DNA from: Chloroflexota bacterium
GTDB lineage: Bacteria; Chloroflexota; Anaerolineae; Aggregatilineales; J027
Assembly (NCBI GenBank): GCA_010092845.1
Contig: JAADYW010000101.1
Location: 1-43,584, forward strand
DNA length: 43,584 bases
Direction: 5' to 3'
In this document: positions 1 to 43,584 of the stretch, piece by piece
Position numbering within the stretch: the stretch's first letter is position 1
How the letters are laid out: every line of letters begins with the position of its first letter
Program-made: the position numbers and the translations under genes
Notes under the pieces: model-generated
Told to the model about the DNA's origin: nothing
Seen by the model: only the letters and a program-made list of their open reading frames with translations
Database searches by the model: none

Positions 1-77
1 CCCAGAAGCTGATAGAAAGAGGTGTTTTTCCCTATCCCGGTCCCGGAGGTCCCAATTATCCCTGGCCACCCGTGTAG
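1..77 (+). CDS. C-terminal tail of an unknown protein (partial)
   Basis: Frame 3 is open from the window edge to a TAG stop at 75-77 and encodes about 24 residues, ending in a Gly/Pro/Tyr-rich tail (PYPGPGGPNYPWPPV). The composition resembles the low-complexity tails of other proteins in this window, so a real C-terminus is plausible. The remaining body lies outside the window, so no function can be given. A chance open frame of this length cannot be excluded. Confidence 0.4.
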   Translation, partial: QKLIERGVFPYPGPGGPNYPWPPV

Positions 78-289
78 GTGACACTTCAAGGGGCCAATAC
101 CCCGGCGGGACGTGGCGGCATGGATAGCAGTCCGCAAGAATGCCGCCAGGTCAGCACTGAGTTTGTACCTGGGGCCCCAAATCTGCCCGAGGCCGTGTCA
201 ATTTTGCAAATATTTCTGATAAGCTGGCGGGTTTTAATCCAAGAACCCCGCCAGCGAGTAAACTCTATAGGTGCATCCCTTACTTCACT

Positions 290-298
290 CAATATAAT
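290..298 (+). promoter_or_regulatory. Candidate -10 box (TATAAT) for the MoxR gene
   Basis: A perfect TATAAT lies at 293-298, only 15 bases before the ATG at 314. Transcription would start near 305, giving a leader of about 9 bases, too short for a normal Shine-Dalgarno site. No good -35 hexamer is seen. The 236-base gap after the upstream partial gene otherwise holds no supported gene. Confidence 0.4.
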
Positions 299-313
299 GA
301 GGCAGAATCTTGT

Positions 314-1252
314 ATGGACTTTATTGCTGATAGTGCGGCCCGTATCCGGGAAAACATCCAGCAGGTGATGGTTGGCAAAACAGAGGTCATGAACCTGGTC
401 ATTGCCGCTTTGCTTAGCGAGGGCCACATCCTGTTAGAAGACGTACCGGGTACTGGCAAGACTACACTGGCGAAATCTCTCGCAGCCTCCCTCGGCTGCA
501 ATTTCCAGCGTATCCAGTTCACCCCTGACTTACTCCCCAGTGACGTCACGGGTTTGAACTACTTCAACCAGAAATCCCAGGATTTTGAGTTCCGTCCCGG
601 GCCGATCATGAGCCAGATTGTCCTGGCTGACGAGATCAATCGGGCTACCCCTCGCACTCAGAGTGCGCTTCTTGAAGCTATGCAGGAACGGCAACTCACC
701 CTGGAAGGTGTCACGCACCAACTGGAACGTCCCTTTCTTGTTATGGCCACCCAGAATCCCATCGAGCTTGAAGGCACATTTCCACTGCCCGAGGCCCAGC
801 AGGACCGCTTCTTGATCCGTCTGGCGGTGGGTTATCCCAGCGAAGAAGAGGAGAACAACCTGCTGCGCCGCTTCCGTAAGCAAGACCCTTTGACAACGCT
901 GGAACCAGTGACAGACGCGGGCGAGATTGTTCAGGCCAGCGAGGACGTGCGTGATATCCTGGTGGGCGATGCCGTTCAGGACTATATCGTCAAGATCATA
1001 CGCACAACCCGCGACCACCCCGAACTTGACCTTGGTGCCAGCCCGCGGGCAACGCTAGCCCTCTATCGTATCAGCCAGGCCTGGGCGGCAATTGATGGGC
1101 GGGACTATGTGCTGCCAGATGACGCCAAGTTCCTGGCACCCTATGTCTTGACGCATCGCGTTGTGGTTAGCCCGCAAACACTGTTGCGTGGGCGCACTGC
1201 TGAGCAAATCGTCGAAGGTATCGTCGAGACCGTGCCGGTCCCCGTGGAGTAA
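314..1252 (+). CDS. MoxR-family AAA+ ATPase
   Basis: This is a 312-residue cytoplasmic AAA+ ATPase of the MoxR type; the family is thought to act as a chaperone that matures or inserts cofactors into partner, often membrane, complexes. Walker A is at residues 44-52 (VPGTGKTTL) and Walker B at 103-107 (VLADE), followed by the family's NRATPRTQSALLEAMQE stretch and a sensor segment around MATQNPIE. The length matches the family. The next gene (DUF58) starts 6 bases after the stop and a DUF4129 membrane protein follows, the usual MoxR neighbourhood. The transglutaminase-like gene often found with them is not seen. Start chosen as the first ATG before the conserved helix. Confidence 0.93.
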   Translation: MDFIADSAARIRENIQQVMVGKTEVMNLVIAALLSEGHILLEDVPGTGKTTLAKSLAASLGCNFQRIQFTPDLLPSDVTGLNYFNQKSQDFEFRPGPIMSQIVLADEINRATPRTQSALLEAMQERQLTLEGVTHQLERPFLVMATQNPIELEGTFPLPEAQQDRFLIRLAVGYPSEEEENNLLRRFRKQDPLTTLEPVTDAGEIVQASEDVRDILVGDAVQDYIVKIIRTTRDHPELDLGASPRATLALYRISQAWAAIDGRDYVLPDDAKFLAPYVLTHRVVVSPQTLLRGRTAEQIVEGIVETVPVPVE

Positions 1253-1257
1253 ACGGT

Positions 1258-2700
1258 ATGCAGCAACCCCGTGGCTTCGAGGTTGAGTCAATTGAAGAGA
1301 TCGAATCCCAGAAGCGCGAAGAGGAAGAGTCGCTATATGCGGAACTCATCCAGCGCAGCGGCGATACGATCAACGCGCTGGTCAACCATCGCTATGTGAG
1401 TTTAGCCGTCCTCGCCTTTGTCATCGGGCTTATCACCGGCAACCAGACTCTCATCGCCTTGACTGCCTTCTTGCTGACGGTGGTGGTATTGGCCTGGTTA
1501 TGGAGTCGCAATACGTTATTCGGGATCTTCTACCAGCGGCGATTTCACCACACCCATGCCTTTCCTGGCGAGATCACGGAGGTCGAGATTGTTATGGAAA
1601 ACCGCAAATGGCTGCCTGTGACCTGGATCCAGGTTGAGGATAATTGGCCATTTGCCTTCTCGCCTACGCAGGAAGACGTGCTGGCGGAAAGCAATGGCGA
1701 TCCCAACGAAGGCGTCCTGGTAAATGCGTATTCCTTGCGATGGTACGAGCGCGTCCGCCGCCGTTACGAACTCAAGGCCCACCGTCGCGGTGTCTATGAG
1801 ATTGGGCCGGCAAACATCCTCTCCGGTGATCCGTTCAGCCTGTTCGAGCGCCTGGTCGTGACTGAGGAGCGACGCCACTACCTGGTCGTCTATCCACAAC
1901 TCATTCCGCTGGAGGAGCTCGGTTTTCCGCTTCACGATCCGCTCGGTGACCGCCGTGTCAAGCGGCGTTTGTTTGAGGATCCCAGCCGGGTCATTGGTAT
2001 TCGCGATCATCAGCCGCGCGATACGTTTCGCGATTTTCACTGGAAAGCGACTGCTCGTGCTGGCCAGCTCCAATCCAAAATCTACGAGCCGACACGGGGA
2101 ATCAATGTCGTTTTTGCCGTCAACATTGCCTCATTTGAGCATTTCTGGCGCGGCGTCTGGCCGGATATGATGGAGTACACCCTCTCCGTGGCCGCTTCGC
2201 TGGCGAATTGGGCCGCTGAACAGGATTATGCATTTGGGTTGGTGTGTAACGGCGCCTATGCCCGCGCCGATCAGCCCGTCCGGATTCCGCCCGGCCGTAG
2301 ATCCAACCAGCTACGTATGGTCCTGGAGGCCCTGGCAGGTGTCAAATACTTTGTCACAGGCGAATTCGGGCGCTATGTCCTCAGCGAAAGCCCCAAACTG
2401 CCACTGGGGGCTACAATTGTCATGATCACCCCATTCATCAGTGACATGATCGCCACGGCTACCCAGCGGCTTATGAATAGTGGCCGTCAGGTGGTCTGGG
2501 TCACGCTGGGCAAGAAGAAGCCAGATTCAATCCATAACGTACCGCATCACCATGTGCCGATTCCAAAAGATGAACCAGACTGGACCGAAGGTGAGCTGGT
2601 TGGGATCTCCAAAGAAGAACAGCAACGTCGTCTGACGGCACGCCAACGCTTCCTGGAGCAACGTGCAGCCCAGGAGCAAATGCTTGAAACTGTTCAATAG
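1258..2700 (+). CDS. DUF58 domain membrane protein
   Basis: A 480-residue protein with a charged N-terminus, two adjacent hydrophobic segments (about residues 47-89) and a long soluble part carrying the DUF58 signature around residues 247-272 (GIRDHQPRDTFRDFHWKATA), followed by a von Willebrand A-like fold region. DUF58 proteins almost always accompany MoxR ATPases and are presumed clients or partners in membrane-associated assembly; the precise reaction is unknown. It sits 5 bases after the MoxR stop and 15 bases before the DUF4129 gene, so the three are probably one transcript. The C-terminus is Gln/Glu/Arg-rich and probably a helix. Confidence 0.9.
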   Translation: MQQPRGFEVESIEEIESQKREEEESLYAELIQRSGDTINALVNHRYVSLAVLAFVIGLITGNQTLIALTAFLLTVVVLAWLWSRNTLFGIFYQRRFHHTHAFPGEITEVEIVMENRKWLPVTWIQVEDNWPFAFSPTQEDVLAESNGDPNEGVLVNAYSLRWYERVRRRYELKAHRRGVYEIGPANILSGDPFSLFERLVVTEERRHYLVVYPQLIPLEELGFPLHDPLGDRRVKRRLFEDPSRVIGIRDHQPRDTFRDFHWKATARAGQLQSKIYEPTRGINVVFAVNIASFEHFWRGVWPDMMEYTLSVAASLANWAAEQDYAFGLVCNGAYARADQPVRIPPGRRSNQLRMVLEALAGVKYFVTGEFGRYVLSESPKLPLGATIVMITPFISDMIATATQRLMNSGRQVVWVTLGKKKPDSIHNVPHHHVPIPKDEPDWTEGELVGISKEEQQRRLTARQRFLEQRAAQEQMLETVQ

Positions 2701-2715
2701 GTTTGGAAAACCACG

Positions 2716-4227
2716 ATGCAACAAGCGCAAAAAGCACCCTATTCGCCGCCGACAATTCCGGTGACCACAGCCTGGGATTGGCGTTATACACTGCTTTACT
2801 TAAGTGTCGCAATCGTTGAGATCCTGTGGTTTGCACCCTTCGTGCAGATGACCATCCGGTCGCCAATTTTTGATGATCCGATTCCCATGAATCTGGACAA
2901 TATGATGGCGTTGGTCGGCGGCAATCTCCTCGCCGCGTTGATTGTCCGTCGTGTGCTCATCCGTCGGCGTATGGTGGCTACCCGCCAACGACTGATCCTT
3001 CTGCTGGCAATGGCGCTAGGCTTGCTGGTTAGTATTTCTGTGTTGCCAATCTTGACCGATCAAAGCGATAGCATGACGTTTGACTATCTGGGAGCGTTTG
3101 ATGTCACCCGGCCAATCCTCCCGGAAGGGTTCATCATCCTGCCCTTAATTGTGTGGGTGCATACCCGAGGCGCCAGCATCGGTCGTTCTTCTCTGGAGCC
3201 AGTGGGTGTGGGAATCATGATGCGCCTTGCTATTATGATGTTCTTCCTGACTGCTATCTTCTCTTATAGTGAGCTGCAGGAGGAAATGCTCGCGATTATG
3301 CCGCTGTTCTTCGCTGCGATGTTAATGGCCAGTGCACTCTCGCGTTCCAATGCTCTCAAGCTGGACGCAGATGTCCGCGAGCAGCGATTTGGGTTGCCGT
3401 GGTTCGGTTTCCTATCGTCCATTACGGTTGTTGTGACAGCGATTGGCTTTGTTCTATCATTGCTTCTGGCTGGAATCGACCGTGATCAGGGGGGGCGGGC
3501 ATTCGAGATCATCTTGACGTTCTTGCTGACGCTGATTTTCATCATTGCCTCACCATTTCTATATGTCGCCAACATATTTTTCAACTGGCTCTCGGAAGCC
3601 CTCAGCGGTGATACGCCAGCGGAACAGGAACTGGAAGGTGGTGGAGAACGCGAGGTTGTCCCAGGCGGTGAAAACGAACCCTTTGAGCTTGGCGAGACGT
3701 TGCAAGAGATCATTGCCTTTGCTACAGAGGGCGTTGTCCTGATCTGCGTGCTCGGGGTGATTGCCGTCATCGTGATTTTCTGGCTGGTCGTCTTTTTCTC
3801 TCCGCAGGACGACCGCTTCGTCGATGAAGACAGCGAGTCGATTGATGAGCGTGAGAACATTCGTGGCCTCGGTAAGGCACTAATGAAGCGGCTGCAGAAG
3901 CTTGGGGATTGGTTTGGTCTGGTGGGGCAGTACGGAATCGGGCGCGATCTATTTGGCGCATTGACGATCCGATGGGCTTATGCACGTATGGAACGCATGG
4001 GGAACAAACGCGGCTTCCCACGCGGGGCCTCCCAGACGCCCTATGAGTATCGTCACCTATTGGCTCAGGCTTTTCCAGGGGGCCAACAGCATATCCGCAC
4101 GATTACAAACGCCTATGTCGCCGTGCGCTATGGCGAAGTTCCCGAGGACCGTGACCAACTCGACGCGGTACGGGGTGCGCTTGACCGCCTGAAGGAGATC
4201 CCGGCTCCGAATCCACCGGGTAATTAG
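2716..4227 (+). CDS. DUF4129 domain polytopic membrane protein
   Basis: A 503-residue integral membrane protein with roughly eight or nine hydrophobic segments between residues 20 and 370, an acidic Glu-rich loop near 300-330, and a soluble C-terminal domain (about 425-498) with the DUF4129 pattern: an aromatic helix, a TPYEYRHLL-like segment and a closing ITNAYVAVRYGE motif. In other bacteria this domain ends transglutaminase-like proteins in MoxR/DUF58 clusters; here no transglutaminase catalytic region is visible, so it is the membrane/DUF4129 part alone. It follows the DUF58 gene by 15 bases. Function is inferred only from context: a membrane component of a MoxR-dependent surface or envelope system. 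Confidence 0.85.
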   Translation: MQQAQKAPYSPPTIPVTTAWDWRYTLLYLSVAIVEILWFAPFVQMTIRSPIFDDPIPMNLDNMMALVGGNLLAALIVRRVLIRRRMVATRQRLILLLAMALGLLVSISVLPILTDQSDSMTFDYLGAFDVTRPILPEGFIILPLIVWVHTRGASIGRSSLEPVGVGIMMRLAIMMFFLTAIFSYSELQEEMLAIMPLFFAAMLMASALSRSNALKLDADVREQRFGLPWFGFLSSITVVVTAIGFVLSLLLAGIDRDQGGRAFEIILTFLLTLIFIIASPFLYVANIFFNWLSEALSGDTPAEQELEGGGEREVVPGGENEPFELGETLQEIIAFATEGVVLICVLGVIAVIVIFWLVVFFSPQDDRFVDEDSESIDERENIRGLGKALMKRLQKLGDWFGLVGQYGIGRDLFGALTIRWAYARMERMGNKRGFPRGASQTPYEYRHLLAQAFPGGQQHIRTITNAYVAVRYGEVPEDRDQLDAVRGALDRLKEIPAPNPPGN

Positions 4228-4255
4228 AATATCCGTGCTATTCCTTTGCGTTTTA

Positions 4256-4264
4256 TGGTATATT
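4256..4264 (+). promoter_or_regulatory. Candidate extended -10 element before the HerA-like gene
   Basis: TGGTATATT lies 62 bases before the start at 4326, inside the only sizeable gap (98 bases) of the first cluster. It has the TG of an extended -10 but no convincing -35 box. It may give the ATPase its own transcript. Confidence 0.3.
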
Positions 4265-4325
4265 AGGAATCAGTTTGCTTCTCCCATAGTCATCGCATAA
4301 CCGGATATGGCAAGGAACAGGTGTT

Positions 4326-7300
4326 ATGCCCTTTATTGAAGCCCCATCCAACTTCTACCTTGGCCGCTATTATGAACCTTCAAATCAACAGCTATCGGAT
4401 GAAGTTGTCTACTATGAATCACGAGATTTGACAACCCATGCGGTGGTGGTCGGTATGACGGGTAGCGGTAAAACCGGCCTGTGCATTACGCTTCTTGAGG
4501 AGGCGATCCTGGATGGTATTCCCGCTATCATCATCGATCCCAAAGGCGATATCACCAACCTCCTATTGGCCTTTCCGGACTTGCACCCACAAAGCTTTAT
4601 GCCGTGGATAAACGCTGGTGATGCGGCCAGGGCAGGGTTATCCGTAGAAGAATATGCCCAGGATATTGCACAACGCTGGCGCGAGGGACTGGATAGCTGG
4701 GGAATTGGTTCCCAGCGCATTGCTGCTTTCAAGAACAGTGCTCACTTTGGCATCTATACACCTGGCTCAGACGCGGGCTTACCTATCAGTATCCTGGCGT
4801 CCATGCGCGCCCCGCGTGAAGGCTGGGCCGGCCAAGAAGAGTATCATCGTGAGCATATCCGGGCCCTCACTACCGCGCTCCTGGCGCTTATCGGGATTAG
4901 TGCGAACCCGGTCAAAGATCGCGAGCATGTCCTGATTTCGAATATCTTCGAGTATTCGTGGCGTAATGGCATTGATGTAACTCTTCAAGACATCATCCTA
5001 CAAGTACAGAAGCCACCTTTTGAGAAGCTCGGCGTCTTTGACATCAATACGCTATTTCCCGAGAAAGATCGCTTCAAGCTGGCGATGGAGTTGAACAATA
5101 TCATCGCCTCACCCAGCTTCCAGAGTTGGCTGCAGGGCGAGCCGCTCGATTTTCAGAATCTGCTGTATGTCAACACACCCCAGGGACCCAAACCGCGCGT
5201 CAACATTTTCTATACGGCGCATCTGGGTGAGAACCAGCGCAGCTTCATTATTACACTCATTCTGGAGAGTATCCTGGCGGGCATGCGCCGTATGCGTGGG
5301 ACGTCTAGCTTGCGCGCGCTGCTTTACTTCGATGAGGTTTTCGGTCACTTCCCGCCTTATCCGAAGAATCCGCCAACCAAAGAGCCGCTGATGCGTCTTC
5401 TCAAGCAAGGACGTGCTTTTGGGATTGGGACTGTCTTGGCGACGCAAAATCCCGGTGACCTGGACTACAAAGGCTTGACGAACGCCGGAACCTGGTTCAT
5501 TGGCCGTCTCCAGACGGAGAATGATAAGAAGCGTGTTCTTGATGGCCTCACGACTGCGTCCACCGCCAACAACCCGCTCGACGTCCAGACGCTTGACAAC
5601 CTGATCTCTTCAGTTGATCCGCGTGTCTTCGTGATGAACAACGTCCACGATCCGCGTGGCCCCAGCCTGATCCATTCTCGGTGGGCGATGTCGTTCCTGG
5701 CTGGGCCGCTCAGCCGACAGCAGATTCGCCATCTAACACAAATGACGATGCAGAATCAAGTGGCACCAACGTCGCCGGGTGCGATGCAGCCCCAACAATG
5801 GCAGGGAAGCCAACCGCCAGCCCAGCAATATGGTCAGCAGCAGCCATATGGAACACAAGGCTATGGTCAGCAACAGCAGCAATACGAGGCCCAACAGTAT
5901 GGCCAAGCTGCAGGGACTATTCGCCCCGCCTATACGCCGCCGCCACCGCCTGGCTTTGAGCAACAGACCGGGGGGCAGCAGGGCTATACGCCGCCACCGC
6001 CGCCACCACTTCCCCAAAACCAGTCGGCGGGTGGGACACCGCCTCCGCCACCATCATTGCCAGAGCCACCAGGTGGAGCCGGGGGTGCCCCGCCACCACC
6101 GCCAACTCTGCCCGAGAGCGCCGTACCACCGGCGCCCCAGCAGTATCAGCCACCCAATGCTCCCTATGGTGACCAATCGCAGGCCTATTCACCGCAGCAG
6201 TATCAGCCGCCAACCGCGCCATATGCCAGTCAATCACAGGCGTATTCGCCACAGCAATACCAACCACCGACGGCACCGTACCATGACCAGTCGCAGCCGT
6301 ATTCGCCCCAACAGTATCAACCGCCAACAGCACCCTTCCAGAACCAGGGGATGCAAACTGCTAACCCGCCACCGGCACCCTATTCAGCTGAGGCGTCACG
6401 CAACATGGGTAGTAGCTATAGCCCGCCACCTGCCTGGGGCGGCAGTAGCCAGCAACAGCCTGCCCAAACCGGTGTATCTGGGGCAAACCAGCTTGCCGTG
6501 ACAAACGACGACCAACTCCCCGAAGGCTATACGTTCCAGCGCCCGGTGCTGGCGTCGAGTATCGATCAGTACTTCCTGCCGACCGTTATTACGCTCCAGC
6601 AGGCGATTGCTCGTTGGGAGCGGTTAAACCAACAACGCGCTACCAATTTTACCGATAGTTTGATGGTTTATACGCCTTTCCTGTTGGCTCAGGTCCAGGT
6701 ACGCTATCTTGATCGAAAGACTGACGTCAATACCATCGAAATCTATGCTTATCACTTGTTCAATATGGAGCGTGCCGGACTGGTACATTGGGACCAGCAC
6801 ACGGCGCCACCGGTGGTCACCACGTCGATTTCCCATGAACCGTTCAATGCTGATGCTGGTTTTGGTGATCCTCCTTCAGGTATAACCGAACGCTCGCGTC
6901 TAACAAGCTTGAAGAAAGAAATCGTCGATTACATCTACAAAACGGCCGGCATCACGCTGCTCCACAACCCGACGCTGGACATATACAGCAGACCAGGAAT
7001 GAGTTTCTACGACTATCAGGCTCAGGTTGTGGCCGCCGCACGTGAAGGCCGTGATCAAGAGATCTACAAGGTTACCGGCAAATTTGAGCGTGAATTTGAG
7101 CGGCTGGATGATCGTTATCGGCGTGAGGTCCGGGAACTGCGTGCTGACCAACAGGAGTTTAAGGATTTGGGCCAAGAGGAGATGTTCACGATGGGTGAGG
7201 CGGTATTAAGCCTTATCCAGGGCCGCACCTCCTATACCCTGTCGCGTGTCAGCCGGGCGCGACGCTACAAAGGCCAGGCTAAGGAAGATATTGCTGAGAG

Positions 7301-7778
7301 CAACGAGGTCCTCGTAGAGATCCAACAGGATATGGACGAATTGCAGCGGCGCTTCGAGTATGAGCTCCAGAAGGTGCATGAGAAGTGGACCCAGATTGCG
7401 AATGACATTAATGAGGCCCGCATCACTCCGTACAAGAAGGACATTCACCCAGAGCTCTTTGGGGTTGGCTGGATGCCAGAATATCTGATGGTCATCAACG
7501 GCCAACAAGTCCGTCTACCAGCCTGGCAAGGTCGACGTAATCGTCAGGAAGAGCAGGATTATTCGCAGGAGTTGTCCTCTGGTGGCTATACTGGCGGCCA
7601 GGCACTCCCACCCCAGAGCGGAGGCTATAACCCTGGTGGGACGTCTGGTTACAATACGTATCCCGAGCCAGGCCAGGGCCCAGTAGCAGAATATGGCCGC
7701 GACAGCGATAGCCGGCACCGGCAGCGCTACTATGATGACGGCTATCGGTATTCCAACCCCGGTTATCCGCGTGAGTAA
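4326..7778 (+). CDS. HerA/FtsK-type ATPase with long Pro/Gln-rich linker
   Basis: A 1150-residue P-loop ATPase. Residues 1-475 form the motor domain: Walker A at 43-50 (GMTGSGKT), a DPKGDI segment near residue 80, Walker B with D336-E337 (LLYFDEV), and a GTVLATQNPGDLDYKGL sensor region typical of HerA/VirB4-like pumps. Residues about 476-720 are low-complexity Pro/Gln/Tyr/Gly, including four 19-residue repeats. Residues about 720-1080 form a second folded region rich in charged helices, probably coiled coil near 925-1060, and the tail is Gly/Tyr/Arg-rich. HerA relatives translocate DNA or peptide substrates as hexamers; no NurA nuclease is adjacent, so the substrate is unknown. An AGGAACAGGTG ribosome site precedes the ATG. 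It could be described as a DUF87 or DUF853 protein. Confidence 0.85.
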   Translation: MPFIEAPSNFYLGRYYEPSNQQLSDEVVYYESRDLTTHAVVVGMTGSGKTGLCITLLEEAILDGIPAIIIDPKGDITNLLLAFPDLHPQSFMPWINAGDAARAGLSVEEYAQDIAQRWREGLDSWGIGSQRIAAFKNSAHFGIYTPGSDAGLPISILASMRAPREGWAGQEEYHREHIRALTTALLALIGISANPVKDREHVLISNIFEYSWRNGIDVTLQDIILQVQKPPFEKLGVFDINTLFPEKDRFKLAMELNNIIASPSFQSWLQGEPLDFQNLLYVNTPQGPKPRVNIFYTAHLGENQRSFIITLILESILAGMRRMRGTSSLRALLYFDEVFGHFPPYPKNPPTKEPLMRLLKQGRAFGIGTVLATQNPGDLDYKGLTNAGTWFIGRLQTENDKKRVLDGLTTASTANNPLDVQTLDNLISSVDPRVFVMNNVHDPRGPSLIHSRWAMSFLAGPLSRQQIRHLTQMTMQNQVAPTSPGAMQPQQWQGSQPPAQQYGQQQPYGTQGYGQQQQQYEAQQYGQAAGTIRPAYTPPPPPGFEQQTGGQQGYTPPPPPPLPQNQSAGGTPPPPPSLPEPPGGAGGAPPPPPTLPESAVPPAPQQYQPPNAPYGDQSQAYSPQQYQPPTAPYASQSQAYSPQQYQPPTAPYHDQSQPYSPQQYQPPTAPFQNQGMQTANPPPAPYSAEASRNMGSSYSPPPAWGGSSQQQPAQTGVSGANQLAVTNDDQLPEGYTFQRPVLASSIDQYFLPTVITLQQAIARWERLNQQRATNFTDSLMVYTPFLLAQVQVRYLDRKTDVNTIEIYAYHLFNMERAGLVHWDQHTAPPVVTTSISHEPFNADAGFGDPPSGITERSRLTSLKKEIVDYIYKTAGITLLHNPTLDIYSRPGMSFYDYQAQVVAAAREGRDQEIYKVTGKFEREFERLDDRYRREVRELRADQQEFKDLGQEEMFTMGEAVLSLIQGRTSYTLSRVSRARRYKGQAKEDIAESNEVLVEIQQDMDELQRRFEYELQKVHEKWTQIANDINEARITPYKKDIHPELFGVGWMPEYLMVINGQQVRLPAWQGRRNRQEEQDYSQELSSGGYTGGQALPPQSGGYNPGGTSGYNTYPEPGQGPVAEYGRDSDSRHRQRYYDDGYRYSNPGYPRE
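6138..6347 (+). repeat. 57-bp in-frame tandem repeat (about 3.7 copies)
   Basis: Units begin at 6138, 6195, 6252 and 6309, each encoding QQYQPPxAPYxxQSQxYSP; the last copy is partial. Copies differ mainly at synonymous Gln and Pro codons and in the three residues after APY, so the array is old or under protein-level selection. It lies in the low-complexity linker of the HerA-like ATPase. Confidence 0.9.
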
Positions 7779-7869
7779 GGCGATGATAAACGAGATTCTA
7801 ACCCTGGCGCTTGTTGTTCCGATGGGAAGCGTTATCATGAACTTAAAACAACCACAATGAGCTTCAACG

Positions 7870-8238
7870 ATGAGCCAGATACGAATCCTGATCATTGAGG
7901 ATGATGAAGAACTACGACAGATCTACCGTCAAGCTCTGGAGCGTGAGGCATACGAAATCTATGAGGCGGCTGATGGCACGATTGCTGTTGATGCTCTCGA
8001 GAGCATACAACCCCACTTGATCGTTCTGGACATGATGATGCCGAATATGCGGGGCCCCGATGTGCTTGAAGCTATCCGGCAGAATCCGACATTGACTGAT
8101 GTCCGGCTAGTTGTCATCACCGCCTATCCGCAGTTCCGCGAATCGGCGCTGAGTTACGAGGTTGACCAGTTCCTGACGAAACCTGTACGTCCCAGCGAAA
8201 TCGTCCAAGCGATCAAGCTGGCGCTCGAAAATGGGTGA
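7870..8238 (+). CDS. Stand-alone response regulator receiver domain
   Basis: A 122-residue single receiver domain with no output domain. The acidic pocket is E10-D11-D12, the phospho-acceptor is D54 (VLDMMMP), the switch Thr is T84 and the conserved Lys is K104 followed by P105. Such CheY-like proteins relay phosphate or bind a partner directly. No kinase is adjacent; the nearest histidine kinase in the window is at 23812, so pairing is unknown. The gene lies 91 bases after the HerA-like ATPase with a poor ribosome site. It is followed by the promoter of the HU gene. Confidence 0.92.
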   Translation: MSQIRILIIEDDEELRQIYRQALEREAYEIYEAADGTIAVDALESIQPHLIVLDMMMPNMRGPDVLEAIRQNPTLTDVRLVVITAYPQFRESALSYEVDQFLTKPVRPSEIVQAIKLALENG

Positions 8239-8264
8239 TTTTGGGTGGAATTGGTAACTGGGAC

Positions 8265-8293
8265 TTGGCAGAATCCTATTATCTGCGTACAAT
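8265..8293 (+). promoter_or_regulatory. Sigma-70-type promoter for the HU gene
   Basis: TTGGCA at 8265-8270 and TACAAT at 8288-8293 are separated by 17 bases. Initiation near 8300 would leave a leader of about 50 bases before the HU start, which has an AAGGAG ribosome site. Confidence 0.65.
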
Positions 8294-8351
8294 GCAGCCA
8301 TTTGGCGCATGAATCGACTAATCCACATTTGCCGAAAAGGAGTTAGCTTCC

Positions 8352-8630
8352 ATGAATAAGACCGAATTCATCGCTGCGGTGGCAGACAAGGCTGGCATTA
8401 CCAAGAGTGATGCGCAGAAGACGGTGAAGGCCGTGTTGGATGTCATCACGGAAACACTGCAGGGCGGCGACAAAGTAGTCCTGACCGGCTTCGGATCCTT
8501 TGAGGTTCGCGAAGCTAAAGAGCGTTGGGGTGTCAACCCGCGCACCAAGGAAAAGGTCTTGATCCCTGCTACCAAGCGCCCGGCGTTTTCTGCAGGTGCC
8601 GAGCTCAAGAAAGCTGTTAAGGGTGAGTAA
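8352..8630 (+). CDS. hup: HU family DNA-binding protein
   Basis: A 92-residue histone-like protein of the HU/IHF family, close to the usual 90 residues. It begins MNKTEFIAAVADKAGITKSDA, carries the GFGSFEV segment at the base of the arm, then the basic NPRTKEKVLIPATKRPAFSAG stretch with the conserved Pro that intercalates in DNA. It binds and bends DNA as a dimer and compacts the nucleoid. It appears monocistronic, with its own promoter at 8265-8293, an AAGGAG site and a terminator downstream. Confidence 0.96.
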   Translation: MNKTEFIAAVADKAGITKSDAQKTVKAVLDVITETLQGGDKVVLTGFGSFEVREAKERWGVNPRTKEKVLIPATKRPAFSAGAELKKAVKGE

Positions 8631-8661
8631 TCTCCTTATCTGATCTATGAGACAATACTTA

Positions 8662-8690
8662 GCCTGGCTGCTTTCTGGCCAGGCGTTTTT
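8662..8690 (+). terminator. Rho-independent terminator after the HU gene
   Basis: GCCTGGC (8662-8668) pairs with GCCAGGC (8678-8684) around a 9-base loop and is followed by GTTTTT. It lies 32 bases after the HU stop. Confidence 0.85.
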
Positions 8691-8730
8691 CTTCTAGGAG
8701 CACGCTTCTTCCTCTCGTCTTCAGGTATCC

Positions 8731-8739
8731 TGCTATAAT
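8731..8739 (+). promoter_or_regulatory. Extended -10 promoter element (TGCTATAAT) for the HAD hydrolase
   Basis: TGCTATAAT ends 32 bases before the ATG at 8772. A -35 hexamer is not obvious, as is common for extended -10 promoters. The same 9-mer recurs before the genes at 13007 and 19973. Confidence 0.5.
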
Positions 8740-8771
8740 TAACTGGAAGTGACCGCATCAACGAGGATCCA

Positions 8772-9533
8772 ATGTTAAAAGCAATTCTATTTGATATGGA
8801 TGATACACTCATCGACTGGAGCCAGCGCGCGGAGGATTGGACGGATTATAATCGCCGTCACATGGGGCGTGTATTTGAGCAGGTTCGGCATCATCTATCC
8901 CCGCAGCACGACGAAGATGCGTTTCATGACGAAGTCTGGAAACGAACCCTCGAGACCTGGGCTTCTGCCAGAGAGACTCTCCGAGCTCCTCATATCGGCA
9001 CCATTCTAGTGGATACATGTCTGCATTTCGGAGCCACACCAGGAGTCGTTGATCAGGATGAACTGGTCGATATCTTTGATTGGGAACCCTTTCCCGGCGT
9101 AGTCGCTTTTGACGATGCGCTTGAAGTCCTGCCTATGCTCCGGCAGCACCAGGTGCGGCTAGGGGTGGTTACCAATGCTTTCCAGCCGATGCGTATGCGT
9201 ATGCGTGAGCTTAAAACCTTCGGGCTACTGGATTTTCTGGAGCATGAGGCGTGTATCTCTGCCGCTGATATCGGTTATCTCAAGCCGCACCATACGGTTT
9301 TCCAGGCGGCGCTGGCGGCGCTCGAAATTGTCCCTACAGAAGCGGTCTTCGTAGGCGATACACTGGGGGCAGATATCGCAGGCGCAAAGAACCTGGGTAT
9401 GCGGGCAGTATTACGGATCAATGGCGACATCACCGCTGGAATGGAGGCGACTCCTGAACCGGATGCCAGGATCAATACACTCCATGAGCTGCTCCCCCTG
9501 CTCGACGCGTGGTATCCTGACTGGCGATGTTGA
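8772..9533 (+). CDS. HAD superfamily hydrolase
   Basis: A 253-residue haloacid-dehalogenase-type phosphohydrolase. Motif I is at residues 7-13 (FDMDDTL) with nucleophile D8 and acid/base D10; motif II is the VVTNA segment; the motif III Lys is in GYLKPHH; motif IV is GDTLGADIAGAKNLGM, with the Asp residues that hold magnesium. The large insertion after motif I indicates a C1 helical cap, as in phosphoglycolate phosphatase and pyrimidine nucleotidase relatives. The substrate cannot be told from sequence. GAGG lies just before the ATG. The next gene starts 24 bases after the stop. Confidence 0.9.
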   Translation: MLKAILFDMDDTLIDWSQRAEDWTDYNRRHMGRVFEQVRHHLSPQHDEDAFHDEVWKRTLETWASARETLRAPHIGTILVDTCLHFGATPGVVDQDELVDIFDWEPFPGVVAFDDALEVLPMLRQHQVRLGVVTNAFQPMRMRMRELKTFGLLDFLEHEACISAADIGYLKPHHTVFQAALAALEIVPTEAVFVGDTLGADIAGAKNLGMRAVLRINGDITAGMEATPEPDARINTLHELLPLLDAWYPDWRC

Positions 9534-9557
9534 TCCGTATTGATGGTGTGATGCATT

Positions 9558-10094
9558 ATGCCTGTCATTAATCGAATCCCGTATCGTAATCTGATTCTGA
9601 CAGGATACATGGGGGTCGGGAAGACCGCTATTGGACGCCGCATTTCTCAGCGGATGGATGTCTCGTTTTATGATATTGAGAACGAGATTGAGGCACGCGA
9701 AGGGCAGCCCGCTGAGACTATCCGTAGCCTATTTGGCGAAGCACGTCTGCGCACGCTTGAAACCGAAATACTCCGCGAGCTGTCACTGGTACGTAGTTCG
9801 GTTGTTGCTGTCAATGGGACGACGCTCCTCGATACCACTAATTTGGATAAGGCCCGTCAGACGGGGCCGGTTTTGTGCCTCACGGCAGCGCTCAATGAGA
9901 TCCTCCGCCGCTTTCATGTCGCTCAGGGCGCACGTTTCCATAATCCAGATTCACGTGCGATTGTGCTGGGGCGTCTCAAACGCGAGATGCGCGTGCTGTC
10001 GCTGGGGCTACCCGAATTAGATACTACAGGCCTGGACATTGACACCGTCTCGGACCGTGCGACGTCATTCTGGATGGCCCAATCAGATATGTGA
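9558..10094 (+). CDS. Shikimate kinase-like P-loop protein, divergent active site
   Basis: A 178-residue P-loop kinase whose length and fold pattern fit shikimate kinase (AroK). Walker A is GYMGVGKTAIGR (about 16-27), followed by the FYDIENEIEAREG segment where shikimate kinases carry substrate-binding acidic residues, then FGEARLRTLETE, matching the family's F...GE..FR..E. The usual triple-Gly substrate loop is replaced by VNGT, and the lid and adenine-binding region lack the RPLL and RxxxY patterns. The fold is well supported, but shikimate phosphorylation is doubtful; it may act on another small molecule. It lies 24 bases after the HAD gene. No other aromatic-pathway gene is in the window. 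Confidence 0.72.
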   Translation: MPVINRIPYRNLILTGYMGVGKTAIGRRISQRMDVSFYDIENEIEAREGQPAETIRSLFGEARLRTLETEILRELSLVRSSVVAVNGTTLLDTTNLDKARQTGPVLCLTAALNEILRRFHVAQGARFHNPDSRAIVLGRLKREMRVLSLGLPELDTTGLDIDTVSDRATSFWMAQSDM

Positions 10095-10355
10095 TCGCTG
10101 CACCTACATGCCCCAGTATCGTCACAGCCCGGTTGATTTTATGGGTTTCACCAAGCTGAGTTATACTGACTGTTGGATGACTAGATTTCGCCGAAGGATT
10201 GGGTATTCCGACGTCACAACCATCATTTCAACGTGATGAACAAAATCTTCTATTGCATATCGTGCTCGATCTCCTCAGCATAGCGCGCCTCGCTAGCATT
10301 GGGCGTGTCTTTCGGCAACCATGGCTGGAGGAAATAGCGTTAAGGAGTTGGTTAT

Positions 10356-11171
10356 ATGGCACCTGTTTTGCGCGTCAGCTTGGCGCAGTTTAATGTAAAA
10401 AAAGGTAATCCACGTGTAAATTGGTCCCGGGTACAGCAACTCGTTGGGGAGGCACAGCGCCAGGGTGGCCACCTCGTCGTATTGCCGGAGCTATGGGATA
10501 TCGGCTATGCATTGGACAAAGGTAAAGAGTTGGCTAGCTCGTTGGGGAGTGGCCTGTTTTCTCAGGTGATGTCGCTTGCCCAGCAGCACAACCTCTACAT
10601 CCTGGGGTCAATGCTGGAGAAGCGAGGGCTTGGCATCTCAAATACCGCGGCTCTCATTTCGCCGAAGCGGGGTGTGCTGGGGGCCTACCGCAAACTGCAT
10701 CTCTTTCCCCTGATGGATGAGCACAAATGGCTGACTCCGGGCGAAGCAGCGCTAACCTTTGATCTCCCCTGGGGCCGGACAGCGGTGGCCATTTGCTACG
10801 ACCTGCGCTTCCCCGAGCTTTTCCGTCGCTACGCGGCTGAAGGGACCAGGTTGGTCATCGTACCGGCCCAGTGGCCGCATCCCCGCCTTGAGCATTTCCG
10901 CACGCTGGTCCGCGCGCGGGCGATTGAAAACCAGATGTATGTGGTCGCGGTTAACCGGGTAGGTGGCGATGATTTTGACGAGGATGCTCACCAATTTGCG
11001 ACCGAGTTCTGCGGCCATTCAATGGTTGTTGATCCCTGGGGCAATACAGTTATCGAACTCGGTGAGGGCGAGGGTGTCCATACTGTGGACCTGGATATGG
11101 AAGCGGTCGATCAAATCCGGCAAGAAATCCCCGTCTTGAACGACCGCCGTCCTGAACACTATGGCTACTAG
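10356..11171 (+). CDS. Nitrilase-superfamily amidohydrolase (Nit2/omega-amidase-like)
   Basis: A 271-residue carbon-nitrogen hydrolase with the full catalytic triad: E45 (VVLPELWD), K113 (YRKLHLFP) and C147 (AICYDLRFPEL). The pattern and length fit the Nit2/omega-amidase branch, which hydrolyses dicarboxylate monoamides or damaged metabolites in the cytoplasm; the substrate cannot be fixed by sequence alone. A strong AAGGAG (10342-10347) lies 8 bases before the ATG. The 261 bases upstream hold no gene I can support. The neighbour on the minus strand converges with its end. Confidence 0.92.
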   Translation: MAPVLRVSLAQFNVKKGNPRVNWSRVQQLVGEAQRQGGHLVVLPELWDIGYALDKGKELASSLGSGLFSQVMSLAQQHNLYILGSMLEKRGLGISNTAALISPKRGVLGAYRKLHLFPLMDEHKWLTPGEAALTFDLPWGRTAVAICYDLRFPELFRRYAAEGTRLVIVPAQWPHPRLEHFRTLVRARAIENQMYVVAVNRVGGDDFDEDAHQFATEFCGHSMVVDPWGNTVIELGEGEGVHTVDLDMEAVDQIRQEIPVLNDRRPEHYGY

Positions 11172-11179
11172 GCGCTCAC

Positions 11180-12379
11180 TCAGGTCTCGATCAGCTTATC
11201 ATCAATAAGCTGTTGTTGGACGCGCTGGCCCCGTGGGTCGAAGGCGAAGAAGGGCGCATGCAGGTGGAATTCCATATCCTGCATCGCCCGCCCAGCGCGG
11301 TTTTTCTCAATCGTAAAAACCACCCATTCGCGGAATTGGCGCGCCTGGTAGGGATTAAAGGCGACGACATCTTTGGACAGAATGTGGTACTTGTTGTTCA
11401 TGATGATCGCGATATCACATTCGTAGTCCAGGGCAGAGCTGCCTCGCAGGTGATAGAGATGCAGCCGGTTTGAGCGAAGTCCTTCGCGATCGGCAGCCAC
11501 AATTGCGACTACGGGTACCCCCAGCGCCAGCGCCATATCCTTTAGCCCCTCAACGATGATGGTTACCTTTTCACTTTCGTCAGAGGCGCGCTCCGGATAG
11601 ATGGCCACTTTTTGCAGGTAGTCAATAAACACGGTCACATTGCCGCCAGTCGCCTCGCACAGGCGCATTGTCATCTCGCGGATCGCCCGCAACGTCGTCA
11701 CGACCGGGCTTGCTTTGACCAGAATCAGCCGGTCAGCGTACTGGTTCATCCGCGCGATCGGCATGGTGGTCCGTTCGTTTTCACGCAGGATGTTCTGGAG
11801 TGAAGCCATTTCCCCTGTGCCACGCAGGGTTGACCGTGCGCGCTCGGCAATAACGATATCATAGAGGTCCTTGAGACGTAGGCCGCGATCCAATTGAACC
11901 TCGGGTGGATTGATGCTTTCCAGGCAGAGCAGACGGTTCATCAAATGCGTTTCAGTATGCTCATAGGAGAGATAGAACGCATATTGATCCTTGCGCATGG
12001 CGACATTGCGTGCCATCTGCAACGCGGTGATCGTTTTGCCGATACCTTGCGCACCACCAAGAAGTACCAATTCCGTTTTACGTAACCCGCCGCCGATCAA
12101 ACCATCCAGTGGATCAAACCCGGTTGGCAACGGCACGTATTCAGACAAATCGCCACGCACGACCATATCGTTGGCTTCAGAAAGCACCTGGGACAGCGTG
12201 CGGGGCATGTGTGCGATTTGCCGGCTGGAGCCACGCCGGCGCGGTTGTCGTTGTTGTTCGGATTGTTCCGATTGTTCAGGTCGCTGCTGGGCCTGTGGCT
12301 CCTGAGGGGGCTGTGGCGCAGGCTCCTGCATCGAATCTGGCTGGGGAGGGAGATCATCTTCAAAGCGGCGTGTGGCCAT
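11180..12379 (-). CDS. DnaB-like RecA-fold ATPase without the DnaB N-terminal domain
   Basis: A 399-residue protein whose C-terminal three quarters match the DnaB helicase motor: LPTGFDPLDGLIGGGL, Walker A GGAQGIGKT (about 108-116), Walker B VFIDYLQ (about 251-256) and an RGSSALDYECDIAII segment near the DnaB arginine-finger region. The first 75 residues are Pro/Gln/Glu-rich and disordered, so the N-terminal domain that contacts primase is absent. I place the start at 12379: an in-frame ATG at 12451 would begin inside the promoter (TACAAT, minus strand, 12428-12423). It could be a KaiC/RadA-like regulator or an accessory helicase. It converges with the amidohydrolase and diverges from the DCC gene. 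Confidence 0.82.
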   Translation of the reverse strand: MATRRFEDDLPPQPDSMQEPAPQPPQEPQAQQRPEQSEQSEQQRQPRRRGSSRQIAHMPRTLSQVLSEANDMVVRGDLSEYVPLPTGFDPLDGLIGGGLRKTELVLLGGAQGIGKTITALQMARNVAMRKDQYAFYLSYEHTETHLMNRLLCLESINPPEVQLDRGLRLKDLYDIVIAERARSTLRGTGEMASLQNILRENERTTMPIARMNQYADRLILVKASPVVTTLRAIREMTMRLCEATGGNVTVFIDYLQKVAIYPERASDESEKVTIIVEGLKDMALALGVPVVAIVAADREGLRSNRLHLYHLRGSSALDYECDIAIIMNNKYHILSKDVVAFNPYQARQFREWVVFTIEKNRAGRAMQDMEFHLHAPFFAFDPRGQRVQQQLIDDKLIET

Positions 12380-12422
12380 AGGATTTTTCACACAACTGTT
12401 TGTTTTACTGGTCTGAGATTTT

Positions 12423-12451
12423 ATTGTACAGATTGCAATCTTGTTACGCAA
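12423..12451 (-). promoter_or_regulatory. Promoter of the DnaB-like gene with a central 12-bp palindrome
   Basis: On the minus strand TTGCGT (12451-12446), 17 bases, then TACAAT (12428-12423). Between the boxes lies the perfect 12-base palindrome AGATTGCAATCT (12430-12441), a position where a bound repressor would block polymerase. The start at 12379 leaves a leader of about 35 bases. Confidence 0.5.
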
Positions 12452-12489
12452 TCTCTCAATGAGTATTTAACTGGTAGGGGGGTGGCCTA

Positions 12490-12498
12490 TGCTAAAAT
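12490..12498 (+). promoter_or_regulatory. Extended -10 element (TGCTAAAAT) for the DCC gene
   Basis: TGCTAAAAT lies 37 bases before the TTG start at 12536 and would give a short leader holding the AAGGAG ribosome site at 12525-12530. Confidence 0.4.
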
Positions 12499-12535
12499 CA
12501 GTATAGTTACCTCAAAGCCCCTATAAGGAGAAGTT

Positions 12536-12931
12536 TTGCCTAAGATCACAGTAATCTACGATCAGAATTGCATCATCTGTCGTCAGTCGATGTCGCTGAT
12601 CCGGCGCACAGATTGGTTCAAGCGCACGGCGCCCTTACCCCTTCAGGATCAGAAGATAATCCGGAAGCAGTATCCGGACTTACGTTATGAGGACCTGGTG
12701 GGCGCCATCCATGTCGAAACAGTGGATAAGCGTATGCTGGTCGGTTTTTTCGCAGTGCGCTACCTCACCCGTTTTCTGCCATTGCTCTGGCTTCTCGTCC
12801 CGCTTCTCTATCTGCCGGGTATGAACTGGCTGGGCCCCCGGGTGTACCGTTGGGTAGCACGCCGGCGGTATGCAATCAACCGCTGGTTTGGCGGGCCGGC
12901 CTGCGAGAACGATACCTGCCGGATCCACTAA
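12536..12931 (+). CDS. DCC-family thiol-disulfide oxidoreductase (DUF393)
   Basis: A 131-residue protein starting at TTG, fixed by AAGGAG 5 bases upstream. It opens ITVIYDQNCIICRQSM, the YDxxCxxC motif of the DCC/DUF393 family (usual form YDGxCxxC; here Gln-Asn replaces Gly), then the downstream RT and LQDQ features, a hydrophobic stretch near residues 78-100 and a basic end. A second Cys pair lies at the extreme C-terminus (CENDTC). DCC proteins have a thioredoxin-like fold and a proposed redox role that is poorly defined. It is transcribed divergently from the DnaB-like gene. Confidence 0.85.
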   Translation: MPKITVIYDQNCIICRQSMSLIRRTDWFKRTAPLPLQDQKIIRKQYPDLRYEDLVGAIHVETVDKRMLVGFFAVRYLTRFLPLLWLLVPLLYLPGMNWLGPRVYRWVARRRYAINRWFGGPACENDTCRIH

Positions 12932-12957
12932 ACTGCCTCACACTACATTGCTGCGCA

Positions 12958-12966
12958 TGCTATAAT
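12958..12966 (+). promoter_or_regulatory. Extended -10 promoter element (TGCTATAAT) for the BadF-type gene
   Basis: TGCTATAAT is 40 bases before the ATG at 13007, in the short gap after the DCC gene. No clear -35 box is visible. Confidence 0.5.
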
Positions 12967-13006
12967 CTCTGTCGCTGAAATTGATATTTAAGGGTCGAAG
13001 CAGACT

Positions 13007-13993
13007 ATGGGTTACATGATTGGTGTTGATGGCGGTGCAACGGGTACCGTAGCCATCTTATGTGACGAAGACGGCACAATCCTGGGCTCGGCGGAAGCTG
13101 ATGCCTCTAACTATCTGTCCGAGGGTAAAGACAACGCTCGGCAGGCGCTCCATGAGGTGATCCATGAAGTGACCCAAAAAGTAGGGGTCGCGCTTGAGGA
13201 TTGCCACGTTGCGGTTTTTGGATTGGCCGGCCTCAATCACGAGGCCCAGAAAGCCGTCTATCAGGAGCTAATTGACCCAATAGGGCTGGGCGGCAAACAC
13301 TTCATCGAGAATGATATCGTGATAGCCTGGGCCGGGGCAACAGCCTGCGAACCGGGAGTTGTTGTTATCGCGGGGACAGGGTCCTCAGCCTTTGGCGTGA
13401 ATGCAGCGGGTGAACGCTGCAAGACACTGGGATGGGATTATATCCTTGCTGATCAAGGTAGCGGCTATTGGGTTGGCCTGGAGGGGATCCGCACGGCCTT
13501 CAAAGCCTGGGATGGGCGTATTCCCCCAACCCCTCTGCTAGACGCGATGGTGGATCATTACGAGCTTCGGGGCGCCGAAGAAATGCTCCAAATGGCGCAT
13601 CAGGAAGGCTTCGGCAAATCCGAGATCGCTGGTTTTGCTCGCCATGTCAGTCGTTGTGCTGACGCTGGGGACCCCGTCTCGCAGATGATCTTGAAGAATG
13701 CGGGCGAAGAACTGGGCGATGCAGTGTGCGCTGTCATTCGCCAGCTTGATCTGGCCGACAAGTCATTTACTATCGGCAAGATCGGTGGGACGTTCCGCGC
13801 TGGCGATTTTCTGATCGAGCCATTCACCCGGAAAGTCCTTGAAATGGCCCCAAACGCACAGATCGGCCATGCAAGATATCCCTCCGTCATCGGCGCGGTG
13901 ATCTATGCGCATTTCCAGAACGGTACGCTCACCCAACAGGTTCTGGACGAGCTGGAGAGAACAAGCGAACGTGCTGCCCGCTGGAAGACATAG
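13007..13993 (+). CDS. BadF/BadG-type ATPase, probable N-acetylglucosamine kinase
   Basis: A 328-residue member of the BadF/BadG/BcrA/BcrD ATPase family (actin/hexokinase fold). The phosphate-1 loop is IGVDGGATGT at the N-terminus, the phosphate-2 loop is VVVIAGTGSSAFG, and an ADQGSGYWVGLEGIR segment follows, typical of the N-acetylglucosamine kinase branch. No Fe-S cysteines of the activator branch are seen, so sugar kinase is preferred: ATP-dependent phosphorylation of a cell-wall or glycan amino sugar in the cytoplasm. A glycosyltransferase starts 42 bases downstream and may be cotranscribed. Confidence 0.87.
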   Translation: MGYMIGVDGGATGTVAILCDEDGTILGSAEADASNYLSEGKDNARQALHEVIHEVTQKVGVALEDCHVAVFGLAGLNHEAQKAVYQELIDPIGLGGKHFIENDIVIAWAGATACEPGVVVIAGTGSSAFGVNAAGERCKTLGWDYILADQGSGYWVGLEGIRTAFKAWDGRIPPTPLLDAMVDHYELRGAEEMLQMAHQEGFGKSEIAGFARHVSRCADAGDPVSQMILKNAGEELGDAVCAVIRQLDLADKSFTIGKIGGTFRAGDFLIEPFTRKVLEMAPNAQIGHARYPSVIGAVIYAHFQNGTLTQQVLDELERTSERAARWKT

Positions 13994-14035
13994 CGTGCCT
14001 TCGTATGGCTTTCTGGGGCCTGAAGAGAATCATCC

Positions 14036-15154
14036 ATGCGAATTGGTATCGTTCTTCCAGGGCACGCCATCGATCCTGCGTACCAAAAAGCGCAGGTCTA
14101 CCGGCAACTGATCCAATTGCTTACTGTCGCGAATGAAGTATATCTCTTCCTGACGTCGCCGCTAACAACTCTACCAGGCCTGGATTCGCGCCACGTAGAG
14201 ATCATTGATGCGTCATCGCGTTTGGCCGGTGGCATGCGCTGGTGGAATGTGTCGCGGCGCATCCTCAATAGCATTCCGCAGCATACCCCGCTGGATGTGC
14301 TGCATGCTATTGGCGCTGATCTGAACGGTGTGGTTGCGATACGCGCTGGCCAGAAGTACCACCTACCCGTGGTGGTGAGTGTACGTGAAGACGAACTCGT
14401 GGGCTACCCGGACATTGGCTACGGTATGCAACGAAGCGCTATTGGACGGCAAGTGGTCCGTTATGCGCTTACCAGGGCAACAATTGTGGTGGTCAGCAGC
14501 GCCTATATGCGGCAGCTTGCCAGCCAGCACTTATCCCCATCTCAACTGGCGCATCTTCGGGAAATACCCTTGGGAGTGGATACTGAACACTTCATTCCGC
14601 CGCAGCCTGGCCTTAGTACCCGCCATCGCGAGTATGTTCACGTGGGAGCGCTCACCCCGGTCAAAGATCAAACCACCCTCCTCGATCTAATGGCCTCACT
14701 TCCGTTGGTCACCTTAGACATCATCGGCGATGGCCCATTGCGATCACAACTTGAGGCCCGCGCGGATGCGCTTGGTCTCTCAGGCCGGGTAAGATTCCAT
14801 GGCTGGGTGGGCTACGAACGCCTGCCCGCTTTCTACCAATCTGCCCGCTTCCTGCTGGTGACTTCACGTCATGAAGCGTTCTGCTTGCCTGCTGTCGAGG
14901 CCCTGGCGTGTGGTACCGGGGTTATTGGTACCGCAGTCGGTGTCTTGCCCGAAGTCGGCCTGACCGTACCCACTGGAGATGTCGAAGCGTTGCAGACAAC
15001 AATCGTGCGGCGCCCCCGCAAACACGGCCATGTGCAGCGGGCCCAGTATCGCCTGTTGGCTGAGCATGTCTATAGCCTCAGCCACATGCGGGACGGGATG
15101 CTGTCGGCATATGCGGCTGCTATCCAGCGCCAGAGAGGTCAGATCTCCTCATAG
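14036..15154 (+). CDS. GT4-family glycosyltransferase
   Basis: A 372-residue GT-B glycosyltransferase. The C-terminal half shows YVHVGALTPVKDQTTLLDLM, an IIGDGPLRSQLEARA nucleotide-binding stretch, VRFHGWVGYERLPAFYQSA and the GT4 EX7E motif (EAFCLPAVE) before ALACGTGVIGTAVG. The N-terminal half is the variable acceptor domain, beginning MRIGIVLPGHAIDPAYQKAQ. Donor and acceptor cannot be named. There is no signal peptide, so it acts at the cytoplasmic face. It follows the sugar-kinase-like gene by 42 bases, and its last 16 bases overlap the 3' end of the convergent hydrolase gene. Confidence 0.88.
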   Translation: MRIGIVLPGHAIDPAYQKAQVYRQLIQLLTVANEVYLFLTSPLTTLPGLDSRHVEIIDASSRLAGGMRWWNVSRRILNSIPQHTPLDVLHAIGADLNGVVAIRAGQKYHLPVVVSVREDELVGYPDIGYGMQRSAIGRQVVRYALTRATIVVVSSAYMRQLASQHLSPSQLAHLREIPLGVDTEHFIPPQPGLSTRHREYVHVGALTPVKDQTTLLDLMASLPLVTLDIIGDGPLRSQLEARADALGLSGRVRFHGWVGYERLPAFYQSARFLLVTSRHEAFCLPAVEALACGTGVIGTAVGVLPEVGLTVPTGDVEALQTTIVRRPRKHGHVQRAQYRLLAEHVYSLSHMRDGMLSAYAAAIQRQRGQISS

Positions 15155-15819
15155 CGTGATTGCAGGTATTGCTGCACATACGGATTAGAATGAAATCCAA
15201 AATGCCCGCAACTGGGAACCACCAGCAGCTCACCCCTGGGCAACCATTCGCGAAGCTGGACAAGATCCGAGAGTTTGCCAATTGGGTCGCGATCCCCACC
15301 GATCAGCGAGACGGGAAAATCAAACTGCTTGATAGCTGGTGGCGATACGTCCCAACCATTCATCATGCCAGTCTCGTCGTCCATCAGTTTCTTGACCAAC
15401 CCCTCGCGGTGCTCGGCTGGCCCCGCAATCCGGGCGAGCTGGTCCTGGGTAGGGGGACGGTGGGTCGTGGCAATCAAGATCAAGGACTCAAAACGTTCTG
15501 GGTCCCGGGACGCCATGTTGAGTAGCACCGCCGCTCCGAGGCTATATCCCACGCCGTGCACACGCGCAATATCCAGTGCATCTAGCATATTGAACATATC
15601 ATTAACCAGACGCGGCATATGAAAATCGGGGGCTGGGTTTGGTGTCTCTCCATGGCCGCGTTGGTCCGGCAGCAAGACCCAGAAGCCGCCATTCTTTGGT
15701 AAGGCCCACTGAAAGAGTGTGCCAGATACGGTTGACGGGTGCAACGCGAGGAGCGGCTCATTCCCTTGTCGCCGCTCTTGATAGTACAGAGAGAGATCGT
15801 CGAGCTCAAGTGTTGGCAT
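15139..15819 (-). CDS. Alpha/beta hydrolase
   Basis: A 226-residue alpha/beta-fold hydrolase. The nucleophile is S93 in GVGYSLGA, the oxyanion region is LHPSTVSG, PDQRGHGET is the classic strand-4 motif, the probable acid is the Asp in GGDRDPIG, and the catalytic His is in SCGHFGFH. The substrate is unknown; the shape fits small esterases and lactonases. The stop lies 16 bases inside the end of the convergent GT4 gene. The trehalose-6-phosphate synthase gene ends 55 bases upstream on the same strand, so they may share a transcript. Confidence 0.85.
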   Translation of the reverse strand: MPTLELDDLSLYYQERRQGNEPLLALHPSTVSGTLFQWALPKNGGFWVLLPDQRGHGETPNPAPDFHMPRLVNDMFNMLDALDIARVHGVGYSLGAAVLLNMASRDPERFESLILIATTHRPPTQDQLARIAGPAEHREGLVKKLMDDETGMMNGWDVSPPAIKQFDFPVSLIGGDRDPIGKLSDLVQLREWLPRGELLVVPSCGHFGFHSNPYVQQYLQSRYEEI

Positions 15820-15874
15820 TGTGGCTTATCGTCGCATTCTGCGTCACTAGACAAGAATTCTCACAACGGACGAG

Positions 15875-17419
15875 CTATTTTTTACTCGCCTCGCTGCTCT
15901 TTCCCTCGGCGTGGTGGGATTTCATTGCGTCCTCAACCTGCATATTGAACCAGGTTTTCACATCATTGGTTTGAACGATTTTCTGCAGCGCGATAGCACG
16001 CTTATGGCGCTCATCTGCGCTCATCTGTAGTGCCTGGTTCATCGCCTCGGCCGTGCTATGGATATCAAATGGTGGGATCGTAAGGGCGTGCTCACCAATC
16101 TCGTAGAATGCACCAGCATATTCTGATAGCAGCAGGACTCCATCGCGTTCATTGACCAGTGCACCTTCTTTGGCCACCAGATTCATCCCATCAGCAATGG
16201 GATTGACCAGCAGGACGTCATAGAGTTGCATCGCCGCAATGGCACGGTGATAGTTGTTCCCCAGGATGATGTTCACAGGCTCCCATAAGGAGTCGCTATA
16301 CTCTGCGTTGATCATGCCTGCTTCAGCCATGATGTCTTTGAGATAATCCTGATATTGATCCACTTCCATGCGCGAAGGGACCAGTAGTGCCATCATCTGC
16401 ACTTTGCCCTGGTACTTGGGATGCCGGTCCAGCAGCACCCGATAGGCTTCCAGGCCACGCAGGATATTCTTGCTAGGCTCGACGCGATCAACGCGCAGGA
16501 TTAGCTGGCGTCCCCCGATGCTCTGAAGGAGCTGGGATTTCAGGAGCTGGGTCTGGCTCTCCGCCGCGATGGCTTGCACCTGCTCCACATCAACAGATAT
16601 TGGATAAGCATGTGCCTCTACCCGTCGCTTCTTATAGGTGATGGAGTCACGGCTGCCATGAGAGTGAGCATCGTCAAGATAGAAGCGGCACGTCTGCACG
16701 AAGTTGAAGGCATCTTTCTTGGTCTGGAACCCAATCCGATCAGAGGCCAGCAAGCTCTTCAGTATGCCTGAGCGCATTTCCTCGGGCAGGATGCGCCAAC
16801 CATCTGGACCAGGCCACGGAATATGGACGAACGGTTGAATCTGGACTTTATCCCCGACCTTTTCACGTAGCAATTGTGGGAACATATACAGGTGGTAGTC
16901 CTGGGATAAGACGATAACCGGGCGCTTCTCGTCTTTGATGCTGTCAGCGACAACTTCAGCGAACATCTGGTTGACTTCAATATAGCTTTCCCAGGCTTGC
17001 CAGGTCTCACGCGTGATCCGGGGTAAGCGCGGAATGTTCCACAATTCGTGATGGATGAACCACAGGAGGGGGTTGGCGATTACATTATAGTATTTGTCGT
17101 AATGCTTCTGAGAGGGCGTGACCAGCCGCATGTAGATGCCCTGTACATTGGCCCTTTCCTCTTGATGTTGCTCGGCCCAGGCACGATCATCTTTACTGAG
17201 CGCAGCAGCAACCCATAGCACTTCGTGCTTTTCTGCCAGGGCACCCAGGGCTGTTACCAGGCCCCCGGCGCCACGTTCAGCGTCAAATGTACCGTCTGGA
17301 TTCCTCGTAAATGAAAAAGGTCCGCGGTTTGACACAATGACTATAAACGGGGCTTCTGAAGTCGTGTCAGTATCATTCATGGCCTTGGCCTTCCCCTGAT
17401 CTCGATCTTCTGAATTCAT
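15875..17419 (-). CDS. otsA: Trehalose-6-phosphate synthase (GT20)
   Basis: A 514-residue GT20 enzyme that joins UDP-glucose (or another NDP-glucose) to glucose-6-phosphate, giving trehalose-6-phosphate. Visible motifs: SNRGPFSF, GGLVTALGAL, a SQDYHLYMFPQLLR segment matching the family's HDYHL, FVHIPWPGPDGWRILP, ILRVDRVEPSKNILRGL and DGMNLVAKE near the C-terminus. The length fits the synthase alone; no fused phosphatase domain and no otsB is present in the window. A second in-frame ATG at 17380 (residue 14) has AGGGGAAGG upstream and may be the real start. A family member making other glucosyl phosphates (for example glucosylglycerol phosphate) is possible. Confidence 0.92.
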   Translation of the reverse strand: MNSEDRDQGKAKAMNDTDTTSEAPFIVIVSNRGPFSFTRNPDGTFDAERGAGGLVTALGALAEKHEVLWVAAALSKDDRAWAEQHQEERANVQGIYMRLVTPSQKHYDKYYNVIANPLLWFIHHELWNIPRLPRITRETWQAWESYIEVNQMFAEVVADSIKDEKRPVIVLSQDYHLYMFPQLLREKVGDKVQIQPFVHIPWPGPDGWRILPEEMRSGILKSLLASDRIGFQTKKDAFNFVQTCRFYLDDAHSHGSRDSITYKKRRVEAHAYPISVDVEQVQAIAAESQTQLLKSQLLQSIGGRQLILRVDRVEPSKNILRGLEAYRVLLDRHPKYQGKVQMMALLVPSRMEVDQYQDYLKDIMAEAGMINAEYSDSLWEPVNIILGNNYHRAIAAMQLYDVLLVNPIADGMNLVAKEGALVNERDGVLLLSEYAGAFYEIGEHALTIPPFDIHSTAEAMNQALQMSADERHKRAIALQKIVQTNDVKTWFNMQVEDAMKSHHAEGKSSEASKK

Positions 17420-17812
17420 AAGACAATGCTCGAATGCGTAGCATTGCGATCCGGTTCTTGGCCGAATGCAGCGCTAGACGCCGAGCCTCCTTTCGTGTAA
17501 TTGAATGTCATGGCAGTTGCTTGTGGATGATTGGCCAGGGCTGCGCCTGAATGCCACTGGCCAAGGATTAAGCTGGTTAGCAGGTGAGAACGCACTACCT
17601 AAAATAAGAATAGCCTATTATGGGGCATGTTTTCAAACTCAAGGCTATACATTTCTCACAGATTAGCTAGAATGGCATGCATTAGCTGTGTTATAACAAA
17701 ACGATTAAACAAGCATAGGCGGACAGCCTACTCAAGCCACCGATTGAATTTGTTAGAGTGTATCGACATTCGCTTCAACATTTAGGCTAAAATAAGATAC
17801 AATAAGGTTGAG
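17420..17812. other. 393-base divergent intergenic region
   Basis: This gap separates otsA (-) from mutM (+) and contains no supported gene. It is visibly more AT-rich than its flanks. On the minus strand TTGAAA (17636-17631) and TATTCT (17612-17607) are 18 bases apart and could be an otsA promoter with a long leader. On the plus strand TAAAAT (17788-17793) and TACAAT (17798-17803) lie just before mutM, whose AAGG ribosome site is at 17804-17807. Confidence 0.4.
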
Positions 17813-18649
17813 ATGCCCGAATTACCAGAAGTTGAAACCACAGTTAGGGGGATCCGCCCAGCCCTTCTCAATCATCGGATAGTCGATGTCTGGCTAGACT
17901 GGCCACAAGGGCTTGCTACGCCTGATCCGGAGGTGTTTCAGGCTCGTTTGAAAGGCCAGCGCATTCGAGAGGTGACCCGTCGGGCCAAATACATCATCGT
18001 CACACTCGAAGCAGACAGTTTGTTAATTCATTTGAAGATGACAGGCCGTCTCTACGTTGTGCCCGACGACAGTCAACAGTATGCTGACCAATGGGTCCAT
18101 TTTCGGTTCCAACTAGACAATGGGTACCAGCTACGGTTTTCCGATTCCCGGAAGTTTGGGCGGGTGTATCTGGTCGATGATCCGGCAATTGTAACCGCTG
18201 ATCTTGGCCCTGAGCCGCTAGATCCTGCGTTTACGCTTGAGGCTTTTCAGCGGCGCCTGGCGCGGCGCAAGGGGAAGATCAAGCCATTGCTACTCAACCA
18301 GAGCTTTGTGGCTGGTATTGGGAACATCTATGCGGATGAGGCGCTTCATCTGGCGGGTATACACCCTATTCGTAGTGCGAGTACGCTAAGCGAAGATGAG
18401 ATCGTAGCGCTGTGGCAAGGCATTCAAAGCGTTCTGGCCGATGGTATCGCGCGCGAAGGGGCCAGTGTAAACTGGTATCGTAAACCAGATGGCACCAAAG
18501 GCCAGGCTCAGAACGGGCTACGGGCCTACGGGCAGACGGGTAGACTCTGCCAGACCTGCCAGCAGGCGGCTATCGAGAAAATCGTTATCGGACAACGGGG
18601 CACCCACTTTTGCCCAAATTGCCAGCGAGAAACGCATTATGGAAGGTGA
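17813..18649 (+). CDS. mutM: Formamidopyrimidine-DNA glycosylase
   Basis: A 278-residue bifunctional base-excision repair enzyme that removes 8-oxoguanine and formamidopyrimidines and nicks the strand. It starts MPELPEVETTVRG, giving catalytic P2 and E3; the conserved Lys is in HLKMTGRL (about 69-75); the helix-two-turn-helix segment reads LLLNQSFVAGIGNIYADEALHLAGIHP, and the C-terminal zinc finger is CQTCQ..(about 20)..CPNC with Arg in the following QRE. Full length for the family. Its last 11 bases overlap the next gene, suggesting translational coupling. Confidence 0.97.
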   Translation: MPELPEVETTVRGIRPALLNHRIVDVWLDWPQGLATPDPEVFQARLKGQRIREVTRRAKYIIVTLEADSLLIHLKMTGRLYVVPDDSQQYADQWVHFRFQLDNGYQLRFSDSRKFGRVYLVDDPAIVTADLGPEPLDPAFTLEAFQRRLARRKGKIKPLLLNQSFVAGIGNIYADEALHLAGIHPIRSASTLSEDEIVALWQGIQSVLADGIAREGASVNWYRKPDGTKGQAQNGLRAYGQTGRLCQTCQQAAIEKIVIGQRGTHFCPNCQRETHYGR

Positions 18650-19730
18650 TTCATTCTCCGAATTTATCAGCCAAGGGCCGGTGATCCGGCTGTTGCTGAC
18701 AACAGCATTCTTTGCTTTCCTGTGGTTTGCATCATTGGCCTGGATTAGTCAGCGTGCAGGCGAGCGACGCCGCAGACGACGCGAAGGTTTACCGCCACTC
18801 CCGAGTCTTTTTGAGCAGACGGTGAATATGGTTAATCGACTAGCTTCTCCGCAATCCGACGACCGTGATCCACAAGAAACGCCCACTGCTAACTCGCCCC
18901 CCCAGGAGTCATCAGCCAGCAGCATTCCGCTACCCAGCATGGATGACCTGACGAGTGGCCTCAGTAATCCTGAGCCACCAGGTCCCGAGCCTGCTTCACT
19001 GGAAGCAGAAGCTCCTGTAACCACATCGGCTGCTGATTTACGCAGCGAGATGTTGATGACCGATGGGGACGAGGGTCAGGATAGTGACGTATCCGGGGTA
19101 TTGCCGCTTGGCCCTGAGCCGCCACGAAGTGCCAGTGGGGATTTCGTGCCCGGCAGCTTTGAATTGCCTTCGGACGCGGTTGAGGTGATGCGAATCTGGC
19201 GTGATGTTAGCGATGGAGCGCTCGTAATCCAGATGGGAGATCATCTGTTTCAGACCGTCTCCGAGATGAGAGATCGCGGCATGGCGCGACGTTTCATCCG
19301 CCTGGTTGAAGATCTTGCCAGGTTGGCGCGGGCCGGGGCGCAGGCAGCCAGCCTCCCCCCACCGAATTTTGAGGCACGTTCGGCGATTATCTCAGAACAA
19401 GGGTCATGGGCGAGCAAATCCCCTGCGCAAAATGATACACCACTTCCAATCAGTACTTCGCTACCCGATCCTGCGCTGGTACAGGCAAACAAACTCGAAC
19501 CAACGAGCGCTGAACAAACCATCGCCGAACAGATTGAGGAACTCCTGCAATACCGGATTATGCAGACACCCATCTTCAAACATCGCAGCATTCATGTGCG
19601 TTCCAATTTCGATGGTAGCCTCAGGATCGATGTTGATGGCCGCTTGTATGAACACGTTGACGAAGTCGTGGACGTCGATGTGCGTGAGTTTCTGCAAAAC
19701 ATCATCCGTGAGTGGGAAGCGCGTCAATAG
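18639..19730 (+). CDS. Membrane-anchored protein with duplicated C-terminal module
   Basis: A 363-residue protein I do not recognise. The ATG at 18639 overlaps the mutM stop; an upstream in-frame start would lie wholly inside mutM. Residues about 13-35 form one transmembrane helix followed by a very basic RAGERRRRRREG stretch, so the rest is probably cytoplasmic. Residues 60-180 are acidic, Pro/Ser-rich and likely disordered. Two short alpha/beta modules are related: about 193-230 (GALVIQMG, HLF, EMRD, RRFI) and 326-362 (GSLRIDVD, RLY, EVVD, REFL). Coupling with mutM need not mean shared function. Confidence 0.7.
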   Translation: MEGDSFSEFISQGPVIRLLLTTAFFAFLWFASLAWISQRAGERRRRRREGLPPLPSLFEQTVNMVNRLASPQSDDRDPQETPTANSPPQESSASSIPLPSMDDLTSGLSNPEPPGPEPASLEAEAPVTTSAADLRSEMLMTDGDEGQDSDVSGVLPLGPEPPRSASGDFVPGSFELPSDAVEVMRIWRDVSDGALVIQMGDHLFQTVSEMRDRGMARRFIRLVEDLARLARAGAQAASLPPPNFEARSAIISEQGSWASKSPAQNDTPLPISTSLPDPALVQANKLEPTSAEQTIAEQIEELLQYRIMQTPIFKHRSIHVRSNFDGSLRIDVDGRLYEHVDEVVDVDVREFLQNIIREWEARQ

Positions 19731-19763
19731 CGCACCTGGAAACCCGCAGTGGTTAACCCTTTT

Positions 19764-19782
19764 TAGTGTCAATATGACACTA
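19764..19782. promoter_or_regulatory. 19-bp operator-like palindrome
   Basis: TAGTGTCA and TGACACTA are perfect 8-base inverted arms separated by ATA. It lies 34 bases after the preceding stop and about 120 bases before the secA -10 element. Spacing and symmetry fit a dimeric repressor site. A hairpin is less likely, because the 3-base loop is not followed by a T-run. Confidence 0.45.
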
Positions 19783-19904
19783 TTAGTTTCCGCTGCACTA
19801 TCTCCTTGTTATTTCTCTGCGCTTACCTCGGGAAGATAGACGGGGATGGTACAATAGTTGACGCCAACCCCGTCAGATTCTCTATCTATTGCCCAAAAAC
19901 TTAG

Positions 19905-19913
19905 TGCTATAAT
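19905..19913 (+). promoter_or_regulatory. Extended -10 promoter element (TGCTATAAT) for secA
   Basis: TGCTATAAT lies 59 bases before the secA ATG. The matching -35 region (TCTATT at 19885-19890) is weak. The leader contains a GAGAGG ribosome site at 19962-19967. Confidence 0.55.
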
Positions 19914-19972
19914 CGCCACGGGCTCTCGTAAATGGAGGAAACAGCCAGCCAAACCTGGTAAGAGAGGAAATC

Positions 19973-22852
19973 ATGCTGAAACAAGTAGCCAAGCGGATCT
20001 TTGGTGATCCGAATGAGCGGAAGCTTCGCGGATATTATGATGTCGCTGACGACGTCAATGCGCTGGAGCCAGAGATCCAGCAATTGACCGACGACCAGAT
20101 CCGCGACCGAGCCACGGAACTGAAACAGCGCCATCAAGAAGACCATGTTCCGCTCGATGACTTAATGGTTGAGGCGTTTGCATTGGTCCGCGAGGCCAGC
20201 GTGCGGACGATTGGGCTCAGACACTACGATGTGCAGATTATTGGTGGAGTAGCCCTTCACGAGGGTAAGATCGCTGAGATGAAGACCGGTGAAGGTAAGA
20301 CACTGGTCGCGACCCTGCCCATGTTTTTGAATGCGCTGACGGGTAAAGGTGTACATCTGGTCACCCCGAACGACTATCTTTCTAAGGTGGGTGTGCAGCA
20401 GATGGGCCCCGTCTATCACTTCTTGGGGGTCACCTGCGCGGTTATCCAGAGCAGCGCCCAGCAGCGTGGGTCATTCATCTATGATCCGGATTACCAGAGC
20501 AACGACTCACGATACCAGCATCTTCGTCCGATCAGTCGCTCTGAGGCTTATCGCGCGGATATTACCTATGGTACCAATAATGAGTTCGGCTTCGACTACC
20601 TGCGTGACAATATGGTGCTGGATCCGGACAAAAAGGTTCAGCGTAATCATATCTATGCCATTGTCGACGAGATCGACAATATTCTCATTGATGAAGCCCG
20701 CACGCCTCTGATTATCTCGGGGACGGCATCAGCACCATCAGATTTGTATCGTGTGTTCAGCGATATCGTGCGCCCCTTAAAGGCATCTTCTGACGAGTCG
20801 GTCGAGCTAGAAGAACCTGATGGGGATTATGTCTACGATTTGAAGACGAAAACGGTCTACTTGACAGAAGAGGGCGTCGAAAAGGTTGAGCGCGCTTTCA
20901 AGCGCACCGGGCGCATGGAAGGTGACAACCTCTATAGTCCCGACAACTCACACGCGCTGCCCTATCTGGATAATGCTTTGCGCGCCAAGGTCGCCTATCA
21001 TCGCGACAAAGACTACATTGTTGACAATGGCCAGGTAGTGATCGTCGATGAGTTCACCGGCCGTCTGATGCATGGGCGTCGTTTCTCCGAGGGCCTGCAT
21101 CAAGCGATTGAGGCCAAGGAGAACGTCGAGGTCCAGCGCGAAAACCTGACGTTAGGAACCATCACGTTCCAGAATTTCTTCCGGATGTATGACAAACTCG
21201 CGGGTATGACGGGTACAGCCGCTACGGCGTCCAACGAATTCCACATGATCTATAGCCTGGATGTGGTTGTCATCCCTACACATCGCCCTGTCATCCGCGA
21301 GGATTATGAGGACTCGATCTACATCACCGAGGAAGCAAAATGGAAGGCGGTGGTTGAGGATATCCGTGAACGTACCGAGCGGGGCCAGCCGGTGCTGGTA
21401 GGTACGGTCGCCGTCGAGACCAGCGAGCATCTTGGTAAGCTCCTCAAGAAGGCGAAAATTGACCACGAAGTTCTGAACGCCAAGCAGCACTTTCGCGAGG
21501 CCGCCATTATCGCGCAGGCGGGTCGGCCCGGGGCCGTGACCATTGCCACCAATATGGCGGGTCGTGGTGTTGACATCTTGCTGGGCGGTAACCCCGAGGG
21601 CCTGGCCCGTGAGGAACTGACCAGACAGGGTCTCGACCTTACCGAACTCGAGCCAGGTGTCTGGGAAAAAGCCTTTGCCGAGGCCAAAGAAATTGCCGCC
21701 AAAGATCGAAAAATCGTGCTCGAAGCCGGTGGTCTCTATGTCCTCGGCACCGAGCGGCATGATGCCCGCAGTATCGACGACCAGTTGCGCGGGCGTTCCG
21801 GGCGACAGGGAGATCCCGGTGCCAGTCGTTTCTACCTGAGTCTGGAAGACAACCTGATGCGCCGCTTTGGTGCAGAGCGTGTCAAAGGCTTCTTGATGCG
21901 TTTTGCTGGCTCGTCTGACCACCCCATTGAGCATCGTTGGATTAGTAACTCGATTGCCCAGGCCCAGAACCGCGTCGAAGGCTACTACTTCGACATGCGC
22001 AAGCGTGTGTTGGAATATGACGATGTTGTCAATAAACAGCGGCAAGCTACCTACAAACAGCGCGATGAAATCCTCTACGCCAAGCCAGATGAACTCCGTG
22101 AACGCATCCACGAGATGATCGCTGACGAGGTAAATCACCTTCGTCTACAATACTTGCTGGGTGAGGACCCTGAGGGTTGGGATGTCGAGGAACTCTATCG
22201 TCAAGCTCTGACCATCTATCCTGTACCAGAGCATATTCAGCCTGAGACGCTGGCCCGCCTGGAAACGGCTGAAGACATCGAAGTCACCCTTGTCAAAGGG
22301 GCGCTTGAAGCCTATCAGAACATGATGCAAGACATGGACGAAATTGGCGGCCCAGAGCAGATGGCTGAGATCGAGCGCTCGCGGCTATTGCTGGCAATCG
22401 ACAACCTCTGGGTCCGGCATTTGACTGATCTGGATATGCTACGGGAAGGCATTGGCCTGCAGGCGATCCGGCAACGTGACCCGCTGGTTGAGTACAAGAT
22501 CGAAGCTTTTAAGATGTGGGAAGCGATGCAGGAGGAGATCCAGAGCCTGGCGGTGCGCAATATCTTCCGGGCTGCCGATGCGATCAAACAGCAACAGCGT
22601 CGCATGAGCAATATCCAGGAATCGCGTCCGGTGATCACCCATGCTAGTGGCGGCAGCTCAAGTGCCAGTAGCAAACCTGAGCCAGTGCGTGCGACACCCA
22701 AGGACAAGATCGGGCGCAACGATCCCTGCTGGTGTGGAAGTGGAAAAAAATACAAGCATTGTCACTATCGCGCCGATATGGAGTCGACTCAACTGTCCCG
22801 TCCGTCAGGTGGGCGACATGCCACCAAGTCTGGTGGCCGACGGTCAAGCTAG
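19973..22852 (+). CDS. secA: Preprotein translocase ATPase SecA
   Basis: A 959-residue SecA, the motor that drives unfolded preproteins through SecYEG. Walker A is MKTGEGKT (T110 closes the loop), the DEAD-like box is VDEIDNILIDEARTPLIISG, and motifs TNMAGRGVDILLGG, GTERHDARSIDDQLRGRSGRQGDPG and the preprotein cross-linking region are all present. The C-terminus has the SEC-C zinc motif CxCx8CH (NDPCWCGSGKKYKHCH) and then 30 extra basic Ser/Gly-rich residues. The length is somewhat above many SecAs but normal for this kind of bacterium. It has its own promoter and a terminator 25 bases after the stop. Confidence 0.98.
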   Translation: MLKQVAKRIFGDPNERKLRGYYDVADDVNALEPEIQQLTDDQIRDRATELKQRHQEDHVPLDDLMVEAFALVREASVRTIGLRHYDVQIIGGVALHEGKIAEMKTGEGKTLVATLPMFLNALTGKGVHLVTPNDYLSKVGVQQMGPVYHFLGVTCAVIQSSAQQRGSFIYDPDYQSNDSRYQHLRPISRSEAYRADITYGTNNEFGFDYLRDNMVLDPDKKVQRNHIYAIVDEIDNILIDEARTPLIISGTASAPSDLYRVFSDIVRPLKASSDESVELEEPDGDYVYDLKTKTVYLTEEGVEKVERAFKRTGRMEGDNLYSPDNSHALPYLDNALRAKVAYHRDKDYIVDNGQVVIVDEFTGRLMHGRRFSEGLHQAIEAKENVEVQRENLTLGTITFQNFFRMYDKLAGMTGTAATASNEFHMIYSLDVVVIPTHRPVIREDYEDSIYITEEAKWKAVVEDIRERTERGQPVLVGTVAVETSEHLGKLLKKAKIDHEVLNAKQHFREAAIIAQAGRPGAVTIATNMAGRGVDILLGGNPEGLAREELTRQGLDLTELEPGVWEKAFAEAKEIAAKDRKIVLEAGGLYVLGTERHDARSIDDQLRGRSGRQGDPGASRFYLSLEDNLMRRFGAERVKGFLMRFAGSSDHPIEHRWISNSIAQAQNRVEGYYFDMRKRVLEYDDVVNKQRQATYKQRDEILYAKPDELRERIHEMIADEVNHLRLQYLLGEDPEGWDVEELYRQALTIYPVPEHIQPETLARLETAEDIEVTLVKGALEAYQNMMQDMDEIGGPEQMAEIERSRLLLAIDNLWVRHLTDLDMLREGIGLQAIRQRDPLVEYKIEAFKMWEAMQEEIQSLAVRNIFRAADAIKQQQRRMSNIQESRPVITHASGGSSSASSKPEPVRATPKDKIGRNDPCWCGSGKKYKHCHYRADMESTQLSRPSGGRHATKSGGRRSS

Positions 22853-22877
22853 CGCCGCACACGTTGCAACTACTCGG

Positions 22878-22909
22878 ACGCCGTTCCTGCAGGGGCGGCG
22901 TTATTTTTT
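22878..22909 (+). terminator. Rho-independent terminator after secA
   Basis: ACGCCG (22878-22883) pairs with CGGCGT (22896-22901), with an inner CCTGCAGG extending the stem, and is followed by TATTTTTT. The rest of the gap to about 23130 holds no gene I can support, only TATAAT at 23050-23055, a possible -10 box for the small membrane genes. Confidence 0.82.
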
Positions 22910-23135
22910 GGTTTCGGGCGGGTTCGAATGCCGTTACAAAACAATAGCGCTCAGGAATAGCATACTCGAGGAATGCGCCTATTTTATCGGTGTCTTCTGC
23001 CATTGGTATTAGCGGCTGCCATCCGGTGACTCGCGTATCTGTAGCGCTTATAATATGCTATTTTATAAGATACCATTGTCAGAAGAGGGCAATGATGCGT
23101 GTTTACCAAGTGCCAGCAAATGGCTTACTGTGCCG

Positions 23136-23435
23136 ATGAGCCTGTTGAGTATCAGCCAGATACTGCTGCTAGTGTTCTGGTTTGCGTTTACAGCCCTGGT
23201 TTTCATTCTGGCATTGATTGCACGTTTTTATGAAACGAGTTCTGGGCAAAAAACATATTATCGGCTGTATGTCGTACCTATCCTGACGATGGGCTTTGCA
23301 TCAGCGCGATATGCTAGCATACGTCAATGGGGGGGAGACTGGCTGGCAGATCTATTTAGCTTTATTGGTGGTATGACAACGTTAACATTGAGTTTGTTTT
23401 TATATCGCCAGATGACCAATGGTCGCAAAACATGA
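23136..23435 (+). CDS. Small three-helix membrane protein
   Basis: About 99 residues, not recognised. I start at ATG 23136 (MSLLSISQILLLVF); an in-frame GTG at 23130 and an ATG at 23055 are alternatives, the latter adding a hydrophilic N-terminus that does not look like a signal peptide. Three hydrophobic segments are visible: about 7-32, 47-68 and 74-95. The stop overlaps the start of the next gene (ATGA), so the two are translationally coupled. Both precede the histidine kinase. It may be a membrane partner of that soluble kinase; this is inference from order and spacing only. Confidence 0.6.
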   Translation: MSLLSISQILLLVFWFAFTALVFILALIARFYETSSGQKTYYRLYVVPILTMGFASARYASIRQWGGDWLADLFSFIGGMTTLTLSLFLYRQMTNGRKT

Positions 23436-23791
23436 CGTTTTTGGTCTTGCTCAGTACCGTGGGGCCAATCGCAGTGATGGTGATGTTGCTGGTACTTGGC
23501 GAACTCAGCCGGCGATTGGGAGCTGTGCTCAAGACCAGCCCCGCACACCGGTGGTTCTACCTGGCGGCGTTGCTGACCGCCATAAGTGTTGTGGTGCGCC
23601 TGTTGAGTATAGGTCTGCCGGCCAGAGACTTCAATATTGAAGATGGTGATACTTCGCTTTCTCTGGTTTATCTTGCACCATTGACTATTGGAGTCGTTAT
23701 TGGGCTTGTCATTACCTGGCGATACTGGGGATGGCTAGTATATGCCAGTGATGGCAAGACACTCAGGCCTCGCCAGAAAGAACATCATTAA
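23432..23791 (+). CDS. Small three-helix membrane protein, coupled to its neighbour
   Basis: A 119-residue protein with hydrophobic segments at about 3-22, 42-62 and 77-98, a conserved-looking Arg-rich loop (GELSRRLGAVLKTSPAHRW) and a basic C-terminal tail. It begins with the ATGA overlap at the end of the previous gene and ends 20 bases before the kinase GTG. It is not recognised as a named family. With the preceding gene it would give six helices, a size typical of bacterial membrane sensor modules, which suggests a split sensor for the kinase. No catalytic motif is seen. Confidence 0.65.
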   Translation: MTFLVLLSTVGPIAVMVMLLVLGELSRRLGAVLKTSPAHRWFYLAALLTAISVVVRLLSIGLPARDFNIEDGDTSLSLVYLAPLTIGVVIGLVITWRYWGWLVYASDGKTLRPRQKEHH

Positions 23792-23811
23792 CCAAGACTT
23801 GGTAGCGAATC

Positions 23812-26400
23812 GTGAACCAACTTAACCTAAGCAGCGTCAGCCAGTTCGATAACAAGTACACTTCGCCGCACGCCCTCGTCGGTGTGTTCGTGGCTGGTAC
23901 AGATGGTGTTGTTGCGCGCGCCCATGGGGATATCCAGGCTTTGTTAGGTTGCTCGCCCGCCGGCGTGCAGGATACGCTACTACTGGACTATGTTGCTGAA
24001 CATGCACGGCTCTCAGCGCGGGAGAGTTGGTGCGCCTATATCGAAGGTCCAGCGCGAGAGGCTTTTACGTTCGCGACCATTGCGCGCGGTTGTCGCGGGG
24101 ACATGTTTCCAGTCCAGGTCGAGCTATCGCGATTAGGGGACCAGGATAGCATCCTCATTATCGCGCGTGCCGTTTCCTCTCATTATCAGGAGCAGATCAT
24201 TGCGCTAGAGCGTATCACGCAAGTCATGCAGACGAGCGATATTCAAGAAGCGCTGGCCACCGTCTTAGCTGAGTTCACCCGCTCAATTGCGTGTGATCGG
24301 GCGCATATTCTGGTGTTGTTAGAAGAACGGTTGTATTATGCAGAGGTGGATCAGGAGGGCCAGTATCGCCCTGCTGAAGCCATTGATTTGGAGGCCGTGA
24401 AAGCGTTGCCCTTTCACAAGGCGGTGCAGCATGCCGAGCAGTATCTTATCTTTCGTCATTATCTTCCCACTCCGCCACGCACTGCAGATGCCGCAATGTG
24501 CAAGAGCTGGCTAGGCCTGCCTCTGCGCTATCAGGATGCATCTGTCGGCACCATTGTACTTGAGTACTCCGCAAGCGATGCTTTTCCAGTGGATGATGTT
24601 GCTATGGCCCTGCGCCTGTCGCGCGCTAGCGCGGCTGCGCTCTGGAGTGTCTGCAATGAATTGGGTGCATTGCAGCAAACCAGCCGCCTCAAGGCAATGA
24701 ATAACGTGGCATTAGCTGTCCGCCATCTTGATTCGGCGGGCGTTATGGAGGTTGTGCACCGTGAGATCAGCAACCTCATGGATACGCGCTTCTTCTATAT
24801 CGGCTTATATAAGCCTGAGCAAAAACAGCTTCTGATGCAGCATGTTTATGACAATGACGAGCGCATTGAGGATCAGGTGATCCCGGCCGATTCGACGAGC
24901 AGTATTAGTGGCTGGGTCATCCACAATCGACAATCATTGATTATCAAAGATTTTGCGACTGATCCACTGCCAAGCTCAGTTATCTATCATGGGGCGGCTG
25001 TTCGCAGCGCTGTGTATATTCCACTTATCGCTCAAGAGGAGATTGTGGGATTACTCTCCGTCCAGAGCGATAGACCCCATCACTTCAGCGAAGCGGATAT
25101 TCTCTTGCTAGAGACAGTAGCTGGACCCACGGCAGTTGCAATACGCAATGTGCAACTGTTTAACGATATCCAGAGGCGGCTTCACCAGTCCCAGGCGTTG
25201 CACGAGCTTGCCAATGCAATTACGAGTTCACGGGATATCGAGACCATTATCACCATCGTCGCCCAGCGTCTCCAGGTCATATTCGGCGCTCTGGCCTGCG
25301 CGATCACACTACGCGAGGGGAATCACCTGGTACTTCAGGCTGGAGTGGGGCTCCCGGCACTGCTAGTAGCCGAACTCTGGGATCCCACAAGTGCGCAGTT
25401 GCAGCCTGTGATGGCCGAAGGCAAAGCGCTCTATGTCAGCGATGTCCAGGAGGACAATCGCCTGAAGCCCCTCCATCCGCAAAGCCAATCCCTCATCCTT
25501 GTTCCCCTTGTTGTCAAACAGCAGGTCATTGGCGCGCTTTCGCTGGAAAGCGAAACCCCTGGGAAATTCACGGCAGATCACGAGCATGTGCTGACGCTCG
25601 TGGCTGCGCAGCTTGCCGGCGCGATTGAAAACGCACGTCTTCTAAAGGAGGCCCAGGAGCGTGCTGCCGAACTCGAGACAGCCTACGCTGAACTCAAGGA
25701 AACAGACCGTTTGCGGTGGGAGCTGGTTAATAACGTCAGCCACGAGCTGCGCTCGCCATTGTCATTTATTCGTGGCTATGTCGGCTTGATGTCCATTGAG
25801 GAATTGGGCAGCATCACCGAGGAACAGGCCGAAGCACTCGCCACTATTAATAAGAAAACAGATGCCTTGCTACGTCTGATTAACGATATCCTGGAAATGG
25901 AGAAAATCCGTCCGGAAACGTTGCAACGCCAGGAAGAAGACATTGCCGAGCTGCTTCGTCAAAGCGTAGCCGGTGCGCAGCTAACATACCGTGATCAGCC
26001 AGTCTATTTTGAAGATGAAATCCCCGATCATCCGGTGCTGGTTGTGCTGGATGCGTTGCGCATTGAGCAGGTGCTTGGCAATCTCATTAGCAATGCTGTC
26101 AAATTCTCATATCCCGGCGGCACTGTCCGCATCCGCTGCGAATATGATGATGCCTGGGTGCGGATCAGTGTCGCCGATAGCGGTATCGGTATCCCACCTG
26201 AGAAACTATCGCGGATCTTTGAGCGTTTCTATCGCGTGGCGGGTACCGCGCGCGAAGGTATTGGAATTGGTTTATCCATTGTCCAGCAAATCGTGGATGC
26301 CCATTCCGGAGAACTCAATGTTAATAGTCAGGTAGGCGAAGGAAGCACGTTTTCTTTTTCGCTACCACGTGAAGGAAGGGCAACGCCCGGTGGCCTTTGA
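23812..26400 (+). CDS. PAS-GAF-GAF-GAF sensor histidine kinase
   Basis: An 862-residue soluble hybrid-less histidine kinase starting at GTG. In order: a PAS-like domain (about 24-125), three GAF-like domains (about 145-280, 300-452, 470-615), a short coiled coil (about 616-640), the phospho-acceptor H644 in NNVSHELRSPLSF, N-box residues N757 and N761 (NLISNAVKFS), G1 box VADSGIGIP, F box IFERFYR and G2 box GIGIGLS. There is no transmembrane segment, so input is cytoplasmic or comes from the two small membrane proteins just upstream. The partner response regulator is not adjacent; the lone receiver at 7870 is one candidate. The adenosine deaminase start overlaps its end. Confidence 0.92.
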   Translation: MNQLNLSSVSQFDNKYTSPHALVGVFVAGTDGVVARAHGDIQALLGCSPAGVQDTLLLDYVAEHARLSARESWCAYIEGPAREAFTFATIARGCRGDMFPVQVELSRLGDQDSILIIARAVSSHYQEQIIALERITQVMQTSDIQEALATVLAEFTRSIACDRAHILVLLEERLYYAEVDQEGQYRPAEAIDLEAVKALPFHKAVQHAEQYLIFRHYLPTPPRTADAAMCKSWLGLPLRYQDASVGTIVLEYSASDAFPVDDVAMALRLSRASAAALWSVCNELGALQQTSRLKAMNNVALAVRHLDSAGVMEVVHREISNLMDTRFFYIGLYKPEQKQLLMQHVYDNDERIEDQVIPADSTSSISGWVIHNRQSLIIKDFATDPLPSSVIYHGAAVRSAVYIPLIAQEEIVGLLSVQSDRPHHFSEADILLLETVAGPTAVAIRNVQLFNDIQRRLHQSQALHELANAITSSRDIETIITIVAQRLQVIFGALACAITLREGNHLVLQAGVGLPALLVAELWDPTSAQLQPVMAEGKALYVSDVQEDNRLKPLHPQSQSLILVPLVVKQQVIGALSLESETPGKFTADHEHVLTLVAAQLAGAIENARLLKEAQERAAELETAYAELKETDRLRWELVNNVSHELRSPLSFIRGYVGLMSIEELGSITEEQAEALATINKKTDALLRLINDILEMEKIRPETLQRQEEDIAELLRQSVAGAQLTYRDQPVYFEDEIPDHPVLVVLDALRIEQVLGNLISNAVKFSYPGGTVRIRCEYDDAWVRISVADSGIGIPPEKLSRIFERFYRVAGTAREGIGIGLSIVQQIVDAHSGELNVNSQVGEGSTFSFSLPREGRATPGGL

Positions 26401-27484
26401 AGTAACCGACGCAATCAACCGTAACTCTGAACTGTGGCAACGGCTCCGAGCCATGCCGAAAATCGAGCTTCACCGACATCTCGAAGGGGCTATTCGAATC
26501 GAGACCCTCGTTGAGATCGCAAAGCTCCACGACATCCCTTTGCCATCCTACGACTGTGATATTCTGCGGCCATACGTCCAGGTGACGCGTGATGATCCGG
26601 CCGATCACAAGCATTTCCTGACGAAATTCAGTTTCCTGCGCCAGCTCTTTATCTCCGAAGAGGTGATTCGGCGGGTTGCGCGGGAGACAGTCGAAGATGC
26701 CGCGGCCGACAACATCCGCTATATGGAGTTGCGCTTCACACCCTACGCGCAGGCCAAGCTCATGAATTTTGCTTTGCAGGATGTGGTCGATTGGGTTACC
26801 GACACCGTGGCCGCCGCCGCACAAGAACTCGGGATAAAAGTCAATCTAATTGTCGCCATGAACCGCCATGAAAGCGTCGAAATCGGCCGGGAGATGTATG
26901 AGGTCGCGCTGGCGTATCGTGATCGAGGTGTCGTTGGTGTCGATTTGTGCGGCAATGAAGTAGGCTATCCGGCGGATCCCTTTGCCGATATCTTCCTGGA
27001 CGCCCACCGCGAGGGCCTGGGGGTGACCATCCATGCTGGTGAATGGCAAGGGCATGAAAACGTGCTGTATGCGATTAACCATATGAAGACCCGGCGTATT
27101 GGGCACGGCGTGCGCACCGTCGAGGACTCAAAAGCGCTATGGCGGGCAGTCAACGACAATGTGTACTTCGAGGTTTGTCCGACCTCCAACATGCAGACCG
27201 GGGTTGTCCCAAGCCTCAATCTGCATCCGCTGATTGATCTGAGCTACTCTGATGCCAAGATCACCCTGAATACTGATGATCCGGCGATCCACAACGTCTC
27301 GCTGACGGATGAGTATGCGCTGGCAGTCCAGGGTCTTGATTTGCCGGTATCTTTCTTGAAGCGTTGCTTGGCGAATGCGGTTGATTGTGCCTTCTTGCCA
27401 GAAGATGAACGTGACAATCTGCGTACGATGTTCAAACCCGCGATGCAAGAACTTGACACCCTGAGCCGTGAGTTGCGCTACTAG
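26390..27484 (+). CDS. add: Adenosine deaminase family protein
   Basis: A 364-residue zinc-dependent deaminase of the adenosine/adenine/AMP deaminase family, releasing ammonia from adenosine or a related nucleoside. The metal site shows HRH (H28, H30 in IELHRHLEGA), a HAGEW segment with the metal His and catalytic Glu, RIGHGVR with the catalytic His, and NTDDPA with the metal Asp. The start is placed at GTG 26390 because GGAAGGG lies at the right distance; GTG 26369 and ATG 26453 are alternatives. The start lies inside the kinase gene (11-base overlap), so the two are coupled. The exact substrate (adenosine, adenine or modified purine) is not certain. Confidence 0.88.
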   Translation: MAFEVTDAINRNSELWQRLRAMPKIELHRHLEGAIRIETLVEIAKLHDIPLPSYDCDILRPYVQVTRDDPADHKHFLTKFSFLRQLFISEEVIRRVARETVEDAAADNIRYMELRFTPYAQAKLMNFALQDVVDWVTDTVAAAAQELGIKVNLIVAMNRHESVEIGREMYEVALAYRDRGVVGVDLCGNEVGYPADPFADIFLDAHREGLGVTIHAGEWQGHENVLYAINHMKTRRIGHGVRTVEDSKALWRAVNDNVYFEVCPTSNMQTGVVPSLNLHPLIDLSYSDAKITLNTDDPAIHNVSLTDEYALAVQGLDLPVSFLKRCLANAVDCAFLPEDERDNLRTMFKPAMQELDTLSRELRY

Positions 27485-27761
27485 CCTGGTAACTCTCGCT
27501 TCACGGAGGAGGACTGGCTGTTTGACTTGCGGAATCTGAGCGCGGCTGCTATTCGTCGTTGCTGAGCCGGGCCGCCTCGCCGGCGGGGTAGGCTTCCTTC
27601 GGTTCGTGCTTTGTAGGTTGCTGTGGGTATGCCTCAGTGTGGTTGGCGTTTCCTCCCCCCCGACTGGACTGGTAATATACAGCATTGAGCATCCCGGTTT
27701 GTTGAGACGAGGATGCATCAGCTGATTTCCGATAACCGGAGCATAGAGCAAAGGACTGACG

Positions 27762-28640
27762 ATGTTTTCACTGGGCAACGGTGTACACGAGGTGCATCTC
27801 CTCAACGCGGGGCTGACGTATGTGGACAGCGGCGGGGCTTTTGGATTGGTCCCCCAGGCACTATGGAGCCGCTATCAAACACCACGCGACAATTATCTGG
27901 TGCCGATGTGTCTCAATAATCTACTCATCAAGTCTGGTGGTAAGAATATCCTGGTGGATACGGGGATGGGCAGCAAAATGCCGCCGAAGTTGATCGAACA
28001 GTGGCACCTGACTCACCCCAATGGCACCCTATTTGAAGGCCTGGAGCGATTGGGGTTGCAGCCCGAAGACATTGATATGGTTATCAATACCCATCTCCAC
28101 GCCGATCATTGCGAAAACAACACGCGCTTTGATGCGGAGGGCAATATCGTGCCGAGTTTTCCAAATGCCGAGCACGTTGTCCAGCAACGTGAATATGACG
28201 ATGCTACTCACCCCAATGAACGGACACGAGCGACCTATGTATCGGTCAATTTTGAACCCTTGATGCAACACGGACAGCTTCGTTTGCTCGATGGCGACAC
28301 CGACATCGTGCCAGGCGTTAGCTGTGTCGTTACCCCAGGCCACACGCCGGGGCACATGAGTGTCAGGGTCTCTGCCGAAGATGAGCATATCTTGTTCACC
28401 TGCGACCTGGCTACCTATGCAATTCACTTTCAGAAACTCGCCTGGATGACGGCCTATGACGTTGAGCCACTGGTTACGATGGAAACTAAACGGCATTGGC
28501 AGCGTTGGGCTTTAGTGACCAACGCGATCCTGATCTTTCCACATGACACCACCATGTTGGCCGCTCGGTTGGTGGAGGATGACAGGGGCAAGCCGGTGCT
28601 GAGCCCAATCACTGAAGCCGAGGGCGCCTGTTACTCATAA
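27762..28640 (+). CDS. MBL-fold metallo-hydrolase
   Basis: A 292-residue metallo-beta-lactamase-fold hydrolase. The first metal motif is NTHLHADHCENN (HxHxDH), the second is VTPGHTPGHMS, and the downstream Asp is in TCDLATY. LVDTGMGSKM is the usual strand leading to the site. Lactonase, glyoxalase II-like and phosphodiesterase activities are all compatible. AAAGGA precedes the ATG. The 277-base gap upstream contains a GC-rich stem-loop (CCGCC 27572-27576 with GGCGG 27582-27586, extendable to GAGCC/GGCTT) but no T-run and no gene that I can support. Confidence 0.88.
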   Translation: MFSLGNGVHEVHLLNAGLTYVDSGGAFGLVPQALWSRYQTPRDNYLVPMCLNNLLIKSGGKNILVDTGMGSKMPPKLIEQWHLTHPNGTLFEGLERLGLQPEDIDMVINTHLHADHCENNTRFDAEGNIVPSFPNAEHVVQQREYDDATHPNERTRATYVSVNFEPLMQHGQLRLLDGDTDIVPGVSCVVTPGHTPGHMSVRVSAEDEHILFTCDLATYAIHFQKLAWMTAYDVEPLVTMETKRHWQRWALVTNAILIFPHDTTMLAARLVEDDRGKPVLSPITEAEGACYS

Positions 28641-28735
28641 TCGTTGAGAAACAGCTTTTTGAACTCAGAACTTCCTGATAAACTAACCAGGACAATCAGA
28701 TTTATCGGAACGATATACCAACGAAAGAAATCGCA

Positions 28736-29518
28736 ATGTCGCAAAACAACGGCTTCTATGTGCCTGCACGGGCCCAGGTGATCGTGGCCCACCCAGATGA
28801 TATCGAGTTTAGTGTGGCCGGGACGATCGCGCGATGGACCCAGGCTGGCTGTGAGGTGAGCTATGTCCTGGTCACCAGCGGCGACGTTGGCATCGCTGAT
28901 GAGTCGCTGTCGCTGGAAGAAGCCAGAGAAATGCGTGAGCGTGAGCAGCGCCAGGCAGCGCAGGTATTGGGGGTCAAGGATGTCGTGTTTCTGCGTGAAC
29001 CAGATGGCAGCGTCGTCAATACGCTTGAATTGCGCAAGAAACTCGTCCGTGAAATCCGCCGTTTTCGTCCAGACGTGCTGATCTGCCAGGATCCGACCAT
29101 CGTCTTTGCCTCCGAGGGATATATCAACCACCCCGATCACCGTGCAGCGGGGCAGGCCGCGCTGGACGCCGTTTTTCCGGCGGCGGGCCAACCGCATGTT
29201 TTTCAGGAGCTCGCTGAAGAAGGTCTCAAAGCTCACAAGACTCGACGGGTCTATGTCCCGACCTGGCGCAAAGAAGACGCTAACCTGTACGTCAATATCA
29301 GCGCGACAATTGAGGCGAAGATCCAGGCCTTGTTTGCGCACGAAAGCCAGATGCAGGAGATTATGGGGCAGCGCAAGGTTGATCTTAACGAGATCGAGCA
29401 CTGGATCCGCCACAACGCCGCGGAGCGGGGCAAGGGCAAAGAAATGGCCTATGCGGAGAGCTTCCGCGTCGTTGTGCTTGAGCCTGATGAACTGCCCGAT
29501 GCCCCTGATGAGGGCTAG
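28736..29518 (+). CDS. PIG-L/LmbE-family deacetylase
   Basis: A 260-residue zinc deacetylase of the PIG-L (LmbE/MshB/BshB) family. Metal and catalytic residues are in [13 protein letters not shown] (H19, D21, D22) and NHPDHRAAG. The family deacetylates N-acetylglucosaminyl substrates such as mycothiol or bacillithiol precursors and glycolipids. No mycothiol or bacillithiol ligase gene is nearby, so the substrate is open. It lies 95 bases after the MBL gene and 21 bases before the amidase gene on the same strand. Confidence 0.9.
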
Positions 29519-29539
29519 TGTCCGAGGGAAGCTGCTACT

Positions 29540-30610
29540 ATGCCTGATCATGAACAGCCACCAGGATCAGAAACGCCTCAGGATGAGCCGCAATTCGTTG
29601 GTGATGAGACGGCCAAACCGCGCCGCGCACATGCGGTAAAGAGAATACGTCTGCATGGCGAGGACGAGAGTCCTGCGTCAGAACAGCAGCGTTACCCAAT
29701 TGCCAACAGCCAGGCTGAGGTCGTCTTTGATGATGACGAGGAAGAACCTGCACCGTCGCCCTGGCAGCGGCCAACACGCCAACGGTCTCAGCTCGAGGCC
29801 GATATGGTCTGGCCGTCGACATGGACGCTCATCAAGACAGTGGGGCTGACGCTGATGGCCGCACTGCTGGTGGCCACCATCTTCTCGTATTGGACCCCCG
29901 AAGACGACTTCTTGCCAGACCGCTTCCGCGAGCAAATGCAGATTGTGCGCACAACTTATGAGCCGTTGAATCAACTGCCATCCCCTTTGCCAACGGAGGT
30001 TACGGTGCCCCGGATTGGCATTATTGCAGGGCATAGTGGCCCTCCGCAGGATCCAAGCTTTGATGTTGATCCGGGGGCGGTCTGCGATGATAACAATGAT
30101 GGGATCCCCGAACTGACCGAGCTGGAGATCAATGTAGCGGTTGCCCGGCTGGTGGCTGATCAGTTGCTGGCGGCAGGCTACGAGGTCGAGATCCTGGAGG
30201 AATTTGATCCGCGGCTGGAAAACTACCGTGCTGATGTGCTGGTTTCAGTTCATACTAACGACTGTCAGAATTACGGTTTTGGTGCCACTGGGTACAATGT
30301 GGCTGGCCCCTATGATCGTGGTGTGTTGCGAGGTGCCGACGAAGCATTGGTCAACTGCCTGGTGAGCCGGTATGGCGAGGTAACCGGGCTACCCCGTCAT
30401 TACGGGACATCCGATGACATGACGTTCTACCATACCTTTGGCGAGGTTTCGTATGATACACCGGTTGCCATCATCGAGATTGCGTTCATGTTCGCTGATC
30501 GGCAGATCCTGACCGAGCAACGCCCCCTGCTGGCCCAGGGAATCGCGGCCGGTATCGAGTGCTTCATCGAACCGCAGCAGGCAGTGAACGCGGCTCCTCA
30601 GGCTCAATAA
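29540..30610 (+). CDS. Membrane-anchored N-acetylmuramoyl-L-alanine amidase-like protein
   Basis: A 356-residue protein: an acidic, disordered cytoplasmic N-terminus (1-95), one transmembrane helix (about 97-117) and an outward amidase_3-type domain from about 155. Probable zinc ligands and catalytic residues are H165 (IIAGHSG), E194 or E196 (TELEINVA), H238 (VSVHTND) and E313 (IIEIAFM). This family cleaves the lactyl-Ala bond of peptidoglycan stem peptides. A DVDPGAVCDDNNDGIPE insertion after the first His looks like an Asp-rich calcium-type loop. It lies 21 bases after the PIG-L gene. Confidence 0.8.
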   Translation: MPDHEQPPGSETPQDEPQFVGDETAKPRRAHAVKRIRLHGEDESPASEQQRYPIANSQAEVVFDDDEEEPAPSPWQRPTRQRSQLEADMVWPSTWTLIKTVGLTLMAALLVATIFSYWTPEDDFLPDRFREQMQIVRTTYEPLNQLPSPLPTEVTVPRIGIIAGHSGPPQDPSFDVDPGAVCDDNNDGIPELTELEINVAVARLVADQLLAAGYEVEILEEFDPRLENYRADVLVSVHTNDCQNYGFGATGYNVAGPYDRGVLRGADEALVNCLVSRYGEVTGLPRHYGTSDDMTFYHTFGEVSYDTPVAIIEIAFMFADRQILTEQRPLLAQGIAAGIECFIEPQQAVNAAPQAQ

Positions 30611-30678
30611 GTAAGATATTCAGCGGCTCTGATCTCAGAACAATAGTACTGGATTCAGAGATTCGGGAGCCAAGTGCA

Positions 30679-31044
30679 ATGCCAGATAAGCAAATTGTGA
30701 TGTATGTTCGCAGCGAGTTCATATGCCCCTATGTCAAAATCGCCGAGCGTGTACTCCGCAAGCACGAACTTCCCTACCGCGAAGTCGATATTGACACCGA
30801 TAATGAGGCTCGCCAACGTGTACGTGCCTGGACCGGTTTTCTATCAGTCCCAACCATTCTCATCAGTGATGGTGACAGTGTGGTGCCATATGATATGCCA
30901 GCCGCATTGCCAGAAGGGGCTAGCCCGCGTGGTGTTGATCGGGGCACGATGATCTCGGAGCCTAGCGGTCGCCAACTGGAACAATGGCTAGAAAAGCACG
31001 GGCTCTTGCCCGAAAAATCTCTCTTGAACACGGACCAGAAGTAG
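30679..31044 (+). CDS. Glutaredoxin-like protein, CPYV active site
   Basis: A 121-residue thioredoxin-fold protein. I use ATG 30679 with GGGAG upstream, because an earlier in-frame ATG lies inside the amidase gene and would add an unrelated N-terminus. The active site reads FICPYVK, so only C17 of the usual CPYC pair is present (monothiol type), and LSVPTILI has the cis-Pro that packs against it. A C-terminal extension of about 35 residues after the core is unusual and charged. It probably reduces or deglutathionylates a protein target. The promoter of tRNA-Leu overlaps the last codons. Confidence 0.82.
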   Translation: MPDKQIVMYVRSEFICPYVKIAERVLRKHELPYREVDIDTDNEARQRVRAWTGFLSVPTILISDGDSVVPYDMPAALPEGASPRGVDRGTMISEPSGRQLEQWLEKHGLLPEKSLLNTDQK

Positions 31045-31052
31045 TATACAAT
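31024..31052 (+). promoter_or_regulatory. Promoter of tRNA-Leu
   Basis: TTGAAC (31024-31029), 17 bases, then TACAAT (31047-31052). It begins inside the last codons of the glutaredoxin gene, and the tRNA starts 12 bases after the -10 box. Confidence 0.65.
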
Positions 31053-31064
31053 GTTGTCCACCTC

Positions 31065-31149
31065 GCCGAAGTGGCGGAATTGGCAGACGCGCTACGTTCA
31101 GGGCGTAGTTCCCATTACGGGAGTGTGGGTTCGACTCCCACCTTCGGCA
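31065..31149 (+). tRNA. tRNA-Leu (anticodon CAG)
   Basis: An 85-base class II tRNA. The acceptor stem GCCGAAG pairs with CTTCGGC, followed by discriminator A. The D arm is GGCGGAATTGGCAGACGC, the anticodon stem is CTACG/CGTAG around TTCAGGG with anticodon CAG, the long variable arm is TCCCATTACGGGA, and the T arm is GTGGG-TTCGACT-CCCAC. CCA is not encoded. Confidence 0.97.
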
Positions 31150-31151
31150 AA

Positions 31152-31186
31152 CAAAAAGCCTGGCTCGCAATAGCCAGACTTTTTTG
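31152..31186. terminator. Bidirectional terminator
   Basis: CTGGCT (31160-31165) pairs with AGCCAG (31172-31177), with AAAAA before it and TTTTTT after it, so it can stop transcription from the tRNA (+) and from the ABC permease operon (-), which ends 29 bases beyond. Confidence 0.8.
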
Positions 31187-31214
31187 ATTCCAGGATAGCT
31201 GGAAGCGTGCTGAT

Positions 31215-32198
31215 TTATTGCCCCTCAACTTCGTAGGCTTGGCCGACATGGGCGGGGGGTCGGGCCTGCCCCACAAATCCAGCCAGGACAACCACGGTAA
31301 CGGCATACGGCAGCAGGGACACCAATTGATGCGGCACATTAATGCCAAAGAACTGGAGCTGGCTCTGTAGGGCGGATAGGAACCCAAATAGCAGGGCCCC
31401 GCCCAGTGCGCCGACAGGATGCCATTTCCCGAAGATCATCACCGCCAGGGCGATAAAGCCCTTGCCCGCGACCATGTTCCGCTCGAAGACCCCGACATCT
31501 GCTAAAGTTAGGTAGACGCCTGCCAGGCCAGCCAGCGTGCCGCTCAAGAACAGGTTGGTATACTGCAAGCGGTAAACATTGATACCCAGGGTGTCGGCTG
31601 CGCGAGGATTCTCGCCGATGGACCGGGTGCGCAGCCCCCATACTGTGCTGAAAAGCCAGAACGTCATCAGGGCAACCAGGATAAACGTGATGTAGGTGAT
31701 GACATCCTTGTCAAACAGAACTACACCTACCCGGTTGAGGAAGTGCCCGTCCGGCCAGGGGTTCTGGACGAGTTCGGGGATCTTGCCCTCGGTTTCGGCT
31801 TGGGGGTCGTAGAAGTAACCAGAGATCCCGGTAGCCAGCAAGTTGATCACCACGCCGCTGATGATATGATCTACCTTGAATTGGATGCACAATAGGGCAT
31901 GCAATAGACCCATCATCCCACCAGTGAGCAGCCCCACGGCCACAGATAGGGCCAAGCGTAAGGTGCTATCCAGCGCGATTTCGGCCCCCAGCAAAGCCAG
32001 GGAGTCCATACCGCTCAGATAGGCGTTCATCATATACCCGGTGAATGCCGAGATCAGCATCATACCCTCGATACCAATGTTGACAATCCCTGAGCGCTCA
32101 CTGCTGATACCGCTCATCGCCCCTAAGGTGATTGGGATCGCTTGCCGGATCGTGGCACTGAGAGTGGCAAAAATCGCAACGAATTCAATAGTTCCCAT
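31215..32198 (-). CDS. ABC transporter permease, BMP/nucleoside type, second subunit
   Basis: A 327-residue BPD_transp_2-type permease with 8-10 hydrophobic segments. The segment GAMSGISSERSGIVNIGIEGMMLISAF and the MRTRSIGENPRAADTLGIN-like loop are typical of the NupQ/RfuD class, which imports nucleosides, riboflavin or simple sugars using a BMP-family lipoprotein. I use ATG 32198, with AGAGGA upstream; the longer frame overlaps the other permease. It follows its partner permease by 14 bases. Neither the double-ATP-cassette ATPase nor the BMP binding protein is encoded beside it. Confidence 0.9.
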   Translation of the reverse strand: MGTIEFVAIFATLSATIRQAIPITLGAMSGISSERSGIVNIGIEGMMLISAFTGYMMNAYLSGMDSLALLGAEIALDSTLRLALSVAVGLLTGGMMGLLHALLCIQFKVDHIISGVVINLLATGISGYFYDPQAETEGKIPELVQNPWPDGHFLNRVGVVLFDKDVITYITFILVALMTFWLFSTVWGLRTRSIGENPRAADTLGINVYRLQYTNLFLSGTLAGLAGVYLTLADVGVFERNMVAGKGFIALAVMIFGKWHPVGALGGALLFGFLSALQSQLQFFGINVPHQLVSLLPYAVTVVVLAGFVGQARPPAHVGQAYEVEGQ

Positions 32199-32211
32199 AT
32201 AAATAAATCCT

Positions 32212-33396
32212 CTAGCGCTCGCCCCAGCCACTGCTTAGGGTCTGGCCGGTGCCCGCTGCTCCTCGTACCCGGTATAGGAAGCGGATAATCTGTGGAGCGG
32301 CAATGAACATCAGGATAAAAGCCTGAATCGCGACGGTTAACTCGACAGCGACGCCGGTGCGTTGCATACGGGTGGCGCCCTGTTCCAATGTACCGAATGC
32401 AAAAGCTGAGAAGATAATGCCAATGGGGTGATTTGCGGCCAGTAGAGAGACGGTAATCGCATCGAAGCCGAGCGCCAGGCTTTGATTGGCCTCATAGTAC
32501 CCATTGACTCCCAGCGTCTGGATCACGCCCGCCATACCTGCCAGGCTGCCAGCAACCGCCATGGTGACGATGGTCTGGCGTTTCACATTGATGCCGGCAT
32601 ACCGTGCAGCATTCGGATTCATGCCGACCATGCGTAACTCGAAGCCAAAGGTCGTCCGGTTCAATATGATCAAAATCAGGATCGATACAATGATCGCGAT
32701 GAAAATGCCGATGTTCAGATCATGTGCAGGCGGGTAATCAAAGGCCACTGGGAGGCGCGCGGTTTCGAGAACCTCCGGGCTGCGCTGGATTGCGCCAGCG
32801 GTGGGATCGTTCATCGGACCCGGGGGGATCTCCCCGTCAGCGCTGCCGCCGGAGATCAGCCACTCAGCGATACGGCTGGCGATGAAGTTGAACATGATCG
32901 TGGTGATAACCTCATGCGCGCCGGAGTAGGCCTTCAACGCCCCCGGAATCCCAGCCCAGATCGCGCCAGCCAGCGCGCCGGCGGCAAAGCCGAGCGTGAT
33001 GTGTGCCCAGGTTGGCAGGCCAGTGACATAGTATCCAACCCATGCGGCAGCGACCGAACCCATAATTAGTTGGCCTTGCGCGCCAATATTAAACAGGCCC
33101 CCCTTGAAGGCAAAGCCAACGGCTAACCCCGCCAGGATCAGGGGGGTTGTCTTCAGTAGCGATTGCACCAGACCGCGTGGTTCCAGCAGCGCGCCTTCTA
33201 TCAAGGCTTCATAGGCTGCGACAGGATCACGGCCTGCCAGTAGAATTAGGCCGGCGCCAAGAAGCAATGCTGTGATGATCGATAGAACGGGGATGAGAAG
33301 CGTCTGGAAGATCGCCTGTAGTCGCTGGAAGAGCGTTCTGAACGGAACTGGTTGTGGCAATGATGAGGTTGTGGCCGTTTTAGGTTCTGTGGCCAT
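32212..33396 (-). CDS. ABC transporter permease, BMP/nucleoside type, first subunit
   Basis: A 394-residue BPD_transp_2-type permease of the NupP/RfuC class. After a polar N-terminus (1-35) come 8-10 hydrophobic segments; conserved stretches include AVGFAFKGGLFNIGAQGQLIMG, the cytoplasmic GAHEVITTIMFNFIA coupling region and RMVGMNPNAARYAGINVK. It would form the membrane channel with the next gene. A TGTTATAAT extended -10 on the minus strand (33451-33443) lies 47 bases before the start, so the pair can be transcribed separately from the upstream operon. The substrate is not identifiable without the binding protein. Confidence 0.9.
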   Translation of the reverse strand: MATEPKTATTSSLPQPVPFRTLFQRLQAIFQTLLIPVLSIITALLLGAGLILLAGRDPVAAYEALIEGALLEPRGLVQSLLKTTPLILAGLAVGFAFKGGLFNIGAQGQLIMGSVAAAWVGYYVTGLPTWAHITLGFAAGALAGAIWAGIPGALKAYSGAHEVITTIMFNFIASRIAEWLISGGSADGEIPPGPMNDPTAGAIQRSPEVLETARLPVAFDYPPAHDLNIGIFIAIIVSILILIILNRTTFGFELRMVGMNPNAARYAGINVKRQTIVTMAVAGSLAGMAGVIQTLGVNGYYEANQSLALGFDAITVSLLAANHPIGIIFSAFAFGTLEQGATRMQRTGVAVELTVAIQAFILMFIAAPQIIRFLYRVRGAAGTGQTLSSGWGER

Positions 33397-33442
33397 ATAT
33401 GTGTCCCAAAGTAAGATAGCTTAAGAAATTTTAGCGCTTGTG

Positions 33443-33451
33443 ATTATAACA
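33443..33451 (-). promoter_or_regulatory. Extended -10 promoter element (TGTTATAAT) for the ABC permeases
   Basis: On the minus strand TGTTATAAT lies directly after the stop of the DUF6504 gene and 47 bases before the first permease. The identical 9-mer occurs upstream of the FHA operon at 36840-36848. Confidence 0.5.
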
Positions 33452-33688
33452 CTAAACGAAGTTTGAGGGTGTACCGGGTTTCGAACGACCGCGCCAAATT
33501 GTGCCATCAAACCACAGTTCAAGTGCAGAACCGTTGGCCAAGCGCACCAGGATATGCTGGCCGTTGTCCGTTTGCCAGCGGCGGCCATGGTCGATGACGG
33601 CGAGCTGCTCCCCCGCCCATGTCACCCAGCCGGGCTTTGGCGAACCTTCGATATGGCCGTTGACAGTAACTTCGCATACCTCAAACAT
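33452..33688 (-). CDS. DUF6504-like small protein
   Basis: A 78-residue protein starting MFEVCEVTVNGHIEGSPKPGWVTWAGEQ. The pattern (an EV.V.G start, a basic-polar segment, W.G..L.V..HGRRW, then a short strand pair ending LELWFDG..W) resembles the DUF6504 family of unknown function. The start is 6 bases after the CinA stop on the same strand, so it is the last gene of the FHA/glycosidase operon. Coding use and tight spacing argue that it is real. No catalytic residues can be proposed. Confidence 0.62.
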   Translation of the reverse strand: MFEVCEVTVNGHIEGSPKPGWVTWAGEQLAVIDHGRRWQTDNGQHILVRLANGSALELWFDGTIWRGRSKPGTPSNFV

Positions 33689-33694
33689 AGGTTT

Positions 33695-34186
33695 CTATCC
33701 TGCTTGTAACTGATCGTAAAGCATCTGGAGCGCGGCTTCAGCGCTCACGTGTTTATTTGCCGAGCGATCGCCTTGCCAGACATGCCGTTGGACCATCACC
33801 CTGCCGCGGAAATCCAGCCCGATGTAGGTCAGGCCAACGGGTTTCTCGGCGGTGCCGCCGCCAGGCCCCGCCACACCCGTAATCGAGAGTGCCAGGTGGG
33901 CGCCCAGCAGCGCACGGACACCCCGAGCCATTGCGATAGCGGTCTGTTCACTGACGGCACCGAACTCCACCAGGACATCCTCTTGAACCCCCAGTAGCGC
34001 ATGCTTGACGCCGTTATTATAGGCAACAACGCCGCCCAGGAAATAGGAAGAGCTGCCCGGAACTTCAGTAAATCGGTGCATCAATAGGCCGCCGGTACAG
34101 CTCTCAGCGCAAGTCAGTGTGAGTTGCTGGTCACGTAAGATTTCACCGATGACAACTTCCAGATTGCCTTTGTCAGTAGCGGTCAT
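33695..34186 (-). CDS. pncC: CinA C-terminal domain protein, nicotinamide-nucleotide amidase
   Basis: A 163-residue stand-alone CinA C-terminal domain. The catalytic Ser is in TCAESCTGGLL, followed by VPGSSSYFLGGVVAYNNGVK with the conserved Tyr and Lys, and the ITGVAGPGGGTAEKPVGL signature. This class hydrolyses nicotinamide mononucleotide to nicotinate mononucleotide in NAD recycling. The length is normal for PncC without the COG1058 half. The start overlaps the stop of the glycosidase-like gene by 4 bases (ATGA type), showing coupling in an operon. Confidence 0.93.
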   Translation of the reverse strand: MTATDKGNLEVVIGEILRDQQLTLTCAESCTGGLLMHRFTEVPGSSSYFLGGVVAYNNGVKHALLGVQEDVLVEFGAVSEQTAIAMARGVRALLGAHLALSITGVAGPGGGTAEKPVGLTYIGLDFRGRVMVQRHVWQGDRSANKHVSAEAALQMLYDQLQAG

Positions 34187-35649
34187 CCGAAACGTCTCCC
34201 TACGGCAACGCGTGAATTCAATTGCTGTGCCAGCGTATCCTCTGAATCCACAACGACAATATCTAGCCAGACATTTGGCCAGCGGTGCAGGATACTGGCG
34301 TTAAGCCAGTCTACCATACCAGGCAAGGTTATCGCGGTCACCACTAATGACTTGTCGCCCGGCAGCAGGTCAATATATTCGAGATCGGGCATGAGGGTTG
34401 GTCTGAAGGCATCCCAATATGGTGCGGCAATCTCAAAGAACCAGTCTGTTTCCAGGCCTGGCGTGAGAAAAACGAAATGGAAATCGGCTTCACCATGCAC
34501 CGGCCCAGGCCCTGGTACTTCTTCGGGGACAACTTCGGGCGGGTTTGGCGGCATTAACGCTGGGATCGGCGGGACCTGCTTGTATAACGCAGGATGCCGG
34601 TCGAAGAAATCCGCTACCTGCATAGGACCATGCTGGCCCTGGTAGTACAGGTCGAATTTCCATAATGCGACACCAAAGAACCATGGGGGTGCGGTTGTGG
34701 TGATCCACTCGAACATGGCAATTGTCGCCTTGGCGTGGCTTTCCCAGGTATAGGGCGGATAGCGGTTGTCAGCCTGCGGGCGGTCGCGCGGACCAGCGGG
34801 GACAGGGATGCCGCCTTCGGTGCCGACGACTGGGATTGCACCCACATCAAACAGCGTCTGCAAGCGTTCCATGATCGCGAGGCCTGAACCTAGGAGGCTG
34901 ACGGTGTCGCCATGTGGCGCTAGTTGGGTCCCGCCCCAGACAGTACGCCCCGGGTCATCGTCCTGGCAGATAGGGTCATAGGGGTATTCAAAATGCCAGC
35001 CGCCTTCGGTAAGATTCTGGTATTCTGGAGGGCGGGCACTGCGGGGACCACCCCCGACCTGCTCTTGGTAGAAATGGTTGAACACATAGGGATGGGTTGC
35101 AATATAGCAGCCACCATCCAGGACTGCGCGAAACCGATCAAAGTGGACAGCATGCAGATAGTCGAGCATCCGGGTAATCCAGGTGATGGTGTCTTCACGT
35201 TCACCATTGTTCGCGTCCGCCAATGCCGGAAAGCCAGGATACCCGTCAATGCTTACGATGAACTCGGCCCAGTTAAGCCAGTTGTCCATGAACGGAAACA
35301 ACACATGGTCCTTCTTGGGATCGAAGTCGGCGCCTACGGGCCATTCAACTTCCAGGTTCGGCTCGTTGTAGTATTCGAACCAGCGTACCCCCTCTTTGCG
35401 GTAGGTCTCAAAATACCGCAGTGCTTCGGCGTCGACCGGCGCATTTCCGGGCCTCTCGCGATAAATACGCACGATTGGGGTGATCCCCAGATTCATGGCG
35501 TCCTGTGCCCGGGATTTCTCGCCATCCGCGAGGGCCACGATTTTGGCCCAGCCCATCTGGTCCTGGCGCATGATGTCCATATTCAGATAGTTGATAACGC
35601 TATGCATGCCACGGGGGTTGCGTGACCATTCATATTCATCGAGGTTCAT
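34183..35649 (-). CDS. Clan-A glycosidase-like protein with novel C-terminal domain
   Basis: A 488-residue protein. Residues about 15-358 look like a GH clan-A TIM barrel: a probable acid/base E96 in FEYYNEPNLE, H186 in CYIATHPYVF and a probable nucleophile E278 in VVGTEGGIP, followed by WESHAKATIAMFEW and a GVALWKFD strand. A Pro-rich linker (359-386) joins a C-terminal domain (about 389-488) starting ADFHFVFLTPGLETDWFFE. The same domain is the whole of the next upstream gene. No signal peptide is seen, so a cytoplasmic place or a non-catalytic role is possible. The GH family is not assigned. It lies 21 bases after its neighbour and overlaps pncC by 4 bases. Confidence 0.75.
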   Translation of the reverse strand: MNLDEYEWSRNPRGMHSVINYLNMDIMRQDQMGWAKIVALADGEKSRAQDAMNLGITPIVRIYRERPGNAPVDAEALRYFETYRKEGVRWFEYYNEPNLEVEWPVGADFDPKKDHVLFPFMDNWLNWAEFIVSIDGYPGFPALADANNGEREDTITWITRMLDYLHAVHFDRFRAVLDGGCYIATHPYVFNHFYQEQVGGGPRSARPPEYQNLTEGGWHFEYPYDPICQDDDPGRTVWGGTQLAPHGDTVSLLGSGLAIMERLQTLFDVGAIPVVGTEGGIPVPAGPRDRPQADNRYPPYTWESHAKATIAMFEWITTTAPPWFFGVALWKFDLYYQGQHGPMQVADFFDRHPALYKQVPPIPALMPPNPPEVVPEEVPGPGPVHGEADFHFVFLTPGLETDWFFEIAAPYWDAFRPTLMPDLEYIDLLPGDKSLVVTAITLPGMVDWLNASILHRWPNVWLDIVVVDSEDTLAQQLNSRVAVGRRFG

Positions 35650-35670
35650 TGCGTTTCGCCTGCTACACTA

Positions 35671-36009
35671 TCATTCAATTGGGACACCGAGAGGCTGGCC
35701 GAGTTCGACGCGGACATCTAATGTCAGCGCCAGGTCTTCGAGGTAATCATAAACCAGGGCATCATGAAATGCATTCGGAAAGCGCTGCGTGATGTCTTCT
35801 TTGACCAGAGTGGCTGTGTCTGAGCGCGCCACCGAAGTGATGGTCAACCGGTCCGTGGTGGGTACATACTCAACGATCTCGAGGTTATATAGCACAATTG
35901 GGCGATAGTGCTCCCAGTAGCGGCGTGAGGCCTGGAAGAACCATGCCGCGCTCAAATTCGGGGCGAAGTAGAGAAAATGATAACCTTCAACCAGGTGTTG
36001 CTGAGCCAC
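35671..36009 (-). CDS. 112-residue stand-alone copy of the glycosidase C-terminal domain
   Basis: A 112-residue protein related to residues 389-488 of the next gene. Shared positions run throughout: HF(V/L)(F/Y), then P.L...WFF.....YW...RP, LE......P...L..T, R.PN...D..V.D, LA..L..RV..G. No motif of a known enzyme is seen; the many aromatic residues (WFF, YW) suggest ligand or protein binding. It starts 5 bases after the double-FHA gene, so the FHA protein, this protein and the glycosidase-like protein are surely made together. I do not recognise it as a named family. Confidence 0.82.
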   Translation of the reverse strand: MAQQHLVEGYHFLYFAPNLSAAWFFQASRRYWEHYRPIVLYNLEIVEYVPTTDRLTITSVARSDTATLVKEDITQRFPNAFHDALVYDYLEDLALTLDVRVELGQPLGVPIE

Positions 36010-36014
36010 GATGC

Positions 36015-36704
36015 CTAGCTATCTACATGGAAAATGAAGGAGGTCTCGCCCATCGTGATCGTCATGCCGTCACGGAGCAACACGGGCTGCGTGATGAACT
36101 CGCCTTCAATCATTGTACCATTGGAACTGCCGAGGTCTTCCAGATACCATGAACCACCACGGAAAAACAGTCTGGCGTGTGGCCGCGATACAGCATGATC
36201 TGGCAGCGTAATTTCCCACGATGCATTGCTAACCGCCCGGCCAAACGTCATCGAGTCTTTGCTGATCGCGATCTCAGTGCCCGTTAGCGAGCCAGATATC
36301 ATCCTGATCCGTGTCTTCGCACGATGACCGTCCGCTGCCGCCGTATCGGCCGCGCCCTCAGTTTCAAGAGGTGGGGCTTCATCGGGCAATATGGCTCTGA
36401 ACTCAATCTCGGGCATATAGAGCCGGATGATATCACCGTCAATTAGGGGATAAGGCTCTTCTTTCTTATCATCGTTCACCCAGATACCATTGGCGCTGCC
36501 CGTATCCGAGACGACAAATACCCCGCTCCGGTAGGAAATAGACGCATGATGCCGTGATACCGTCCGCTCGGGGATGTAGATTTCGTTATCAGGACTCCGC
36601 CCAATCGATACTGAGTCTCCCTCTACCAGAACATGTTCTACTGGCTTACCCGTCTCGGGATCGGTCCAGATCACTTTTGCCAGGGCAACTGGATTCTCAT
36701 CCAT
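36015..36704 (-). CDS. Tandem FHA-domain protein
   Basis: About 229 residues with two forkhead-associated phosphothreonine-binding domains. FHA1 has SIGRSPDNEI, the SRHHASI loop and GSANGIWVND; FHA2 has TFGRAVSNASWEI, SRPHARL and GSSNGTMIEG. Both carry the Gly-Arg, Ser-x-x-His and Asn-Gly residues needed for phosphothreonine binding. No membrane or catalytic domain is present. I prefer ATG 36704 over the in-frame ATG at 36731, since conserved sequence begins there, though neither has a strong ribosome site. It heads the operon of the 112-residue, glycosidase-like, PncC and DUF6504 genes. No Ser/Thr kinase is in the window. Confidence 0.9.
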   Translation of the reverse strand: MDENPVALAKVIWTDPETGKPVEHVLVEGDSVSIGRSPDNEIYIPERTVSRHHASISYRSGVFVVSDTGSANGIWVNDDKKEEPYPLIDGDIIRLYMPEIEFRAILPDEAPPLETEGAADTAAADGHRAKTRIRMISGSLTGTEIAISKDSMTFGRAVSNASWEITLPDHAVSRPHARLFFRGGSWYLEDLGSSNGTMIEGEFITQPVLLRDGMTITMGETSFIFHVDS

Positions 36705-36747
36705 AACTACTCTATCGCCAGGTTTCTGCAAGACGCGCTTGAAGAAT

Positions 36748-36753
36748 ATTATA
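36748..36753 (-). promoter_or_regulatory. Candidate -10 box (TATAAT) for the FHA operon
   Basis: On the minus strand TATAAT at 36753-36748 lies 43 bases before ATG 36704. A second candidate, the extended -10 TGTTATAAT, is at 36848-36840. Neither has a good -35 hexamer, and only one may be used. Confidence 0.45.
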
Positions 36754-36839
36754 CTGCCTTAGCCCGGTACACGGATCACCCCAACAGATTGATCAGCCTG
36801 CTTGTTCACGATGTACCAAACTTGACCTGAGTACGCCCT

Positions 36840-36848
36840 ATTATAACA
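36840..36848 (-). promoter_or_regulatory. Extended -10 element (TGTTATAAT) upstream of the FHA operon
   Basis: On the minus strand TGTTATAAT lies 18 bases after the stop of the DMT transporter gene. It would give a leader of about 130 bases before the FHA start. Confidence 0.4.
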
Positions 36849-36866
36849 CAGGGGTGGTTACATAGC

Positions 36867-37787
36867 TTAGCGTATGCGCGGTCGTGGCCGCAGGTGGATG
36901 GGTAATAGGTTAGTGATGTACCGGGGCGTATCGGCTTTGGTGGTGATAATCCCCGCCATGATCAATACTCCCCCAGCGACCAACTGCCAGGTCAGCGGTT
37001 CGTCGAGGACCAATACCCCCAGCGTGACGCCGATAGGTGGTAAGGCGTAAGTGATCAGCGAGGCCCGTACCCCCCAATTTTCGAGGAGTTCGTAGAACAG
37101 GAAGTAGGCCCCTGCCGTATTGACCACGGCGAGGGTAATTGCGGCCAGGATTGCATTGCGGCTAACATCCTCGACCGGCGGGAATGGACGTGCGACAAGC
37201 AGAGTGGCACTCACAATCGCGATTGCCCCGATGACAAGGCTCCAGCCAGCGATGGTGTAGCGATCAACGCTGCGCAAGCGGGAGCGGATGACAACCAGGG
37301 AGACGGCGTAGCACAGAGCGCCCAACATCACCAGGATCTGGCCCAGAACTGGATTATCGGTGGTGCTGAGCCCTCGTGACACGAGCAACACGACCCCCAT
37401 GAAGCCGACGATCAGCCCCACGATCTTGGCCGTATTCAGCCGTTCATCGGCCAGCACAAAGTGCGCGATCACCAAATTGAACAGGGGGACGGTGGCGTTA
37501 AAAACCGTGGCCACGCTGCTGTCGATCATGGTCTCGCCGGTGGATATCAGGACAAAAGGCACGGCGGTGTTGAAGACCCCGACAAACGTCAACGGCAACA
37601 AGAGCTTGGGATCGGTTGGCAGCCGGCGGCCGGTCAGGTGCAGAAACATGAAAAACAGCGCAGCGGCCAAACTGAGCCGAATTGATACCAGCACAAAGGG
37701 GCCCAGATCTTCGACGGAGACTTTGATGAGCATGAATGATGATCCCCAGATCAAGCCCAGGAACCAGAATTTGACCCATTGCAACAT
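36867..37787 (-). CDS. EamA/DMT-superfamily exporter
   Basis: A 306-residue integral membrane protein with ten hydrophobic segments in two EamA repeats (about 4-142 and 148-285). It begins VKFWFLGLIWGSSFMLIKVSV, the standard EamA opening, and the second repeat ends with the LxExP-like VLDEPLTWQLVAGGVLIMAGI. This superfamily exports metabolites, amino acids or drugs by proton exchange; the substrate is unknown. The C-terminus is a short basic Arg/Pro tail on the cytoplasmic side. It is transcribed toward the FHA operon, from which it is separated by promoter-like sequence. Confidence 0.92.
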   Translation of the reverse strand: MLQWVKFWFLGLIWGSSFMLIKVSVEDLGPFVLVSIRLSLAAALFFMFLHLTGRRLPTDPKLLLPLTFVGVFNTAVPFVLISTGETMIDSSVATVFNATVPLFNLVIAHFVLADERLNTAKIVGLIVGFMGVVLLVSRGLSTTDNPVLGQILVMLGALCYAVSLVVIRSRLRSVDRYTIAGWSLVIGAIAIVSATLLVARPFPPVEDVSRNAILAAITLAVVNTAGAYFLFYELLENWGVRASLITYALPPIGVTLGVLVLDEPLTWQLVAGGVLIMAGIITTKADTPRYITNLLPIHLRPRPRIR

Positions 37788-37836
37788 CGTGACTGACCTC
37801 GCGTTGTCGGTAGATGGTGGCGAATCCTAACACCGC

Positions 37837-37851
37837 AGCGTTGAAAACGCT
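37837..37851. promoter_or_regulatory. Operator-like inverted repeat upstream of the DMT exporter
   Basis: AGCGTT and AACGCT are perfect arms separated by GAA, 50 bases before the start of the minus-strand exporter. The half-site is of the kind seen in LacI-type operators, but no regulator gene is nearby. Confidence 0.35.
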
Positions 37852-37900
37852 ATGGTAAAGATGTCATCCTGTGCTGGCTGTGCGTCGTGGATGAAACAGG

Positions 37901-37929
37901 TTGACACCCCTCATCTGGCCGACTATAAT
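37901..37929 (+). promoter_or_regulatory. Consensus sigma-70 promoter of tRNA-Ala
   Basis: TTGACA (37901-37906), exactly 17 bases, then TATAAT (37924-37929): a perfect match to the housekeeping consensus, with the tRNA beginning 15 bases after the -10 box. Confidence 0.88.
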
Positions 37930-37943
37930 GCTGCATAGTCCCC

Positions 37944-38016
<73 letters not shown>

Positions 38017-38046
38017 AACTTATTCTCACAATTACTGTTGATCCTC

Positions 38047-38241
38047 ATGCCGCTGTTCCAAATTGACCAGAACAATCATACCAAGCGCTATCGCGCCAGC
38101 GGGTTTGACCTCGAAAAGCAGCTCCAAGATTTGATCGAGCAAAATCTGGGCGAAATCTTTGGTGTGCGCTTCATTGCCACGGAATTTATCGTGCGTGGAG
38201 AGCAACCCGGTCGCTGGTCCACCCCCACTAAAATAGAGTAA
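38047..38241 (+). pseudogene. Truncated nuclease/transport-protein-like gene (N-terminus only)
   Basis: An open frame of 64 residues starting MPLFQIDQNNHTKRY, with FDLEKQLQDLIEQNLGEIFGVRFIATEF. This matches the N-terminal helix of proteins annotated as DUF5655/NucS-like or 'predicted transport protein', which are normally several times longer and continue with an RIDTL-type nuclease motif. Here the frame loses similarity after about residue 55 and stops; no continuation is found downstream. It starts 30 bases after tRNA-Ala. I read it as a fragment left by insertion or deletion. Confidence 0.6.
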
Positions 38242-38287
38242 CAGTTGCTCCGAGAGAATGTACAATGAGATGACATCAGGGGAGCAA

Positions 38288-38368
38288 ATGGGACGCAAGA
38301 GCAATTATAGCGAGAGCTACAAACGCGAGGCCCTAGCCAAGGCGGAAGCCAGCGGCTGCGGCAGGTGA
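38288..38368 (+). pseudogene. Transposase OrfA fragment (IS3-like helix-turn-helix N-terminus)
   Basis: ATG at 38288, preceded by GGGGAG, opens a 26-residue frame whose first 23 residues (RKSNYSESYKREALAKAEASG) look like the start of an IS3-type OrfA/HTH_Tnp_1 transposase; it then runs into a TGA. The intact ribosome site and start with immediate loss of the rest point to deletion of most of the element. The IS family is not certain from so short a piece. Confidence 0.55.
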
Positions 38369-38398
38369 TGGTGATCTTTCCCCAAACGTGTAAAAAGT

Positions 38399-38428
38399 TT
38401 GACTCTAGTCGCGGAAATAGCGTAAAAT
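38399..38428 (+). promoter_or_regulatory. Promoter candidate upstream of the hairpin cluster
   Basis: TTGACT (38399-38404), 18 bases, then TAAAAT (38423-38428). Transcription would start near 38435 and run into a stretch with four hairpins and no open reading frame of note. Confidence 0.45.
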
Positions 38429-38434
38429 AGAGTT

Positions 38435-38610
38435 AACATTCGGTACAAGAAAGGGGTTGAGGTTAGTGCTGGAAACGCATTCAATAGAATACCCCTTGTT
38501 CCCTGTCACGTGAGACAGGTATAGACCTCGACATTCGAGGTGCTTCACAACAACCGAAGTTTAGCGAGACAATCGCGTCAGCACAGCACCACCCGCTGAC
38601 GCGATTGTGG
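38435..38610 (+). ncRNA. Candidate structured RNA with four hairpins
   Basis: Behind a promoter-like sequence lie, in order: AAGGGGT/ACCCCTT (38451-38457 with 38491-38497), CCTGTC/GACAGG (38502-38507 with 38514-38519), ACCTCG/CGAGGT (38525-38530 with 38536-38541) and a perfect 14-base stem (38569-38582 with 38595-38608). None is followed by a T-run. No coding frame covers the region. I could not match it to SRP RNA, 6S RNA, tmRNA or a common riboswitch by eye. It may be a small RNA or the leader of the metalloprotease gene at 38796. Confidence 0.3.
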
Positions 38611-38795
38611 TTATTGTCGCATTCCTAAACCTGGCCTCACCCAACACACATCGCACCCTGATAGTTTTTCCCTGTCGCAACGTTCAGGGGACATAGGTTA
38701 ATAGTACTCTAATGTGAATTGTCTACGGCGCCCCTGACCGCTATTATTGGGAAAACACGTCTGGCTTCTGTCCACATAATCTCTCAACAGGCTGC
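38611..38795. other. Gap before the metalloprotease genes
   Basis: No gene is supported. CCCTGA (38657-38662), TCAGGGG (38684-38690) and CCCCTGA (38731-38737) allow two alternative pairings of the middle element, which could matter in a leader transcript. A clear promoter for the gene at 38796 is not visible here. Confidence 0.3.
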
Positions 38796-40760
38796 ATGAT
38801 GAACTCTTCAACACTGCGTAACGCCTTCAAACTCTCGAGTCTGCTCGTCATTGCCCTGATCGGTGTGTTGGCCATGAGCTCGGCCATTCTGGCGTCTGAT
38901 CTGGCGGTCAACAGCAAATCACATGCTCAGGAACCGTCAGCTCACCCATCGACCGAGGACGCCCTGATGGCAGCGCGTGTCCCCCCTCGTGACCTGGCCG
39001 ATCTGGCTCAACGGCTGCAGGGCGCGGGCGAATTGCCTGAACCCCCCACGTCTCCGGTGCGTAGCTATCAGAACGGTGACGTTGATACTTTCTGGGTGCA
39101 CAATGACGATCAGGTCATGGAAATTGAAGCGACACTAGTCTATATGAATGATGTGGTCTACATGTGGGTACAGAACGGGTATTCTGTCAATGAGGCCGAT
39201 CTGCGGACTGCTGCCGACCGCTTTGCTACTGAGATCTACCAGCCTGTGCGCGATGTATTCGGTAGCGAGGCCTCACCTGGCGTGGATGGTGACCCGCGCT
39301 TGCATATCCTGCATAGCGTTGATCTTGGCCAGAATGTGGCCGGGTACTTCTATAGCGTGAGTCAGTACCCGCGCGAGGCCATCGCGACCTCCAACGCACG
39401 CGAGATGTTCTTCATCTCGATCAACATGCTGAACTATGGCGTGGAGCCATATTTGTCCGTGCTGGCGCACGAATTCCAGCACATGATTCACTGGGCTGTA
39501 GACGCCAACGAGGAAAACTGGCTTGATGAAGGCGCGGCGGAGCTCTCAGCCTACGTGGCCGGGTTTGGGGTCAGTGGCTTCAGTACGCGTTTTCTGGCCA
39601 ATCCCAATCTGCAACTCAACGACTGGCCTAGCGGCAATACTGGTCCCCACTATGGCGCTTCATTCATGTTCATGGCCTATCTTCTGGAACGATATGGGGT
39701 GGAAACGATCCAGGATCTGGTCGCCAACGCGACCAATGGTATGGAGAGTATCCAGCAGGTTCTGGATTCACGCGGCATCGTCGATCCGATTTCCGGCGAG
39801 CCAATGACCGCTGAAGGGTTATTCAGCGAGTGGTCGATTGCCAACTATCTCAATAACTCTCAGGTATTGGATGGCCGGTACGGCTACCAGAGCCCCGACC
39901 TCCAACGGATCGGCACGGCTACTCCCACCCAGCGCTTCAGCCAGTCACCGGTGTCCCTTAGCGAGGCGATGGTTAGCCAGTGGGGGACGCGCTACTATAT
40001 CCTTGACAGGACCGCCCTGGCCCCGGAAATCCAGCTCCGCTTTGACGGTAGTGATACCGTGGATCTTCTCCCGATGTCGGCCTACAGTGGCCAGTATGCT
40101 TACTGGTCCAACCGCGTCAACTCCAGTGATACACGCCTGACGCGTGAATTTGATCTCAGTGGGGTGGATGCGGCTACGCTGTCCTATCGCACCTGGTACG
40201 ATATTGAGGATGGCTGGGACTACGCTTATGTGATGGTGAGCACGGATAGCGGCGCAACCTGGGACATCTTGCCCACTGACCGCACGACAACCCGTAATCC
40301 GCATGGAACAGCCTATGGGTCCGGCTATACTGGCGCGTCGGGAGAATGGGTGCACGAGACGGTTGATCTATCGACCTATGCCGGGCAAACGGTGCTGGTC
40401 CGCTTCGAGTACATCACTGACGACGCGACGCTGGGTGGCGGTATGCTGATCGACGATGTGTCGATTCCCGAGATCGGCTATTTCGCCGATTTCGAGCAGC
40501 CTGATGCCTCCTGGCAAGCTGAGGGTTGGGTCCTGGTGGATAACGTCCTGGCGCAGCGTTTTGGGCTGCATGTCATTATCTATAACACTGACGGGACGAT
40601 TGACGTTCAGCGTCTGCACCTGGCCGACGACAGGACGTCGGCAAAGTGGAACCTACCGCTAGATGACGAGGTGGATCAGATCGTCGTCGTGGTATCTGGC
40701 TTCGCACCGGCGACGGTCCAGCCAGCGCGATTCGACCTACAAATCGAGGCACTGCCTTAG
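38796..40760 (+). CDS. Secreted HEFQH metalloprotease, M6/M30-like (paralogue 1)
   Basis: A 654-residue exported zinc protease. The N-terminal signal peptide (about 1-33) has a basic start and the hydrophobic stretch LLVIALIGVLAMSSAILA. The active site is LAHEFQHMIH with H225, E226 and H229; the probable third ligand is E245 in NWLDEGAAEL, as in M30 (hyicolysin) and M6 enzymes. Residues about 370-520 form a beta-rich domain ending MLIDDVSIPEIGY, and the C-terminus has the DxExxxxxWxxEGW pattern found at the end of immune inhibitor A-like M6 proteins. No cell-wall anchor is seen, so it is probably released. The next gene is a tandem paralogue 21 bases on. Confidence 0.85.
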   Translation: MMNSSTLRNAFKLSSLLVIALIGVLAMSSAILASDLAVNSKSHAQEPSAHPSTEDALMAARVPPRDLADLAQRLQGAGELPEPPTSPVRSYQNGDVDTFWVHNDDQVMEIEATLVYMNDVVYMWVQNGYSVNEADLRTAADRFATEIYQPVRDVFGSEASPGVDGDPRLHILHSVDLGQNVAGYFYSVSQYPREAIATSNAREMFFISINMLNYGVEPYLSVLAHEFQHMIHWAVDANEENWLDEGAAELSAYVAGFGVSGFSTRFLANPNLQLNDWPSGNTGPHYGASFMFMAYLLERYGVETIQDLVANATNGMESIQQVLDSRGIVDPISGEPMTAEGLFSEWSIANYLNNSQVLDGRYGYQSPDLQRIGTATPTQRFSQSPVSLSEAMVSQWGTRYYILDRTALAPEIQLRFDGSDTVDLLPMSAYSGQYAYWSNRVNSSDTRLTREFDLSGVDAATLSYRTWYDIEDGWDYAYVMVSTDSGATWDILPTDRTTTRNPHGTAYGSGYTGASGEWVHETVDLSTYAGQTVLVRFEYITDDATLGGGMLIDDVSIPEIGYFADFEQPDASWQAEGWVLVDNVLAQRFGLHVIIYNTDGTIDVQRLHLADDRTSAKWNLPLDDEVDQIVVVVSGFAPATVQPARFDLQIEALP

Positions 40761-40781
40761 TTCTCTGAAAGTAGGACCGAC

Positions 40782-42665
40782 ATGACAACCAAGCAGTTCT
40801 GGCATGCGACGAGACTGGTTGTCCTGATTGCTATTATGGGGGCAGTCGCTGTCCCTGGTTTCCTTGTGCAAGCCCAGCCACCAGTCACACCCGAGGATTA
40901 CCTCACCTGGGATGATGCGCCGATAACAACGCCGCTCCGCCATGAAGGCGATGCCCAGGTCCGGTGGGGCTGGGAAACCGCCGAGAAAGCTCTGGGGCCT
41001 TTCAATCAGGAGCCTTTCGAGGTCGGTGACCGGACGACCTTCAATATCTCGTCGGATCTGGATGACTACGAATTCGAACTGCACCATCGCAGCCAGCACG
41101 CCTATTTCTGGTTTGAGGTCGGTACCCATGTCGATCCTGATGTGTTGGAAACAACAGCCGCCCGTTTCGATAGCGAAATCTGGCAGCTCAATCGCTACCT
41201 TTACGGGGAGAATCCGACCCCCGGAATTGACGGAGATCGCCTCATCCATATCGTGCATCTGGAGTCGCCCTGGCCTGGGCTAGCCGGGTATTTCAGCCCG
41301 GATGACCAGTGTGCGCGGTATATCTGTGACGAGAGTAACGAACGGGATGCCATCTACCTGATGCTGGATTATGGCCCAGTCGGAAGCGACCGCTATTTCT
41401 CAACCCTGACCCATGAATTCCAGCATATGATCCAGTTCGAGGTCGATGGCAACGAGTATCGTTGGCTGAATGAAGGGTTTAGCCAGCTCGCTGAGCATTT
41501 GGCTGGCTTTCGGGATGATCCCATCAATAATTCCAATATCCAATCATATCTCAGCCAACCAGATTTGTATTTGAATTCGTGGACCTATGACGGTTACCAA
41601 CAGGGAGCCTATTACGGCGCTGGCTATTTGATGGCGATGTATCTCTATGAACGGTTTGGTGTGGGTTTCATCCGAACCCTGGCGCGCCACCCACTGGATG
41701 GTCTGGCCAGTATTCATGCTGTCCTGAACGTGACAGAGCAGGGGATCGGCATTGACGAATTGATGACAGACTGGTGGATTGCCAATATCGTCGATGACCC
41801 CTATGTCGCTGATGGGCGCTACTACTACCAGACGTTTGATCTCCCGGAGTCCGTCTACACTGAGCGCCTGCTACTTGACGACAGCCGCATGCAGGCCAAA
41901 GGCTTCCTCAAACAGTATGGCGTGCGCTATTTTGAAATCACTGAGTCAGGAACCTATCAGCTATCCTTTGCGGGTAATGAGCTAACATCGCTTACGCCTT
42001 TGGCGCCACATTCCGCGGAGTGGGTCTGGTGGTCAAACAACGCCTCCTCCTCGGTCACATCGATGACGCGAACAGTCGATCTCAGCGATGTCGATCAGGC
42101 GCGTTTTCATTACTGGTTGTACGGTGAAACAGGTCATTTCCCGGGGTACTTGCATCTGCTCGTCTCGACGGATGGCCGCCACTGGCGGTTTCTGGAGAGC
42201 GACACGATGTTGCGCTTCGATCAATACAGTGAGGCACCTGGCCCGCACTACTCCGGGCTGATCAATACCTGGCGTAATGATTCGGTGGATCTGTCGGATT
42301 ATGCCGGCCAGGTCATCCAAATCCGCATTGAATATGTGACCAATAATGCGGTGACAGGTCCGGGTTTCGTCCTGGATGATATGCGGATCCCTGAGATCGG
42401 CTGGTCCGATTCAGTTGAGGAAGGCGCAACCGGCTGGGAGGTGGATGGCTTCTTGCGGACGCCTCAGATGGTCCAGCAGAACTGGGCACTGGCTGTTGTG
42501 AATCGCGGCAAGACACCCCTGGTGCAGAAAATCGATGTTCAGGATGGCGGAGCATCTGCCGAGATCACGGTTGGCAGCGAGGGGGCAATCATCGTGCTGG
42601 GTGCGATGGCCCCATTTACCCAGACCGAAGCCGGCTATAACTTGCTGTTGTCCCCGTTGGACTGA
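40782..42665 (+). CDS. Secreted HEFQH metalloprotease, M6/M30-like (paralogue 2)
   Basis: A 627-residue exported protease related over its full length to the preceding gene. The signal peptide is about residues 1-30, ending near VQAQPPV. The active site is LTHEFQHMIQ with H211, E212 and H215; the probable third ligand is E231 in RWLNEGFSQL. The C-terminal domain again ends VLDDMRIPEIGW, followed by a VEEGATGWEVDGF segment. The pair arose by tandem duplication, and sequence divergence is now considerable, so they may have different substrates. Its last 31 bases overlap the convergent YtxH gene. Confidence 0.85.
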   Translation: MTTKQFWHATRLVVLIAIMGAVAVPGFLVQAQPPVTPEDYLTWDDAPITTPLRHEGDAQVRWGWETAEKALGPFNQEPFEVGDRTTFNISSDLDDYEFELHHRSQHAYFWFEVGTHVDPDVLETTAARFDSEIWQLNRYLYGENPTPGIDGDRLIHIVHLESPWPGLAGYFSPDDQCARYICDESNERDAIYLMLDYGPVGSDRYFSTLTHEFQHMIQFEVDGNEYRWLNEGFSQLAEHLAGFRDDPINNSNIQSYLSQPDLYLNSWTYDGYQQGAYYGAGYLMAMYLYERFGVGFIRTLARHPLDGLASIHAVLNVTEQGIGIDELMTDWWIANIVDDPYVADGRYYYQTFDLPESVYTERLLLDDSRMQAKGFLKQYGVRYFEITESGTYQLSFAGNELTSLTPLAPHSAEWVWWSNNASSSVTSMTRTVDLSDVDQARFHYWLYGETGHFPGYLHLLVSTDGRHWRFLESDTMLRFDQYSEAPGPHYSGLINTWRNDSVDLSDYAGQVIQIRIEYVTNNAVTGPGFVLDDMRIPEIGWSDSVEEGATGWEVDGFLRTPQMVQQNWALAVVNRGKTPLVQKIDVQDGGASAEITVGSEGAIIVLGAMAPFTQTEAGYNLLLSPLD

Positions 42666-42901
42666 GCGGTGTCACCATTCTTAACCTCCGGGGTGCCGGT
42701 CATCGTCGCTAGCTCGGCCTCCAGCTCAGCACGACGCTCAGCCGCAGCACGGGCGCTTTCGTCGAGAATATGGCGGAAGCGCTGGCGTGTTCCCTTGCGC
42801 AGATCTTCACCTGACGCAGGGGTCAACAATAGGGACACAGCGGCCCCAACAGCAACCCCGGCCGCGATCCCTGCTGTGAAGTAGAGAGCCCGTCGTATCA
42901 T
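42635..42901 (-). CDS. YtxH-family membrane protein
   Basis: An 88-residue protein with one N-terminal hydrophobic segment rich in Gly and Ala (about 5-27: YFTAGIAAGVAVGAAVSLLLTP), the P.SGEDLR motif and then a charged helix (RFRHILDESARAAAERRAELEAEL), the YtxH pattern linked to general stress responses. The C-terminus is polar and disordered. It starts 18 bases after the TIR protein stop on the same strand and may be cotranscribed. Its 3' end overlaps the convergent metalloprotease gene by 31 bases. Confidence 0.8.
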   Translation of the reverse strand: MIRRALYFTAGIAAGVAVGAAVSLLLTPASGEDLRKGTRQRFRHILDESARAAAERRAELEAELATMTGTPEVKNGDTAQSNGDNSKL

Positions 42902-42919
42902 CGTTTCCTCCTGGGGGAT

Positions 42920-43576
42920 TTACCCCGATAGTTCCTGAACGAGCTGGCGAAAGGCTCGTTTATAGTCATTGTACATGGCGAAACGCGGACTGCGGCGTAA
43001 TTCGTCAGGCGGCGCGATATCTTCGATCATAGCCACGATTACCGGCTTACGCTGAGCGCGAAAATGCTGCCATGCGGCCTCAACGCTGGGGGTCCTGAGG
43101 GCAAAATCAGACAATACCACGACCATCTTCTTGCATTGATCCAGCGCCGGATGAACGCCGCCCGCCCAGTTGACATCGTCAGTTTTTTCGCCATTATCAA
43201 CCCAGGTTGAGATGCCCACCAGGTTGAGGTCATCGGCCAGTTTTTCGGCGAAATCGGCCTCGGTAGCAGCAGCGACGATATAGGTGGCTGCCTCGACCTT
43301 GATGCGTGCGGCATGCGAATTGCGTTTAATGCCTTTCTGGTCAACAACCTGAATCGCTTCAGGGCGTTTGAGCTGTTCGTGGGCTGCGGTCATGCCCATG
43401 CGGTAAACCGTTGAGCCGCAAATTGGGCAGATCCCGCGTGTGCCGGGGCGCCCCTGGCTGGTCCAGACCGGTGTGGGGTTTTCCATCTCAACCTTTTCCC
43501 GGCAACTGACACAAAAAGCCTCCACGGCGTCTTCGTCTTCCCATTCAGAGTAGACATCAGAATCATAGTCGGTCAT
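42920..43576 (-). CDS. Zinc ribbon (DUF5679) - TIR domain fusion protein
   Basis: A 218-residue protein. Residues 19-62 form a CxxC..CxxC zinc ribbon (C22, C25, C50, C53) with the CVSCREKVEMENP start and GICPICGSTVYRMG end of DUF5679. Residues about 92-215 form a bacterial TIR domain: a YIVAAATEADFAEKLADDL first strand-helix, GISTWVDNGE, KMVVVLSDFAL and KPVIVAMIED. In catalytic TIR_2 domains the segment after the LS motif reads like SPWVxAEW, with Glu as the NADase residue; here it is TPSVEAAW (162-169), so that position appears to be A168, with E166 two residues earlier. It may be a binding TIR or a non-canonical enzyme. Start is 8 bases from the window end. Confidence 0.85.
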   Translation of the reverse strand: MTDYDSDVYSEWEDEDAVEAFCVSCREKVEMENPTPVWTSQGRPGTRGICPICGSTVYRMGMTAAHEQLKRPEAIQVVDQKGIKRNSHAARIKVEAATYIVAAATEADFAEKLADDLNLVGISTWVDNGEKTDDVNWAGGVHPALDQCKKMVVVLSDFALRTPSVEAAWQHFRAQRKPVIVAMIEDIAPPDELRRSPRFAMYNDYKRAFRQLVQELSG

Positions 43577-43584
43577 GATTTGAG

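Follow-up and report, generated by a model that had tools for sequence, protein, structure and literature searches.

Why would a bacterium keep, directly upstream of an enzyme gene, a second gene that encodes little more than the enzyme's own C-terminal domain? The question is raised by a 43,584-nt contig of a Chloroflexota bacterium, which in its whole length is called the window here. On its minus strand, a free module gene with a GTG start (35671..36009; 112 amino acids; AlphaFold2 mean pLDDT, 92.4) has a stop codon that ends 21 nt ahead of the start of a gene for a fused protein of 488 amino acids (34183..35649; mean pLDDT, 93.3). Both open reading frames, first described in an earlier note on this DNA, were confirmed, and both proteins have relatives in the order. 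The fused protein consists of a clan GH-A-type barrel (about residues 1 to 365; 34555..35649), a low-confidence, proline-rich linker (about residues 366 to 388; 34486..34554; pLDDT <50 at residues 371 to 376), and a C-terminal module (residues 390 to 488; 34186..34482). The module core of the free copy spans residues 10 to 108 (35686..35982); both cores were delimited by pairwise and profile matches, and profile searches of the window's genome found just these two copies.

The flanking genes lie on the same strand and were named by family matches. The start of a CinA/PncC-family amidohydrolase gene (33695..34186, minus) shares 4 nt with the stop of the fused gene; members of its cluster, in one orientation or the other, occur at 13 of the examined loci. 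On the other side, a gene for a protein with two FHA domains (36015..36731, minus) has a stop codon that lies 5 nt ahead of the free gene, a linkage seen only in the window and in a genome of the same genus, where a related gene takes the same position. The window's neighbors are ordinary chromosomal genes. An origin from a phage or plasmid was considered and rejected, as neither the enzyme nor an outer-relative module sequence (the latter a single-sequence query in the viral scans) had a match in phage records, plasmids, or viral contigs.

The two regions are clearly related. Residues 10 to 108 of the free protein and 390 to 488 of the fused protein align without a gap, with 30/99 positions identical (30%) and 54/99 similar, and their Smith-Waterman score of 167 is far beyond those of 2,000 shuffles (mean, 32; SD, 4.9; maximum, 63). 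AlphaFold models, built on alignments of 44 free relatives and 56 fused relatives, predict a compact alpha/beta fold for both, with the element order strand-helix-strand-helix-strand-helix-strand-helix; the secondary-structure elements of the two models match up once shifted by about 380 residues. On this evidence, the shared ∼100-residue domain proposed in the earlier note is real, and the motifs listed there as common to both copies are present. Neither different folds nor assignment to separate known families, the outcomes named beforehand as speaking against a shared domain, appeared.

The domain had gone unrecognized when it was first read, and sequence databases do not recognize it either: the module, including its carriers and outer relatives, has no match in Pfam 2025 or NCBIfam 20, a PDB sequence search with the module and barrel profiles gave nothing significant, and we found no description of the module in the literature. 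Structure searches with the module return many alpha/beta proteins at Z 5 to 7, none of them distinct, with Argonaute MID, NAD kinase, response-regulator, and Toprim structures among the rows. The best match is a designed Rossmann protein, whose Z of 7.2 is too low to tell kinship apart from a common arrangement. Within the module alignment, H, W, A, Y, T, D, and R residues are near-invariant. The free form has conserved residues of its own, ARRD at the beta3-alpha3 turn, and an extended C terminus that is often rich in proline and threonine.

In enzymes of clan GH-A, the acid/base glutamate, preceded by Asn, is found after strand 4 and the nucleophile glutamate on strand 7. The best structural matches of the barrel are GH39, GH1, GH5, and GH128 enzymes of this clan, at Z 16 to 18 over about 230 to 270 residues; the superposition on 5z3k has a VIA-align Z of 18.2 (3.2 Å over 253 residues), and that on the GH39 enzyme 5jvk has a Z of 17.8. 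The description "glycosidase-like barrel" in the earlier note was correct: the fold is a (beta/alpha)8 barrel, and its glutamates occupy the positions typical of the clan. N95-E96 (motif NEPN) and E278 (motif TEGG) are invariant in 56 sequences, with the strand positions taken from the model. E96, in the NEP motif after strand 4 (35362..35364, minus), is the predicted acid/base, and E278, on strand 7 (34816..34818, minus), is the predicted nucleophile; each is E in 56/56 relatives. Unlike the clan GH-A enzymes, to which it is just 9 to 15% identical, the window enzyme has no Pfam or NCBIfam match in its barrel and adds the C-terminal module. Judged from sequence and model, a clan GH-A-type glycosidase barrel makes up the N-terminal part, and retaining activity is predicted for it.

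One family of the order also has paralogues with acidic linkers of a few hundred residues (L056:7131-9731, L072:4269-6497, and L085:11343-13703), which are kept beside an intact copy. Of four such long-linker paralogues, three have lost the nucleophile to A or T; these three are therefore probably not active as retaining glycosidases and are likely pseudoenzymes.

How closely are the two genes tied to each other? Among 61 related genomes, 30 have both genes, 28 have neither, and 3 have one (33 carriers); all three single-gene carriers are incomplete assemblies (69 to 84% completeness), and the near-complete carriers have both genes without exception (18/18, read from tables). Co-occurrence of the free and fused forms, raised earlier as a point to check, is thus near-obligate (30/61 with both and 28/61 with neither; Fisher p = 6e-14, with kinship ignored). 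That the module gene is almost always kept with the enzyme suggests one working complex. Searched against 84,980 species, the enzyme profile found 73 loci. Nearly all are labeled Anaerolineae or Chloroflexi; three that are labeled otherwise (Pleurocapsa, Bacteroidetes, and KSB1) are taken to be from mislabeled or contaminated bins.

In most genomes, the genes are also closely linked. Across 57 linked pairs, a count in which some genomes appear twice under two locus numbers, a median of 6 nt separates the free gene from the enzyme gene that follows it, and in 13/57 the start touches or overlaps the stop. Adjacency is not required, because about nine genomes have the free and fused genes far apart or on different contigs. 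One genus keeps its free gene away from the enzyme, between a STAS-like gene, whose end it overlaps, and a MoxR-like AAA-ATPase gene that comes after it (L070:7389-9390, with similar arrangements in L075, L084, and L094; the names come from reading the sequences).

We inferred a tree of 143 modules; at 99 columns, its inner branching is uncertain. A single starred clade (99/96) holds every fused copy except one long-branched paralogue; two entries labeled "free" within it are a full-length enzyme (L132_3580) and a contig-edge fragment (L078). The window's free copy belongs to a starred set of 54 free copies and 1 fused copy, the long-branched paralogue, and other free copies fall between the fused clade and this set. 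Copies from different genera cluster by form, free or fused, and the split is therefore ancient: as read from the module sequences, the separation predates the divergence of genera and families, and both forms have been kept. Recent or repeated duplication does not fit this tree. Two copies side by side would be expected from an ordinary recent domain duplication with no special role, yet an explanation of that kind is contradicted by the tree and by the co-occurrence, and we consider it extremely improbable. The proposal in the earlier note that the free copy replaces the fused one is likewise not supported, because near-complete genomes have both or neither and because the forms separated anciently.

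Same-genome pairwise distances of the free and fused modules are correlated (r = 0.72) more strongly than those of either with the barrel (0.59 and 0.55), and a partial r of 0.59 remains (permutation p = 0.0005). This correlation fits a physical partnership and could also stem from similar rates or shared history. The free copy could instead be a regulator that, in competition with the fused module, either keeps the enzyme inactive or sets it free. A separate gene of the same fold, tight linkage, ancient specialization, and the free form's own ARRD turn and extended C terminus would all suit such a role; the near-obligate co-occurrence, however, fits inhibition and partnership alike. Regulation of the fused copy by the free one is possible and comes close to a two-subunit reading, but as an explanation in its own right we judge competitive control to be quite unlikely.

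The module extends well beyond this enzyme. A profile of both forms found it in 51/396 genomes of the class, and broader profiles found it in further Chloroflexota families beyond the class; the module profiles were run within Chloroflexota, and the search beyond the phylum used the enzyme profile only. Profile-profile comparisons connect the window's subfamily to a middle group (E = 2e-25), the middle group to an outer group (E = 4e-21), and the window's subfamily directly to the outer group (E = 1e-9; probability, 96%). The module is found at the C terminus of several distinct GH-A-like barrels (GH5/GH39-like) and at the N terminus of M23 peptidase proteins, with or without SH3b and a barrel; it also occurs twice in tandem in some proteins and is paired with Amidase_2 or LysM in others. 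We conclude from these sequence matches that the module is an uncatalogued, Chloroflexota-wide mobile part. Of the "mobile binding module" suggested previously, mobility stands, with N- or C-terminal positions in many Chloroflexota proteins, and binding is plausible from the partners M23, Amidase_2, SH3b, and LysM.

Other carriers differ in their surroundings and architecture. One genome with the normal pair has, in addition, a module on a different GH-A-like barrel (L054:8131-9567; NEAG and LTEFG motifs). In one outer group, beyond the class, each of seven module-bearing barrel genes (L260, L261, L263 to L266, and L269) has a large TPR-repeat-like gene upstream of it on the same strand. A protein of 1,360 residues (L267:2345-6427) has a barrel-like N-terminal part, three Amidase_2 domains, and a C-terminal module, with no apparent signal peptide.

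Where would such enzymes work? Both window proteins lack a signal peptide, as the earlier note had it. Hydrophobicity of the first 40 residues is low throughout the family, the few exceptions looking like overextended starts, and secreted controls scored in this way exceed 3; a signal-peptide-like N terminus was seen in 0/34 carriers of the middle group. One reading is that the enzyme is cytoplasmic and acts on a soluble or nucleotide-linked sugar, with the module sensing a small ligand. The missing signal peptide, the Rossmann-like architecture of the module, and the CinA/PncC genes near many of the loci all agree with it, but the alignment has no apparent glycine-rich nucleotide-binding motif, and the module's other partners include cell-wall domains; we regard a cytoplasmic role as improbable.

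The same absence of a signal peptide can be read in another way. What the carriers have in common is the module and no signal peptide, whatever the enzyme (M23, amidase, or several barrels), as if the module were a docking or export tag to a common carrier, did not itself bind the wall, and used the free copy as adaptor or chaperone. The genus in which the free copy is found with STAS-like and AAA-ATPase genes rather than with the enzyme would be in line with this. On the other hand, no secretion, export, or phage-tail gene was noticed to recur beside the module, with neighbors judged by sequence clusters. Moreover, the free-standing module was seen in the window's order only; no free copy was found beyond it, and most tagged enzymes would therefore lack an adaptor. 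We consider a docking tag rather unlikely.

The reading that we tentatively favor, at somewhat less than even chances, is that the two genes encode two subunits of one envelope-targeting hydrolase. It builds on the homology, common predicted fold, catalytic glutamates, co-occurrence, linkage, ancient separation, and Chloroflexota-wide module described above. The large subunit would be a retaining clan GH-A-type glycosidase with its C-terminal alpha/beta module, and the small subunit a specialized, separately encoded copy of that module. Association of the modules would provide extra binding sites (avidity) or the correct assembly state for the enzyme, and the complex would be aimed at the cell envelope, much as CTP1L-type endolysins pair an enzyme with a free wall-binding domain. 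Contact between the two proteins, wall binding, the substrate, and a signal-less route to the wall are the parts of this proposal that we infer. Several points count against it: about nine genomes have the two genes apart, the module's structural matches are weak, the correlation of distances has other possible sources, some carriers of the module have no recognized hydrolase domain (L206, L213, and L284), and no signal peptide or dedicated export gene was seen that would account for access to the envelope.

Two-polypeptide endolysins are the known systems closest to such an arrangement. CTP1L, CD27L, Lys170, and LysP7951 likewise have a catalytic domain and a C-terminal domain, in their case a binding domain, plus an extra, free copy of the latter. 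The crystal structure of CTP1L contains the full-length enzyme and the free domain; the latter, produced from an internal start, lies next to its counterpart in the full-length enzyme, and disrupting the contact inactivates the enzyme (PMC4777826). Other two-polypeptide endolysins assemble at 1:3 or 1:5 (PMC9430671), and the published ones need the assembled form for full activity (PMC4777826, PMC9430671). In the endolysins, a single gene yields both forms by way of an internal start, and the free copy is identical to the fused domain, whereas here it comes from a separate paralogous gene with its own start and stop and is about 30% identical. Endolysins are encoded by phages; this pair is found on bacterial chromosomes and has no match in phage records or viral contigs. 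The catalytic domains differ, too, CTP1L having a (beta/alpha)5beta3 barrel with active-site residues Asp-92 and Glu-94 (PMC4777826) and the window enzyme a clan GH-A pair. The CTP1L domain (5a6s) matches the module at Z 5.8 over 79/79 residues, which is not significant alone, as many unrelated alpha/beta folds reach an equal Z. We do not class the pair as an endolysin, because an internal start and phage encoding were both tested and neither was found; by its likely mode of work, it is probably a variant of the two-polypeptide hydrolases.

A second comparison is with the cell wall-binding repeat CWB2 (PF04122). The outermost module relatives share with it a 37-column stretch, VTIIGG..GVS..E..L....G.VERIAG, at a probability of 64% and a score of 30.4, which is a lead only. 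The related A7 alignment scores 28.4 against CWB2, and column-shuffled controls reach a maximum of 14.1. In contrast, the window's own subfamily (A5) has a probability of 0.1%. The CWB2 Pfam model has no hit in the window proteins or the outer relatives, CWB2 is absent from 41 genomes of the order, and in other Chloroflexota its repeats come in tandem.

A still broader picture, which we consider doubtful, is that the module unites a phylum-specific repertoire of signal-less proteins of the wall hydrolase type, in which one order has turned a module-only gene into an obligate glycosidase subunit; the pair would then be a chromosomal, vertically inherited counterpart of the endolysins, with its own route to the envelope. 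The module offers a handle for finding proteins of the glycosidase, peptidase, and amidase types throughout a phylum with few cultured members, and the free/fused pair is a testable case of an accessory domain supplied as a separate, coinherited subunit. It also raises the question of how the signal-less enzymes of this phylum reach the cell wall, if at all.

Elsewhere in the window, two adjacent genes (38796-42665, plus strand) encode proteins of 654 and 627 amino acids with InhA-like MAM domains and strongly hydrophobic, signal-peptide-like N termini, and a further gene (42920-43576, minus strand) encodes a 218-amino-acid protein with DUF5679 and TIR domains.
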